Shown here piece by piece: positions 1 to 64,000 of a stretch of 64,000 nucleotides of DNA; position 1 is the first letter of the stretch; each line of letters opens with the position of its first letter. The DNA comes from Opitutia bacterium (GTDB lineage: Bacteria; Verrucomicrobiota; Verrucomicrobiia; Opitutales; Seribacteraceae). The DNA is taken from positions 1 to 64,000 of the forward strand of contig PBLJ01000048.1 in the NCBI GenBank assembly GCA_002721705.1, read 5' to 3'. The notes under the pieces were generated by a model. That model worked only from the letters and a program-made list of their open reading frames with translations. It had not been told where the DNA came from and ran no database searches. The position numbers and the translations under genes were made by a program.

Positions 1-303
1 CGAATGGGTATTGAGAAGAACCGTTGGGGCGGCGTTCGAACTCAATGCATCGGAATCTCTGTCGATGGTGGTGTTCGCTTCAAAGCTGTTGGTGTCGTTG
101 AACCGCCAGTATAGCGAAGGATCCAAGGCCGACACGGTGTCGGGAAAGCTGGCCCGCACGGTGATCGTGCCTTCCTCGTCCACCACGTAGACGTCATCGG
201 CAGCCACAGGAGCAGCTCCATCTGCAAAGCCCAAGTTGCAAAGGGAGGCAAATGAAACAAGCAGGGCAACGCTTCGCCGCAAGACGTGGACCTTGGGATT
301 CAT
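1..303 (-). CDS. Partial secreted/surface protein, N-terminal part only (runs off window start)
   Basis: Open minus frame from ATG at 303: MNPKVHVLRRSVALLVSFASLCNLGFADGAAPVAADDVYVVDEEGTITVRASFPDTVSALDPSLYWRFNDTNSFEANTTIDRDSDALSSNAAPTVLLNTHS. Signal peptide-like start; the 'YWRFNDT' stretch resembles the start of a LamG-like domain. Not in the ORF track because it has no stop in the window. Confidence 0.7.
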   Translation of the reverse strand, partial: MNPKVHVLRRSVALLVSFASLCNLGFADGAAPVAADDVYVVDEEGTITVRASFPDTVSALDPSLYWRFNDTNSFEANTTIDRDSDALSSNAAPTVLLNTHS

Positions 304-721
304 GGACTGAAGTTAAAATTTGTCATGGGCTGGGCAATTTTCAGCGGGCGGCATCCGTCAAAAAATGGATAAAATTGCCTTTGGGGCTGAAGCTGGAGCC
401 CAAAGGAAAAATCCTCCCTCTCGAAAAAGGTTTCTGGCGGAAATCTGATAGTTTCATGCAACTAATTTAGCCGCAAGCCAAGAAATCCCGCGGGTTTTTT
501 TCGTGTACCGACATCCTCATGCGCGCGTGGTTAGGACAATTAAAAGGTTACAAGGTATTAGCCAAAAAGGGATAAAACGTTACATTTTTTTTAAAAAATC
601 TCATCATGACCTCCCTAAGTCACTGGAATTCAAAATGAAAGGAAGCAAGTTATAGAGATAGATGCAAGCTTCTTCGGACACCTAACTGCAATATGCCGAT
701 TCAAGACAAAGAGAGCGAAAA

Positions 722-1141
722 TCAGCGTCTGCGAATGAAATGAAAACGCGGCACTGAGGATACCCTTCGAACCGGCTTCACCTTGCGTGGCAACGGTGGC
801 TTCGGCGTTCGCTTGACGAAGGGCACGCGAGAAACTCGCTTGACCAGTTGCGGTCGCTGCACCTTGGGAGCCACGCGTGGCAAAGGGGCTCTCGGAGCTC
901 GCTTCGCAATGGTTGTCCTTGGAACTGAGGGAGCAAATCGCACTCGGTTAGCTGAAGGAGCCCTGGGAGCTCGAGTGACTGACCGCACCTTGGGCACGGA
1001 GCGCGCCTTGGGCACGGAGCGCACCTTGGGCACGCTGGGCACGGAACGAGAGCGATAAGTCAAAGCAGCTGAGAGTTCCAAAATCCCCGTCCAGCCGATT
1101 GCTGTTGAAAGAATGAAAACAAACAAAGGTCGCAGCTTCAT
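722..1141 (-). CDS. Secreted, highly basic Val-Pro-Lys/Arg repeat protein
   Basis: 139 aa with hydrophobic N-terminus (MKLRPLFVFILSTAIGWTGILELSAA), then repeated RSVPK/RAPRAP units and no acidic residues in the mature part. Confidence 0.6.
   Translation of the reverse strand: MKLRPLFVFILSTAIGWTGILELSAALTYRSRSVPSVPKVRSVPKARSVPKVRSVTRAPRAPSANRVRFAPSVPRTTIAKRAPRAPLPRVAPKVQRPQLVKRVSRVPFVKRTPKPPLPRKVKPVRRVSSVPRFHFIRRR
987..1034. repeat. Short 18-bp tandem repeat (accttgggcacggagcgc) inside the basic repeat protein
   Basis: accttgggcacggagcgc / gccttgggcacggagcgc / accttgggcacg read directly at 987, 1005 and 1023. Confidence 0.85.
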
Positions 1142-1156
1142 GACACTTATATTTGT

Positions 1157-2311
1157 TCAGCTCTTCAATGCATTCAACAAAAACTCTGCGGGTTGATAAT
1201 CATGCAAGACGATTTCACAATCACCATTGCGTCGCATGCGAACCTCAGGCATACCGATGTCGGGAGTTTTTTGAGGCGCGTACAACACGTCGTCATGGGA
1301 GGCATTCTGTGTCTTCTTGAACAAGTCCGGCGTGATGTCGCCGCCCAAATGGTCGCTTCTTCCCGTCGCAACGTGACAGGTGCCAAGGATTTTCTCGTCT
1401 TGGATGTCTCGGCCTGAAAACGGCAGAACCTGGGTGCCAAAACCAAGTTCACCCAGTATTCCAGTGGCAGGATCTTCACGTAATTTCCGGTTGTGAGCCT
1501 CGACCAGCGAAACGTCTCCTGCAAGCAAGCGGCCCTCGCGAATTCGTCCCTCAACGACCTGCAGACAAGCAATCGTGCCGTCGGCGTACTGAAAAGGGAA
1601 AGATCCTTCGGCTGAACGAGGCACAAAGTAGACTTCGCCCGCCGGCAAGTTGGCCACGTCCGGTTTGCCCCTGGGGCACAGTCCGTGACTTTTCTGAGCC
1701 TCCTGCTGACCGCACTCGATGGTCAAGCTGAAGGTTTCCTCGGCATGAGAGAAATCCAATTCGAAGCGATCGGCATGAGTCATCGCGACCCGCAGTTTTT
1801 CGGTATTTTCGCTCACTTGACGATAATCCACCGACAATCCGCTCGCCAAGATGACCTCATTGAGCCCATGCAGAGTCGCTCCACGAAAGCCATGCGCCTT
1901 CGCATTGGCCGTCAAGGGAGCGGTCGCCGAATAATTCGTAATCGCCAAAATAAGGTCGAACTGCGGATAGACGTCGCGTTCCAAGCTCACATGCGTCCCG
2001 TTGGAATCCCAAGCGTCGTCTTCCATGTCGAGGTTACTTCCCCCGGTTTCGCGAAAGGCGTAGAATCCATTTTCCCGGTAGTTCAACTCGCCGAGAACAC
2101 CGCCCGCAAGTCCTTGGTGAAAAACGTCATGCGCATATCTCTGCACCGTCACGGAGCCGTCATCCAGGAAGGCCAAGTCTTTCATGCTGGCCTGGGGGTC
2201 CGGGAAATCGATGAGGATGCAGATTCGATCGCCTTCACCTTCTCCAGGGCCAAAGCAAGTGCTGAGCAAACGCTTCAAGGAAAAAGGAGGGAAAGAGAAG
2301 TCTTCATTCAT
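1157..2311 (-). CDS. M29-like aminopeptidase (leucyl aminopeptidase/aminopeptidase T-like)
   Basis: 384 aa; ANLPAGEVYFVP, GILGELGFGTQ, KILGTCHVATG and SHDDVLY resemble the M29 metal-site motifs. Confidence 0.55.
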   Translation of the reverse strand: MNEDFSFPPFSLKRLLSTCFGPGEGEGDRICILIDFPDPQASMKDLAFLDDGSVTVQRYAHDVFHQGLAGGVLGELNYRENGFYAFRETGGSNLDMEDDAWDSNGTHVSLERDVYPQFDLILAITNYSATAPLTANAKAHGFRGATLHGLNEVILASGLSVDYRQVSENTEKLRVAMTHADRFELDFSHAEETFSLTIECGQQEAQKSHGLCPRGKPDVANLPAGEVYFVPRSAEGSFPFQYADGTIACLQVVEGRIREGRLLAGDVSLVEAHNRKLREDPATGILGELGFGTQVLPFSGRDIQDEKILGTCHVATGRSDHLGGDITPDLFKKTQNASHDDVLYAPQKTPDIGMPEVRMRRNGDCEIVLHDYQPAEFLLNALKS

Positions 2312-2435
2312 GAGTAAGATTGATTTGCTGAGAAATGAGCAGGGAAGCCAAATGGTTTTCGTCGCCTTGTAAACGAGGAAATCACGAACTTATTGTTAAG
2401 GTCGTAAGATTCTAATAATAAAAGGAGAAATCTCA

Positions 2436-3218
2436 ATGCTGACTCGAAACCTAGACAAGGCAAAAGATGCCTTTCAGCACCGCGATCCGGATGCTTCTCG
2501 AGCGGCTCACGATCACGATACGTCGGAAGATCACAGGGATGGCGGTGGACGATACCTTAAAAGTTCGATTTACGGTTGGCCTCGACGGCATCATTACGAC
2601 TTTCGCGGTAGTGGCCGGTGCGGCCGGAGCTTCCTTGTCTGCCGGGATCGTGCTTATTCTAGGCTCTGCCAACCTGATTGCCGATGGTTTGGCCATGGCT
2701 TTTGGCGAATTCCTCAGTGGGAAAGCGGAGCGGGAATTTCATGCCGCCGAAAGAGAGAGGGAAACTTGGGAATTCGAAAATCATCCGGAAGGGAAAAAGA
2801 GAGCTGTTGGAACTTTACGTCGCAAAAGGTCTTTCCCAGGAAGATGCCGAGAGAGTCGTCGAGGTATTCGCCAAAAAAAAGACTTTATCGTCGACGTCAT
2901 GATGGTGGAAGAACTCGGCTTGTTCGAGGCCGATGACTCGCCCCTAGGCAATGCCGTCGCTACTTTCCTTTCCTTCAACACCTTGGCTTCGTCTCCTTGA
3001 TCAGCTAAGTATCCACCGAATGGCTGGAGTGGAAAGGGAATCAATGGGGAGCCGCTTGCGTCTTGACCGCCCTGCCCCTCTTTGGGCTTGGAGCCTTGAA
3101 GGTTCGGTTAACCAACCGATCCTGGCTGAGCTCCGGCATGGAAATGACGTTGGTTGGCGGGATTGCCGCCGTGGCCGCATTCGGCATAGGCCACGGGCTA
3201 AGTGGACTGGCTAGGTAA
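2436..3218 (+). pseudogene. VIT/CCC1-family transporter, disrupted by several frameshifts and an in-frame stop
   Basis: Homology-like segments in successive frames: HRDPDASRAAHDHD..GRYLKSSIYG (frame 3), GLDGIITTFAVVAGAAGASLSAGIVLILGSANLIADGLAMAFGEFLSGKAEREFHAAERERE (frame 1), RELLELYVAKGLSQEDAERVVEVFAKKK (frame 2), DFIVDVMMVEELGLFEADDSPLGNAVATFLSF (frame 1), GAACVLTALPLFGLGALKVRLTNRSWLSSGMEMTLVGGIAAVAAFGIGHGLSGLAR* (frame 3). Confidence 0.8.
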
Positions 3219-3220
3219 CG

Positions 3221-3994
3221 TTACCTGCGGGATCCTTGCAGACCTCCGCAAACGCCGCAATTACGCCCTTGAGGATTGGGGGTTAATATCCCGTTTCCCT
3301 TGGAATAAAAGGCACACCCCGGTCGATGTATCTTCCCTATGAATGATTGCCAATACATGATCCGGGCAGCGGAACCATTTTGGTTGCGGAGCAACGACGG
3401 CAAGGACGGCTTGGGAGCTGCATCCGCGGACCCTTCGAAATCATAGGCAAAGGACTGCCCCCAAACGCCAATCCGGTTGCGCTTGGCCCTAATCTGGGCA
3501 ATTGCGAATCCGCCTAGTCGCTTGGTGACTTTTTCCATATGCCATGCATAGCCGTTGGTAATCATGGCTCGGTTGAAACTGACGGAGTCCCCTTCCGGAT
3601 AAGCCATGACCTGCTTGTATCCGTCTGGGTCAAACTCACGCTTCACTTCCAGCTTCACCTTCAAGCCAAGTAAATGGTCTTCCGCAAACCGAAGCGCTTC
3701 ACGATAAATCGGTTGGTCTCTTTTAGGGCAACCAATGCCCCAAGCCTTGAGGCGAACCTCCAAACCACCGGCCTTGACGTGGAAAATGCCCGGCTCGGGA
3801 ACGCGCACAACTTCATAAAGGGGAGCCGCGGGTTTTTTCTTTTTATCGGTTGCGACTTCCTCGGGAACTGGCTTTGGAGCTTCGACCGGAGTGCCTGGTT
3901 GAGCCTGAGCCCAACCCGCTTGCGACCACGAGAATAACAAGAAAGCCGAGGTCAAGAGCTTGGCTTGGTATGAGAAAGAGGGTTTGCTTTCCAT
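3221..3994 (-). CDS. Thermonuclease (SNase-like) family protein with signal peptide
   Basis: VVRVPEPGIFHVKAGGLEVRLKAWGI...YREALRFAEDHLLG..VKLEVKREFDPDGYKQVMAYPEG..FNRAMITNGYAWH pattern of staphylococcal-nuclease-like domains; start taken at the second Met of ORF 3221..4003. Confidence 0.65.
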   Translation of the reverse strand: MESKPSFSYQAKLLTSAFLLFSWSQAGWAQAQPGTPVEAPKPVPEEVATDKKKKPAAPLYEVVRVPEPGIFHVKAGGLEVRLKAWGIGCPKRDQPIYREALRFAEDHLLGLKVKLEVKREFDPDGYKQVMAYPEGDSVSFNRAMITNGYAWHMEKVTKRLGGFAIAQIRAKRNRIGVWGQSFAYDFEGSADAAPKPSLPSLLRNQNGSAARIMYWQSFIGKIHRPGCAFYSKGNGILTPNPQGRNCGVCGGLQGSRR

Positions 3995-4124
3995 GAGAAA
4001 CACGAATGGAAATGGTAAAATGCTTTCTTGCCTCGGGCAATCGTTTTCTTAGGTTCGCTATCCCTCTGCTTCGATAAGTTGGTGGTTTGCCAACTAGGAA
4101 CAAGGAAACTCAGTACTTCGAAAG

Positions 4125-4802
4125 ATGAAACTCAGACAGGCAAAGAAAATCCTCCAAGAAGAGGAAAATTATAATACTCATCAAGTGGCCAAGGCGCAAA
4201 CCGTCATGGGACGCTGGGAACGTAACGAGCAAGCTTCGGCTGCAAAGAAGGAGGCAAAGGCTTCACAGGAGTCGTCAGGAGAGGACACGGAGGAGGAGAC
4301 CACGGATCCGATTCCCCCTGAAAGCTCGGAGCCAGCGCAAGAAGAAGCGCCCGACGCCGATGAGCCCGAGGCCGTGGAAGAGGCTGCTCCAGAGGGCGAC
4401 GACTCCGACGAAGAACCCGAAGCCGAGGCCGAGGACGACGAATCCGAAGAACCCGAGGCATCCGAAGAAGCTGCCGAGGAGGACGAGGAAGAGGCTGCTC
4501 CAGAGGACGACGACTCCGACGAAGAACCCGAAGCCGAGGCCGAGGACGCCGAGGACGACTCCACCGAAGAACCCGAGGCATCCGAAGAGGCTGCCGAGGA
4601 GGACGAGGAGGAGGCTGCTCCAGAGGGCGATGCCTCCGACGAAGAACCCGAAGCCGAGGCCGAGGACGACGAGGACGACTCCACCGAAGAACCCGAGGCA
4701 TCCGAAGAGGCTGACGAGGGGGACGAGGAAGAGGCTTCCCAAGAGGACGACGACTCCGGAGACGACAATTCTACCGACAAAACCGTTCAGGCTGATTCCT
4801 GA
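4125..4802 (+). CDS. Highly acidic Glu/Asp-rich repeat protein
   Basis: 225 aa; ordinary N-terminus (MKLRQAKKILQEEENYNTHQVAKAQTVMGRWERNEQA) followed by EEAAPEGDDSDEEPEAEAEDDE...EEPEASEEA tandem units. Confidence 0.7.
   Translation: MKLRQAKKILQEEENYNTHQVAKAQTVMGRWERNEQASAAKKEAKASQESSGEDTEEETTDPIPPESSEPAQEEAPDADEPEAVEEAAPEGDDSDEEPEAEAEDDESEEPEASEEAAEEDEEEAAPEDDDSDEEPEAEAEDAEDDSTEEPEASEEAAEEDEEEAAPEGDASDEEPEAEAEDDEDDSTEEPEASEEADEGDEEEASQEDDDSGDDNSTDKTVQADS
4380..4770. repeat. In-frame tandem repeat (units of about 111-120 bp) coding the acidic repeats
   Basis: 'gaggctgctccagagg' unit starts at about 4380, 4491 and 4611, with a degenerate copy near 4731. Confidence 0.85.
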
Positions 4803-4822
4803 TCAACCGACTCGCTCAAAAA

Positions 4823-5707
4823 TTGCCTAAGAATAGCAAGGACACCGAACAGCTCTGGTCTCCCTCCCTGCGGCGGGCGCGCCATCGATGGAAGGACAAC
4901 CGAGACCTCATCGAACAATTTGCAGAGCTAGTCAGGACAAATCCTGCTATTTATTCGGACGAGAACAAAGGGGTTGTTTTCCTGCTCAAAGCAGTGAAGG
5001 ATTTGCGACGCAATGGTTATGAAAATTCGGAATACACCGAAACCCTCGCTTTTTGGATAAGAGAGGAGCAAGAGAAAGCGGAAGAAGAGGACCCAACTTC
5101 CACCTCGGACCTGATGCCAAAGGAGATTCCAGAACAGTTGAAGGAACGTCTCGAATCAATCCGTGAATCCATCGGTTTGAAACCGAGACGGGTGTTCCCT
5201 TTCAATGGTGTCATGCGCGAGAAGAACCTCTTGAAGTTCGCCCAGAAAAGAGCCCAGCTTTTGCATGGCACCGATGACCTGTCCATTTACATCGAGAACT
5301 TGATCCGCAAAGATCACTCGAGTCTCAACGCTCCCTCCGGACTCATTTTTGATTTACTCGAAAGTTGTGAATACATCGTGCAACGTAATGGGTACCAAGT
5401 GTCCAAGAACTTCGAGGTCAACTGTTGCGACCTCTGGATTCCGGAAATCAGTTTGGCCATCGAGCCCCGCAGCGGCTTCGACCCCAAGGAAGAAGGCGAC
5501 CTCTTTCGTCTCTTGACTCTTAGCGTTCATCACTTTGATGCCAAGCGCATAGCGGTTGTGTTGCCGGATGACTTGGAAATGGCAAACTTCCAAAGTTGCC
5601 GATCCCTTCAACACGTCATCGACAACCTGCGAGTCCTGCACATCAGCGAATTGGATGCCTACGTCCGCGAGACAGGCTCCTTGGAGGAGAGCGAGACAGC
5701 CAACTGA
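4823..5707 (+). CDS. Hypothetical protein (294 aa)
   Basis: Long ORF (TTG start) 20 bp after the acidic protein stop; no confident family. Confidence 0.6.
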   Translation: MPKNSKDTEQLWSPSLRRARHRWKDNRDLIEQFAELVRTNPAIYSDENKGVVFLLKAVKDLRRNGYENSEYTETLAFWIREEQEKAEEEDPTSTSDLMPKEIPEQLKERLESIRESIGLKPRRVFPFNGVMREKNLLKFAQKRAQLLHGTDDLSIYIENLIRKDHSSLNAPSGLIFDLLESCEYIVQRNGYQVSKNFEVNCCDLWIPEISLAIEPRSGFDPKEEGDLFRLLTLSVHHFDAKRIAVVLPDDLEMANFQSCRSLQHVIDNLRVLHISELDAYVRETGSLEESETAN

Positions 5708-5740
5708 GTAATCCGGGCCCGGGCAAAGATCGAGACGCCA

Positions 5741-6304
5741 CTAGAAGCTGTCGTCTATTGTTTCCTCGATCAATCGTCCGTCCGGATCCCAACGGCGCAA
5801 TTCCCGCGGATGTAGATTCCCCTTCACCCAAACGCGTTCTTCCTTTTTCGCTCCATTGGGCCACCAAAAGGTGTGCGTCCCATCGAGATAATCCTCGGAG
5901 TAGTTGGCTTCCTGCAGTACGAAACCATTGGAATCGAAAGTGTATTCCGCTCCATCACGCAAACCATTGGCAAAACTGATCAAACGTATGCGTTTGCCGT
6001 TGTGAAGCTCTTCCGCGATGCCAGTGAAAGGGGTATCTTCATCGCCGATGTAATGCTTGCCCAACTTCTGAGTGAGTTGCTCGAGAGGCTGCCCCTTGGG
6101 TAGCTCGGACTCGTTCGTCCTTTCGTCCTCCGGTTCCTCCGAAGAGTCAACAGCGTCAGCCCTCTTGGAAACAGGTGCATTTGGAACGTCGGCTCGAGGT
6201 GGTGACTTGCGAGTCTTGGAATCAGGCTCACGCGTCATATCGTCCTCACCACATCCGCAAAAAAACGTCGCGATCAAAAAGAAAAGCCACCATACCGATC
6301 TCAT
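5741..6304 (-). CDS. MORN-variant/YwqK-like repeat lipoprotein
   Basis: Lipobox-like FFLIATFFCGCGED; repeats NGLRDGAEYTFDSNGFVLQEANYSEDYLDGTHTFWWPNGAKKEERVW. Confidence 0.65.
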   Translation of the reverse strand: MRSVWWLFFLIATFFCGCGEDDMTREPDSKTRKSPPRADVPNAPVSKRADAVDSSEEPEDERTNESELPKGQPLEQLTQKLGKHYIGDEDTPFTGIAEELHNGKRIRLISFANGLRDGAEYTFDSNGFVLQEANYSEDYLDGTHTFWWPNGAKKEERVWVKGNLHPRELRRWDPDGRLIEETIDDSF

Positions 6305-6305
6305 A

Positions 6306-6857
6306 ATGGAAAAAATAAGCGATAAAACACCGATCCCGCAATCTCAAAGCGGAAAGAAACTGGTACTGATCCGCCACGCCAAATCAAGCTGGGGCGATGC
6401 CTCGCTCGATGACTTCGACCGCCCACTCAACCCGAGAGGCTTTCGAGATGCTCCCGACATGGGTCAAAGGTTGGCCGAGAAACACCAAGTCCCTGATCAT
6501 TTTGCTGCCAGCCCTGCCGCACGCGCTTGGGCAACCGCTGAAATAATTGCCCAAGCCTGGAACTTTCCAGTCACGTCATTGCAAGTCGTGAAGGAAGCCT
6601 ACGAAGCTTCATCCTCCACCTTGATCGAACTCGTCCGGCACTTTCCCGCCGAGGCTCACTCGGCTGCCTTGACCGCCCATAATCCCGGAATCACGAGAAC
6701 GATCAACCTACTAGCCGGCATACGCATTTTCAACGTCCCGACCTGTGGTGTGGCGGTATTGCAGTTCCCCGTAGATAGGTGGACCTCCATCGAGGTGGGA
6801 ACGGCGGAACTGATCGAATACGATTTCCCGAAAAACCGTCCGACTGAAGATCCGTAA
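6306..6857 (+). CDS. SixA-like histidine phosphatase family protein
   Basis: KKLVLIRHAKSSW (RHG/RHA motif), DFDRPLNPRG, ASPAARAWATAEII, TAHNPGI. Start placed at ATG 6306 rather than the 6072 ORF start. Confidence 0.85.
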   Translation: MEKISDKTPIPQSQSGKKLVLIRHAKSSWGDASLDDFDRPLNPRGFRDAPDMGQRLAEKHQVPDHFAASPAARAWATAEIIAQAWNFPVTSLQVVKEAYEASSSTLIELVRHFPAEAHSAALTAHNPGITRTINLLAGIRIFNVPTCGVAVLQFPVDRWTSIEVGTAELIEYDFPKNRPTEDP

Positions 6858-6858
6858 G

Positions 6859-7119
6859 CTAGAACCGTTCCCGCAACAGAATATTGCGAGCGACGATTTC
6901 CAGCAGGTTGTCGTCCGGATAGTCGGGATCCGCCAAGCGAGCTTCCGCCCTGGCGATTGCACCGGGATCGCGATCATCGAGAGCACCTGCCTTCGCCTGC
7001 CTGACCCATTCCTTCATTTGGTCTTCCTGAGACCCTTCGTGAGGCAATGAGTCCGTTGAAAAGTTCTGGCCAAGCGCCCGTTCCCGTAACGGATCAGGAA
7101 GATTGTCAGCGGGCTCCAT
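6859..7119 (-). CDS. Hypothetical small protein (86 aa)
   Basis: Minus ORF convergent with the phosphatase; plausible composition, no family recognised. Confidence 0.45.
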   Translation of the reverse strand: MEPADNLPDPLRERALGQNFSTDSLPHEGSQEDQMKEWVRQAKAGALDDRDPGAIARAEARLADPDYPDDNLLEIVARNILLRERF

Positions 7120-7403
7120 GCTTCACTCCCTTCCGACGTAGGATACTTGCTCGAAAGAAAGCGAGGAGCGGTGATTCCGCTGATTTGGTATCGATTCCTT
7201 TACCACTGTATTCGAATGTATGATTAAGTTGATTCAAAGCCACGTCACCTTTCTCTGAAAAGAAAAACGTTTCGTTAACGGCCTTCATTCAACTCCCTTC
7301 GAATAAGACCCCCTGATTGGAGGCTGCTTCCTTGCAGCTAGGTAAAGAATCGGTTGCTAATAGCGCGGCTTTAGAAAAAATTCGGCTTTCACGAAAAGCA
7401 AAC

Positions 7404-8162
7404 ATGGTGCATTTTGTGTTCATGCCAAAAAAACCGCTGAAAGCCTATCGCAACCAAGAGTTCCTGAACAGCCCCGAAGCCCGGGCCATACGCGTGCAAT
7501 GCGAGCTTGTTGAACCTGAAAAAAGGTTTCGTGAAAAAGACGTCTCACATACCATCGTGTTTTTCGGTTCCGCCCGATGCCCATCCCTGGAAAATGCGAC
7601 CGACGAATTTTCCAAACGGCGAGCCGACTCTTATGAAGCCGCGAGAGCGCTGTCGCGCAAGCTCACGCAATGGTCCGACGAACTGCCCGACGCTTCCAAA
7701 CGGCTCGTGGTCTGTTCGGGTGGAGGTCCCGGCATTATGGAAGCGGCCAATCGAGGAGCCCGAGACGCAGATGGGCAATCCGTCGCTCTCGGCATCAGCC
7801 TGCCTTTCGAGCAAGGAGTCAACGAGTACGCCTGTCCGGATCTCAGTTTCGAGTTTCACTACTTCTTCGTCCGCAAGTTCTACTTCCTTTACCACGCCAA
7901 GGCATTGGTCGTGTTTCCAGGAGGATTCGGCACGATGGACGAGCTCTTCGAGTCGCTCACCCTCATCCAAACGGGCAAACTCGACAAAAAGCTCCCCATC
8001 ATACTGTATGACAAGGAGTTTTGGAATGATATCATCGATTTTGATCAATTCGCTCGCTGGGGAGTGATCTCGCCGGATGACTTGAACTTGTTTTCATTCG
8101 CCGACAACGTCGACGAGGCCTTCTCGCAAGTTGTGGAGGGACTCCAAGCCTACCATCTGTAG
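7404..8162 (+). CDS. LOG family protein (Rossmann fold nucleotide-binding / 'lysine decarboxylase' family)
   Basis: VVCSGGGPGIMEAANRGA and VVFPGGFGTMDELFESLTLIQTGK motifs (GGGxGxME, PGGxGTxxE). Confidence 0.85.
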   Translation: MVHFVFMPKKPLKAYRNQEFLNSPEARAIRVQCELVEPEKRFREKDVSHTIVFFGSARCPSLENATDEFSKRRADSYEAARALSRKLTQWSDELPDASKRLVVCSGGGPGIMEAANRGARDADGQSVALGISLPFEQGVNEYACPDLSFEFHYFFVRKFYFLYHAKALVVFPGGFGTMDELFESLTLIQTGKLDKKLPIILYDKEFWNDIIDFDQFARWGVISPDDLNLFSFADNVDEAFSQVVEGLQAYHL

Positions 8163-8169
8163 AAAAGGC

Positions 8170-11100
8170 TCAAGCCAAGGTTTCGGGATCGCCCGCGCCG
8201 CCGCCACCGGGAGTAAGCAGAACGAGCCGGTCTCCAGGATTCACTTCAACGTGATCCACCGGGGACAAATTTTCACGAGTCCCATCTTTGCGAAGCACGT
8301 ATTGTTCGCCGGGGCGCCCATCCTCTCCTCCGAGAATTCCAGCAGGTCCGGACAATCGGCGTTGAGTCAACAGCGAGACGGAAAGAGATTCCTCGAAAAC
8401 GTATTCCCTTTCCACGCCATCGCCCCCTACCCAGCTACCTGCGCCGCCCGAGCCCTCACGCAAAGAGAAGCGCTCGAGGCGAACAGGTTGGCCAAGCTCG
8501 AGAATCTCAGGATCGGTGATCGCAGTATTGGTCATGTGGACATGAACCCCGGAAGTACCGTTGAACCCGACTCCGGCTCCAGCTCCTCCAGCCACGGTTT
8601 CATAGTGGCTACGCGTAGCGTCGCCGAAAATCACGTTGTTCATGGTGCCTTGGGAGCAAGCCACTTCTCCAAAAGCGAGCAGCAACGTATCAACCAATCG
8701 CTGGCTGACCTCGACGTTGCCTCCCGAAACCGCAGGGGCGATTTGCGGATCACTCGGAAAACGAGGCGCCAAAAGAGAATCATCGGGGAGATTGATCTCG
8801 ACGGGCTCGAGTAAACCTTCGTTGAGCGGCGTTTCCTGTCCTGCAAGCAGGCGAAGAACGTAGACTACTGCGCTCCGCGTGATCGCGGCGGTCGCATTGA
8901 GGTTTCCGGGATGACGAGACGCCGTGCCGGTGAAATCGATCCTTGCCCTACCCTCGCGTATTACGATCCGGACGACAATTGGTGATCCATCGTCGAGTAG
9001 TTGCTCGGCAAACAGGTCCACCTCTCCCAAGCCAACCAGGAACTCGCGGCATACTCGGGACGAACGTTCCCGAAGTAGCTCCAAATGCTTCATGACAAGA
9101 TCGGTTCCATATTGGTCGACAAGGGCTTCCATGGCCTCCGCTCCTCGACGAATCGCAGCCACTTGGGCAAGTAGATCCGCTCGGTTTTCATCCGGACGCC
9201 GTGAAGGCCATGCGCCCTCGCGAAAGAGAAGCGCCACTTCCTCCACGCGGGATCGCCCGCCTTGAAAAAGATAAGTGGGCTCAATGACTACTCCCTCCTC
9301 CGCCAAGACGGAAGCCTCGGGCGACATGGACCCTGGCCGGATCCCTCCGATTTCCGCATGGTGAGCCCGATTGGCAACAAAGGCGAGAAGAACGCCCGTT
9401 TCGTCATGAATGGGAGCAAGCACCGTGACGTCTGGAAGATGCGACCCACCGTAGGCGGGATGATTGGACACGACGACGTCTCCGGGTCGCAGGGAAAGCG
9501 AAGAGTTGATTTCCCGCGCGCACACGCCCAAAGCGCCGAGGTGAACGGGCACGTGCGGCGCGTTGGCAACCAATTGCGCCTTGGAATCCAACAGGGCGCA
9601 GGAAAAATCAAGTCGCTCCTTCACGTTGGTCGAAAGCGCCGTGCGTTCCAGTTGCGCTCCCATTTCCTCGACCAAGTTGCAAAAGCGATTGGCAAACAAT
9701 TCACGATCCGCTCCTCCCTTTTGAGGAACGCGATCGGCGAGGGACGAAGAACGGTCCAAGAGAAGACTGCCTTGGTCTCCCTTGCACGCTACCCAGCCAT
9801 CCTCGACGACGAGAGTCCCGAATGCATCGGAAACAACCGCAGGTCCCGTGACGCAGGAACCAGGAAGAATGTCCTCTCGTCTGAAAACGGGGCAAGTCTC
9901 AGACGACGAGCTCTTGGCGGGCTTGGTCGAGGAATCCGGGAAAGTTTCTCGCCGAAGAGGCTCGACCTCGGTGGAAGCAATGACCCGCAAGGAGACAACC
10001 TCCACGGCGTGATCGGGAGAGCAATAGCCGAAAACAGCTAGGTATCTTTCTTCGAACTGAACCCGGAGATCGGCGTATTCTTGGTATTCGATTTCCAGAG
10101 GAGCGTCCTGTCCTTGGTATCTGATAAACGCGGTTTTTCGTCGAATCAACATGTCCGAACGAGCAATCCCCTCCCCTTGCATCGCCTCGATGGCTTGCTG
10201 GCAAAGGGAATCATCCATCGACTCCCAATCCTCTTTCAAGTCCGTCAATAGACGCAGTACTTGGGTTTCCGCAAAACGCTCAACGACCGCTTGGGAAAGA
10301 CCATAGGCGCTGAGAAGGCCTGCGTCTTCAGGCGAGACGACGCGGCGGACCCCAAGTTTCTCCGCCACTCCGCATGCATGTTGGCCACCAGCTCCACCAA
10401 AAGCCAATATCGCATATTCCGTGGGATCGTATCCTTCACGAACGGAAACCTTTCGGATGGCTCCCGCCATAACGTCGTTCGCGATTTCAAGGAAATCGTC
10501 TAGCGTCTCCTCCCGAGAACGACCGGTCCCATCCAGCATCTCCTTCAGACGACGCTCCGATTCCTCTGGAAAAAGAGGCACTGAAAAACGCTCGGTATCC
10601 AAGCGATCATGCAGGAGATTGACGTCGGTCAGGCAAAGAGGCCCACCGTAACCGTAACAAGCTGGCCCAGGACGAGCGCCTGCGCTTTCAGGTCCAACGC
10701 GCAAAAGTCCGTCCTCGATCCGGCAAATGGATCCACCACCGGCAGCCACCGTTTCTATACGCAAAGAGGGAACGTTAACGAGCACGTCGGCAACTTCATG
10801 CTTGTCGTGATAATCGAAATCGGAGCTAAAGCGAGAAACGTCGGTGCTGGTGCCGCCCATGTCCAAGGCGATGATCTTATCCATGCCAGCCCGTCGCGCT
10901 ACCGCCGCCGCCCCAACCACGCCTCCTGCGGGACCGCTGAGCAAGCTGTCCACGGCCCGGTAGGCTTTCACGCCCGACAGCCCACCCGCGCTGGTCATGA
11001 CGCGCAAGTCGCTCTCGGGCAGATCCGCTGAAACGTTTGCAAGGTATTCGCTCAACACTGGAGCAAGACAAGCTTCGACAACGGCTGATTCCGCTCGGGG

Positions 11101-11928
11101 CAACCACTTGACGAAAGGAGACACGGCGGCGGAAGTGGCCACCACTTCGAATCCGGCCTCCTTCAAGAACAACGCCAAAGCTTCCTCGTGACGAGGGTTG
11201 GCATAGGCATGAAGCAAGGAAACCGCAGCCACTTTGCGACCTTCGGCAAGTAAAGCTTGAACCGGCTCATGGAGAGCTTCCAGGTGGAGAGGCTCGAGCA
11301 CGGAACCTTCGCGATCCATTCTTTCAGGCACTTCGATTACCTCGGCATGGAGAGGCTCGCGCTGGCGAGGCTGCAAGTCGAAAAGACCGAGGCGCCGCTG
11401 GTCACCGATGCGCAAAAGGTCAGGAAAACCTCGAGTGACGAAGAAAACCGGTGGCGTTCCCTTCTTTTCAAGCAAGGCATTGGTGCATCGGGTCGTTGCT
11501 AGCCGCATTGCGACGAAGGCGGCATCCAAACGCAGCCCCTCCGCGGCCAAGCCAAGTTTGGCAGCGAGAATAGGAGCCTCCCACTTGGAGATGAGTTCGA
11601 TCGCTTCTCCAAGTTGTGGATCGAAGGGCAAATCGTCGTCCAATTGCAGCAACCCGGAATCGGACTGATAACCGGAAACTCTCCCCTCGCAATCAGGATG
11701 GTTGGAAAAGGAAACCTGAAACCCGACCGGAAAATCATCGGGAGCGACCCAAGGAGATCGGATGCGAAAAGATCGGCTGCCAATCAACTCCTGGACGACG
11801 CCAGGCAAACTGCCATTGGAAAGAACCTTGGTCCTTCGGGTCTTTCCACCAAGCTCAATAAGGCAATCGGTGAAGGTACCCCCGGTGTCCACGTGAATGC
11901 GCCACCTGTCGCCAACTTCCTTCTTCAT
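8170..11928 (-). CDS. 5-oxoprolinase, hydantoinase A/B fusion type
   Basis: 1252 aa; [16 protein letters not shown]-terminus, [14 protein letters not shown]-like HyuA motif, and HyuB region ([31 protein letters not shown]). Confidence 0.9.
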
Positions 11929-11934
11929 GGGATC

Positions 11935-12378
11935 TCAAGACTCGGGCGGACCATCTCTCCATGACTCGATCAAGGAGACGTATTCCTCCGGCAAGCCAAC
12001 GTCCCGAGCCCCGTCAATCACCGTGTCGGCATATTCGGCGCCGGGAACACCCGGGGCCTCACAGGTAGCTCGATACGCAATGGTGTCCACGATGACCCCG
12101 TTGTCCATTCGAACCACTTGACATTTAACTCGCGTGTAAAAACCGGAGGACACGCCCTCATAGCGATCCAGCTCCGCCCAATGCTCATCCGTCAACTCCC
12201 AGAGACAACCAAGCACCTCGGCCCCGGGGTCGTCGATCGCAGTGACGAAACCTCGGTCATTGATCATGAAGCGCCATCCGCGCTTGGACACCAAACCCAA
12301 GGTACGGGCGCCGGGACACCGGATGGCCATCTGAGCCAGGTGCATGTTCGAACCGTAGGCGAAATAAGGAACCTTCAC
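11935..12378 (-). CDS. Gamma-glutamylcyclotransferase family protein
   Basis: MKVPYFAYGSNMHLAQM...LWELTDEHWAELDRYEGV: YGSN and (L)D.YEG motifs of the GGCT fold. Confidence 0.85.
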   Translation of the reverse strand: MKVPYFAYGSNMHLAQMAIRCPGARTLGLVSKRGWRFMINDRGFVTAIDDPGAEVLGCLWELTDEHWAELDRYEGVSSGFYTRVKCQVVRMDNGVIVDTIAYRATCEAPGVPGAEYADTVIDGARDVGLPEEYVSLIESWRDGPPES

Positions 12379-12631
12379 GAACGGAACCTTGCAGCGAAAA
12401 GACTACGGATGGCAAAACGAAAACCAAATGGAGGGTTTGAAAACATGCGATTTTGCTTGCGAACACCTGTCGGAATGGCATTTTCATGCACAGCGTTAGA
12501 AGCGAAGTGTCCTCACAGACCTAGTTTCCTCGGTTTCATTCACCCTAGTGAAACGAAACGGCGTTTCCGGCGACGAGCTGAAACGCGACCCTGCCACCGC
12601 AAGGTCCCCGCACCGAGAAATTAATATAATC

Positions 12632-12898
12632 ATGTCCGAATACATAGAAAAAGAAGGAATCATATCCGAATACCAAACGCACGATAAAGACACCGGGTCG
12701 AGCGAGGTGCAAATCGCCCTCCTGACTGCCCGGATCTCACATCTGACCGAACACTTGCGTACCCATCGCAAGGATTACCACTCCAGGCACGGCCTTATCA
12801 AAATGGCCAGCAAACGACGAAAGCTTCTTGATTACTTGAAGCGTCACGACTTGGAGAAATATCAGGAAATCGTCCAAAAGCTGAAGCTGCGCCGTTAG
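12632..12898 (+). CDS. rpsO: 30S ribosomal protein S15
   Basis: [51 protein letters not shown] is a canonical S15 signature. Confidence 0.97.
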
Positions 12899-13129
12899 AA
12901 GGGGTTTTCCACCCCTGCTAGAACGACCTGCAAGGTGCGCAACCATTGCAGGAAGCCTGAAAAGCAACCCAGCGACGAACTCATCATTCAATCCACTGAG
13001 GGAATATAAGATCCGAGACGAACGTCCTGCGTTCGCCGATGCGCGATTTCGATCTCCTCCTCAGCCCACTCCACAAAAAACGAATTTTTGTTAGTAATAG
13101 AATAAAAGAAAGAAGAAAGAAGAAGGAAA

Positions 13130-15793
13130 ATGAAGCAGAAGCACTCCGTAACCGCAGAAAAATCAAACATCACGTTCAATTCCGGCGATCTAGCCGGTTT
13201 AGCCAGTGGCTCAGTAACGATGGAACTAGGCGAAACAAACGTCTTCGTGTCCGCAACAGCCGCCTCCAAGCTCCGCCCCGACCAAAATTGGTTTCCCCTC
13301 ACCGTCGACTACCGTGAAAAATTTACCGCCGGAGGACGTTTTCCCGGCGGATTCTTCAAACGCGAAGGTCGACCGAACGAGAAAGAAATACTCACCAGCC
13401 GCCTTTGCGACCGACCACTTCGGCCTTTGTTTCCCAAAGGTTTCATGAACGAAGTGCAAATCATTGGCTACCTCCTTTCAACCGACCTCGTGAACGAACC
13501 GGACATTCTCATGGTCAATGGAGCCTCCGCAGCTCTCATGATCTCCGATATTCCCTGGAACGGCCCTGTAGGATGCGTACGACTGGGAGAAATCGACGGT
13601 GAATTCGTCGTAAACCCCACCAATGAACAAATCTTCGATTCGAGCCTCGACCTCATCTACGTGGGCAGTGAAAGCGAAATGATGATGATCGAGGGCAGCG
13701 CCGACCAAATGCCGGAAGCACGCTTCATCGAAGCGTTGGAATTCGCTCATGACGCCATTCAGGATATCATCGCGGCCCAGAAGCAATTGGCCGAAATGTG
13801 CGGCAAAGAGAAAAAGGGTTTCGATTTGGTGGTCGCCCCGGACAACGTCATGGAAATATGTCGCGAAATCGTGGGAGATCGCATGAACGAAGCTATTTTC
13901 GCCGATTCCAAACAGGAACGCGAAGAAGCCGTTGCAGGAATCAAGGAAGAAGCCGCCGCGGCAGTCGAGGAAAGCTTGGGCGAGGACTATGATCCCAATC
14001 ACGTCAACATGGCCTTCGAGGTTCTTCAGGAAGCCGTTTATCGCGAAAACATTCTCGAGCGAGGCAAGCGAGCCGATGGACGAGCTCCGGACGACCTGCG
14101 CGAGATCACTTGTCAAACCGGCAGCCTGCCTAGGGTACACGGTTCAGCTGTCTTCCAACGAGGCGAAACCCAAACCCTCGTCATGACCACTCTGGGCACG
14201 GGACGAGACACCCAAGACCTCGATGGCTTGACCGGTGGAGCTTCCTCCAAGTCCTTTCTTCTTCACTACAACTTCCCTCCCTTTTCGGTCGGCGAGGCCG
14301 GTCGATTCGGGTTCACCAGTCGTCGCGAAATCGGACATGGCGCATTGGCTGAACGCTCCCTGCTTCCGGTTTTACCCAGCGAGGACGACTTCCCCTATGC
14401 CATCCGGCTTGTTTCCGAGATCATGTCCTCCAACGGCTCCACCTCCATGGCCAGCATATGCGGTGGTTCCTTGGCTCTGATGGACGCCGGAGTTCCCACC
14501 TTGGGCTCGGTTGCCGGCATTTCAGCAGGTTTGGTCTCGAACCCCGGCGCCGATGGAGGAATCGAAAAGCACGTCGTGCTGACCGACATCATCGGAGCCG
14601 AGGATCATTTCGGCGACATGGACTTCAAGATTGCCGGCACCCGCGAGGGAGTCACCGGCTTTCAGCTCGACCTCAAGATACAAGGTTTGCCTTTCGACAT
14701 CGCAAAGGAGGCCATTGCCCGAATCACCGAGGCGCGTCACAAGATACTCGACGTCATGGACGGCGTCCAAGGCAGCCCGCGTTCGGAACTTCGCGAACAC
14801 GCTCCGCGCATTGAAACCGTCATGATCGATCCCGATAAGATCGGGGCCCTCATTGGACCTGGTGGAAAGAACATTCGTCGCATCACCGAGATTACCGGAG
14901 CCGACATCAACATCGACGAGGACAACAGCGGAAAAGTACACGTCTACGCCACAAGTGGCGAAGCCATGGAGCGAGCGCTGGAGGAAGTAAACCTCGCCAC
15001 CGGAGACATCGAGGTAGGTAAAATCTACCGTGGCATCGTGCGCGGCGTTAAGGATTTCGGCGCATTCGTCGAATGCCTTCCGGGCAAGGAAGGCCTCGTT
15101 CACATCTCCGAATTGGCCGACTTCCGCGTCAACAAGACGGAAGATATTTGCAAGCTGGGCGACGAAATCGTCGTCAAATGCATCGGCGTCGATGACCGCG
15201 GCAAGGTTCGCCTCAGCAGAAAAGCCGCCCTCGCGGAAGCCGAAGGAGGTGAAGGAGCCGGAGACGAACTCCAAACGGAACCCGCTCCCGAAGTTGGTAA
15301 TATCGAGGTAGGTGAAATTTATCACGGCACTGTCACCGGCGTGAAGGATTTCGGCGCATTCGTCGAATGCCTGCCCGGCAAGGAAGGCCTTGTTCACATC
15401 TCCGAATTGGCCGAGGAAAGAGTCGGCAAGACGTCCGACATCTGCAAGATAGGCGATGACATGACCGTGAAGTGCATCGGCGTCGATGATCGTGGCAAAG
15501 TTCGCCTCAGCAGAAAAGCCGCCATGCAAGATGCGGAAACGCAAGAGCAGGACGACGATTCCGAAGAAGTCGAAGAAGTCGAGGAAGTTGAGGAAGCCGA
15601 GGAAAGCTCCGAAGACGTCGACGCTCAGGTCGACGACGCCAACGAGGAAACCGTTGAGGAAAGCTCCGACGACGATGACTCCGATGACTCCGACGACGAC
15701 TCCGTTGACTCCGACGACGATTCCGACGATTCCGATGACGATGACTCGGACGAAGACGATGATTCCGACGACGAGAAACCTCGGGAAGAATAA
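13130..15793 (+). CDS. pnp: Polyribonucleotide nucleotidyltransferase (PNPase) with two S1 domains and acidic C-terminal tail
   Basis: Two RNase PH-like cores, KH region ([37 protein letters not shown]), then two S1 copies and an Asp/Ser/Glu-rich tail. Confidence 0.95.
15008..15540. repeat. Duplicated S1 domain coding segment in pnp (period 294 bp)
   Basis: atcgaggtaggt at 15008 and 15302; both copies share the near-identical string aaggatttcggcgcattcgtcgaatgcc...ggcaaggaaggcct.gttcacatctccgaattggccga. Confidence 0.9.
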
Positions 15794-15836
15794 AGCTTTG
15801 CGGCTCAGCCTTGGGCTGGAAGAAAACTAGCTCAAG

Positions 15837-16607
15837 ATGGGCCCGGAAGCTACCGTCCTAGTCACCAACGACGACGGCATCGGATCGCGTTTCCTTCTCG
15901 AGCTGGCAAAAGCTGTCGGGGAAAGACGCAAAGTATTCGTCTGCGCTCCCGATGGGGAACGCAGTTGGATCGGACACGCAATCACACGGCATGAGCGATT
16001 GATTCCCCAAGAAGTGGATGGCTTCGATTGCCCTGCATGGAAAGTCAATGGCACACCCGCGGACTGCGTCAACCTGGCGATTGGGCATTTGCTCCCAAAG
16101 AAGCCGGACGTCGTGGTTAGTGGCATCAACCTTGGTTACAACGTCACTTGGCCCATGATCCTCTCCTCGGGCACCGTCGGAGGCGCCTTGGAAGGAGCCC
16201 TCGAAGGCTTGCCTTCCATTGCCGCGAGCATGTCGCTGCCAGTGGATTGTTTCGATGAGATACGAGAGAATCATGGAGAAGTGAAAGGTTCACTTTTGGA
16301 TTCCTTGCTGGTTTCGGCTCGGCGAACTGCCGATTTCGTCGATGAATTGGCAAACGATTCCTGCAACGAGAAGATTCAGGTGCACAACCTGAACTTCCCT
16401 GAAAACACCAAGGAAGAAACTCCATTGGCGACCGTTCAGCCGGCTCACCTGAAACTTGGTTCACTTTTCTCGCCGGATGCGGAGGGAGGCTATCGCCTGC
16501 TCTATCGACCAGAATGGTTGGATGACGCGGATCCCGCTCCTGACACGGACCTCGCTGCCCTGAGGCAAGGATACGCCAGTCATGCGCTGCTTGACTTCTC
16601 CGTCTAG
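15837..16607 (+). CDS. surE: 5'/3'-nucleotidase SurE
   Basis: VLVTNDDGIGS, VCAPDGERSWIGHAIT, VNGTPADCVNLAI, PDVVVSGINLGYN, SSGTVGGALEG. Confidence 0.92.
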   Translation: MGPEATVLVTNDDGIGSRFLLELAKAVGERRKVFVCAPDGERSWIGHAITRHERLIPQEVDGFDCPAWKVNGTPADCVNLAIGHLLPKKPDVVVSGINLGYNVTWPMILSSGTVGGALEGALEGLPSIAASMSLPVDCFDEIRENHGEVKGSLLDSLLVSARRTADFVDELANDSCNEKIQVHNLNFPENTKEETPLATVQPAHLKLGSLFSPDAEGGYRLLYRPEWLDDADPAPDTDLAALRQGYASHALLDFSV

Positions 16608-16667
16608 GCAAGAGCCAAAACGCTCAACTTTATTCCAGAGAATCCCCTTTCGCCTCGTCTTTGGGCC

Positions 16668-16964
16668 GTGAATCCGCAACAAAGAATCCATTGGGGTTCG
16701 TTCATGTTTCACAAATTCTTTCAATGGAGACACCGTCGTCGTCGCAAAAACGACAATCCTGCCTTGCGAGGAGTAAGCAAGCGAACCGCTATCAGCGACC
16801 TCACGCAATACGTAAAGGAATTCGGGGGAACAAAAACGAAGGCTGCAGGAACGAAGGCCCGCATCCTGAGAAAAATCCTCAGGCTTACCCTATTCGGCGT
16901 CCTGCTCGCCTTGACGGTTTGGTTTGTAATCGAAAGCTACAAAGGCCTTCGATTATTTGATTAA
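16668..16964 (+). CDS. Small basic single-pass membrane protein, hypothetical
   Basis: 98 aa, basic N-terminus, TM LTLFGVLLALTVWFVIESY; GTG start. Confidence 0.5.
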   Translation: MNPQQRIHWGSFMFHKFFQWRHRRRRKNDNPALRGVSKRTAISDLTQYVKEFGGTKTKAAGTKARILRKILRLTLFGVLLALTVWFVIESYKGLRLFD

Positions 16965-17051
16965 ATGCAAGGCCAGGCAACCTGCGGACGTAATATTATC
17001 TTTACAGATTATCGAAATACTTAATAATCGGACGATTTTCCTCAAGGCATA

Positions 17052-17246
17052 ATGAGTAGCGGCAAGACAAACAAAGGAATCGCAAAGCGTTTCAAAGTCA
17101 CGTCAACGGGCAAGGTGATGTATCGCAAGCCCGGTCATCGTCATCTTTTGCGTACCAAATCGGTTAAACGCCGACGGGCGTCTCGCCAAGACCAAGGTCT
17201 AGCCAAAGGAATGGCCAAACGGATCAAAGCAGCCATCCACTCCTGA
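17052..17246 (+). CDS. rpmI: 50S ribosomal protein L35
   Basis: KTNKGIAKRFKVTSTGKVMYRKPGHRHLLRTKSVKRRR; followed by rplT. Confidence 0.95.
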   Translation: MSSGKTNKGIAKRFKVTSTGKVMYRKPGHRHLLRTKSVKRRRASRQDQGLAKGMAKRIKAAIHS

Positions 17247-17294
17247 ACGGACGGCTAATCACGCGTACCCAATAGTTAATAGAGGAATTTTGTC

Positions 17295-17654
17295 ATGCCG
17301 CGGACACGCAACGCAGTAGCAACCAAAAAACGCCGCAAGAAGGTGTTGAAGAAAGCCAAAGGTTACTTTGGCAACAAATCGCGCCTTTTCAGGTATGCCA
17401 AGGATGCCGTTAATCGAGCCGAAGCTTATGCCTACCGTGACCGGCGCAAAAAGAAAACCGTGTTTCGCCAACTTTGGATCGTTCGTATCAACGCAGCTTG
17501 TCGAGCTGAAGGCATACGATACAGCCAGTTCATCAACGGCCTCAACAAGGCCGACGTAAAACTCGACCGGAAAGCTCTGTCCGAACTAGCCATACACGAA
17601 CCGGACGCTTTCAAGGAATTGGTCGAGAAAGCCAAAGGGGCCTTGGCTGCCTGA
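17295..17654 (+). CDS. rplT: 50S ribosomal protein L20
   Basis: [54 protein letters not shown]. Confidence 0.97.
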
Positions 17655-17694
17655 GATCGCCCTTGGGGCGACCCCAAGCGGGGAAGAAAAAGCC

Positions 17695-18732
17695 ATGCAG
17701 GAAAAACTGCAGGCCATCGTGTCGGAAACCGAATCCGCCCTTGGGTCGGTGGAAGACATGCCTGGACTGGAACAACTGAAGGCTTCCGTTCTAGGCGGCA
17801 ATGGCTCCCTCACCGTATTGATGAAAAGCATTGCCTCGCTGCCGCCGGAGGAGCGACCAGCCTTTGGACAAGCGGTCAACAAGGTGAAAAACCACTTGGC
17901 GGAACTCTTCAAGAATGCGGTCTCCGACTTGAATTCCGCAGCGGACGCAAAAGCTCTCGGTGAAGCCGTCGACGTCACGTTACCGCCTCCCGGTAATTAC
18001 ACGGGAGGTCTGCATCCGCTCACCTTGGCAACACGAGAAGTGGTATCCATCTTCCGGGCAATCGGTTTCACCGTGGCCGAAGCCACCGAGGTGGAGAGTG
18101 AATGGTTCTGTTTCGACGCCTTGAATACGCCGGAAGACCACCCCGCCCGAGACGAGCAGGACACCTTGTACTTCCCCGCGGAAACTCGTTTCGGAAACGT
18201 TCAAGGAAAGGCGGACGAAGCGTTCGTCATGCGAACGCACACTTCCTCCGTCCAAATTCGAACCATGATGGAGGAGCAGCCTCCCATTCGAGTAATTGCA
18301 CCGGGCCGCTGCTTTCGTCGCGACACAGTGGATGCCACGCATAGCGCAAATTTCCATCAAACCGAAGGCCTGTTCGTCGATCGCAAGGTCACGATCGAGG
18401 ACCTCAAGGCCGTGCTCGATCATTTCCTGCGCGAACTGTTCGGGAAACAGGTAAAAACTCGTTTGCGTCCGAGTTTCTTCCCCTTCACCGAACCCAGTTT
18501 CGAGGTGGACCTGTTTTCACCCAACCTCGGTCGGCTAAGCAACCAATGGATTGAGATAATGGGATGCGGAATGGTTGATCCAGCGGTATTCGATCAAGTT
18601 GGCTTGGATACGGGGGAATGGAGCGGATACGCCTTTGGGCTAGGGATCGAACGGGTTGCCATGATGCTCCACGGCATCGACGACATCCGTCATTTTTATC
18701 AGAACGACCAGCGGTTCCTGAAACAGTTTTAG
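17695..18732 (+). CDS. pheS: Phenylalanine--tRNA ligase alpha subunit
   Basis: GGLHPLTLATREVVSIFRAIGF, FNALNTP-like DALNTPEDHPARDEQDT, HTSSVQIRTM, GLGIERVAMMLHGIDDIRHFYQND. Confidence 0.96.
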   Translation: MQEKLQAIVSETESALGSVEDMPGLEQLKASVLGGNGSLTVLMKSIASLPPEERPAFGQAVNKVKNHLAELFKNAVSDLNSAADAKALGEAVDVTLPPPGNYTGGLHPLTLATREVVSIFRAIGFTVAEATEVESEWFCFDALNTPEDHPARDEQDTLYFPAETRFGNVQGKADEAFVMRTHTSSVQIRTMMEEQPPIRVIAPGRCFRRDTVDATHSANFHQTEGLFVDRKVTIEDLKAVLDHFLRELFGKQVKTRLRPSFFPFTEPSFEVDLFSPNLGRLSNQWIEIMGCGMVDPAVFDQVGLDTGEWSGYAFGLGIERVAMMLHGIDDIRHFYQNDQRFLKQF

Positions 18733-18743
18733 ACGAAGACTCC

Positions 18744-21179
18744 ATGAAAGTAAGCATCGAATGGCTCAAGCAGTACGTCGAACTGGATGCTTCGACGGAT
18801 ACTCTGACCGAAGTTTTCCCCATGCTCGGAATGGAAGTGGAGGGCGTGGAGAGCAGCGGCCCTCCAGCACTGGAAAAAGTAGTCGTGGGAGAGATCCTTT
18901 CCAGTGAGCAACATCCGGAAGCCGACAGGCTCAGCGTATGCAAGGTAAAGGTGGGGGAAGATTCGCCCGACGCGAACATTGTCTGCGGAGCCACCAATTT
19001 CAAACCAGGTGACCGCGTCCCCGTGGCGCTTCCCGGAGCCAAGCTTCCCGGTGGCTTCAAGATCAAGAAATCCAAACTGCGGGGCGTAACCTCCGAGGGC
19101 ATGATGTGCAGTTGCAAGGAATTGGAACTGGGAGAGGACCACGAAGGGTTGCTGATCCTAGAGGACCGCCCTGAAATCGGTACGCCGATCAACGACTTGT
19201 TCGGTGACGCCGACGTTACTTTCGACCTCGAGCTCACCGCCAACCGAGGGGATTGCCTGAGCCACGTGGGAGTTGCCCGCGAACTGGCCGCTCGTTTCGA
19301 GCGGGAATTGAAACTGCCCACGGTCGAGAGCGATGCGCCCACCGTGTCCGAACCTTCCTCCGAGAATCCACTGAACAAGGTCTCCGTCACTACGGAGAAC
19401 TGCAAACTCTACTGCGCCTGGGTAATTCGAGACGTGACGATCGGCCCCAGCCCCGATTGGCTCAAGCAAAGGCTGGAGGCGGTTGGACTGAGGCCCATCA
19501 ACAACGTGGTCGACGCGACGAATTTCATTCTGATGGAAACCGGTCAACCTTTGCACGCCTTCGATGCGGGCAAGATTGCCGGAAACGAAATCATCGTCCG
19601 AAACGCCAAAGCCGGCGAAACCATTACGACGCTCGACGAAGCCGAACGAACCCTGAACGAAAGCATGATGGTCATCGCCGACGCCGAAAAGCCCTTGGTG
19701 ATAGCCGGAGTCATGGGCAGCGTGGACGCAGAGGTGGACGACTCGACCACCGACCTTGTCTTGGAGGCCGCTTGGTTTCATCCGGGAAACGTTCGCGCCA
19801 CCTCACGAAAACTAAACTTGAGCACGGACAGTTCATACCGCTTCTCCCGAGACGTGGATCCTCAATTCACGCGGTTCGCGGCGCGACGGGCAATCGACCT
19901 GATTCTGGAAACCGCCGGGGGCAAGCTCTTGAATGAGGAAGTCCAAGTCGGAGAACCTCCTCGAGGAGACCGCATGATCGAAGTAACGCCCGCTTTCATT
20001 CGAGATACCTGCGGCTATGAGGTGAACGAAGAGGAAATCGCCGGAGCCTGGAAGCGCTTGGGGTTCCAAGTCGAGACGGGAGAAACCTGGAAGGTCGAGG
20101 TACCTAGTTACCGATCCGAGGTAGACCGACCGATCGACTTGGTCGAGGAATTCGCCCGCATCCATGGCACGCAGTCCATCCCCGAGGCTCGCGTCCAGTT
20201 CGAGGCGGTTTCACGAAACGACTCCCCTGTCTTCACTTTCATGGAACGCGCCGCGGATTCACTGGTAGGACAAGGATTCCAGGAATGCTGCTCCTACAGC
20301 TTGCGCGATGGCAAGGAAATCGAAGCCTGGCATGGCAAGGAGGTTTCAGCAGCTCTCGCCTTGTCCAATCCATTGACGGCGGAGCACACGCATTTGAGAG
20401 CCTCTCTCTTACCTGGATTGCTCGATACGCTCGCCCACAATTATCGCAACGGGAACGATCTTCGTCGTGTTTTCGAGACGGGGCGAGTCCTGCGTCCGGG
20501 ATCCCAAGGCGTGATGGAATTTGCGAGCGTCGCGTTTTCCATCTTGACCAAGCCTGCAAGCAGGGAATGGAAAGCCGAAGCGACTCCTGACTTTCACGAC
20601 GCCTCCCGCTGCGCCCAACGCCTGCTTCATGCAGTAGGCGTCAAGCTCCCGAAGGACGGCTTGAATCCATTGGCCGAATCTTCCGCTTGGCAAGGAGGTC
20701 AAGTTGCGAGGGCCGGAGAAATTGCGAAGAACCGCGTGCAGCTCACGGTGGGATACTGCAACCTTTCCCTTTCCAGACAAAAGGACTTGGATGGTCCGGT
20801 CCTTTGTGGAGAGCTCTTGGTGGATCCCGTTGTTCTACGCAAGAAGCCAAAGCCAGCGAGGTTTGAAAGTTTCGGCACCTTCCCACATGCCTTGAAGGAT
20901 TTGGCCTTGGTCGTAAGCAAGAATGTTTCCGCCGAAGAGGTACGAGCCGCGGTGGAGAAAGCCGCAGAGAAAGCAGCGGGCGATCGGTTTACGGTCGATT
21001 CGGTTCGCGTGTTCGACGTCTTCACGGGCAAAGGTGTCGAGAGCGGCATGAAAAGCGTGGCCTGCGCCATACGCTTTCGCTCGGACGAACGCACCTTGAA
21101 AGACAAGGAAGTGAATGCCGCTTTCGACGAAATCCAAGTCATTTTAGCCGATACCACCGATTATACACTACGAGCCTGA
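18744..21179 (+). CDS. pheT: Phenylalanine--tRNA ligase beta subunit
   Basis: MKVSIEWLKQYV, tRNA-binding domain, NNVVDATNFILMETGQPLHAFD, C-terminal ferredoxin-fold anticodon-binding segment. Start at ATG 18744. Confidence 0.96.
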   Translation: MKVSIEWLKQYVELDASTDTLTEVFPMLGMEVEGVESSGPPALEKVVVGEILSSEQHPEADRLSVCKVKVGEDSPDANIVCGATNFKPGDRVPVALPGAKLPGGFKIKKSKLRGVTSEGMMCSCKELELGEDHEGLLILEDRPEIGTPINDLFGDADVTFDLELTANRGDCLSHVGVARELAARFERELKLPTVESDAPTVSEPSSENPLNKVSVTTENCKLYCAWVIRDVTIGPSPDWLKQRLEAVGLRPINNVVDATNFILMETGQPLHAFDAGKIAGNEIIVRNAKAGETITTLDEAERTLNESMMVIADAEKPLVIAGVMGSVDAEVDDSTTDLVLEAAWFHPGNVRATSRKLNLSTDSSYRFSRDVDPQFTRFAARRAIDLILETAGGKLLNEEVQVGEPPRGDRMIEVTPAFIRDTCGYEVNEEEIAGAWKRLGFQVETGETWKVEVPSYRSEVDRPIDLVEEFARIHGTQSIPEARVQFEAVSRNDSPVFTFMERAADSLVGQGFQECCSYSLRDGKEIEAWHGKEVSAALALSNPLTAEHTHLRASLLPGLLDTLAHNYRNGNDLRRVFETGRVLRPGSQGVMEFASVAFSILTKPASREWKAEATPDFHDASRCAQRLLHAVGVKLPKDGLNPLAESSAWQGGQVARAGEIAKNRVQLTVGYCNLSLSRQKDLDGPVLCGELLVDPVVLRKKPKPARFESFGTFPHALKDLALVVSKNVSAEEVRAAVEKAAEKAAGDRFTVDSVRVFDVFTGKGVESGMKSVACAIRFRSDERTLKDKEVNAAFDEIQVILADTTDYTLRA

Positions 21180-21197
21180 AAATATTTCCGCGCCGCT

Positions 21198-21491
21198 ATG
21201 AAAGAACCTCAAACCATGGACGTCGAATACGCCGCGAACCTTGCTCGAATCGATTTGACCGTTGAGGAAAAAAAGAAGTTCAACGGCCAGCTCGGGGACA
21301 TCCTGCAATATTTCGAGAAGTTGAAGGCAGTGGACGTCGAAGGCGTGGAACCGATGGCTCACGCTTTTCCTCGCCATAACGTTTGGGACGAGGATGAATC
21401 GAGAGCTGGGTTTTCCGCTGAGGAAGCACTCTCCAACGCACCGGCTAAACGCAAGGACCAAGTCGTGGTCCCCAAGGTCATCGAGGAATAA
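21198..21491 (+). CDS. gatC: Asp/Glu-tRNA amidotransferase subunit C
   Basis: YAANLARIDLTVEEKKKFNGQLGDILQYFEKLKAVDVEGVEPMAHA; upstream of gatA. Confidence 0.93.
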   Translation: MKEPQTMDVEYAANLARIDLTVEEKKKFNGQLGDILQYFEKLKAVDVEGVEPMAHAFPRHNVWDEDESRAGFSAEEALSNAPAKRKDQVVVPKVIEE

Positions 21492-21505
21492 GGACCCGCC
21501 TCAAC

Positions 21506-22972
21506 ATGCCTGACTCCTTGCACGAAAAGACGGCCGCTGAACTGGGTGAATGCCTGGCTCAAGGCGAAGCGTCGGCCGTTGAAATCGCCGACGCCTTCGT
21601 TGCGCGGGCCACCGCGGTGGATGAAAAGGTCCACGCCTTCCTCCACCGGGATGACGAGGATTTTCTGGCGCAGGCCAAGCGTTCCGACGAACGCAGGGCG
21701 AACGGTCAATCTCGGGGAGCCCTCGATGGCGTGCCGGTTGCATTGAAGGACGTCATCTCCATGAAGGGACAACCCCTGACCGCGGCCAGTCGAATCCTAG
21801 AAAATTACGTTTCGCCCTATGACGCCACCGCCGTGGTCAAGCTGAAGGAAGCGGGCGCCTTGGTCTGGGGCAGACTCAACCTCGATGAGTTCGCCATGGG
21901 CTCCTCCACTGAAAATTCAGCTTTCGGAGCCACCCACAACCCATGGGACCTCTCCCGCGTTCCTGGCGGTAGCAGTGGCGGCAGCGCCGCCGCCGTGGCC
22001 GCGAGGCAGGCCCCGTTGACCTTGGGGTCCGACACCGGTGGTTCCATTCGTCAACCGGCATCCCTTTGTGGAGTAGTTGGAATGAAGCCCACTTACGGCA
22101 TGGTGTCGAGGTACGGCCTAGCCGCCTTCGCTTCGTCGTTGGATCAAATTGGCCCCTTCTCCCAAACGGTGGAAGACACGGCAATTTTACTGGGAGCCAT
22201 CTCGGGGCACGATCCTCTCGATTCCACCAGTTATCCCACCGAGGTTCCCGACTACCGCAAGGGACTCACCGAAAACCAAGGCCCATGGAAGCTAGGTTTG
22301 CCCAAGGAATTCTTCGGGGAAGGCATCGACGACGAAGTTCGACGACTGGTGGACGAAGCCATCGCGTTCTATCAGGCCGAAGGCCATGAGCTCGTGGAGG
22401 TCTCACTCCCGCAAACCGAACTCGCCGTGCCCGTATACTACGTCATCGCAACCGCCGAGGCGTCCTCCAACCTGGCTCGTTACGACGGCATTCGATACAC
22501 CCACCGGAGCGAACGAGCCGAAAACGCCATAGACGTCTATTCCAAAAGCCGTGGAGAAGGCTTTGGCGAAGAAGTCAAGAGGCGCTGCATACTAGGGGCT
22601 TATGGACTCAGCAGTGGGTATTACGACGCGTATTACCTGAGAGCCCAAAAGACTCGTACGCTCATCCGCAAGGATTTCGAGGCTGCCTTCGAGCAAGTGG
22701 ACGCAATCCTCACGCCGACTTCGCCGACAGCCGCGTTCAAACAGGGTGAACGCAGCGATGATCCCATTTCAATGTACTTGAGCGACGTCTTTACGATTTC
22801 AGTGAACTTGGCCGGCATTCCCGGCATTTCCGTACCTTGCGGATTCACGAAAGACGGCCTGCCGGTTGGGCTGCAAGTGATCGGTCAAGCCTTCAAGGAA
22901 TCCGAAATGCTGGCCGTGGCCCACGCCTACGACAAAACTCATCAATTCGGTCGCCGCTACCCCGAATTATAA
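21506..22972 (+). CDS. gatA: Asp/Glu-tRNA amidotransferase subunit A
   Basis: Amidase signature VPGGSSGGSAAAVAARQAPLTLGSDTGGSIRQPASLCGVVGMKPTYG. Confidence 0.96.
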   Translation: MPDSLHEKTAAELGECLAQGEASAVEIADAFVARATAVDEKVHAFLHRDDEDFLAQAKRSDERRANGQSRGALDGVPVALKDVISMKGQPLTAASRILENYVSPYDATAVVKLKEAGALVWGRLNLDEFAMGSSTENSAFGATHNPWDLSRVPGGSSGGSAAAVAARQAPLTLGSDTGGSIRQPASLCGVVGMKPTYGMVSRYGLAAFASSLDQIGPFSQTVEDTAILLGAISGHDPLDSTSYPTEVPDYRKGLTENQGPWKLGLPKEFFGEGIDDEVRRLVDEAIAFYQAEGHELVEVSLPQTELAVPVYYVIATAEASSNLARYDGIRYTHRSERAENAIDVYSKSRGEGFGEEVKRRCILGAYGLSSGYYDAYYLRAQKTRTLIRKDFEAAFEQVDAILTPTSPTAAFKQGERSDDPISMYLSDVFTISVNLAGIPGISVPCGFTKDGLPVGLQVIGQAFKESEMLAVAHAYDKTHQFGRRYPEL

Positions 22973-22983
22973 CCTCTGGATCA

Positions 22984-24453
22984 ATGTCCGAAATACAATA
23001 CGAAGCGGTCATTGGCCTGGAAGTGCACGTGCAGGCGGAAACTCGATCCAAGATGTTCACGAGAGTAGCTCGCGGATTCGGCGAACCTCCCAACACCTTG
23101 ACCGATCCAGTCGTGCTTGGTCTTCCCGGAGCCCTCCCGGTCATGAACCTCGAAGCCATCGAGAAATCCATCAAGGTAGGGCTTCTACTCGGTTGCGAAA
23201 TTGCCCGAGTCTGCAAATGGGACAGAAAAAACTATTTCTATCCCGACATGCCGAAAAACTACCAAATTTCCCAATACGACCAACCTATCTGCCTAGGCGG
23301 CGAAGTGGAAATCGAACTGGAAGGTGAAACCCGAGCCGTGATGGGACCACATCGCAAGGTGAAACTCACTCGCATACATCTCGAGGAAGACGTCGGCAAA
23401 CTCACGCACTATGAAAACGACAGCCTCGTCGATTACAATCGAGCAGGATCGCCCTTGCTGGAAATTGTCTCCGAGCCCGACCTGTTTTCACCCGATGAAG
23501 TTTTCGCCTACCTGACTTCCCTGCGCAACAGCTTGGTATACGCCGGCATCTCCGATTGCGACATGGAGAAGGGGCAAATGCGATGCGATGCGAACGTCAG
23601 CGTGCGGCCTGTCGGACAGAAGGAATTGGGAACCAAGGTGGAACTGAAGAACCTCAACACCATATCAGGGGTTCGCAACGGCGTGGAGTATGAGATACAA
23701 CGCCAAACGTCGGTCTTGCGAGAGGGTGGATCTTTAACTCAGGAAACCCGTCGATGGAACCCGGACCAGCGATACACCACTGCCATGCGTTCCAAGGAAA
23801 TGGCGCACGACTACAGGTATTTCCCCGATCCCGACCTCATGCCGGTCAAAATTGACGACGCATGGATCGAACGCATACGAGAGGAAATTCCGGAAATGCC
23901 TTTCGACAAGCAACGTCGCTTCATCGAACAATACGGCTTGCCTTACTCGTCGACCTCTCCCCTTTGCCCGGATAAGGAACTCTGCGATTTCTTCGAGGCC
24001 ACCGTGGCGCGATGCAAAGATCCAAAGAAAGCCGCCAACTGGATCGTAAACGATCTCTTGAGGGAACTTTCCTCGGCTGGCGACGAAGAAGGCCCCATGC
24101 CCTTGGGCAATGCAAAGATGACACCCGCCCACGTCGCCGAGCTAGTCAACTTGGTCGAAGAAGGCTCCATTTCAAGCAACATCGCCAAGGAGATCTTTCC
24201 GGAAACCTTTGCCACGGGGAAGATGCCTGCGCAGATCGTCGATGAAAAAGGCTTGAAGCAAACTTCCGACACCGGCGAACTGGAAACAATCTGCTCGCAA
24301 GTCATCACCGACCAACCCAAGGCGGTGGAGGAGTTCAAGGGAGGCAAGGAAAACGCGATCAACGCGCTGAAAGGACAGGTCATGAAAGCAACACGAGGCC
24401 AAGCTAATCCAAAGCTGGTCGATGAAATCCTTCGTGAACTGCTTTCTCAATAA
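22984..24453 (+). CDS. gatB: Asp/Glu-tRNA amidotransferase subunit B
   Basis: YEAVIGLEVHVQAETRSKMF, LPVMN, RKNYFYPDMPKNYQISQYD, C-terminal YqeY-like region. Start at ATG 22984. Confidence 0.96.
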   Translation: MSEIQYEAVIGLEVHVQAETRSKMFTRVARGFGEPPNTLTDPVVLGLPGALPVMNLEAIEKSIKVGLLLGCEIARVCKWDRKNYFYPDMPKNYQISQYDQPICLGGEVEIELEGETRAVMGPHRKVKLTRIHLEEDVGKLTHYENDSLVDYNRAGSPLLEIVSEPDLFSPDEVFAYLTSLRNSLVYAGISDCDMEKGQMRCDANVSVRPVGQKELGTKVELKNLNTISGVRNGVEYEIQRQTSVLREGGSLTQETRRWNPDQRYTTAMRSKEMAHDYRYFPDPDLMPVKIDDAWIERIREEIPEMPFDKQRRFIEQYGLPYSSTSPLCPDKELCDFFEATVARCKDPKKAANWIVNDLLRELSSAGDEEGPMPLGNAKMTPAHVAELVNLVEEGSISSNIAKEIFPETFATGKMPAQIVDEKGLKQTSDTGELETICSQVITDQPKAVEEFKGGKENAINALKGQVMKATRGQANPKLVDEILRELLSQ

Positions 24454-24585
24454 CCCGAAATTTGAGGTTTTGCCAAACGAAGCCTTCCCGCGTTTATTGA
24501 GACTGTTTCTCAAAAAAGGTTTGACCGAAGGTCAGTTATCACGAAAAATCACTTCACCACCAAACGCGATCGGATAGCGCAGGTC

Positions 24586-25368
24586 ATGAAAATAATGCAT
24601 AGGATTCTTATTACAGCGTTAGGCTTGATCCTGCCTTGGTTGATGGCTTCCGGGCAAGTGAAGGAAACGCGTCAATTAATCCAGGAATGGGTGGAGACGG
24701 AACGTATTCTGTCAGAGGAGAAATCCAAATGGGATTCGGATCGCGCGGTGCTCTTGGAACTATTGGCCTCTCTCAAGGCCGAAAGCAAAACGCTGGACGA
24801 ACAACTCGAAAAGTCGGATGCCGAGATGGCCGCGGTTTCCAAAGAGCGAGCCGACTTGAACGAACGCAAGGAGCAAGCCAAGCGTACGGTGAAGGTGATG
24901 AAAGAGAAAATTGAAGAGCTGGAGGAAACTGCGAAATCTCTTTTGACGGCATTCCCGAGCCCCTTGAAGGATCGAGTTAGTCAGTTCTCGGACGCCCTGC
25001 AGGATCAGGAGAGATTGGCTGACCTATCCCTGCTGAAACGACTGGAGAATGCCGTGACCATCCTGCAAGAGGCCAACCGATTTCATCATTCGATAAACCT
25101 CGAAAGGCAAAGGTTGAAGATTGATGGAAAAACACGGGAGTTCCATGTCTTGTACTACGGTTTCGCAGCTGCCTATTTCGTCAACGAATCAGCCACCAAG
25201 GCAGGGTTCGGCAAGCCGGGGTTCGAAGGCTGGCAATGGCAGTTGGACAATGACTTGGCCGACGAAATCAGAAAAGCGGTGGCCATTCGCAACAAAAAGG
25301 CAATCGCGTCCTTCGTGGAACTTCCGCTTCCCCGAAAAAAGGCCAACTCCAAGGAGGGGAAGGAATGA
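24586..25368 (+). CDS. DUF3450-like coiled-coil periplasmic protein of a TonB system
   Basis: Signal peptide, long coiled coil, C-terminal GFAAAYFVNES...KPGFEGWQW; directly precedes ExbB-like genes. Confidence 0.7.
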   Translation: MKIMHRILITALGLILPWLMASGQVKETRQLIQEWVETERILSEEKSKWDSDRAVLLELLASLKAESKTLDEQLEKSDAEMAAVSKERADLNERKEQAKRTVKVMKEKIEELEETAKSLLTAFPSPLKDRVSQFSDALQDQERLADLSLLKRLENAVTILQEANRFHHSINLERQRLKIDGKTREFHVLYYGFAAAYFVNESATKAGFGKPGFEGWQWQLDNDLADEIRKAVAIRNKKAIASFVELPLPRKKANSKEGKE

Positions 25369-26795
25369 GGCTGGCCCTTGGCATCTTGAGTCTGTGGCTT
25401 GCTTCCCATGCGACGGCGGCAAACTTGATCGAAGTCGGTGCCAGCGCAAAGAACGACTTGCGGGATGCTCTTGATCGCCTGGCCCGGCAGCGTTCAACGC
25501 AACAATCCCAAAAGGCTCCAATAGTCCGTGAAGTCAATGCGCTGGAGGGAAAGGTAATAGCCAAGAGAAAGGAATTCGACAGAAGGCGTCGTCTCAATGA
25601 CAACCAAGAGTCTTCACTTTCCGAGCTCACGGAGGAAGTCGAGGAAATTGAAAGCGACCTCGAAGCCGTTCTCGCCCTGCTGCATGATTATAACCAGAGC
25701 TGGTTAAATGGCATCAGCGCTCCGGAACACGAATTTCGCAAGGGATTCGTCCAACAGGCACTTGCCTCCAGATCCGAAGGAACCACGAAAGCCGATCCGT
25801 GGAAGGACGTCAGTCCGGGAATCGCCCTCGCCAAACTCTCCGTGGAACGCCTGCAGGAGAGTTTCGGAGGACTTCGTTTCAAAGGAAAAGCGGCTACGGC
25901 CGAGGACAACGTCGAGGAAGAGGGATCTTTCTTGGTGGTGGGACCCGCCGTATATTTCGCTAGCTCGGAAACCGATTCCGCCGGGATAGTGGAACACACT
26001 CCCCCCCTTGAGCCTTCCGACTCGAGCCGAAATGCGGGGTGGAGCGTGAACCGTACGCGCTCGTGCCGAGTATTGGCCACACCCTCGGACCTGGCGGAAA
26101 CCATTCGGGTCGCGGTCACGGCTTCCCCTGATGACTCCATCGTGCTTCCTTTCGATCCCACCTTGGGCAAAGCGCTAGTACTGGCAAACAGCGATCCGAG
26201 CTTTTGGGAAGAGTTAAGAAAAGGCGGATTTTGGATATTTCCCATACTAGGATTCGCATTGATTTCGATTGTCATCGTCTCCTACAAGGCAACGCAAATC
26301 CTCTCCATCAAGATCCCGACGGGTCAAACCTCCTGGGAAGGAGATTACACCAAGGACTTCGCCGACTTGCGAAACGCCGCTCAGGCCAACCAAGGAAAAT
26401 CGGCCGAGATTCTCGAAGAGGTCCTTTACGAGCAGATCATTCAAACCCAGTCTCGCTTGGAGAAATGGCTGCCCGTAGTCGCCGTGACCGCCGCCGCCGC
26501 CCCCCTCCTCGGCTTGCTCGGAACAGTGACTGGCATGATCAACGTTTTTCAGCAACTTACGCACTTCGCCAACCCTGAAAACAGTTCGCTCTCTCGTGGT
26601 ATCTCGGAAGCGCTGGTGACCACGAAATTCGGTCTCGCAACGGCCATTCCCGCCCTCGTCGCTCATGCCTTGCTTTCACGCAGAATACAGGCCATCGTCA
26701 CCAAGATGGAGAGCATAGCGTCCGGATTCGTGAGCTTGGCCTCCGAACAGACCGCCAACTCCTCGAGCTCACAGGAAGACGATGGTCATGAGTAG
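25365..26795 (+). CDS. MotA/TolQ/ExbB family proton channel with large N-terminal periplasmic coiled-coil extension (TtpC-like)
   Basis: C-terminal WLPVVAVTAAAAPLLGLLGTVTGMINVFQQL...GISEALVTTKFGLATAIPALVAH. Confidence 0.88.
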   Translation: MRLALGILSLWLASHATAANLIEVGASAKNDLRDALDRLARQRSTQQSQKAPIVREVNALEGKVIAKRKEFDRRRRLNDNQESSLSELTEEVEEIESDLEAVLALLHDYNQSWLNGISAPEHEFRKGFVQQALASRSEGTTKADPWKDVSPGIALAKLSVERLQESFGGLRFKGKAATAEDNVEEEGSFLVVGPAVYFASSETDSAGIVEHTPPLEPSDSSRNAGWSVNRTRSCRVLATPSDLAETIRVAVTASPDDSIVLPFDPTLGKALVLANSDPSFWEELRKGGFWIFPILGFALISIVIVSYKATQILSIKIPTGQTSWEGDYTKDFADLRNAAQANQGKSAEILEEVLYEQIIQTQSRLEKWLPVVAVTAAAAPLLGLLGTVTGMINVFQQLTHFANPENSSLSRGISEALVTTKFGLATAIPALVAHALLSRRIQAIVTKMESIASGFVSLASEQTANSSSSQEDDGHE

Positions 26796-27405
26796 CTCCT
26801 GGGATCAGTTCCGGGATCAGGCATGGACCACTTGGCAAAATGGTGGAACACTCATGCTGCCACTTTTCTTCCTTTCGTTGTATGCCTATTACGTGGCTTT
26901 CGAACTCTTTTTTCGGATACGACGCATGATGCCGGCTGAAGCACGGGTTCACTCGCCTTCCGACTTGTTGGCCCAGCCGGAATCGGTCGGGGGCTACTTG
27001 GGTAAAATGATTTCCCATTGCCTGGCAAAGGGAAATGACCGGGAAGAAGCGAGAAGGCGTTTCAAACAAGTGCGTAGCGAAAGCGCCAAGGCCCTGAACC
27101 GAAGACTTCGCTTCCTGCTGGCCCTCGTCACGGCAGCGCCCCTGCTCGGACTCTTGGGGACGGTGGAAGGCATGCTAACCACCTTTCGAGGCCTCAGCGT
27201 CGAGGTAGGGCGCAAGATGGACTTGGTCTCGGGAGGGATTTCCGAGGCCTTGATAACTACTCAGGCAGGTCTGCTGATCGCGATTCCCGCTTACGTCATG
27301 CTTCACTTTCTTTCACGCCGCCGAGCTGAATGGATACGTTTCCTTCGTCTTCTCGAAAGCCACGTAGCCCGCAAATCCGACCATGCTGAATTTGCAACAC
27401 AATGA
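26782..27405 (+). CDS. MotA/TolQ/ExbB proton channel family protein (short form)
   Basis: LLALVTAAPLLGLLGTVEGMLTTFRGLS...GGISEALITTQAGLLIAIPAYV. Confidence 0.9.
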   Translation: MVMSSSWDQFRDQAWTTWQNGGTLMLPLFFLSLYAYYVAFELFFRIRRMMPAEARVHSPSDLLAQPESVGGYLGKMISHCLAKGNDREEARRRFKQVRSESAKALNRRLRFLLALVTAAPLLGLLGTVEGMLTTFRGLSVEVGRKMDLVSGGISEALITTQAGLLIAIPAYVMLHFLSRRRAEWIRFLRLLESHVARKSDHAEFATQ

Positions 27406-27803
27406 AATTACGCAGAAGAATCTTGAAGCGAGAGGAACTCGAGTCGATCAACGTCTCTCCGTTGATCGACGTGGTGTTCATTTTGCTCATTTTCTTCATT
27501 GTCTCGGCCTCCTTCGTCAAAATACCCGGGGTGGAGATAAACAGACCCATGGCATACATCGCCGAAGACCTGCAGAAAAACACAATCCTTTTCGCCTTGG
27601 ACTCGGACGGGGTCATTCATTACGGAGGGGAAGAAATTCCCCTGTCTCAAGTAGGCCCCATGATCGAGGAGCTTCGTCGCGAGGTCGATCTTCCAGTGAC
27701 CATACAAGTCGACCTCGAAGCCGACGGGGCGCAACTCGCCAAAATCGTCCGCGAAGCCACCTTGACGGGAGCGCCAGTCAGCGTGGCGACTCGCAAGCCC
27801 TAG
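27402..27803 (+). CDS. ExbD/TolR family biopolymer transport protein (copy 1)
   Basis: SINVSPLIDVVFILLIFFIVSASFVK. Confidence 0.9.
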   Translation: MKLRRRILKREELESINVSPLIDVVFILLIFFIVSASFVKIPGVEINRPMAYIAEDLQKNTILFALDSDGVIHYGGEEIPLSQVGPMIEELRREVDLPVTIQVDLEADGAQLAKIVREATLTGAPVSVATRKP

Positions 27804-27813
27804 CAATCCATCG

Positions 27814-28212
27814 ATGAAGCGACGCCTCTCCATACACCAAGCGGAAAACGTTGAAATCAACGTTTCGCCCCTCATCGACATGGTGTTCATCCTCTTGATC
27901 TTCTTCCTCGTGGCTACCTCGTTCGTCAACGAGATAGGCCTCACCTCGCGGCATCAAGACACCGCCGACCCCAAGCGCAAGCTCGACGAACCTCTTGTCT
28001 TCGAAGTCACTGCCAGGGGCCAAGTACTCGGGGACGGACTAGAACTTGGAATAAGCGGTGTAGGGAGCAGGGTGCGCACCGCTTCCGCCCGCAAACCGAT
28101 GCCTGTTATTCTCAAGATAGAGGAAGGAGCTCGTGCAGACTTGGCTGTGCTAGTCATGGATGCCGCCTTGGGAGCGGGAGCAAAGGCCGTGAAATTATCC
28201 GCCGTCGAATAA
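27814..28212 (+). CDS. ExbD/TolR family biopolymer transport protein (copy 2)
   Basis: INVSPLIDMVFILLIFFLVATSFVNEIGL. Confidence 0.9.
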   Translation: MKRRLSIHQAENVEINVSPLIDMVFILLIFFLVATSFVNEIGLTSRHQDTADPKRKLDEPLVFEVTARGQVLGDGLELGISGVGSRVRTASARKPMPVILKIEEGARADLAVLVMDAALGAGAKAVKLSAVE

Positions 28213-28216
28213 GAGC

Positions 28217-28891
28217 ATGAAATTCATTGGTCAAGCAAAGCGCCTTTGGAAAAACAAACGATTATCGGGCTTTTCCGGTTATGGCATGTTGGCTTCCCTG
28301 GTCGTGACTTGCCTCACGTTCCTCTTACTTCCCCTGTCTCAATACGCGGCCAAGGAGTTGATGCATGTCCGACCGGTATTTTCGCACGAGCTCCCTACTC
28401 CACCGCAGCCCAAGCCGAAACTGGAAAAGCAAGTCGACGCGGAAAATCGGGATGCTCCCGTACAACCGAAAATGGAGAAAGCGCCTCCCAAGTTAAGCCT
28501 CGAGGCCTTGGAAACTGCCCTTGACGTTGGCCCTGGAGATTTTCTTTCCGAATTCGCCTTGTCGGATTTTCAGACTGCGCCTGGAGCGGATGAAGAATTT
28601 GTCTTCAAGCTGCATGAGCTCGATCGCAAACCAACGTCAATCAAGCAAGGCATCGTACGTTATCCCGCTCATCTGAAGAAAAAAGGATTGCAAGGCGTGG
28701 TGAAGCTGGAGGTCCAAATCGACGAAAAGGGAGTCGTTCGGGTACAAGGCGTGATTTCCTCCACTCACGACGATTTCATTCCGCCCTCGGTGAAGGCAGC
28801 GGAAAACTCTTTGTACACGCCTCCTACTCGCAATGGGAAAGCAGTGAAGACAAAGTTCGTGTTGCCTGTGAACTTCACCCTCACCGATTGA
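28217..28891 (+). CDS. TonB family protein
   Basis: N-terminal TM, Pro/Lys-rich region, C-terminal RYPAHLKKKGLQGVVKLEVQIDEKGVVRVQGVISSTHDDFIPPSVKAAENSLYTPPTRNGKAV. Confidence 0.87.
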   Translation: MKFIGQAKRLWKNKRLSGFSGYGMLASLVVTCLTFLLLPLSQYAAKELMHVRPVFSHELPTPPQPKPKLEKQVDAENRDAPVQPKMEKAPPKLSLEALETALDVGPGDFLSEFALSDFQTAPGADEEFVFKLHELDRKPTSIKQGIVRYPAHLKKKGLQGVVKLEVQIDEKGVVRVQGVISSTHDDFIPPSVKAAENSLYTPPTRNGKAVKTKFVLPVNFTLTD

Positions 28892-30300
28892 TGAAAAACA
28901 CCTACAAGTTGCTGAAGACGCTCCCGTTTCTCCTGGTCATGGTGGTAGCCGGCCAGTCTCTTCTCGCTCAGGATGAACCCATGGAAGCTTTACCTTTGAA
29001 AACAGCCTTGGGAAATGATTTTTGGTCGCATCCACTATTCCTGAAAAGCTTCTTGGGCGACTATGGATTCCGCACCGAGGTAGAGCCGAGCGTTGATCAA
29101 AAGGAACGGGAAATCCTCCGGGACGTGGTCAGGCAAGCACCCAACGACCTGCGCTTAGCCATAACCACCTTGGAAGGAAAAACGAAGAAAGACTCCAGCG
29201 CAGCCCTTGATTTCACGCTGGCCACGCTCCGTTTTCAAAACGGGCAGCTTACCGGCGCCGCGGAAGCCTACCGAGCCGCCATCAAGAAATTTTCCAATTT
29301 CTTGAGAGCCCACAAGAACCTCGGTCTGGTCCTTATCCAGCAAGGCCACCATGAAGAAGCGTCCAAGGCTTTGCTCAAAGCAATTTCCTTGGGTGAAAAC
29401 GGAGGCATTGCTTTCGTTGCCTTGGGATACAGTTACTTCAACTTGGAACAATATGCTTCCGCGGAAAATGCCTACCGGGCCGCCATACTAAGAAACCCAA
29501 AGGGGGTAGAAGCCCACAATGGATTGGTGAATTGCCTCCTCGAGACCGAACGGCATGCCGAAGCCGTCTCCATGCTTGATGAACTGATACGGAAAAACCC
29601 GGAGGAACGCTTCTATTGGCTCGCCCAAACGAATGCTTACGTGATGCTCGAGAAACCGCTGCAGGCTGCAGTCAACCTAGAGACGCTACGTCGCAAGGGA
29701 GAGCTAGACGGAAGGGGTCACCTGCTGCTCGGCGACCTCTATTACAACCTCGAGTTGGCGCACTTGGCGCTGTCTACCTATAAAGATGCCTTGAAAGCAA
29801 AAGGAAGTCTAGACCCGGGACGATATATTCGGGTGGCTCAAATTCTCATCGAACGCCAGTCCCTGCAAGCGGGCTTCGACTACTTGGAAATCATAAAGGT
29901 GAAATTCGAAGGCGCATTGAGCGAAAACGAACGCTTGGCCTTTCTTTCCGTGAGCGCCCAAGCCGCTTTAGCCCGAAACGACGCCGAGGCGGCGGACTCC
30001 TTTCTCGCCACCATCCTGGAAACGAATCCAAGGGACGGGCAAGCTCTCCTTCTAAGAGGCCGCTATTTCTGGAAACATAAAAACGACCCGGTCGAGGCCG
30101 CCTTTTACTTCGAGCGAGCCGCCAAGGTCGATCAGACTCAAGTCGACGCCCTGATCGAGCACGCTCAAATGGTGGCCGAAAACAAAAAATACGCCGAGGC
30201 CGTCAAATTGCTGGAAAGAGCTCAACTCCTGGAGCCGCAGGAAAACGTGGGCCGATACCTGAAGTCGGTGCGTAACCTCTTGCGAGCCCAAGGAGGTTAG
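28888..30300 (+). CDS. Tetratricopeptide repeat protein linked to the TonB system
   Basis: Signal peptide and repeated TPR patterns (YFNLEQYASAENAYRAAILRNPKGVEAHNGLVNCLLE). Confidence 0.85.
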   Translation: MMKNTYKLLKTLPFLLVMVVAGQSLLAQDEPMEALPLKTALGNDFWSHPLFLKSFLGDYGFRTEVEPSVDQKEREILRDVVRQAPNDLRLAITTLEGKTKKDSSAALDFTLATLRFQNGQLTGAAEAYRAAIKKFSNFLRAHKNLGLVLIQQGHHEEASKALLKAISLGENGGIAFVALGYSYFNLEQYASAENAYRAAILRNPKGVEAHNGLVNCLLETERHAEAVSMLDELIRKNPEERFYWLAQTNAYVMLEKPLQAAVNLETLRRKGELDGRGHLLLGDLYYNLELAHLALSTYKDALKAKGSLDPGRYIRVAQILIERQSLQAGFDYLEIIKVKFEGALSENERLAFLSVSAQAALARNDAEAADSFLATILETNPRDGQALLLRGRYFWKHKNDPVEAAFYFERAAKVDQTQVDALIEHAQMVAENKKYAEAVKLLERAQLLEPQENVGRYLKSVRNLLRAQGG

Positions 30301-30337
30301 GGATTTACACTAGTTTCGCTCCCTACCGGGACGAGCT

Positions 30338-30589
30338 TCAATCATTGGACACCAAGAGGACTCTTGCGTCTACGCGCTTGCCTCCCCGAATCAAGGTGAG
30401 CGGAAGCCTTTGGCCTACCTTGTAGTTCACGCCCAGGTCCGCATTCAAGCCTCTCATATCCGTGGTGATAGGTTTGCCGCCATATCCCAGGAGGACGTCG
30501 TTTTGCTTGATTCCAGCGTTGAGCAACTCGCGTCCGGCGGGCAATTTATCATTGTTAGTATAAAAAAACAACGGACGCCGGATAAGCAA
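30338..30589 (-). pseudogene. C-terminal PDZ-domain fragment (likely gene remnant)
   Basis: LPAGRELLNAGIKQNDVLLGYGGKPITTDMRGLNADLGVNYKVGQRLPLTLIRGGKRVDARVLL is PDZ-like, but no credible start or N-terminal domain upstream. Confidence 0.45.
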
Positions 30590-30682
30590 TCTGACGATTT
30601 TTTCTCACTTTCCACTTTCCATTTCCCCGTTTCCATTGTTCAGTTTCCTCCCACGCCACTTTCCCGACAACCAAACAACACC

Positions 30683-31984
30683 ATGAGCAACACCAAGAAA
30701 AACTTGTCGCGCCGCCATTTCATCCAGTCAGCCGGGTTAGTGTCTGCCCCCTTTATCTTGCCGTCTCATATTTGGGCTGCGAAAGGAAACGACGCTCCCA
30801 ACAACCGAGTGAACGTCGCAGTCATCGGACCAGGCAAACAGGGCAAGAGCCACGTGCACCGCCTGCTTCGCAACTCGGAAACGCAAGTGGTCGGGTTTGC
30901 GGAAGTAGCCAAGGTACGCAGCGACCACACCAAGCAGCTCGTCGAGGGGCATTACGGGAAGAACACGCCCGCCGGCAACTGGAAAGGACTGACGGTCACG
31001 AAAGACTATCGTGAACTGCTGGCCCTGGAACACGTCGACGCCGTCCTCATCGCCACCCCTGACCACTGGCACGGCGAACCCACCATCCTGTCCGCTCGGG
31101 CGGGAAAGCATATTTATTGCGAAAAGCCCATCTCGCTCACCATCAAGGAAGGCCGAGCGATGTCCGACGCGGTAAAGAAGCACAAGGTGATTTTTCAAAC
31201 CGGCAGCCAACAACGCACGGAGTTTGGCGGCAAGTTTCGCCGCACCGTGGAAATGATCCGCAGCGGAGCCATTGGCAACTTGAAGAAAATCCAAGTCTGC
31301 GTGGGCGGTCCGCCCAAACCCTGCGACCTGCCTACGCAACCCGTTCCCGCAGGCATCGACTGGGATGCCTGGCAAGGCCCTGCCCCCGTGCGCGGCTACA
31401 ACAAGGAGCTCTGTCCGGACAACGTCCACAATCACTTCCCTCGATGGCGAGCCTATCGCGAGTACTGCAACGGCTACTTGGCCGACATGGGAGCGCACCA
31501 TTTCGACATCGGCCAATGGGGCATGGACGCCGACCATACCGGCCCGGTCAAGGTCATTCCCCCGAAGTCCGGAGACAAAGGAGTCAAGCTCATCTATGAA
31601 AACGGCATCGAGGTGACGCACGGCAGCCTCCCCGACTGGCGGGGTGGTACCGTCTTCTATGGCGACGAAGGTACCATCTGGGTGGATCGCGGTCCTTGGA
31701 AATCCGATCCCGCCAACCTCATCAAGGACTACAAGGCAACCGTCGAAATCCGCCGACCTAAAAACCACCATTCCGACTGGATCGACTGCATTCGTTCAGG
31801 TGAACAACCTTTGGCTCACGTCGAGGCCGGTCATCGCACCGCCACACTTTGCCAACTGTGCAACATCGGTTATGAACTGCGCCGCGAACTGGACTGGGAT
31901 CCCAAGAGCGAAACCTTCAAGGGGGACGACGAAGCAAACAAGCTGATCGACCGCAAGCGACGCAAGCAATGGTATCGCGTCTAA
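30683..31984 (+). CDS. Gfo/Idh/MocA family oxidoreductase with Tat-like signal
   Basis: [63 protein letters not shown]. Confidence 0.88.
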
Positions 31985-32051
31985 CGCAAGACGTTTCCCG
32001 CGCTGCAAGATCGACTTCACCGAAACGACAAAACCTTTACGCGTTGGTCAG

Positions 32052-34373
32052 GTGAGTTTCAACAAAAGCAACGCCAACAAGCTCTGCCCTCGGAATCGCA
32101 TCGCTACCACCGCCATCGCATGCCTTCTCGTGTTATTTTGCGCCATGCCAAACGAAAACGACGCCAAGCCCAAGCCCGACGAGGTGAAAGACAAGGAAAA
32201 GCCATCGGAGGAAAAGAGACACGCCCGCAAACCTCTCCCCTCCCCTGAGGAAATCGCCAAGCTCCCGCCCGACGGTGGCCCGAAGTACAACCGCTTGGTC
32301 TTCGAGCAAAGCCCTTACCTGCTGCAACACGCGGCCAATCCGATCGATTGGTACCCATGGGGAAAGGAGGCCTTTGAGAAAGCGCGCAAGGAGGACAAGC
32401 CCGTCTTTCTCTCCGTGGGATACACGACTTGCCACTGGTGTCACGTCATGGAACACGAGTCCTTCGAGGACGAGGAAGTGGCTGCCCTGATGAACAAATG
32501 GTTCGTTTGCGTGAAGGTCGACCGTGAGGAACGTCCCGACATCGACAATGTCTACATGACGGTCACCCAGATGATGACTGGCCGGGGTGGTTGGCCCATG
32601 ACCGTGGTCATGACGCCCGATAAAAAACCGTTTTTCGCGGGCACCTACTTTCCGAAGGTCAGTCGCTTCAATTCCACTGGCATGATGGATCTTTTGCCGC
32701 AACTCCACGATGCATGGGTCAACCAAAGGCCGAAAATCGGGGAAATCACCGAGGTCATCGTCAAGGATCTCGCCCAAGCTTCCGGCGTGCACCCAGGAGA
32801 AAGCCTCGATGAATCAGCTTTTCGGGCGGCCTTCACTGGTTTTCGACGAAGTTACGACTCGGTTAACGGAGGATTTGGCAACCGTCCCAAGTTTCCCACC
32901 GCCCACAACCTGAGTTTTCTGCTCCGCCACCACCAGCGCTTCAAGGAACCCGTGGCCCTTGCCATGGTGGAAAACACCTTGACGAAAATCAGGCTCGGCG
33001 GCGTGTACGACCACATAGGATTGGGCATTCATCGTTACTCGACCGACGAACGCTGGTTCCTCCCTCACTTCGAGAAAATGCTCTACGACCAAGCGCTGTT
33101 CGTCATCGCCAATCTCGAATGTCACCAAATCACCAAAGGAGAAAGCTATGCCCGGAACGCGCGGGAAACCTTGGCTTACGTGCTCCGCGACATGACCGAT
33201 GGAGCGGGAGGGTTCTATTCCGCGGAAGACGCGGACAGCGAGGGAGAAGAAGGTAAATTCTACGTTTGGACGAGAGAGGAAGTCGTTGAAATTCTGGGCG
33301 AAGAGGCCAGCGATCTCTTTTTCAAAGTGTACAACTTCACCCATGAAGGCACTTTCATCGAGGAAGCCACTAGGGAACGCACCGGAACCAACGTCCCGTT
33401 TCTCAACGACCCCTTGGACGTACTGGCTCGACAAATGGGAAAATCGGAGAAGGAGTTGAGCGAAGCACTGGATGCAAGTCGTGAAAAACTTTTCAAGGTG
33501 CGTGAAAAGCGGATTCATCCGCAAAAGGACGACAAGATACTGACCGACTGGAACGGCTTGATGATCTCCGCCTTCGCCCAAGCCGCCCAAACCTTCGACG
33601 ACCCCGCCTACCTGAAGGCCGCCGTCGACGCGGCCGACTTCTGCCTGAGCACCCTGCGTCGGAAGGACGGTCGCCTGCTCAAGCGATCACGCCTGGGCGT
33701 TGCCGGGTTGCCGGCCCATTTGGAAGATTATGCGTTCCTCATCCATGGGTTGGTGGATCTCTACCAAGCGAGCTTTGACGAAAGATACCTACGAGAAGCC
33801 CTTTCGCTGACCGACCTCACCTTGAAACATTTCTGGGATCATGACGGCGCCGGTTTTTTCCTCACTGCGGATGATGGCGAAAAACTCCTTGTTCGAGCTA
33901 TGGAAAGCTATGACGGCGCCTTGCCCTCGGGTAATTCCATCATGGCCCTCAACCTCGTTCGCCTCTCTCGGGCCACGGGTCGAACCGCTTATGAGGAAAA
34001 AGCCCAAGCGCTGGTACAAGCTTTCGCGGGAGCCATCGCGAGAAGCGGCCAAGGACATACCCAATGGCTATGCGCCCTCGACTTCGCAATCGGCCCGTCA
34101 TTGGAAATCGTGATTGCAGGAGACCCCAAGGACAAGGAAGTCCAAGCCATGCTAAAGACGGTTCGGGAACGTTTCCTGCCCAACAAGGTACTGCTCTTTC
34201 GCCCCATGGAAGAAAATCCCCCGATCGTGAAGCTGGCTCCCTTTCTCGAGAACCAAGTCGCTGCGGATGGCAAACCCACCGCCTACGTCTGCCGCGAACA
34301 GGTATGCGAGAAGCCCGTGCACACGGCCAAGGAGCTTGCAGCGTTACTGGACGAGGGGACAAAGAAGCCTTAA
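32052..34373 (+). CDS. DUF255/thioredoxin-domain protein (YyaL/SSP411-like)
   Basis: [61 protein letters not shown] is the family signature. Confidence 0.9.
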
Positions 34374-35098
34374 GCCTCTTTCACGCCGTGGTGTATCGCC
34401 ACGATGGACCCGGTGAGCGACGACGCGGTCACCAAGTCGAAACCAGCCGCCTCCAGCTCGGCTTTCAGCTCACTCTGGTCGGGAAATTTGGAAATCGTTG
34501 CTCCAAGGTATTGATAGGCGCTGCGATCTCTGGTGATCACCCAGGCAAAGAGAGGCAGGATCGCTTTCAGGTAAAGGTAATAGAAGGGACGCAACCAGCA
34601 CGCGGGCTGGCTGAACTCCAGAACGAAGAGACTGCCTCCCGGTCGGAGAACGCGCCTCATTTCGGCGAGCCCGAGGGCACGATCCTCGAGGTTGCGCAAG
34701 CCGAATGCAATGGTAAGGGCATCGACTGAAGCCTCCTCGAAAGGCAAGTCCAGGCAGTCGCCTCGGACAAAACGCAAACGAGACGCATCCGTTTCTCCCG
34801 CCAGGCGAGCTTTCCGAACCGCTTCATCGAGCATGGGTTGGCAAAAGTCCAGCCCGATGACCTCGGTATCGGCGGGCAGAGCGTCCCTGAGAGAAAGGGC
34901 GACGTCTCCACTGCCGGTGGCTAGATCAAGCGCGTTTTTTGGCTCGGCCGACGCCACCATGCGGACAAGGCGCCGACGCCAGATACAATCCATACCGAAA
35001 CTAAGCAGACGATTGGCAAGGTCATACCTGAGGGCAATCCCCGCGAAGGTCCGCTCGACGGCTTCCGCCTCGGGTTCGGTCATGACAGAAGTCCGCAA
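34370..35098 (-). CDS. UbiE/MenG-type SAM-dependent methyltransferase
   Basis: [73 protein letters not shown]. Confidence 0.87.
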
Positions 35099-35108
35099 AA
35101 GACGGAAC

Positions 35109-36701
35109 TCAGCTGTCTTCCTCTTCCCCGCGGAAGCTTGTCACCACCCATTTCGACAATTCCTTATCCGGATCGGAAGCGGTTTTCTTGTCGATCGGAA
35201 ACGAATCTTGGCCGGTGCGTTGATGAATAATCTTCAAGCCATGTTCGAAGTCTTGAAACTTGCGTTCGCAAATCGAGTAAACGGAGCGTTCGTTCTTTTT
35301 GGCCAATTCGACGAGGGCACGCTTGGCAGGCTTATGAAAGCGAAGTTCGAACCCGTATTCCTGCTTGAAGTCGGCTGCGAAACGATCCACGTCGTCGAGC
35401 ATGGCGACGTCCATGAGGTCCTTGTTGCCTTCCAGCAGGCTCGATAGTCCGGCAGCTGGATCCTCGATTACTTCGGGCGTGACCGAAAACTCCGTTAAGG
35501 CGGTGGAAGGCAACTCGAACTTGAAATCGCGGAATACACGCTCCAGCACGGTAACGAGGCCACGGGCTCCGGTGTTTTCCTTGTGGGCCAACTCCGCCAC
35601 TTTGTCGATGGCGCCATCGCTTATCTTGAAATGAATCCCGTATCCCTTGAAATCGCTCCGGAACTGTTCGAGGACGTTACCCTCGGATGAACGCAGGATT
35701 TCCGCGAGATCCGCAGGCATCAATTCCTCGCAAGCGACGCGAACCGGCAAACGCCCGACAAATTCGGGTTCGAACCCGTAATTCATGAAGTCCCGGGTTT
35801 CCGCCATGGCGAGGTAACGGGACATGTTCTCGCCCTTTCCCTCGGACGGCCCGAACCCAATCTTGTTTTTGTCCAGTCGCCGTTTCACGTCCTCGGCCAA
35901 CTGGTCGAATGCCCCGCTCACTATGAACAGTACGTTGCGGGTACTGATGCTTCGCTTGCCGCCCTTCTCCCCACGCTGCATGTCCATGATGGATTGCATC
36001 TGCCCCATCATGTCGTGAGCGGAGTGGAGGTTGACCTCGGTTTCCTCCATCAACTTGAGGAGGTTGATCTGCACCCCACGCCCGGAAACGTCGCGCCCTC
36101 CTTGGGACGAAGCGGAAGCGATCTTGTCTATTTCGTCTACGTACACGATGCCGTGCTCGGCCAACTCGACGTCGCCGTCGGCCACCTTGACGAGATCACG
36201 GACAATATCCTCGACGTCGTACCCGACGTAACCGGTCTCCGAAAATTTCGTGGCATCCGCCTTGACGAAGGGCACGCCGATCAATTTAGCCACGTTTCGC
36301 ATCAAGTAAGTCTTTCCTACGCCAGTCGGGCCAAGCAGGAGAACGTTTGGTTTGACGTATTCGCGCTCGGCAAGTTCAGGCGATTCCATGCAGCGGCGGA
36401 CGTGATTGTAATGGTCGCAGACTGCGACTGAAAGCACGCGCTTGGCTTGCTCCTGCTGGATTACGAAACGATCCAGGTAGTCGCGAATTTCCTTGGGCTT
36501 GCGGTCGAATCCCCGGAAGGACTCCTTCGGCTCCTCTGGGACGTCTTCATCCGAAACCTCTTCATTTTCTTCCTCCTCAGCCTGAGCCGCAGCAGCTTTC
36601 ATGAAAGGAGCGAACGCCACTTGCACATTCTGCCCCTTCAGCAATTGCTGAAGTTGCTTTTGGATCTCTTCCAAAGGATTATTTCCATCCTTTTTACTCA
36701 T
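35109..36701 (-). CDS. ClpX-like AAA+ ATPase/unfoldase lacking the N-terminal zinc-binding domain
   Basis: [54 protein letters not shown] (Walker A), [11 protein letters not shown] (Walker B), [13 protein letters not shown] (IGF-loop-like), PEFVGRLPV. No C4 zinc finger in the N-terminus. Confidence 0.85.
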
Positions 36702-36810
36702 TTCAAAGTTACAAATAAAGGGTTGACAGTTTGTCGGTTACGAAAAAACCTCAGTGTGAAACTACCTCAAAAAATCAGCGAAACCCTAAATTTTCAAACG
36801 GAAAGTTCTC

Positions 36811-37167
36811 ATGGAGGCAAATCTCACTAGACGCCAACAAGGCAACCTCACCAAAAGGAAGATTGTTCTGAAGATTTACGAGGATTGCGAAAAAAAGGGC
36901 AATCCTCACAAACAGAACGTCGTTCGAGAAATCGTGCAAGCGACCTTGGACGCCATACAAGACGCTTTGGCTTCAGGACAAAACATCGAGTTGCGAAAGT
37001 TCGGCGTATTTGAGATTCAAGTCAGAAAGGCCCGCGTGGGTCGTAATCCCAACCGTCCCGAGAAAGACGTCGAGATTCCTCGACGTGCCGTCGTGAAATT
37101 CAAGGCGGGCAAGGAACTCAAGGCTGCTCTCAAGAATCTCGAACTCGACGACTTCGAGGTATCCTGA
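36811..37167 (+). CDS. HU/IHF family DNA-binding protein
   Basis: LTKRKIVLKIYEDCEKKGNPHKQNVVREIVQATLDAIQDALASGQNIELRKFGVFEIQVRKARVGRNPNRPEKDVEIPRRAVVKFKAGKEL. Confidence 0.9.
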   Translation: MEANLTRRQQGNLTKRKIVLKIYEDCEKKGNPHKQNVVREIVQATLDAIQDALASGQNIELRKFGVFEIQVRKARVGRNPNRPEKDVEIPRRAVVKFKAGKELKAALKNLELDDFEVS

Positions 37168-37195
37168 AACCGAGAGCGGGCCTCTCCGCCCGACC

Positions 37196-38539
37196 ATGTC
37201 CGAGCATCTTCCCGGTTTCCGCGACTTTTACCCTGACGATCTCGCTCGTCGCAATCACCTCTTCGCCATTTTGCGCGAGGTAGCGGTGCGTTTCGATTTC
37301 AGGGAATTCGACGCACCTGTTCTGGAACCCCTCGATCTCTACTTGGAAAAATCCGGTGAGGAAATCGCCACCCAGCTCTTTCATTTCACCGACCAAGGCG
37401 GGCGCGAGGTTGCCTTGCGACCTGAATTGACCCCTTCTCTCGCCCGCTTGGTGGCGGACAAGGCTGAATCACTCAAGAAGCCCATCAAGTGGTTTCACCT
37501 AGGTGAGCACTTTCGCTACGAACGTCCGCAAAAAGGCCGACTACGTTCCTTTTTTCAATTCAATGCAGACCTAATTGGTGAAGCAAGCCCTTCGGCGGAC
37601 GCCGAACTGATCGCTTTGCTCGTGTCCCTCCTCGAGGAATGCGGCCTCCATTCGGAGATTTTCCAAGTGCGACTGAGCGACCGGATCACTTGGAGCCTGT
37701 TTCTGGAGGACAGGAAAGTCCCGCAGGAAAAACGCAGCGATCTCCTCGACGTCATCGACAAAAGCTCTCGTCGCGATCCGGAAGCCACCCTCGAGGCCTT
37801 GGAAACCTTGCTACCCGGTGAAGGCAAGGCATTTCTGGACGCGGTCGACGAGCTCAAGTCCATCGACACCCTCGAAGGTATTACCGAGAGGTTGCATTCC
37901 TTTTCCCAGTCAGAGGAAGACGAAGCCGCTCGCCGAGCGGAAGATTGGAAGGTTTTGATCAATCGGCTGGAATCCTTGGGTTGCATCGATGCAATCACCA
38001 TCGATCTGGGGATCGTGAGAGGCTTGGCATACTATACCGGTTTTGTCTACGAAGCCTTCGAGACCAGCGGCGAAAGTCGGGCCTTGGCAGGAGGCGGTCG
38101 CTACGATCATCTCATATCCAAGCTCTCGGGAGGGTCTTCCGACCTGCCGGCGAGTGGATTCGCCTTGGGCGACGTCACCCTCGCGGACTGTCTCGAGGCA
38201 AACGGCCTGTTGCCGGAAATCGACGTTGGCCCGGACCTGTACCTGATAGCTGGTGGTCAAGACGAGCGAGTCGTCGCCTTGCAGGACAGTTCCCGGTTGC
38301 GAAAGGCGGGATACGCAGTGACCTATCCGCTGAGGGAGCAAGGATTCGGCAAGCAGTTTCGCGAAGCCGGCAAGTCCGGAGCGGTTTTTGCCTTGGTCTA
38401 TGGAGAAGAGGAACTTGCAGCCGGAAAAGTGAAGGTCAAGGATCTCACCAGCGGAGCTGAGAAATCGGTCGAGTCCGGCAGCCTGATCGAGGAATTGCTC
38501 GCCATCGAGGAGGCCGGCGGATTGGCCGTCGAATCCTGA
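37196..38539 (+). CDS. hisS: Histidine--tRNA ligase
   Basis: PGFRDFYPDDLARR, RPELTPSLARLV, GEHFRYERPQKGRLRSFFQFNADLIG, GIVRGLAYYTGFVYE, plus anticodon-binding-like C-terminus. Confidence 0.85.
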   Translation: MSEHLPGFRDFYPDDLARRNHLFAILREVAVRFDFREFDAPVLEPLDLYLEKSGEEIATQLFHFTDQGGREVALRPELTPSLARLVADKAESLKKPIKWFHLGEHFRYERPQKGRLRSFFQFNADLIGEASPSADAELIALLVSLLEECGLHSEIFQVRLSDRITWSLFLEDRKVPQEKRSDLLDVIDKSSRRDPEATLEALETLLPGEGKAFLDAVDELKSIDTLEGITERLHSFSQSEEDEAARRAEDWKVLINRLESLGCIDAITIDLGIVRGLAYYTGFVYEAFETSGESRALAGGGRYDHLISKLSGGSSDLPASGFALGDVTLADCLEANGLLPEIDVGPDLYLIAGGQDERVVALQDSSRLRKAGYAVTYPLREQGFGKQFREAGKSGAVFALVYGEEELAAGKVKVKDLTSGAEKSVESGSLIEELLAIEEAGGLAVES

Positions 38540-38546
38540 TGCACCC

Positions 38547-39491
38547 GTGACGGCGAGCGAAAAGGCATCGGACAAACCGCAGACCGACTCGCCCGCTTCT
38601 GCCTCCCCCAAAGCTTCTCGTCGCCTTTGGTTAAAGGCCCTCATCGGGCTCGGAACCACCGGCATCGGCGCTTGGCTTTACATGCGATGCTTGGAACCGG
38701 GATGGTTGCGAGTCTCGCGCCACACCCTGCCAACGGACAAATTTCGATCCCGGGGCAAGCTGCGCTTTCTGCACCTATCCGATTTCCACGCATCCAGCGT
38801 GGTACCCTTCGAGTTGATCGAAAACGCCGTCGATCTGGGCCTGGCGGAAAAGCCCGACGCCATTTTCCTGACGGGAGACTTCATCACCACGACGCTGAGC
38901 GAGGAAGACTTTGAGCGTTTTGCGGAAATCCTCTCCAGGCTCAGTGCCCAAGCGCCGACCTTTGCGTGCATGGGCAACCATGACGGCGGGCTTTGGGCTG
39001 GCACTAGTTACGGGAACGGGTATCCCACGAGTAAGAAAGTCGAATCCTTGCTGAAGAAAGCAGGTATCGAAATACTAGTAAACCGAAGCGAAAAAATAGT
39101 GATCAAGGGGGAGGAAATGACCGTTGTCGGAATCGGAGACCTGTGGAACGATGACCATCGCCCTGCAAAAGCCCTCTCGCTCCGGAATGAAAAACCGCCG
39201 CATCTCGAACGCAACCCCATCCTTGTATTGTCCCATAACCCAGACTCGAAGGAATCACTGGCTGCCTATGACTGGGACCTCATGCTGTGTGGACACACCC
39301 ACGGGGGGCAATGTATCCTGCCTCTTTTCGGTACACCCTTTGCCCCAGTCGAGGATCATCGGTTCGTGGAAGGACTGCACGAATGGCAGGAACGGCTGAT
39401 ACACGTAACCCGAGGAGTTGGCAACCTGCATGGCATGCGATTCAATTGTCGTCCCGAAATCAGCTTGCTCGAAACCACCCCTTCGTCTTGA
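38547..39491 (+). CDS. Membrane-anchored metallophosphoesterase
   Basis: KLRFLHLSDFHAS, LTGDFITT, CMGNHDGG, LVLSHNPD, LCGHTHGGQ. Confidence 0.9.
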   Translation: MTASEKASDKPQTDSPASASPKASRRLWLKALIGLGTTGIGAWLYMRCLEPGWLRVSRHTLPTDKFRSRGKLRFLHLSDFHASSVVPFELIENAVDLGLAEKPDAIFLTGDFITTTLSEEDFERFAEILSRLSAQAPTFACMGNHDGGLWAGTSYGNGYPTSKKVESLLKKAGIEILVNRSEKIVIKGEEMTVVGIGDLWNDDHRPAKALSLRNEKPPHLERNPILVLSHNPDSKESLAAYDWDLMLCGHTHGGQCILPLFGTPFAPVEDHRFVEGLHEWQERLIHVTRGVGNLHGMRFNCRPEISLLETTPSS

Positions 39492-39525
39492 AACCGTCCC
39501 TCCAGAGAATGGTGTCCGCAAAAGC

Positions 39526-40215
39526 ATGAATTTCCATTTCCTTGGCCAGGACTTGGCTTTTCCCGATCCGCATCTAGCCGATGAAGACGGTTTGCTTGCC
39601 ATTGGCGGAGACTTGAGCGTGGGGCGTCTCCAAGCCGCGTATTCGCAAGGTATCTTCCCTTGGTATTCCGAGGACGACCCGATCCTTTGGTTTTCCCCGG
39701 ATCCCAGGATGACGCTATTTCCTCATGCCCTAAAGGTCAGCAAGAGCATGGAAAGGACCAGGCGCTCCGGGAAATTTGAGATTCGGTTCAACAGCGCTTT
39801 CGAAGCGGTGATGCGTCGCTGCTCCTCGATCAAGAGAAAAGGGCAAGAAGGCACTTGGATCACGACGGACATGATCGCGGCCTATGGCCAGTTGCACCGC
39901 ATCGGGCAAGCCCACTCCGTGGAAACGTTTCTCGATGACAAGTTGGTAGGCGGACTATACGGTGTCTCGCTGGGCAGGGTGTTTTTCGGGGAATCGATGT
40001 TTCACGAGGTCTCCGATGCCTCGAAAATGGCTCTCTGGGCCTTGTGCGATCAATTATGCAAGTGGGACTTCGAGCTCATCGATTGCCAAATGTCCACCCC
40101 TCACTTGAAAAGCTTGGGAGCCGTTGAGATGGCAAGGGACGATTTCATCGAAAAGGTGAAAGTGGGGACGCAACGAAAAGCGCCTGACGGCGATTGGGGC
40201 TTGGTCGAATCCTGA
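39526..40215 (+). CDS. aat: Leucyl/phenylalanyl-tRNA--protein transferase
   Basis: GLLAIGGDLSVGRLQAAYSQGIFPWYSEDDPILWFSPDPR, GGLYGVSLGRVFFGESMF, LIDCQMSTPHLKSLGA. Start at ATG 39526. Confidence 0.95.
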   Translation: MNFHFLGQDLAFPDPHLADEDGLLAIGGDLSVGRLQAAYSQGIFPWYSEDDPILWFSPDPRMTLFPHALKVSKSMERTRRSGKFEIRFNSAFEAVMRRCSSIKRKGQEGTWITTDMIAAYGQLHRIGQAHSVETFLDDKLVGGLYGVSLGRVFFGESMFHEVSDASKMALWALCDQLCKWDFELIDCQMSTPHLKSLGAVEMARDDFIEKVKVGTQRKAPDGDWGLVES

Positions 40216-40223
40216 AAGCCTCC

Positions 40224-41534
40224 TCAGCGACTTTGCAGCCAACGGAGCCATATGGGCTGGATGGTGGCGAGGTCCGCCCCGAATTGAGCCTTGGAAACGG
40301 AGGAAAAGTTCGTCGACCCTTGCTTGGCCATGGCTCGCATGGCTGGCAAAAGACGAGCCTTCCTCGTCGGGTGCGCCATGATCCAGTCGATGAAGAGAGC
40401 AGCTTGGGCGTATTGCGCGACGTCAATGGGCTTGCCGTTCAACAACTGCCCTAGAGGAACGAGGCTCCGCTCGGCGATCAATCTCTTGGCTAAAGGTCCG
40501 AGGTCCTGCTTGCCGCAACGCAATTGGTAGTAGGTGGCAAGTCCTTCCTGCAACCAATCCCCCTCGCTGGCGAGGCCTACGGCGTGAGTCATCAAGGCAT
40601 GACAACTCTCGTGAGCGAAGACGGGACGAATGGAACCCTGCCTTGGGTCGAAAAAAGAACCGGAAATACCGAGCATGGAGTAGCCGTCTGACTCAGGCCG
40701 AGGCCCGGTCGAATTGAAAGCCTCCGCCAATTGACCCCAAAACTCCCGGTAACGCGCCTCTTTCGAAAAAATCAGGAGAACGGGCGGACGCGGTGGAGAC
40801 CGAAGCCCGGGAAAGTCGGCCATCAACAACGACTTCATATGGTCGAGAGCCTCGAAAGTCAGGGTCGGTTTCAGCCTGGGTTCGTCCGTGATGATCATGA
40901 AGTGCTTCCCACGGTGAATTCTCGCCTTGCTTCCAAAGGCCATTCTCCCGATTTCCTTGGGCAAAAGCTCCGCAGGAAAGTCTCCGTAGGGAGCGTCCAC
41001 CAACTCGATCATGTCGACATTCAAGCGACCTGCGTTGCGAAACATAAAAGCGAGCTGCCGAGTCTCCTCCCATTTCACGTGGGAAGAGGGGCTGTGACGA
41101 AAAAACCTCGTGGGCAACTCGATCGTGCGCCAACCAGGGCCGTCGATGGTAACCTTTCGCCAACGCCATGCCCTTCTCTCGGTGGAGTAGACCTGAAACT
41201 CGAAAACCAAGGGATTGGCCGCCGTCGCATTGGGCGCCTCCGCCCGAAACTTAACCGCAGTGGCCGCATGAAACCGACGACGACGGAAATTCGGCTGCGT
41301 GGCAAAGTAGCCTCCAGCCACTGCGTCCACCTGCAGGATATTGTCATCCACACCCTCGTGCTTCACGGTTACGGGAACCAAGACTCTCTCCAGTCGCATT
41401 CCCTCGCTGGCCATCCAACTGTCCCCCAGCTTGCCTGGTTGCTCGAAATTCTCGACCATCTTGGCCTCGACGCCGAACTTGCAGAAAAAGAGCCCAAAAA
41501 AGAGCCACACCACGTTCGCGACACTAGGTTTCAT
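40224..41534 (-). CDS. Secreted HExxH-motif metallopeptidase-like protein
   Basis: FAHESCHALMTHAVGLASEGDWLQEGLATYYQLR: HExxH with downstream EGLA typical of gluzincin-like families. Start moved to internal Met with signal peptide-like MKPSVANVVWLFFGLFFCKFGVEA. Confidence 0.6.
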   Translation of the reverse strand: MKPSVANVVWLFFGLFFCKFGVEAKMVENFEQPGKLGDSWMASEGMRLERVLVPVTVKHEGVDDNILQVDAVAGGYFATQPNFRRRRFHAATAVKFRAEAPNATAANPLVFEFQVYSTERRAWRWRKVTIDGPGWRTIELPTRFFRHSPSSHVKWEETRQLAFMFRNAGRLNVDMIELVDAPYGDFPAELLPKEIGRMAFGSKARIHRGKHFMIITDEPRLKPTLTFEALDHMKSLLMADFPGLRSPPRPPVLLIFSKEARYREFWGQLAEAFNSTGPRPESDGYSMLGISGSFFDPRQGSIRPVFAHESCHALMTHAVGLASEGDWLQEGLATYYQLRCGKQDLGPLAKRLIAERSLVPLGQLLNGKPIDVAQYAQAALFIDWIMAHPTRKARLLPAMRAMAKQGSTNFSSVSKAQFGADLATIQPIWLRWLQSR

Positions 41535-41635
41535 CTCTTTCCATGGTATCTCTTTTGCTGCCGAGTCAAAGGAAAACCGGCACTCTCGAGGGATGGACTT
41601 CTCCTCGGAGGAGGCGAAGCTCATACAAACTCGCG

Positions 41636-41974
41636 TCAAGGCTCCTCGGGAGATTGTTTCCCTTGCAGCTTGGCCATCTCGTCGAGGAGAGAATCGCGAA
41701 ACTCCTCCCCTAAGCCCTCGCGCTTCGCCATCTCGACGTAAAACGGGACGTAGTCTTCCTTGGCCAACGCCTTTCGAGCAATGTTGTAAAAAGGCTCGCC
41801 CTTGGCAGCGACGTAAATCCTTTCGCCGAAGGAGAAGGTGATTCCCTCGTCTGTCTCGAAGACGGCAAGTTTGCGATCTGTCATGAAGAAGGCTTTCATT
41901 ATGGAAGCCTTCCGCCAGCGGGCAAGCTTCGGGTAGCGGTCAATTGGTTTTGCCATCGAGGCGAGGATTGTCAT
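41636..41974 (-). CDS. Hypothetical protein (112 aa)
   Basis: Minus ORF abutting the upstream end of the HExxH ORF; true start uncertain. Confidence 0.45.
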   Translation of the reverse strand: MTILASMAKPIDRYPKLARWRKASIMKAFFMTDRKLAVFETDEGITFSFGERIYVAAKGEPFYNIARKALAKEDYVPFYVEMAKREGLGEEFRDSLLDEMAKLQGKQSPEEP

Positions 41975-42000
41975 GCTTCGGTAGCCAGACGCCGAGAACC

Positions 42001-42735
42001 ATGTTTTTTCCTTTCAAGGACGATAATCCCACGCGAAGCTTCCCGCTGATCACTTGGATTCTCATCGGGGCGAACGTCTTTGTGTTCTTCCAGTGGCAAT
42101 TTTCTCTCAGCCCGGAAGGTTGGGGAACTTATTTGCAGAGCTTCGGCTTCGTGCCGAAAACCTTTTTCGAGCAGGCTCCCGAAGCCTTCACGAAAGGAGA
42201 TTTCTCCGTCGTGTCTCCGATTTACACCTCCATGTTCAGCCATGGGAGCATTTTGCATCTCTTCGGCAACATGCTCTTTCTTTACCTATACGGCGACAAC
42301 GTGGAGGATGCCATGGGAAAGGTACGCTTCACCTTGTTCTACCTGACCTGCGGGACCATCGCCGCCCTTGCCCAAGCTTACGTAGCTCCGGGTTCGCCAG
42401 TCCCCATGGTGGGTGCATCGGGTGCGATCTCCGGAGTTATTGCAGGATATCTCCTCCTTTATCCACGCGCCAACGTGAGGGTCTTTTACTGGTTTTTCAT
42501 TTTCATCGGCGTTTGGTTGGTGCCGGCATGGGTAGTTCTGGGATTATGGGTAATCGAGCAAATGATCGCCTTGCCCGCATCCATGAAAGCAGCTGGAGGC
42601 GTGGCGGTAATGGCTCATTTAGGCGGGTTTGCCTCCGGTCTGCTTTTGACCCCCTTGTGCAAGCAAGCCCACGTTCCGCTCTTCCAAAAACCACGCACGC
42701 GAGCTTTTTCTCGCAAAGGACGGCGGATTCGCTAG
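42001..42735 (+). CDS. Rhomboid family intramembrane serine protease
   Basis: SMFSHGSILHLFGNMLFLYLYGDNVEDAMG, VGASGAISGVIAGYLLLYP, VAVMAHLGGFASGLLL (GASG and conserved H). Confidence 0.92.
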   Translation: MFFPFKDDNPTRSFPLITWILIGANVFVFFQWQFSLSPEGWGTYLQSFGFVPKTFFEQAPEAFTKGDFSVVSPIYTSMFSHGSILHLFGNMLFLYLYGDNVEDAMGKVRFTLFYLTCGTIAALAQAYVAPGSPVPMVGASGAISGVIAGYLLLYPRANVRVFYWFFIFIGVWLVPAWVVLGLWVIEQMIALPASMKAAGGVAVMAHLGGFASGLLLTPLCKQAHVPLFQKPRTRAFSRKGRRIR

Positions 42736-42765
42736 CCTCGCTAGGCTTTTGGCACATTCATCGAA

Positions 42766-45510
42766 GTGACGGATTCAAAGGACATACCGAAAGCTTACGA
42801 CCCAAGCGAGGTCGAGGATCGCTGGTACGCAAAGTGGGAAGAGGATGATTGCTTCGCAGGCAAACCATCCGAAGGAAAGCCAACCTACTCCATCGTCATT
42901 CCTCCCCCCAACGTGACCGGCGTGTTGACGATGGGCCACGTTCTCAACAACACCATCCAAGATATTCTTTCTCGTCGAGCCCGCCAGAAAGGCGCTGCCG
43001 TGATGTGGTTGCCCGGCACCGACCATGCGGGTATAGCCACCCAAACCAAAGTGGAACGCGCCTTGCGCGAAGAAGGATTGTCGCGCCACGACCTGGGTCG
43101 CGAAAAGTTTCTCGAGCGGGCCGTCGAATGGCGAGACAAGCACGGCGGCATCATCTTGAACCAATTGCGCAAGCTGGGCAGTTCATGTGACTGGGAGCGG
43201 ACCGTTCACACACTCGACGAGGACTATTCCAAAGCCGTCCTCACGGCCTTCGTCAAATTGCACGAAGGAGGCTACGTGTACCGAGGCAAACGCATGGTGA
43301 ACTGGTGCCCGGTCAGCTTGACGGCCCTGTCGGACGAAGAGGTCATCATGAAGCCTCAAGAGAGCAAACTCTACAAGGTGCGCTACGAGATCGTCGAGGA
43401 ACCGGGACGCTACGTCGAGGTTTCCACCACCCGCCCCGAGACCATCATGGGCGACGTCGCCATCGCCATGCACCCCGAGGACGAAAGATGGCCTCAGCTG
43501 CAAGGGAAGCACGTGCGCCGTCCGCTCAATCCCGCCGAGATACCACTCATCACGGACCGGGCCATAGAAAAGGATTTCGGAACCGGCATGCTCAAGGTCA
43601 CACCGGCTCACGACGCCCTCGACTTCGAGATCGGGGAACGACATGACCTTCCTTTCATCGACGTCCTCAACCCCGACGGCACCTTGAACGAGTTGGCCGG
43701 CGAACCTTTCGTCGGAATGGATCGCTTCGAGGCCCGCAAGGCCTGCGTAAAACAACTCGACGAACAAGGGGATTTGGTGGACGAGGAGCGCCACGAGAAC
43801 AACGTCGGCTATTCCGAAAGAGCCGACGTACCCATAGAGCCCAGGTTGTCCGAGCAATGGTTTCTTCGCTATCCCCGGGTCGAGGAAGCCAAGCGGGCGG
43901 TTGCGGAAGGCTACGTCCGCTACTTCCCCGAGCGATGGAACAAAACCTATCTTCACTGGCTCGAAAACATAAAGGATTGGTGCATTTCCAGACAACTCTG
44001 GTGGGGCCACCGCATACCTGTGTGGTACAGGAAAGGGGCCGATCGCTCCGATCCCGCAAACCTGCTCGTATCGGTGGACGGCCCGAGCGATCCGGATAAC
44101 TGGGAACAAGACGAGGACGTACTCGACACCTGGGCCTCGTCATGGCTTTGGCCCTTCGCCACCATGGGATGGCCCGACGAAAAGGCCATGCAGGAACAAA
44201 ACCTAGCCGCCTTCTATCCCACCTCCGCGCTCGTCACGGGTCCCGACATTATCTTTTTCTGGGTCGCTCGCATGATCATGGCGGGCCTTGAGTTCATGGG
44301 CGAAACCGTGGACGAGGACGAGACCCTCTCCGACGAGGAAATCAAGCGTCGCATTCCTTTCCACGACGTTTACTTCACAGGCATCATTCGAGACGGCAAA
44401 GGACGTAAGATGTCCAAATCCCTGGGCAACTCTCCGGAACCCCTCGACCTCATTGCCAAATACGGCGCGGACGGGCTTCGTCACGGCATCATGAGCATCG
44501 CTCCGAAAGGGCAGGATATTCGCTTCGCCGAGGAACGCGTGGAACAGGGGCGCAACTTCTGCAACAAGCTTTGGAACGTCTCTCGTTTCCGTCGCATGTC
44601 GGGCGAGGCTCGCGACAACACCTCGCTCGAAGCCATTCTCGGACGCCTCGACCCAGACCAACTCGACGTCGAGGACCACGCCATTCTGGGCCGTCTGGCC
44701 GAAACCCTCGACCAAGTCGAGCGTAGCCTCGAGGAATACGAGTTTAACAACGCTCTCCATGAAATCTACCGATTCTTTTGGTCTGACTTCTGCGACTGGT
44801 ACGTCGAGGTATCCAAGGCAAAGCTGCGAGACGACGCCCTGCGCGAAACCTGTCTCGCGGCGCAAGATCTTTGCCTGAGGCAAACCCTTCTCCTGCTGCA
44901 TCCCGTCACCCCCTTCATCACGGAGGAACTATGGCAGCGCCTCGGCTACGCCCAAGAAGATCAATCCATCCAGTACGTGGACCCCGGCGAAGGCAAAGAC
45001 CTCGTGGATGCTCTGGCCCAAAAAGGCATAACCTTGGAAAGCGCATCGAAAAGCGAAGTTGCCGCCGTCCGCGACCTCGTGACCGCGTTGCGGGCGCTCA
45101 AGGCCGAACGGGGCCTTGCAACCAACAAGGAAGTCGCCTTCCACTACGTCTCGACGAATGACAAGGCCGCCGTACTGGAAAAACACAAGGAGAAGATTCT
45201 GCTCTTCGTGGGAGGGATCACTTTCGACCGTCTGGAAGAGGCTCCCTCAGGCGCCCCCAGCGTAGTGACCGACTTGGGAACCACTTTTCTAGACCTTGCC
45301 TCGGGGATCGACTTGGAAGCGGAGCAAGCCCGCCTCGAAAAGGAAATCGCAAAACTGGAGAAAATCGTGGCCTCGACAGAAGCCCGGTTGGCCAACGAAA
45401 GCTTTACCGCCAAGGCGCCGCCCGAAGTCATCGAGGGAGCTCGCCGCCAACTCGCGGACTCCCAAGGAAAACTCGAGGAAACGCGAAAAGCGTTGGTGGC
45501 GCTGGCTTAA
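42766..45510 (+). CDS. valS: Valine--tRNA ligase
   Basis: IVIPPPNVTGVLTMGHVLNNTIQDIL, WLPGTDHAGIATQ, GRKMSKSLGNSPEPLD, C-terminal coiled coil. GTG start. Confidence 0.96.
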   Translation: MTDSKDIPKAYDPSEVEDRWYAKWEEDDCFAGKPSEGKPTYSIVIPPPNVTGVLTMGHVLNNTIQDILSRRARQKGAAVMWLPGTDHAGIATQTKVERALREEGLSRHDLGREKFLERAVEWRDKHGGIILNQLRKLGSSCDWERTVHTLDEDYSKAVLTAFVKLHEGGYVYRGKRMVNWCPVSLTALSDEEVIMKPQESKLYKVRYEIVEEPGRYVEVSTTRPETIMGDVAIAMHPEDERWPQLQGKHVRRPLNPAEIPLITDRAIEKDFGTGMLKVTPAHDALDFEIGERHDLPFIDVLNPDGTLNELAGEPFVGMDRFEARKACVKQLDEQGDLVDEERHENNVGYSERADVPIEPRLSEQWFLRYPRVEEAKRAVAEGYVRYFPERWNKTYLHWLENIKDWCISRQLWWGHRIPVWYRKGADRSDPANLLVSVDGPSDPDNWEQDEDVLDTWASSWLWPFATMGWPDEKAMQEQNLAAFYPTSALVTGPDIIFFWVARMIMAGLEFMGETVDEDETLSDEEIKRRIPFHDVYFTGIIRDGKGRKMSKSLGNSPEPLDLIAKYGADGLRHGIMSIAPKGQDIRFAEERVEQGRNFCNKLWNVSRFRRMSGEARDNTSLEAILGRLDPDQLDVEDHAILGRLAETLDQVERSLEEYEFNNALHEIYRFFWSDFCDWYVEVSKAKLRDDALRETCLAAQDLCLRQTLLLLHPVTPFITEELWQRLGYAQEDQSIQYVDPGEGKDLVDALAQKGITLESASKSEVAAVRDLVTALRALKAERGLATNKEVAFHYVSTNDKAAVLEKHKEKILLFVGGITFDRLEEAPSGAPSVVTDLGTTFLDLASGIDLEAEQARLEKEIAKLEKIVASTEARLANESFTAKAPPEVIEGARRQLADSQGKLEETRKALVALA

Positions 45511-45520
45511 CCGGGAAAGC

Positions 45521-45889
45521 TCAGGAAGTCACGAAGGTGACCGCCTTGACCACCCGGCAATCGGGAAGCTTTCGCACCGCAGCGAGAATATCCTGCTTCC
45601 GAAACGCCATTTCCTGGCGTGCGGTCGACCCCATGACTTGAATGACGAGCTTGCCGTCGTGGGTAATCCGTCGAGGTCCACAACGATCGGCAAAGGCTTC
45701 GCCCACGATTTCTCGCCAATGCTCGACGATTCTTTGCTCCGGACGAGGCCCTTCGAGAGAATACTTCCTGACCACCGCGGCCAAGGTATCGCCCAAGCTC
45801 TTGGCATCGCGCCCAACGGGCTTGGCCTCGCTCTCCGGCAAGGAACGAAAAGCGCTAAGCAATTTTTGAACTTGTCGGTCGTGCTTCAT
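45521..45889 (-). CDS. DUF721 (DciA-like) domain protein
   Basis: IVEHWREIVGEAFADRCGPRRITHDGKLVIQVMGSTARQEMAFRKQDILAAV. Confidence 0.65.
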   Translation of the reverse strand: MKHDRQVQKLLSAFRSLPESEAKPVGRDAKSLGDTLAAVVRKYSLEGPRPEQRIVEHWREIVGEAFADRCGPRRITHDGKLVIQVMGSTARQEMAFRKQDILAAVRKLPDCRVVKAVTFVTS

Positions 45890-45997
45890 CCTCGTCCTGA
45901 AAAGAGAGCAATGCGCGCCTGAAATGAAATTTCAATAGAAAGCGAGATTGACCGCTCCACCTGCCTGCGTTAGGAGAATTTGCTTTCATTTCTTGAA

Positions 45998-46073
45998 GGC
46001 GAGATAGCTCAGTTGGTAGAGCACGCGACTGAAAATCGCGGTGTCCCCGGTTCGATCCCGGGTCTCGCCACCA
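45998..46073 (+). tRNA. tRNA-Phe (anticodon GAA), CCA encoded
   Basis: GGCGAGA-TA-GCTCAGTTGGTAGAGC-A-CGCGA-CTGAAAA-TCGCG-GTGTC-CCCGGTTCGATCCCGGG-TCTCGCC-ACCA; complete cloverleaf by eye. Confidence 0.96.
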
Positions 46074-46142
46074 TTTCCCATCCTTCTCCAAGTTGTCTAA
46101 ACGAGATTCACCGGTGGGGATTGTTCGACAGATTGAACGGGT

Positions 46143-47984
46143 TTGTCTTTAGTTGCAGACATGGAAACGGATCAAGTCGCCGTACTGGCAGTGATAATCG
46201 GCACCTTCGGGCTGTTCGCTTGGAATCGGTGGCGGCACGACGTGGTGGCGATCACCTCCTTGGTCGCCTTGACCTTGACCGACTTGGCCTTGGTGGCTTT
46301 CGGTGAAAAATCTCGGTTGGTCGACAAACCCGAGGAACTGCTGCTCGGTTTCGGCCATCCAGCGGTCATCACGGTGGCAGCGGTCCTGGTAATCAGCCGA
46401 GCTCTCCGCAACGCCGGCGTGGTAGACATTTTGGCTCGCAGCATCCTGCCGTTGACCAGGAGCGAACCCGGTCACGTACTCTCGCTTTCCGGCGTGGTGA
46501 TGGCATGCTCCGCCTTCATGAACAACGTCGGGGCCCTCGCTCTCATGCTGCCGGTCACCCTGCGCACCGCCGCCGAGCGAGCCCGATCTCCCAGCATATT
46601 GCTCATGCCCCTGGCCTTCGCCAGTATCCTTGGTGGCATGATGACCATGATCGGCACGCCCCCGAACATCATCATAGCAACCCTGCGCCCCGAGCTAGTC
46701 GAGGGCGCGGATCCTTATGGATTGTTCGCCTTTTCCGCCGTCGGTGTCCCCATTGCCATTGGAGGCGTGGCCTTCGTTGCCCTGATCGGGTGGCGACTGA
46801 TCCCAAGGGATGGTCGCAAGAAAGCAGGAAGCGACACTTTGTTTCAAATCGATGACTACGTCACTGAGATACGCGTACCTGAGGATTGCAAGGAAGTCGG
46901 CCGAACCGTCGGCGAATTTGCGGAGGAATGCGGGGACAAGCTCGAACTGATCGCCTTCGTGCGCAAGAATGGTAAAGTGGTTCCCACGAACCAAGATGGC
47001 ATCATCAGCCCGGACAGTCGTTTCCTTGCCAAGGCGGACCCCAACGACTTGCAGGAGGTTCTCGAGGAGCATGGCTTTCGCTTGGGCAAGGAGATACGCC
47101 AGCGCATCGATGCCTTGGAAGGAGAGGATCTCGGATTTGTCGAGGCGGTGGTGACCGCAGGCTCGCCGCTGGAAGGCCGTGACCGTGCCTACCTCAGGCA
47201 ACGAATGGGGCGTTCCGGAGCCTTGCTGGCGATTGCCAGACAAGACCAACCGATCCGCACTCGTCTAGGTAAAGTGATCTTTCGCGTCGGCGACGTGTTG
47301 CTCCTCCATGGAGCCACCGAGGAACTGGACGATCGAGTGGCTTCCCTCAACTTGTTGCCCTTGGCCGATCGCGAAGTGAGCGTGGGTTCCTTTCCCAAGG
47401 CTTGGCCGGCCCTGCTGATTTTCGGGATCGCCATCGGGTTGAGCGCCGCCGGCGTCCTGCCGATGACCATGGCCTTCGTGGGAGCAGCCTTGGTCTACGT
47501 TTTCATCGGTATCCTGCCAACCCGGGACATCTATCGCGAAATCGACTGGCCGGTCATCGTACTGCTGGCGGCCATGATGCCGGTCAGCAAAGCGTTGCAA
47601 ACAACCGGTTGCGCCGAACTTATCGCCGATGGCATGGCCCAGAGCGCCGCTTCCTACCCGGGCTGGGTCGCCTTGGTCGTGGTCATGGTTCTTACCATGT
47701 GCCTTTCCGACGTCATCAACAATGCCGCCACCGCCCTCATCATGGCTCCCATAGCGGTGGGAATCGCCACCCAGATGGGGTTCGCCCCGGATCCTTTCCT
47801 AATGGCCGTGGCCGTAGGGGCATCCTGCGCTTTCCTCACACCCATCGGGCACCAGTGCAACGCCCTCGTGCTGGGACCGGGCGGTTACCGTTTCGGCGAT
47901 TACTGGCGCATGGGACTTCCCCTCGAGATCCTCATCGTGGCATGCGGCACGCCGCTGATCCTATACTTCTGGCCTCTCGGCTGA
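46143..47984 (+). CDS. SLC13 family permease with two TrkA-C-like domains
   Basis: GFGHPAVITVAAVLVISRAL, SAFMNNVGALALMLPV, GGMMTMIGTPPNIIIA, central RCK-C-like segments. TTG start in track; ATG 46161 is an alternative. Confidence 0.85.
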   Translation: MSLVADMETDQVAVLAVIIGTFGLFAWNRWRHDVVAITSLVALTLTDLALVAFGEKSRLVDKPEELLLGFGHPAVITVAAVLVISRALRNAGVVDILARSILPLTRSEPGHVLSLSGVVMACSAFMNNVGALALMLPVTLRTAAERARSPSILLMPLAFASILGGMMTMIGTPPNIIIATLRPELVEGADPYGLFAFSAVGVPIAIGGVAFVALIGWRLIPRDGRKKAGSDTLFQIDDYVTEIRVPEDCKEVGRTVGEFAEECGDKLELIAFVRKNGKVVPTNQDGIISPDSRFLAKADPNDLQEVLEEHGFRLGKEIRQRIDALEGEDLGFVEAVVTAGSPLEGRDRAYLRQRMGRSGALLAIARQDQPIRTRLGKVIFRVGDVLLLHGATEELDDRVASLNLLPLADREVSVGSFPKAWPALLIFGIAIGLSAAGVLPMTMAFVGAALVYVFIGILPTRDIYREIDWPVIVLLAAMMPVSKALQTTGCAELIADGMAQSAASYPGWVALVVVMVLTMCLSDVINNAATALIMAPIAVGIATQMGFAPDPFLMAVAVGASCAFLTPIGHQCNALVLGPGGYRFGDYWRMGLPLEILIVACGTPLILYFWPLG

Positions 47985-47995
47985 AATCGCCGACC

Positions 47996-50299
47996 TTATT
48001 CCGTTGAATACGGAAACGGGATGAGATCCTGAAGCTCGGGAGCGCCTTCTCCTAAGTCGCTCAAAACCTTCTGGTAGGCTTCATCAAAACCACCACGCGC
48101 CTTGATCAGGGGGCTGAAAGGCAAACTATTCGAGCCGGGAAAAGCCTGTAGCACGACTTGGCCTTGCTCCAAGGCGATGCACCAAGTGAAAGCCGGGATA
48201 TCTCCCTCATTGAGGTAACGAGGCTGGTTGAGTTCATCCAAATGGCCGGCATACTCGAAGGAAACGGTCGATAGGTATTGGAGGAAGTTCAAAAACAAAT
48301 TGGCCTCTTCGGAATAACTGATGGTATCCAAGCTTTCATAAAACAAGACGAGTCTTTCCTCGATCTCACGATGAGAGGAAGGCGACGTCCAGTCGGTTGA
48401 CTGCAGGGGATTCTTGAGGATTGCCTTCAACCGCGCGTGGTTCTCCCGCAAACGAGAGGAAAGAGGAATCCCCCATTGCTCACCGCGAGTCAACATGATG
48501 CGGCACAGTTCATCATGGAGGTAGGCCTTGAAGAGGAGTGATATTTCTTGGTTTTGGAGAAGGGCGTCCAACAAGTCCAACAAGGGGGCTCGGATTTGTC
48601 GTTTCTCCTCATCCAGGTACTTCTCCACTTGCTCACGGAGGAAAACGGATTCCGAGGTCAGGTTGGAGTCATGCAACATCTTACCTTGGATGGCATCTTT
48701 AAACCGAATCGTCTCGTAGGAGGTTACAGCTACGCCCGCGGCGATGAAATCCCCCTCCTGAACCACTTTGAACACATCTTTCTGCCTATTGCCGTTGGCA
48801 TCGAATGCCTGCTCCGTTCGGGTCTCGCTGAACGCACCGAAGGAAAAAACTTCCTGCAAGAGCGTTTCCTCCGTGGTGTAGAAAGTACGGCCTAATCGCT
48901 TCTCGCTTGTGACCGTGAATCCACTGAGTTTGTAACGCAAGACGTCGCGGATTCTCGATTTAGCGATCGAGGAAAGGGCTTCGTATTCGGAGAGAGAGTT
49001 AGTCGGATAAATTCCGATCGCTCCAGCTTGAACGTTCGCCCAAGCCTCCGCCGATCCATTGAAGAGAAGCTCGCCATTGAGTTTTCCATTCTCGTTGTCG
49101 AAGAGAGAACGGTACTCGATTACTTTGCTGGCCGCCAGATGAGCCGCCTCCTCGTATGACTCCTGATTCACGGCTTGTTCCAAGGCCTCGAGGTAACTCT
49201 CGAGGTCGGTGGCCTCATGAATTTCGCTCTTCAGCTTCACGTCCTGGCCTTTCTTGGCCGTCATTTCACGAAACCTCTCGAGGCCCTTTTCGAGATCTTC
49301 GTCGATCGAACCCTCCGTGACCTGAAAATCATCCGTTTGGTCCATGTATAGCAGCATGTTCGCAACGATTTCTCGCAGCTCCTGCACGTCGTTCTCGAGA
49401 TCCTCATGGACCACGGCAGCGTCCTGCGCCACCTCGGAAACCGCTTGGGTGTCTTTCCGTCCTTGGGAATAGAGAACCGCCAAGGTCACGCAGGAGGCGG
49501 CAATGGTCAGACCGATGGCAAGCCACAACCATTTCAGACAGCCAAAAGACGAAGAAACCTCGGGCTCCGCGACGGGCGCGGACGAAGCCTCACTCAAGTT
49601 GGGAGCCAAGAGAAAGTCGGCTACTACCTCGATGGCCATCGCCTCGGCCACGGGGTCCTCGCCATCGGGAACGTCTCGCCCCCCTTCTCCCAGCAAGGAC
49701 TCCAATCCAGTGAACATTTTCTTCCGATAGGTCGAATCGGCCATCTTGAACTTGAGGATCGCCTGCAAGTCGCCCATCCGCAGTTCCAACCCCGGTGGAA
49801 GCTCCGTTTCCTCCAAATAGATAGCGAGAAATTTCTTCTTACGATTGAGGGCCAGATTCACCTCGTTGCGACAATTCTCGGAAACGGCCGACCTGGGGGA
49901 AGTGAACATCAGGAACAGGGAGCAATCGATCACGGCTTTGGCGATATGCTCTGGCCAATCATTGCCTGGATCTATGCCTTCGTCGTACCAAATGCGATAC
50001 CCCGCCTCGTGCAGGCGCTGTATTTCCCTGAAGACCAAGCCACCATCCTCATGAGAGTAACTGACGAAGATGAAGGGCTTGTCGCCGGAGTAGGCATCGA
50101 AGGGAGGCACGAGGTGCTGTCGATGCATCTCCTCCGAAATCACGATGCCGGGAAGGTACGATACCGTGGTCCATTCCCGGCAGCCTTCAAACCACACCGA
50201 ATCAATGGGACTGAAGGCTCCGACGTCGAGAAAGCCTTGCACTTCCTTCACGGAGTAAGGTCCGAACTGCTGGTCGTTCTTGTAGAGATAAACGTCCAT
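47996..50299 (-). CDS. GYF_2-like domain + TIR domain + TM + large unknown C-terminal domain (767 aa)
   Basis: MDVYLYKNDQQFGPYSVKEVQGFLDVGAFSPIDSVWFEGCREWTTV (GYF_2-like); PFIFVSYSHEDGGLVFREIQRLHEAGYRIWYDEGIDPGNDWPEHIAKAVIDCSLFLMFTSPRSAVSENCRNEVNLAL (TIR); TM LWLAIGLTIAASCVTLAVLY. Confidence 0.85.
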   Translation of the reverse strand: MDVYLYKNDQQFGPYSVKEVQGFLDVGAFSPIDSVWFEGCREWTTVSYLPGIVISEEMHRQHLVPPFDAYSGDKPFIFVSYSHEDGGLVFREIQRLHEAGYRIWYDEGIDPGNDWPEHIAKAVIDCSLFLMFTSPRSAVSENCRNEVNLALNRKKKFLAIYLEETELPPGLELRMGDLQAILKFKMADSTYRKKMFTGLESLLGEGGRDVPDGEDPVAEAMAIEVVADFLLAPNLSEASSAPVAEPEVSSSFGCLKWLWLAIGLTIAASCVTLAVLYSQGRKDTQAVSEVAQDAAVVHEDLENDVQELREIVANMLLYMDQTDDFQVTEGSIDEDLEKGLERFREMTAKKGQDVKLKSEIHEATDLESYLEALEQAVNQESYEEAAHLAASKVIEYRSLFDNENGKLNGELLFNGSAEAWANVQAGAIGIYPTNSLSEYEALSSIAKSRIRDVLRYKLSGFTVTSEKRLGRTFYTTEETLLQEVFSFGAFSETRTEQAFDANGNRQKDVFKVVQEGDFIAAGVAVTSYETIRFKDAIQGKMLHDSNLTSESVFLREQVEKYLDEEKRQIRAPLLDLLDALLQNQEISLLFKAYLHDELCRIMLTRGEQWGIPLSSRLRENHARLKAILKNPLQSTDWTSPSSHREIEERLVLFYESLDTISYSEEANLFLNFLQYLSTVSFEYAGHLDELNQPRYLNEGDIPAFTWCIALEQGQVVLQAFPGSNSLPFSPLIKARGGFDEAYQKVLSDLGEGAPELQDLIPFPYSTE

Positions 50300-50319
50300 C
50301 GATTTTGGTGTCTACTGCA

Positions 50320-51519
50320 CTATGGCTTCAAGCGCCACTCGGAGTCCTCCAGAACCCATTTCAAGTCGTAGGGGAACTTCTCCCACTGCCCGTTGACTCG
50401 GTAACTTAGCTTCACCATAGCCTTAGTTATTTCATCGTCAAAGGAGATTTCGTCGATACGAAAATCCTCTTTCTTCATATTCAACAAAGTATCTCCTAGG
50501 TGGAGGGCGATCCACGCCAAATTTATCTTCAGCGGGTTGGATCGAGTACTCGAATCGAGGAGCGACTCGAACTTGACTTGCTCATTGTTGAGAATGGATC
50601 CCACCAACTTGGAGTGCTGAAGAGCAAGGGCGACCTTCGCCGCCGACTCGAACTTCGTCTGCTCGGCCGCTTGCTCGGACACCTCCTTTTCCTTGAGGTG
50701 GGCATCGATGAAATACCAACCTGCTCCCAAACTCGAGATTATCACGACGGCCAAGCCGATCCACAATGCCTTTCGCTTGGCCTTGCCGACGCCTCGCAAG
50801 GAAGTGTCTTCTTGGAGCTCGGGCGCGGAAAGGTATTCCGCCCCAACGTCGATGGCCATAGCCGCAGCCGCGGGATCGGCGCCCTCGGGCACGTCGCGCC
50901 CATCCTCCGGGAGCATGCCCTCAAGTCCCATGAACAACTTCTTGCGATAGGTAACGGCAGACATTTTGAATTTCATGATCGCCTGCAGGTCTCCCATGCG
51001 AAGCTCGAGGCCAGGAGGCAAGATCGTCTCCTCCAAGTAGACCGAGAGGAATTTCTTCTTTCGGTTCAAGGCAAGGTTCACCTCATTGCGGCAATTCTCG
51101 GACACGGCCGACCTCGGAGAAGTAAACATCAGGAACAAATCGCAATTAATGACCGCATTGGCTATATGCTCGGGCCAATCGTTACCGGGGTCGATGCCTT
51201 CGTCATACCAAATGCGATAACCCGCCTCGTGGAGTTTTCGGATTTCGCGAAAGACGAGTTCGCCATCCTGATGCGAATAACTGACGAAGACGTAAGGCTT
51301 GTCTCCTACGTAGGCTTCAAAAGGGGGGACAAGATGCCGTTGACGCGCCTCCTCCGCAATATCAATGCCAGGCAAATGGGAGATGGTCGTCCATTCCTCG
51401 CATCCTTCGTACCATGCGGAGTCAATTGCCGTATAAACGCCACTTTGCAAGAGTTGCTGAACGTCTTCGAGTGAATAAGGACCAAACTGTTGGTCGTTCT
51501 TGAACAAAAAGATTTTCAC
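50320..51519 (-). CDS. GYF_2-like domain + TIR domain + TM + short C-terminal domain (399 aa); tandem paralog of 47996..50299
   Basis: MKIFLFKNDQQFGPYSLEDVQQLLQSGVYTAIDSAWYEGCEEWTTI; YVFVSYSHQDGELVFREIRKLHEAGYRIWYDEGIDPGNDWPEHIANAVINCDLFLMFTSPRSAVSENCRNEVNLAL; TM ALWIGLAVVIISSLGAGWYFI. Confidence 0.85.
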   Translation of the reverse strand: MKIFLFKNDQQFGPYSLEDVQQLLQSGVYTAIDSAWYEGCEEWTTISHLPGIDIAEEARQRHLVPPFEAYVGDKPYVFVSYSHQDGELVFREIRKLHEAGYRIWYDEGIDPGNDWPEHIANAVINCDLFLMFTSPRSAVSENCRNEVNLALNRKKKFLSVYLEETILPPGLELRMGDLQAIMKFKMSAVTYRKKLFMGLEGMLPEDGRDVPEGADPAAAAMAIDVGAEYLSAPELQEDTSLRGVGKAKRKALWIGLAVVIISSLGAGWYFIDAHLKEKEVSEQAAEQTKFESAAKVALALQHSKLVGSILNNEQVKFESLLDSSTRSNPLKINLAWIALHLGDTLLNMKKEDFRIDEISFDDEITKAMVKLSYRVNGQWEKFPYDLKWVLEDSEWRLKP

Positions 51520-51522
51520 TGC

Positions 51523-51738
51523 CTAGTCATCTTTGTCCAACCGTTGAGCTCGCCAAAGAAAATAGCCCATGATCACGAAAACGATCAACGCGTATAGGTA
51601 CCTGTCGTAACTTTCCCACAGGTCATCGAATGCACCGCCACTGCCATCGTCCTCGGCTGAACTCTTGGACTCTTGGCCGAAGAGAACGGAGGTCGTGAAA
51701 AAACAAAGGTGAAAGAAAAGGAATAGCAGTCGCGTCAT
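51523..51738 (-). CDS. Small membrane protein (about 71 aa), first gene of the TIR operon
   Basis: MTRLLFLFFHLCFFTTSVLFGQESKSSAEDDGSGGAFDDLWESYDRYLYALIVFVIMGYFLWRAQRLDKDD: signal peptide, acidic linker, TM; 3 bp from the next start. Confidence 0.6.
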   Translation of the reverse strand: MTRLLFLFFHLCFFTTSVLFGQESKSSAEDDGSGGAFDDLWESYDRYLYALIVFVIMGYFLWRAQRLDKDD

Positions 51739-51833
51739 GAGGGATAAAGTGGTGATGAATTGCGTCGGGTCAAGCGAGGTTCTTTGCAGTTGACCCAACG
51801 GCGGAGGGGAGCGCAATCGTTCGGGAAGAAAGC

Positions 51834-53303
51834 ATGACCACCCATTACCTAGCCATCGACCTCGGAGCGGAAAGCGGACGCGTCATGCTGGGCTCCCTTT
51901 CCGAACAAGGCATCGCCTTGGAGGAAATCCATCGCTTCGCCAACCTTCCCCTGGGCAACGACCAATCCTTGCGATGGGATCTCGACGCTTTGTTTCGCGA
52001 AATCGAAAAGGGGCTCGGCAAAGCTGCCGAGCGAGAACTTCAAATCGAGGGGGTGAGCGTAGACTCTTGGGGCGTCGATTACGTGTTGCTGGACGATGCC
52101 GGCGAAATCATGCCCCCCGCCTTTCATTATCGAAACGAACGCAACAAGGCGGCGGCCGAGGCAATGCTACAACGCATCCCATGGGAGGAAATCTACGAGG
52201 AAACCGGTTTGCAGTTCATCGCTTTCAACACCCTGTTCCAGTTGGCTGCGGAGGAACCGGAAAGGCTGGGGAAAGCGCACTTGGCGCTCCCGATGGCGGA
52301 TGCTTTCAACCATTGGCTCTCAGGCATTGCGAAAACCGAACTTTCCATCGCCAGTACCACTCAAATCTACGACCCTCGCAAACGAAGGTGGTCGCCTCGC
52401 TTGCTTGAAGCCTTAGATCTCCCGGCCTCGAAGCTTCCGGAAATCGCGCCGTCGGGCACGATCCTGGGTTCTTTGCGTCCCGCCATCCAAAAGGCCACGG
52501 GATTGACCGAAACCAAGGTGATTGCAGGCCTTTCCCACGATACCGGCGCCGCGGTGGCCGCCGTGCCTACGACCGAAGAAGGCGAGAACTGGGCCTTCCT
52601 CAGTTCCGGCACCTGGTCTCTCATCGGGGCGGAACTAACGGAACCCCTCATCAATGAAGATTCAAGGGCTCGTAATTTCACGAACGAGATAGGCTATGGT
52701 CACCGTGTCCGTTTCCTCCGCAACGTAATCGGCCTATGGTTGATTCAGGAATGTCGTCGAAGATGGGCGGAGGCAGGCGAGGAATACGATTACGACGACT
52801 TGACTAGCATGGCTGATGAAGCGGAGCCATTCGCCCATCTCATCGACCCCGACGACGATAGGTTCTTCAATCCCCCGGACATGCCTGCCGCCATCGCTGG
52901 CTTTTGTCGCGAAACCGGCCAACCCGCGCCCACCACTCCGGGCGCTTTCACGCGGTGCGCCTTGGAAAGCCTAGCCCTGATGTACCGTCACAGGATCGCC
53001 GATTTGAGCGAACTGACCCAACGGAGCTTCCACCGTCTTCACGTAATAGGAGGAGGAAGTCGCAACGCATTGCTCAATCAATTCAGCGCGAACGCCTTGG
53101 GGATGGAGGTGGTGGCAGGCCCTGCGGAAGCAACCGCCTTGGGCAACGTCGCCGCCCAAGCCTTGGCCTTGGGAAGGCTAAACTCCCTCCAGGAAGCCCG
53201 AAGAAGAATCGCCAAGTCCGCCGACTTGGCGACCTTCCTCCCGTCTAAAGAACCGGCATGGGAAATGGCTGCCGAACGTTTCGCTCAATTTCGTTCGGGC
53301 TAA
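51834..53303 (+). CDS. rhaB: Rhamnulokinase-like FGGY kinase
   Basis: YLAIDLGAESGRVMLGSL, GVSVDSWGVDYVLLD, ETGLQFIAFNTLFQL, SSGTWSLIGAEL, HVIGGGSRNALLNQFSANAL. Confidence 0.88.
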   Translation: MTTHYLAIDLGAESGRVMLGSLSEQGIALEEIHRFANLPLGNDQSLRWDLDALFREIEKGLGKAAERELQIEGVSVDSWGVDYVLLDDAGEIMPPAFHYRNERNKAAAEAMLQRIPWEEIYEETGLQFIAFNTLFQLAAEEPERLGKAHLALPMADAFNHWLSGIAKTELSIASTTQIYDPRKRRWSPRLLEALDLPASKLPEIAPSGTILGSLRPAIQKATGLTETKVIAGLSHDTGAAVAAVPTTEEGENWAFLSSGTWSLIGAELTEPLINEDSRARNFTNEIGYGHRVRFLRNVIGLWLIQECRRRWAEAGEEYDYDDLTSMADEAEPFAHLIDPDDDRFFNPPDMPAAIAGFCRETGQPAPTTPGAFTRCALESLALMYRHRIADLSELTQRSFHRLHVIGGGSRNALLNQFSANALGMEVVAGPAEATALGNVAAQALALGRLNSLQEARRRIAKSADLATFLPSKEPAWEMAAERFAQFRSG

Positions 53304-53319
53304 TCCCTAAGCCCATTCT

Positions 53320-53541
53320 CTAATCTGCGGCTCGCAATTGAATGCCAAGCGAACCCAGAAAGGCGCGTAACGTGGCGCGTTCTCTAGGGTCTGCCTTGCT
53401 GTATTCCTCAACTGCCTCCATTGCGTTGCGGTTACGCCGCAACCATCTTCCCCAATTAAAATCGGGATCCTTGGTAACGACCATTACCTTGCGACCCCGA
53501 TTGTAGTCTTCCAATACGTGGATGCGTTTCATTGACTGCAA
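53320..53541 (-). CDS. Hypothetical small protein (73 aa)
   Basis: Compact ORF with good codon character; no family recognised. Confidence 0.45.
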   Translation of the reverse strand: MQSMKRIHVLEDYNRGRKVMVVTKDPDFNWGRWLRRNRNAMEAVEEYSKADPRERATLRAFLGSLGIQLRAAD

Positions 53542-53705
53542 CTCCTTCGTTGAGATTCAAGTAGAAGCATATTTAACTTAAATATACCGACAAACCTTGG
53601 AAACGCAAGTGACCCGAATCTTTTTCGAGAAGAAAAAAGGAGAGGAAGAAGCGACGTTCTGGATCCAAACAAAGGATCCAGTACCGATTCAAGGAAGGCC
53701 TACGG

Positions 53706-54353
53706 TTATTGTTGCAAGAAAAAATCCGGGAGTTTCTTGCTCTCGATCAATTTGTCGTCGCGATAGATTTTCTCCTCGATGAGGCGACCCTTGTGATCCC
53801 ACGTGGACCATTTGCCATCCTTTTGTCCCTTGCGATAATTGCGACGCTGCCCGATCAGACCATTCCGCAGCCAGACAATTTCCTCACCTTCCTTCTTTCC
53901 CAGGTCGTAAGTGCATTCGAATTTCTTGAATCCATTATCATACCACCAAGTGACCTTGCCGTGCAATTCCCCCTCTTGGCGATGGTTTTCCCAGAGTTTG
54001 GTGCCATTGGCGTCCCAACTTGTCCAAGCTCCATGCATGAGCCCGTCGAGATAAGCCCCTTGCAGGTGTTTTCTTCCATTGGCATGCCAAGAGAGGAATT
54101 CACCACTTCGTATCCCATCCCTGACCTGATAGAGTATGCGATGTTCCTGTCCGGCTGATTCATCCTTAACGTAACCATTGACGACTTCGCCTCTGTCCAA
54201 GTGATAAAGGGTTCCATTCCGTTCCACGGTGGCATTTTGGTCCACCGCCATCATGAGTTTGCGTTCAAGTGGCTTTTGGCAACCCGACAAGGCGAACACG
54301 AGGCAAGTTGCGATGAGGAATAGCCTAAAAGAGACAGATAGCCGTGAAGTCAT
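53706..54353 (-). CDS. MORN-variant/YwqK-like repeat lipoprotein (second in window)
   Basis: Lipobox-like LVFALSGCQK; repeats SGEFLSWHANGRKHLQGAYLDGLMHGAWTSWDANGTKLWENHRQEGELHGKVTWWYDNGFKKFECTYDLGKKEGEEIVWLRNG. Confidence 0.75.
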   Translation of the reverse strand: MTSRLSVSFRLFLIATCLVFALSGCQKPLERKLMMAVDQNATVERNGTLYHLDRGEVVNGYVKDESAGQEHRILYQVRDGIRSGEFLSWHANGRKHLQGAYLDGLMHGAWTSWDANGTKLWENHRQEGELHGKVTWWYDNGFKKFECTYDLGKKEGEEIVWLRNGLIGQRRNYRKGQKDGKWSTWDHKGRLIEEKIYRDDKLIESKKLPDFFLQQ

Positions 54354-54511
54354 TGTTAAATAAGTCGCCGTGCATCAGGCATGATTCGCCAATTGGCTTT
54401 CAGTTATAGAGGAATCCATTTTCCGAAAAAAGTAATGCGGGGTTAATGGACGGTCGGCGTAGGAGGCAAGAAAATTGACAGCGAGCGAGTCTGGTAGGGA
54501 GGAGGGCGTGT

Positions 54512-55516
54512 TCAAGAAAGTTCAGCTCCTTGGGTAAACAAGACTTTGCCGAAACGAGGCTCTTTCGCCTTGGCCAAAGCTTGTTCATAGTCAGCCAGCG
54601 GAAAAGTCGCTTCAATCCGACTTTGCAGGACGTTGGTCGCAGCCAGGAAAAGGATTTCCTCGCAGGCCTCATGGATTTTTTCGGGGGATTGCCTTCGCCT
54701 CCATTGGTCCAGCCAAAAGCCGACGAAGCGGACGTCGTTGAAAATCAAGCTCCTCGTCGGGAAGCGAATGGATTCACCTGTCATGGCGCCGAAAGTGACG
54801 TGCACGCCACTGGGCGAAAGCGTCTTGGCAAGCCGCAGGGCGCTGGGTCCTCCGATCGAGTTCAAGGCAAGCTTGGGCTCCTTGCCATTCGTGCAGTCAA
54901 GCAGACTGTCGGGGTAATCATCGTCGTCGATCACCACGAGGTCCGCTCCCGCGCCAAGCAAGTCTTCACGGAGTTCTTCGCGTCTCACCACGTTCACGGT
55001 GCGTAGCCCGAGGTGCTTGGACAGTTGGATCACGGCCACTCCGACCGCCGAATTGGCCGCGTTCTGGATGATCCAGTCACCTTCCTTCAGGTATTCGAAG
55101 TCATGGAGCAAACGCCAAGCAGTCAGGGGATTGAGCAATGCAAGCGCCGCCTGATCGTATGGCAACCCGATGGGCAGGAAAAACAAATCCTCGGCAGGCA
55201 TGACAAAGCATTCCGACCATGCTCCCTGATCCTCCGGCAGCGACACCATGCGGCCAATCAACTTTTTGTCCACCCCGGAGCCGACCTCGGCGACCTCCCC
55301 CACCCCTTCGCGACCGGCGATGGAAGGCAATTGGCGCAGCCGCTCGTAGGACCCCGCGATCATGCCGAAGTCGGATGGATGGATAGCCGCCGCCCGCATC
55401 CGCACCCTTACCTCGCCTTTCCCGAGGTCGGGAACGGGGAGTTTCTCCAAGCGAAGCACTTCGCTTGGATCGCCAAGTTCATCATAAACCAAGGCTTCAT
55501 GGGTTCGATCAGTCAT
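54512..55516 (-). CDS. MDR family oxidoreductase, 2-enoyl thioester reductase (MECR)-like
   Basis: GEVRVRMRAAAIHPSDFGMIAGSY, GREGVGEVAEVGSGV, WIIQNAANSAVGVAVIQLSKHLGLRTVNVVR. Confidence 0.8.
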   Translation of the reverse strand: MTDRTHEALVYDELGDPSEVLRLEKLPVPDLGKGEVRVRMRAAAIHPSDFGMIAGSYERLRQLPSIAGREGVGEVAEVGSGVDKKLIGRMVSLPEDQGAWSECFVMPAEDLFFLPIGLPYDQAALALLNPLTAWRLLHDFEYLKEGDWIIQNAANSAVGVAVIQLSKHLGLRTVNVVRREELREDLLGAGADLVVIDDDDYPDSLLDCTNGKEPKLALNSIGGPSALRLAKTLSPSGVHVTFGAMTGESIRFPTRSLIFNDVRFVGFWLDQWRRRQSPEKIHEACEEILFLAATNVLQSRIEATFPLADYEQALAKAKEPRFGKVLFTQGAELS

Positions 55517-55621
55517 ACAAGCGAACCAAAATGCCTATGTTAACGGGATGCTCAAGGAGGAATGCGTTCCGCTTTCGTCTTGTCTTGATGAACAAGGAAG
55601 CAATCATGCCTTGTTCAACTC

Positions 55622-57736
55622 ATGAATAATCCCTTCCTTGACCCTTCCTTTGCCATCGACTGGTCGGAATTGACTCCCGACAAAGTAGTACCCGATATGG
55701 AGCTAGCTCTCGAGCGAGCCGAACGAAACCTCGCCGCCATACGGTCGCTGCAACCCAGTGAGGCAACCTTCGACAACGTAGTGAAAGCGGGGCGGGAAGC
55801 CCTCGACGAGCTAAACGAAGCGTGGGGAAGGGTGAATCACCTGGATGCAGTCCGGAATTCCGATGAACTACGCGCCGCCTACAATGAAATGCTGCCAAAA
55901 GTGACGGCGTTCTACGCGAAGATTCCGCTCGACCAGAAGTTGTGGTCCATACTGAAGGCATTCTCCGAAACGGACGAGGCAAAGGCACTGGAGGGAACGG
56001 ACAAGAGATTGTTCGAGGAAACCGTGGAAGACTTTCGCGAGGAGGGCGCCGACTTGCCTCCGGAAAAAAGGGAACGCTTGGAAGCTCTCTCCACGGAATT
56101 GGCGCAAGTCACTCAAAAGTTCGCCGAAAACGTCCTCGATGCGACCAATTCGTGGGATCTCGTTATCGAGGACGAGGAAAAGTTGGCCGGTTTGCCCGAG
56201 GTGGCGCAAGCCAATGCCCGCCAAGCCGCAATTCAAAAGCTCGGAGAGAACGAAGGACAATCGCGCTGGCGCTTCACCTTGCACATTCCCTCCATGATGC
56301 CTCTCTTGCAATACCTCGACGACGACGACTTGCGCCGCCAAGTCTGGGAAGCTTCGGGCCAAGTCGGCCGCGAAAGCGAGCGCGACAATACCGAGTTGAT
56401 TCGCAAGATCCTTAGACTGCGAACCGAAAAAGCCGGTTTGCTGGGGAAAAAGGACTTTGCGGACGTCGTACTCTCCCGACGAATGGCCAAGAATGGAGCT
56501 AGAGCCGATGATTTCGTGAGCGACCTGCAAGGCAAGACGGCCGAAGCCTTCCATCGTGAAAACGAGGAACTGGAAGCCTACAAGGCAACCGAAACAGGCC
56601 AAGCCAAGGAATTACTGGAACCTTGGGCGGTCTCCTACTGGATCGAAAAGAGAAAAAAGGCGCTCTTCGACTTCGACGACGAGGAGCTACGCCCTTATTT
56701 CCCTATCGACTCGGTGCTCGGCGGCATGTTCGAACTGGTAACTAAAGTCTTCGGCCTGCGAATCAAAGAACGCTCCACTCTCTTCGAGGGAGCAGTCGCA
56801 ACCACCGTGGAAGCGAACGAATCGGAACCCGCCGAAGTCTGGCATCCCGAGGTCAAGTTCTACGACGTCTTCGATGCGGAAAACGACCGTCACATGGGAT
56901 CCTTCTACGCCGACTGGCATCCTAGGGAAAGCAAGCGAGGGGGCGCCTGGATGAATTCGCTGAGAACAGGCGAGCCAAACGAGGAAGACGGCCTGCCCTC
57001 TCCGCACCTCGGGCTGATGTGCGGCAACATGACGCCGTCCTCCAAGGGCAAGCCGGCATTGCTCACCCACTACGAGGTGGAAACCGTGTTTCACGAATTC
57101 GGCCACCTCATGCACCACCTATGCGGCGAGGTGAAGTACAAGGATCTCAATGGTACGAACGTCGCATGGGACTTCGTGGAATTGCCTTCGCAGATTATGG
57201 AGAACTGGTGCTGGGAACGCGAAAGCCTCGACCTGTTCGCCCGTCACCATGAAACAGGAAACCCGATTCCCGAGGAACTATTCCAAAAAATGCTCCGAGC
57301 CCGCAACTACATGGCGGGCAATGCAATGATGCGCCAACTGGCCTTTGGCAAAATGGACCTCGAACTCCATCGCCGCATGGCCATCGACGGTTACGAGGAC
57401 TTGGAAACGGCCATCGAGCAAGCTCTCGAGGGATACGTCGCCCAACGAAAAACCAAGCCGCCCTCCGGTGTACACCGATTCAACCACTTGTTCTCTTCAC
57501 CCGTCGGATACGCTGCCGCCTACTATTCCTACAAATGGGCCGAGGTACTCGATGCCGACGCCTTCACCCGTTTCCAGAAGGAAGGCATCATGGACTCGTC
57601 GGTCGGCAAGGCGTTCCGCAAGGACATCCTCAGCAAAGGCAACTCCGAACCGCCCGAGGATCTGTTCCGCGCCTTCATGGGTCGCGACCCCGATCCCCAA
57701 GCTTTACTGGAGCGAAGCGGTCTTGCCTCAAGTTGA
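55622..57736 (+). CDS. M3 family metallopeptidase (oligopeptidase A-like)
   Basis: VETVFHEFGHLMHHL (HExxH), GTNVAWDFVELPSQIMENW. Confidence 0.93.
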   Translation: MNNPFLDPSFAIDWSELTPDKVVPDMELALERAERNLAAIRSLQPSEATFDNVVKAGREALDELNEAWGRVNHLDAVRNSDELRAAYNEMLPKVTAFYAKIPLDQKLWSILKAFSETDEAKALEGTDKRLFEETVEDFREEGADLPPEKRERLEALSTELAQVTQKFAENVLDATNSWDLVIEDEEKLAGLPEVAQANARQAAIQKLGENEGQSRWRFTLHIPSMMPLLQYLDDDDLRRQVWEASGQVGRESERDNTELIRKILRLRTEKAGLLGKKDFADVVLSRRMAKNGARADDFVSDLQGKTAEAFHRENEELEAYKATETGQAKELLEPWAVSYWIEKRKKALFDFDDEELRPYFPIDSVLGGMFELVTKVFGLRIKERSTLFEGAVATTVEANESEPAEVWHPEVKFYDVFDAENDRHMGSFYADWHPRESKRGGAWMNSLRTGEPNEEDGLPSPHLGLMCGNMTPSSKGKPALLTHYEVETVFHEFGHLMHHLCGEVKYKDLNGTNVAWDFVELPSQIMENWCWERESLDLFARHHETGNPIPEELFQKMLRARNYMAGNAMMRQLAFGKMDLELHRRMAIDGYEDLETAIEQALEGYVAQRKTKPPSGVHRFNHLFSSPVGYAAAYYSYKWAEVLDADAFTRFQKEGIMDSSVGKAFRKDILSKGNSEPPEDLFRAFMGRDPDPQALLERSGLASS

Positions 57737-57764
57737 CGCATTCCATAGACTCCCAGCTCAATTC

Positions 57765-58151
57765 ATGTCCACCAAACCGCAAGTTCTCGCTTGGGTCACC
57801 TGCGACGCCGTCTACGTAGACCCTGCCACCGGCAAGCATACCCTGCTCGGTATATTCACCAACATTCGAGCCAAGGAATTCCCCATTTCCCATCCTCGCA
57901 TGGTTTGGTTCCTGTCTTTTTCCGACCTGACCTCGGGCTCGCACCAGCTCAAGATAAGCATCGGCTTGCCCATGGAAGAATCCCGCACGATCATAGAGAA
58001 AAAATTCAAGGCAGAGAACCCAGCCCAAAGAATCAACCTGATCAATGACATCCAAGGCCTAGATTTCGAGGAACCCGGCAATTACGCCATCGTCATCGAA
58101 ATCGACGACCAAGTGGTGCTGGCCAGCACCTTTCCAGTAACTCGAGTATGA
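57765..58151 (+). CDS. Conserved hypothetical protein (DUF6941-like, tentative)
   Basis: 128 aa from ATG 57765: MSTKPQVLAWVTCDAVYVDPATGKHTLLGIFTNIRAKEFPISHPRMVWFLSF; overlaps start of the PfkB gene (ATGA). Confidence 0.65.
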   Translation: MSTKPQVLAWVTCDAVYVDPATGKHTLLGIFTNIRAKEFPISHPRMVWFLSFSDLTSGSHQLKISIGLPMEESRTIIEKKFKAENPAQRINLINDIQGLDFEEPGNYAIVIEIDDQVVLASTFPVTRV

Positions 58152-59089
58152 TAGATCGCATTGAAAACCAAGCCGAAGCCCAGCCCGTCCTCGTGATTGG
58201 ATCCGTGGCCTTCGACAACGTCGTCACCCCGCACGCATCCCAAGAGGGGATACTGGGCGGAGCCGCCTCCTACTGCTCCTTCGCGGCCAGTTACTTCACG
58301 GAACCGCTCATGGTGGGAGTGATCGGCAACGATTTCGGGGATGAACACCTGGAGCGACTGCGCTCACGCGGCATCGACCTCGAAGGCCTTCAGCGCGACG
58401 AGAGCGGCCCCACTTTCTTCTGGAAAGGCCAGTACCACGAAAACTTCAACCGACGAGACACCCTCGACATACAGCTCAACGTCTTCGAACGATTCCGGCC
58501 GGACCTACCCGAAAACTATCGATCCGCGCAATACGTCTTGCTCGGCAACATTCATCCCGCCTTGCAAGCCCATGTCCTAGACCAGCTCGAAAGCAAGGAT
58601 TCCTATGTTTTGGCCGACACCATAGACCTTTGGATAGACATTGAGCGCGATGCTCTCTTGAGCCTCATCAAACGGGTCAACTTGTTCGTCATCAACGATT
58701 CCGAGGCAGAAGACCTCACTGGAGAACAAAACGTCATCCTGGCCGGCAAGAAGCTCCGTGAAATGGGTCCGGAGACGGTCATCGTAAAGAAAGGCGAACA
58801 CGGAGCCATCCTTTTCCACGAGGACGGTCTCTTCGCTCTGCCCGCCTACCCGGTTACTGAACTGAGGGACCCAACGGGAGCGGGAGACTCCTTCGCCGGG
58901 GCTCTGCTTGGGAGACTTGCATCGCGAAACCAAAGGGATTTCCCCGCCATCAAGGAAGCGATGATATACGGCACCGCCGTGGCCAGTCTCACCGTGGAAG
59001 CATTCGGGTGTGATCGTCTGGAATCGGCCGGCGCCGCCGCCATCGAGGAGAGAGCGAAGCAGCTGCATCGCATCATCCGAATCGATTGA
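58148..59089 (+). CDS. PfkB family sugar/nucleoside kinase
   Basis: VLVIGSVAFDNVVTP, GGAASYCSFAASYF, LRDPTGAGDSFAGALLG. Confidence 0.88.
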   Translation: MIDRIENQAEAQPVLVIGSVAFDNVVTPHASQEGILGGAASYCSFAASYFTEPLMVGVIGNDFGDEHLERLRSRGIDLEGLQRDESGPTFFWKGQYHENFNRRDTLDIQLNVFERFRPDLPENYRSAQYVLLGNIHPALQAHVLDQLESKDSYVLADTIDLWIDIERDALLSLIKRVNLFVINDSEAEDLTGEQNVILAGKKLREMGPETVIVKKGEHGAILFHEDGLFALPAYPVTELRDPTGAGDSFAGALLGRLASRNQRDFPAIKEAMIYGTAVASLTVEAFGCDRLESAGAAAIEERAKQLHRIIRID

Positions 59090-59179
59090 AGCCCAGATGA
59101 GGAAAAATTCGCACGCGCGCGGAGTTTTTCTCGACGTTCGTTTTTCGTGAACTAAATTAGTCCGTGTATATCGTAAACG

Positions 59180-60460
59180 ATGAGTGAGGACATCGCAGAA
59201 TTGACCACTTCCTTAGCCGTGCGCGCCTTGGACGCTTCAAGGGAATTGGCAACCATGGACACGCAAGCCAAGAATGCGATTTTGCAAAGCATCGCCACTG
59301 GATTGGAAGCCTCGTCCGCGGCTCTCTTGAGCGAAAACCGGAAGGACCTGGACGCGGGCCGTGAAAACGGGCTGAGCGATGCCATGCTCGACAGGCTTGC
59401 TCTCACGCCTGAACGCATTGCCGGAATGACCGAAGGGGTTCGCCAAGTCATTGCATTGCCCGATCCAGTGGGCGAGGAAATGGAGCGCTCCACTCGCCCC
59501 AATGGCCTTGAGATTCGCAAGGTGCGAACCCCCATGGGAGTCATTGGCATCATCTACGAATCGCGCCCCAACGTAACCATCGATTGCGCCGTGTTGTGCT
59601 TGAAGTCAGGCAACGTCAGCATTCTTCGCGGCGGCAAGGAAGCCTTCCACAGCAACAAGGCATTGAGCGAAATCATCAGGCATGCCCTGGAGGAAAATGG
59701 GGTGAACCCCGATGCATCCACTCTCATCCCAACGACGGATCGAAAAGCCCTCGAGCACCTGCTCCGACTCGACGATTACGTTCACTGCATTATTCCACGA
59801 GGCGGAGAAGGCCTCATACGCTTTGTCGCGGAAAACAGCAGGATTCCGGTCATCAAGCACTACAAGGGAGTCTGCAACCTATACGTCGACTCGGAAGCTG
59901 ACCTCGAGCTGGCTCGAAAGATAACGATCAATGCAAAATGTCAGCGACCCGGGGTCTGCAATGCGATCGAGAACCTCTTCGTCCACCAAGGCGCCGCCAC
60001 CGACTTTCTACCCTCCGCCACTGACAGCCTGCGAAAAGAAGGCGTCGAGTTGCGGGTGGACGACCGTACGCGAACGGCGTTGCAGGGTGCTACGGGTTCG
60101 AATGGGCTCAAGGATGCCACCGAGGCCGACTATCACGAGGAATTCCATGACCTCGTCCTGGCGGTGAAGGTGGTCGACTCCCTGGAAGACGCCATTGAAC
60201 AAGTCAATCGGTATGGCAGCGGGCACAGTGACGCCATAGTCACGAAGGACGAAGATCATGCCAAGAGGTTCATGGAGGCCGTTGATTCTTCCTCGGTCTA
60301 TTGGAACGCCAGCACTCGGTTCACGGATGGTTTCGAGTTCGGCCTGGGAGCGGAAATCGGTATCTCGACCGATCGTCTTCATGCCCGCGGGCCCATGGGC
60401 CTGCGCGAGCTCTGCACTTATAAATATCACGTACTGGGAACGGGACAGGTAAGGGAATGA
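59180..60460 (+). CDS. proA: Glutamate-5-semialdehyde dehydrogenase
   Basis: VRTPMGVIGIIYESRPNVTIDCAVLCLKSGNVSILRGGKEAFHSNKAL, KCQRPGVCNAIENLFVH, GLRELCTYKYHVLGTGQVR. Confidence 0.96.
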   Translation: MSEDIAELTTSLAVRALDASRELATMDTQAKNAILQSIATGLEASSAALLSENRKDLDAGRENGLSDAMLDRLALTPERIAGMTEGVRQVIALPDPVGEEMERSTRPNGLEIRKVRTPMGVIGIIYESRPNVTIDCAVLCLKSGNVSILRGGKEAFHSNKALSEIIRHALEENGVNPDASTLIPTTDRKALEHLLRLDDYVHCIIPRGGEGLIRFVAENSRIPVIKHYKGVCNLYVDSEADLELARKITINAKCQRPGVCNAIENLFVHQGAATDFLPSATDSLRKEGVELRVDDRTRTALQGATGSNGLKDATEADYHEEFHDLVLAVKVVDSLEDAIEQVNRYGSGHSDAIVTKDEDHAKRFMEAVDSSSVYWNASTRFTDGFEFGLGAEIGISTDRLHARGPMGLRELCTYKYHVLGTGQVRE

Positions 60461-60996
60461 AGCCTTCCATGCATGCCATGGACGTTCGCGTCCTCAAAAA
60501 AAGACTCGAGAAAGAAGAAGTCGTGTTGCTGGACGTACGCACACCGGCTGAATATAGTAAAATTCACGTCGAGCACGCCACCTTGCTGCCGTTGGATTCC
60601 GTTGATGATAAAACGATCGAGCAATTGAAGGAATCGGTCAACGGCCAGGAAATCTGCGCCATGTGCCTCTCTGGACGCAGGGCCGCCTTGCTGGCTCGCA
60701 AGCTTCTGGATGCAGGGTTCAAGAAAGTGAGTATCCTGCAAGGCGGCATCCGCTCCTGGGAGGACGCCGAATTCCCCTTGGTTCGGCGCAAGGGCAGCAT
60801 CGCTGTGGAACGACAAGTTCGCATGTTGGTCGGGCTCGTGATCTTGGTGAGCTGCGCAAGCTTGTGGTTCATGCCGACCCAGCCTGAATGGTGGTTGGCG
60901 GTACCCGGTTTCCTTGGTCTCGGGCTTTTCTTTTCCGGAATCACGGGATTTTGCGGGCTAAACAAGATTCTTCGGAAAATGCCTTGGAACCGATAG
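60457..60996 (+). CDS. Rhodanese-like domain protein with C-terminal membrane (DUF2892-like) region
   Basis: VVLLDVRTPAEYSKIHVEHATLLPL, CLSGRRAALLARKLLDAGF, LQGGIRSWEDAEFPL; two C-terminal TM segments. Confidence 0.87.
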   Translation: MKPSMHAMDVRVLKKRLEKEEVVLLDVRTPAEYSKIHVEHATLLPLDSVDDKTIEQLKESVNGQEICAMCLSGRRAALLARKLLDAGFKKVSILQGGIRSWEDAEFPLVRRKGSIAVERQVRMLVGLVILVSCASLWFMPTQPEWWLAVPGFLGLGLFFSGITGFCGLNKILRKMPWNR

Positions 60997-60997
60997 G

Positions 60998-62332
60998 ATG
61001 AATTCCCTACTGGTTCTTAACGCGAAAATCGTCAACGAAGGTTCTTGCTCCGAAAGCGACTTGCTGGCGCGCAACGGCCGGATCGAAAGGATCGGGCCGG
61101 ACCTCTCCTCCTTGGTTGCCGATGAAGTGATCGACGCATCCGGCTTGCACTTGATTCCCGGACTGATCGACGACCAGGTTCATTTCAGGGAACCGGGCCT
61201 GACGCACAAGGCAACCATCGCCACCGAATCACGCGCCTCCGTGGCCGGTGGCGTCACCAGTTTCATGGAGATGCCCAACGTATCGCCACCCACTACCTCG
61301 ATGGAGAGACTCCACGAGAAACTTGCCATCGCGGGTCGGGACTCCATCGCTAACTACGCCTTTTACCTAGGGGCATCGAACGACAACCTGGAAGACGTCA
61401 AAGCGGCTCCTCCGCAAGAAATCGCAGGCATAAAAGTTTTCATGGGCTCTTCCACAGGCAACATGCTGGTCGACGACGAGACGGTACTGGAAGGGCTTTT
61501 TGATCACGCTCCCTGCTTGGTGGCATCTCATTGCGAGGACACGCCTACCATCTTGGAGAACGAAGCAATCGCCCGGGCCGAGTACGGTGACGAAGTGCCC
61601 TTCCACCTACACGCCGAAATCCGGAGTCGAGAAGCTTGTCTTCGCTCGTCTTCCCTAGCCGTGGAATTGGCTCGTCGACACGATGCCCGTTTGCACGTCC
61701 TGCACCTGACGACAGCGGAAGAGCTCGACCTCTTCGACACCGGCCCGGTAGCGGATAAAAAAATAACCGCCGAGGCTTGCGTCCACCATCTTTACCTCGA
61801 CGAAGACGACTACGAGAACCGCGGAGCGATGATCAAATGCAACCCGGCGGTGAAAACCGCCAAGGATCGAAAGGCTCTCCTGCAAGCGCTCAACGACGAT
61901 CGCATTGACGTGGTGGCCACCGACCATGCCCCTCATACCCGAGACGAAAAACAAGCCGACTATTTCCAGTGCCCCTCGGGATTGCCCCTCGTCCAACATA
62001 GCCTGCCAATCCTCGTAGAGTTGTATCGGGAAGGGCAATTGTCATTGGAAACCATCGTCAAGAAGACCAGTCATGCCGTGGCCGACCTTTTCCAGATTGA
62101 AGACCGCGGCTACCTGCGAGAAGGCTACTGGGCGGACTTCGTCCTGATCGATTTGAACCAACCAAACCAGGTGAAAAGGGAAAACTTGTTGTCCAAGTGC
62201 GGGTGGTCTCCCTTCGAGGGCGAAACCTTCGGTTCCACTATCGACACGACCGTGGTGTCCGGCAAAATCGCTTGGCGGAGAGGACGATTGCGCGAAGCTA
62301 CCCGCGGGCTTCCGATGTCATTCGACCGCTGA
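60998..62332 (+). CDS. pyrC: Dihydroorotase
   Basis: LIPGLIDDQVHFREPGLTHKATIATESRASVAGGVTSFMEMPNVSPPT, VATDHAPHTRDEK. Confidence 0.88.
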   Translation: MNSLLVLNAKIVNEGSCSESDLLARNGRIERIGPDLSSLVADEVIDASGLHLIPGLIDDQVHFREPGLTHKATIATESRASVAGGVTSFMEMPNVSPPTTSMERLHEKLAIAGRDSIANYAFYLGASNDNLEDVKAAPPQEIAGIKVFMGSSTGNMLVDDETVLEGLFDHAPCLVASHCEDTPTILENEAIARAEYGDEVPFHLHAEIRSREACLRSSSLAVELARRHDARLHVLHLTTAEELDLFDTGPVADKKITAEACVHHLYLDEDDYENRGAMIKCNPAVKTAKDRKALLQALNDDRIDVVATDHAPHTRDEKQADYFQCPSGLPLVQHSLPILVELYREGQLSLETIVKKTSHAVADLFQIEDRGYLREGYWADFVLIDLNQPNQVKRENLLSKCGWSPFEGETFGSTIDTTVVSGKIAWRRGRLREATRGLPMSFDR

Positions 62333-62337
62333 CCGGC

Positions 62338-63219
62338 TCACTGGGTGTTGAAGTAGATCAAGGCGACCACGCCGGCCAAGGCCAACAGCGCAACCACGAC
62401 CAAAATCCATTTCAAGGCGCCACCTGGCTTCTTGGCTTCTCTCAAACCTTTGGCTTCCGCATGGAGGTTAAGCATTTGCTCGGCAAGCAAACGCTCCTTT
62501 TGAATCAACTCGGCAAGGGCTGGCTCGTCATAGCCTGCCGAAACAACGGCATGCGCATAAGAAACGTAGGCTTGCTCCAATTTATACTGATCGTCTTTTT
62601 GTCGAAGATCCTCGATACGGGTTAAAATTTCCGTGGCTCCGCTCACGCGAATGCCTTGCTCCACCGCAGTACGACCTATCTCGGGCATCAATACCTTGTC
62701 GTGCTCCTGCTTGAGACGAACCATTTCCGCATGCAATACGTCTCGAGATCGCGGCTCAAAGGCATTGGCCTTGTCATAGGCTGCGGAGGCCGCGGCCAAC
62801 TCGGCGGGATCAGGCGCCGGCTCCGCTTCCTCCTCCTCTTCCGCAGAGAGGCTTTCCTCGACTACAGCGGGAACCGCTTCGCCCTCAGGTTGTGGTTCTT
62901 GGGCAGGACCAGTGGAAATATCATCGGCTGCAGGCTGCGCGGTCGCGGTCTCCTCGGCACTGGTTGCAGCTTCAGGCGATGAAGACGGCTCAGGCGCGGC
63001 TTCCGGTTCAGGAGCATCCTTGGGTTCGGGATCCGCGGGGGCGGGCGAAGCCAAGCCAAGAAAAGCGAACTTCTCACTGGAGAGAGCATACCACGTATCC
63101 AAATCATCCTTCCAAGCCAAGGTATCCGGACCCGCTTCACCCGATCCATACTTGGCTTTTACCTGATCCTCGGAAAAAGGACCTTGGTTTTCACCGCCGA
63201 TGTGCAAGAAAATCTCCAT
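62338..63219 (-). CDS. GYF_2-like domain protein with Pro/Ala/Glu linker and C-terminal TM anchor
   Basis: MEIFLHIGGENQGPFSEDQVKAKYGSGEAGPDTLAWKDDLDTWYAL; long PEPEAAPEP linker; C-terminal LKWILVVVALLALAGVVALIYFNTQ. Start placed at internal Met. Confidence 0.7.
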   Translation of the reverse strand: MEIFLHIGGENQGPFSEDQVKAKYGSGEAGPDTLAWKDDLDTWYALSSEKFAFLGLASPAPADPEPKDAPEPEAAPEPSSSPEAATSAEETATAQPAADDISTGPAQEPQPEGEAVPAVVEESLSAEEEEEAEPAPDPAELAAASAAYDKANAFEPRSRDVLHAEMVRLKQEHDKVLMPEIGRTAVEQGIRVSGATEILTRIEDLRQKDDQYKLEQAYVSYAHAVVSAGYDEPALAELIQKERLLAEQMLNLHAEAKGLREAKKPGGALKWILVVVALLALAGVVALIYFNTQ

Positions 63220-63392
63220 GCGTGTAACCCCAGTCAGGTTCAAACAAATACTTCTAGGACTACTTCCCGTGATCACAACTCCAAAAAAGCCTCGAGACCA
63301 CGAGATTCGGACATCCCTTTGAAGGTTGCAACCACCATGCCTTTCCTCAACTTGACTTGCCTCGGCAGCGCCTTTGGCATATTCTTGAAAAT

Positions 63393-64000
63393 ATGAAATG
63401 GCTTCTTGCTCCCTTCGCCGCCGGCCTCGCCCTGATAGTAAACCTTCATGGCCTTGACGACGCCCCCTGCCGCGACCAGCTCTCCGCTACGGAAACATTG
63501 AACAACGACGAGCCTCTGGACGCTTGCCAAGCGCCACCCGAGGCTTCCTTGGCCAAAAAGATCGGGCAAATCCAAATCCCGGGCGTGAATTTCTTCGATA
63601 CCCCCCTTTCCAAAGTACTCTCCACCCTGAGCGCTTACTCCCGCCTGCAAGACCCGACCGAGCCCAACCCCGCCGCCAAGGGAGTCACGATCATTATCAT
63701 GCCGCAAGGCGCCCCCGAGCCAAAAGTCACCATTCAGCTCAATAAAATGAGCCTCGGGCGAATGCTCGATTTCATCACCGAGATGGTGAACTGGGAATAC
63801 GAGGTAAGAGGGAACGCGGTCGTGGTCCACCCCCCTCAGCGAAAGGTGGAAGGAAAGGCCGGAAATTTGGTGACCCGTTTCTTCGAGTTGTCCCAAGGCA
63901 TGATCCAAAGAATGACTGGCGGACGCCCTGCAGGCCCTCGCCCGGGGACTGCTCCAGACCCATTTGGAGGTGGCAAAGCCGCCGCTCCCAACGACCAAGC
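63393..64000 (+). CDS. Partial secretin/STN-domain-like secreted protein (runs off window end)
   Basis: Open plus frame from ATG 63393: MKWLLAPFAAGLALIVN...IQIPGVNFFDTPLSKVLSTLSAYSRLQDPT..KGVTIIIMPQGAPEPKVTIQLNKMSLGRMLDFITEMVNWEYEVRGNAVVVHPP. Not in the ORF track because it has no stop in the window. Confidence 0.7.
   Translation, partial: MKWLLAPFAAGLALIVNLHGLDDAPCRDQLSATETLNNDEPLDACQAPPEASLAKKIGQIQIPGVNFFDTPLSKVLSTLSAYSRLQDPTEPNPAAKGVTIIIMPQGAPEPKVTIQLNKMSLGRMLDFITEMVNWEYEVRGNAVVVHPPQRKVEGKAGNLVTRFFELSQGMIQRMTGGRPAGPRPGTAPDPFGGGKAAAPNDQ

What the first reader, a model, noticed from the sequence alone, without database searches (positions are those of the whole stretch)
47996..51738. Operon with tandem GYF_2-TIR-TM paralogs and a small membrane protein: candidate transmembrane TIR receptor/effector system
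Seen: three tightly packed minus-strand genes (gaps of 3 and 20 bp). Two encode the same order of an N-terminal GYF_2-like domain, a TIR domain, a ~40-aa linker and one TM. The paralogs are near-identical through GYF_2+TIR (IWYDEGIDPGNDWPEHIA..SPRSAVSENCRNEVNLALNRKKKFL) but differ completely after the TM (about 110 aa versus about 490 aa). Established: TIR domains of anti-phage systems (Thoeris ThsB, TIR-STING, TIR-SAVED, short pAgo-TIR) are typically NADases or signal producers with a catalytic Glu; a Glu sits in SENCRNE here. Inference: positive residues before the TM (KAKRKALW) suggest TIR in the cytoplasm and the C-terminal domain outside. Duplication with diversified outer domains would suit two sensors feeding one TIR output. 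I know of no described defence system with this layout, but a non-defence role in envelope stress or signalling is equally possible.
Basis: partly seen in the sequence, partly recalled or inferred. Interest (0 to 1): 0.82.

Follow-up and report, generated by a model that had tools for sequence, protein, structure and literature searches.

The report
Membrane TIR proteins with swapped tails
Two neighbouring genes in a marine bacterium related to Opitutus encode membrane-anchored TIR proteins (an immune-type enzyme domain) whose cell-facing halves match but whose outer halves were exchanged, and one outer half comes from a membrane protein of a poorly understood GTPase-based conflict system.

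Summary
Three minus-strand genes (71, 399 and 767 aa) are tightly packed, and both larger proteins have GYF_2, TIR_2 and one TM. "Near-identical" is too strong: the TIR domains are 86% identical, the GYF_2 domains 60%. The TIR fold and the catalytic-position Glu146 are supported by an AlphaFold model and a family-wide alignment.

(1) The 767-aa gene is the ancestral one. It has a full-length, syntenic orthologue (54%) in the one congener, preceded by the same small membrane gene. The 399-aa gene is an old, constrained paralogue.
(2) GYF_2-TIR proteins of this bacterial family differ after the TM (FGE-sulfatase, LamG, Ig, others). The gene is inherited vertically amid housekeeping genes, not mobile.
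(3) The outer domain of the 767-aa protein is 40% identical over 430 aa to the C-terminal third of the one-TM "scaffold" protein in the same genus's GAP1-N2/double-GTPase operon (hhalign E 4.6e-31). The host carries that operon elsewhere, broken by contig ends.
(4) The 399-aa outer domain resembles small exported lipoproteins.

Best reading: single-pass TIR signalling proteins, TIR inside, exchangeable periplasmic domains. The 767-aa protein may be a TIR arm coupled to the GTPase system. Activity and any defence role are untested.

The parts
51523..51738 (-). Small membrane protein, 71 aa: signal-peptide-like N-terminus, acidic stretch, second weak hydrophobic segment, short charged tail; first gene of the operon
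   Evidence: ORF; homologue (36%, E 4e-10) directly upstream of the single GYF_2-TIR-TM gene in the congener G001:C28; no significant Pfam family
50320..51519 (-). W399: GYF_2-TIR-TM-short outer domain, 399 aa, GTG start
   Evidence: AlphaFold mean pLDDT 78.6 with GYF_2 and TIR mostly above 90
51349..51519 (-). W399 GYF_2 domain (aa 1-57)
   Evidence: Pfam PF14237 1e-9
50920..51294 (-). W399 TIR domain (aa 76-200)
   Evidence: Pfam PF13676 4.8e-20; Foldseek best hits SPARTA TIR-APAZ 1.4e-5, SARM1 4.4e-5
51082..51084 (-). W399 Glu146, catalytic-position Glu in SENCRNE
   Evidence: conserved across the homologues aligned (at least 90% in A4); aligns with Cat1 ...CWDE
50707..50763 (-). W399 transmembrane segment (aa 253-271), preceded by KAKRKAL
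   Evidence: hydropathy 1.82; helix 246-271 in model
50323..50673 (-). W399 outer domain (aa 283-399)
   Evidence: 34% and 29% identical to exported lipoprotein-like 158/156-aa proteins of other genomes of the class
47996..50299 (-). W767: GYF_2-TIR-TM-large outer domain, 767 aa
   Evidence: full-length orthologue in G001, 54% over 771 aa
50129..50299 (-). W767 GYF_2 domain (aa 1-57)
   Evidence: Pfam PF14237 4.8e-6, 26.7 bits against cut-off 25.8
49700..50074 (-). W767 TIR domain (aa 76-200)
   Evidence: Pfam PF13676 3.5e-19
49862..49864 (-). W767 Glu146, catalytic-position Glu
49472..49528 (-). W767 transmembrane segment (aa 258-276)
   Evidence: hydropathy 2.24
48005..49267 (-). W767 outer domain (aa 345-765), homologous to the C-terminal third of the GAP1-N2-operon scaffold protein
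   Evidence: 40.5% over 430 aa to G001 scaffold, E 5e-97; hhalign E 4.6e-31 over 407 columns against scaffolds of other families; tree; AlphaFold pLDDT 82.6, no solved fold matched

Best explanation
The two large genes encode single-pass inner-membrane TIR signalling proteins: N-terminal GYF_2 (a likely protein-recruiting module) and a probably enzymatic TIR in the cytoplasm, one TM, and an exchangeable domain in the periplasm. In the 767-aa protein the periplasmic part is homologous to, and probably copied from, the corresponding part of the scaffold of the host lineage's own GAP1-N2/double-GTPase system. The most likely job is a TIR output arm that joins, or senses the same partner or ligand as, that envelope-spanning system through the shared domain; clustering would then switch on NAD+ cleavage or signal production. 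The 399-aa paralogue brings the same cytoplasmic output to a second, lipoprotein-type sensor. Shown: domain order, homologies, conservation of the Glu, vertical inheritance. Inferred: topology (two indirect lines), enzyme activity, coupling, the biological trigger.
For: TIR fold and Glu146. Outer domain of W767 matches the scaffold C-terminus: one search found ~1000-aa proteins in 15 other genomes of the class; their neighbours in loci read include GAP1-N2, GYF_2 and MotA/ExbB proteins; hhalign 99.9%, E 4.6e-31; 40-46% identity with the same genus's scaffold against 27-32% with other genera of the family; the best shuffle reached 25 bits against 309 observed; in the tree both TIR-fused copies group with the family's own scaffolds (100/100). 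The host has the GTPase system: DO-GTPase2 and GAP1-N2 at the end of C19, scaffold tail plus GYF_2-RDD, MotA/ExbB and ExbD-position genes at the end of C61. Topology: scaffold TM has 4-7 Lys/Arg before and 1-3 after; the W399 outer domain has exported lipoprotein-like relatives; relatives have 3-5 Lys/Arg before the TM. Purifying selection. Kaur et al. 2020 (PMC7159879) describe effectors coupled to GTPase-system cores by shared adaptor domains, and TM or extracellular domains in GAP1-N2 systems.
Against: The TIR gene is not in the GTPase operon, so coupling rests on domain sharing alone. Genus g2 has the GYF_2-TIR-TM gene in 7 of 8 genomes but no GAP1-N2, so the core protein does not need that system. 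Charge bias around the W767 TM itself is weak (1 before, 2 after). GYF_2 is common in these genomes, so sharing it with the GTPase operon means little. No enzyme or interaction data exist.
Confidence: 0.45

Rival explanations
1. Stand-alone envelope sensors: the TIR proteins act alone as periplasm-sensing receptors (cell wall, carbohydrate or protein ligand), and the scaffold-derived part was simply recruited as a sensor domain with no physical link to the GTPase system.
For: The C-terminal parts in the family are mostly surface/ligand-type domains: FGE-sulfatase, LamG, Ig. Genus g2 has the gene without any GAP1-N2. Wider relatives carry LRR, trypsin-like, FHA, DUF6273.
Against: The scaffold C-terminus was found only in GTPase-type scaffolds and in these TIR proteins, and only in two genomes that also hold that system.
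Confidence: 0.33
2. A dedicated anti-phage system of Thoeris/SPARTA type: TIR senses infection and depletes NAD+ or makes a nucleotide signal for a partner effector.
For: TIR with conserved Glu; best structural neighbours are NADase TIRs of SPARTA and SARM1; weak PADLOC hits to ThsB, Aga_TIR and SAVED_TIR models.
Against: PADLOC and NCBIfam hits are all far below anything diagnostic. No partner gene in the operon; neighbours are a CitMHS-type transporter, rhamnulokinase, tRNA-Phe. Vertical inheritance, no plasmid or IMG/VR relative and only one distant phage-record hit. STALD search negative, but its control did not ring.
Confidence: 0.12
3. Non-enzymatic TIR scaffold: the TIR domains only oligomerise, for housekeeping envelope organisation.
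For: Gene family near-ubiquitous in its bacterial family (a TIR relative without GYF_2 in about 33 of 37 genomes); strong constraint.
Against: Glu146 retained in the wide alignment, including the soluble paralogue and relatives from several other phyla, which a pure scaffold would not need.
Confidence: 0.1

Closest known systems
GAP1-N2-type GTPase-centric conflict systems (Kaur et al. 2020, PMC7159879)
   Same: W767 shares the TM-distal domain of the scaffold encoded beside GAP1-N2; GYF proteins and extracellular domains occur in those systems; TIR is listed as an effector of related GAP1-N1 and vWA systems
   Different: W767 is encoded at a separate locus; section 29 of that paper lists neither a GYF_2-TIR-TM protein nor a TIR fused to this scaffold domain
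Widespread bacterial TIR_2 family with PY.FVSY.H.D / IWYDEGIDPG motifs (Bacillota, Bacteroidota, Desulfovibrio, Planctomycetota and others)
   Same: Same TIR clade, often one TM, variable C-terminal domains (LRR, FGE-sulfatase, trypsin-like, DUF6273)
   Different: The N-terminal GYF_2 fusion was found only in this family of Opitutia-class bacteria
Toll-like / IL-1 receptors
   Same: Works like: one TM, cytoplasmic TIR, exchangeable outside domain
   Different: Reverse order (TIR at N-terminus, sensor at C-terminus), no close sequence relation, conserved catalytic-position Glu
SPARTA TIR-APAZ, SARM1, ThsB, Cat1 (NADase or signal-making TIRs)
   Same: TIR fold; Glu aligned with the conserved Cat1 position
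   Different: No Ago/APAZ, SAM/ARM, ThsA or CRISPR partner; membrane-anchored

Membership tests
TIR domain superfamily (catalytic type) | TIR fold | tested here: met
   Pfam TIR_2 above cut-off; Foldseek to SPARTA/SARM1/TLR TIRs
TIR domain superfamily (catalytic type) | Glu at the catalytic position | tested here: met
   Glu146 conserved
TIR domain superfamily (catalytic type) | NAD+ cleavage or nucleotide product | not testable with these tools
   needs protein
Thoeris | ThsA (SIR2/SLOG, macro-TM or other) partner gene next to the TIR gene | tested here: not met
   Operon partner is a 71-aa membrane protein; flanks are transporter and rhamnulokinase
Thoeris | STALD sensor domain in the genome | tested here: inconclusive
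   0 of 42 genomes but the control set did not ring either
Thoeris | ThsB family profile match | tested here: not met
   PADLOC ThsB at best 2e-5; Pfam ThsB_TIR below cut-off or absent in the window proteins
SPARTA (short pAgo-TIR) | APAZ domain and short Argonaute | tested here: not met
   No such domain in the proteins; only about 160 columns (the TIR portion) align
GAP1-N2 GTPase-centric system | Genome encodes GAP1-N2 and double-GTPase | tested here: met
   G000:C19, GAP1-N2 2.6e-20; DO-GTPase2 29.2 bits over cut-off 27
GAP1-N2 GTPase-centric system | Gene lies in the GAP1-N2 gene neighbourhood | tested here: not met
   Window is on contig C49; GAP1-N2 on C19 and the rest on C61. No other core gene of that operon is found in the window
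GAP1-N2 GTPase-centric system | Shares a domain with a core component | tested here: met
   W767 aa 345-765 versus scaffold C-terminus
GAP1-N2 GTPase-centric system | Physical or functional coupling | not testable with these tools
   needs pull-down, deletion or a complex model

The most novel reading that the evidence does not exclude
A TIR effector plugs into an envelope-spanning GTPase/MotA-ExbB-type machine through a copied periplasmic scaffold domain: periplasmic events read by a GTPase conflict system are turned into cytoplasmic NAD+-based signalling by a transmembrane TIR, a bacterial Toll-like receptor with reversed domain order and swappable ectodomains.
Probability: 0.3. Interest if true: 0.8.

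Novelty: new variant of a known kind. Interest (0 to 1): 0.55.

Why it matters
Most characterised bacterial TIRs sense infection from inside the cell. A vertically kept family of membrane TIRs with exchangeable outer domains would be a natural, experimentally accessible analogue of Toll-like receptors. The domain shared with the scaffold gives a first testable link between TIR signalling and the GAP1-N2 GTPase systems, for which the one paper found here that names them reports genomic predictions.

Tried and rejected
Mobile defence island: rejected. Synteny with the congener, housekeeping neighbours, no plasmid match at 1e-15, no IMG/VR relative, one distant TIR-only phage-record hit. Thoeris/SPARTA membership: not met. 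STALD co-occurrence: inconclusive, control silent. Fold of the W767 outer domain: no PDB match by fold or sequence. Small protein: no family; DUF1206 is below cut-off. A CcmD-like resemblance was considered from memory but no such Pfam hit appeared. Promoter/terminator scan: at chance level. Literature: one paper holds 'GYF domain' and 'TIR domain' together with 'bacteria', not as a fusion in the passages read; GltJ/AgmX GYF literature was not in the library.
Full report
**Observation.** The three minus-strand ORFs, their gaps and the repeated GYF_2-TIR-TM order are real. I call the proteins W767 (47996-50299), W399 (50320-51519) and small (51523-51738). The claim of near-identity needs correction. 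W399 and W767 are 73.8% identical over aa 1-240: 85.6% in the TIR and about 60% in GYF_2. TIR synonymous divergence is about 2.5, near saturation, with dN/dS about 0.05. Both copies have therefore been kept under constraint for a long time.

**TIR identity.** Pfam TIR_2 is far above cut-off in both. An AlphaFold model of W399 (34-row alignment, mean pLDDT 78.6, GYF_2 and TIR blocks mostly above 90) matches SPARTA TIR-APAZ (1.4e-5), SARM1 (4.4e-5) and TLR TIR domains in the PDB. Glu146 in SENCRNE lies at the position of the conserved TIR Glu (aligned with Cat1) and is retained in the wide alignment of homologues, including the soluble paralogue and relatives from several phyla. Activity itself is untested.

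**Host and relatives.** The genome is an 89%-complete draft of 95 contigs. In G001 the same spot (CitMHS-type transporter on one side, rhamnulokinase on the other) holds one GYF_2-TIR-TM gene. It is a full-length orthologue of W767 (54% over 771 aa) and is preceded by a homologue of the small gene; no W399 was found. The ancestral operon is thus most simply small plus W767, with W399 between them in this species only. The saturated dS means the duplication could also predate the split, with loss in G001.

**Family picture.** Of 37 genomes of the bacterial family searched (G000-G036), 15 have a GYF_2-TIR match and about 33 have a TIR relative matching without GYF_2. Those read in detail run about 480-550 aa, and the two scanned end in FGE-sulfatase (counts made by me from the table). 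The TIR tree gives a GYF_2-TIR clade (96/89) beside a soluble-TIR clade (96/97), largely following the genera. After the TM, GYF_2-TIR proteins carry FGE-sulfatase, FGE plus LamG, FGE plus bacterial Ig, or (with a second GYF_2 before the TM) an unassigned tail. Seven of eight genomes of genus g2 have the gene; loci read place it between a cytochrome bc-type operon and an endonuclease III-like gene (gene names from sequence inspection). No GYF_2-TIR at 1e-25 was found in 387 other genomes of the phylum. The TIR clade itself is widespread with LRR, trypsin-like, FHA, FGE or DUF6273 partners.

**Where the large outer domain comes from.** A class-wide search with the W767 C-terminus hit ~1000-aa one-TM proteins in 15 other genomes. 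In loci read, their neighbours are GAP1-N2 proteins, and where scanned a DO-GTPase2-like protein (below cut-off), a GYF_2 protein and a MotA/ExbB-family protein. This is the GAP1-N2-type GTPase-centric conflict system of Kaur et al. 2020 (PMC7159879). The two profiles compare at 99.9% probability, E 4.6e-31 over 407 columns. In the congener's own GTPase operon the scaffold is 1227 aa. W767 is 40.5% and its G001 orthologue 46.4% identical to that scaffold's last 430 aa (E 5e-97 and 3e-126), against 27-32% to scaffolds of other genera in the family. Shuffled sequence reached at most 25 bits against 309. The tree puts the two TIR-fused copies together (100/99) inside the family's scaffolds (100/100); which scaffold is nearest is left open there. 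In the family search the only GYF_2-TIR frames bearing this region are these two proteins. The predicted outer domain (pLDDT 82.6, pTM 0.69) matches no solved structure.

**Does the host have the GTPase system?** Yes, split by contig ends. A DO-GTPase2 (29.2 bits, cut-off 27) and GAP1-N2 (2.6e-20) run off the end of C19. C61 ends in the last 51 aa of the scaffold (65% identical to G001's) followed by GYF_2-RDD, a MotA/ExbB-family protein (89% identical to G001's) and two one-TM proteins in ExbD position.

**Topology.** Two independent lines put the TIR inside and the tail outside. The scaffold TM has 4-7 Lys/Arg before and 1-3 after it, and W767 places the same domain on the same side of its TM. 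The W399 tail is 34% and 29% identical to small proteins with lipoprotein-type signal sequences (lipobox read by eye). The charge signal at the W767 TM itself is weak (1 against 2), while relatives show 3-5 against 0-2. This is inference, not a measurement.

**Mechanism.** Best reading: single-pass TIR signalling proteins with exchangeable periplasmic domains. For W767 the exchanged part is homologous to the host lineage's GTPase-system scaffold. Kaur et al. describe effectors tethered to GTPase-system cores by sharing an adaptor domain with them. W767 would fit that logic as a TIR output encoded in trans. Against it, the gene is not in that operon and genus g2 has GYF_2-TIR-TM proteins with no GAP1-N2, so the coupling is at most specific to W767-type proteins. 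The rival of a stand-alone sensor with a borrowed ectodomain is nearly as likely.

**Defence or not.** Nothing points to a mobile anti-phage cassette: housekeeping neighbours, conserved synteny, vertical tree, no plasmid match, one distant phage-record TIR hit, no IMG/VR relative. PADLOC and NCBIfam matches are weak TIR cross-hits. A chromosomal defence or conflict role through the GTPase system stays open.

**Verdict.** Observation confirmed, interpretation partly supported. New variant of a known kind (TIR effector/receptor); the specific new point is the domain shared with a GAP1-N2 scaffold.

Noticed in passing
L159:1187-14305 (G001:C38), L183 (G000:C61:22000-32081), L157 (G000:C19 end): The GAP1-N2/double-GTPase operon of this lineage includes a MotA/ExbB-family protein (weak PADLOC ZorA similarity, 2e-6) and two one-TM ExbD-position proteins, next to the scaffold and a GYF_2-RDD protein; section 29 of Kaur 2020 does not mention a stator-type pair in GAP1-N2 loci.
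   Followed up: partly
G001:C39:44216-44851 (L185:4217-5083) and G000:C34:4-396 (L184): The N-terminal part of the GTPase-system scaffold exists alone as a 288-aa protein in the congener (49% over 216 aa) and at a contig edge in this genome; with W767 carrying the C-terminal part, scaffold parts occur separately in this genus.
   Followed up: partly
G001:C38, G004:C90, G009:C13, G007:C93: The soluble TIR relative lies about 30 kb from the GAP1-N2 gene, same strand, in four genomes of three genera; may only reflect conserved gene order.
   Followed up: no
window 62338-63276 (minus): Another GYF_2 protein with one C-terminal TM (312 aa).
   Followed up: no
window 45998-46073 (plus): tRNA-Phe beside the CitMHS-type transporter gene, about 2 kb from the operon.
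   Followed up: no
G000:C35:2-1399 (L087): A separate protein with a C-terminal TIR domain (330-449), with relatives in G001 and G007, outside the clade studied here.
   Followed up: no
L054:4794-8106 (uncultured Clostridiales, CACZAM010000001.1): Four consecutive TIR-family genes of 261-293 aa in tandem on the same strand.
   Followed up: no
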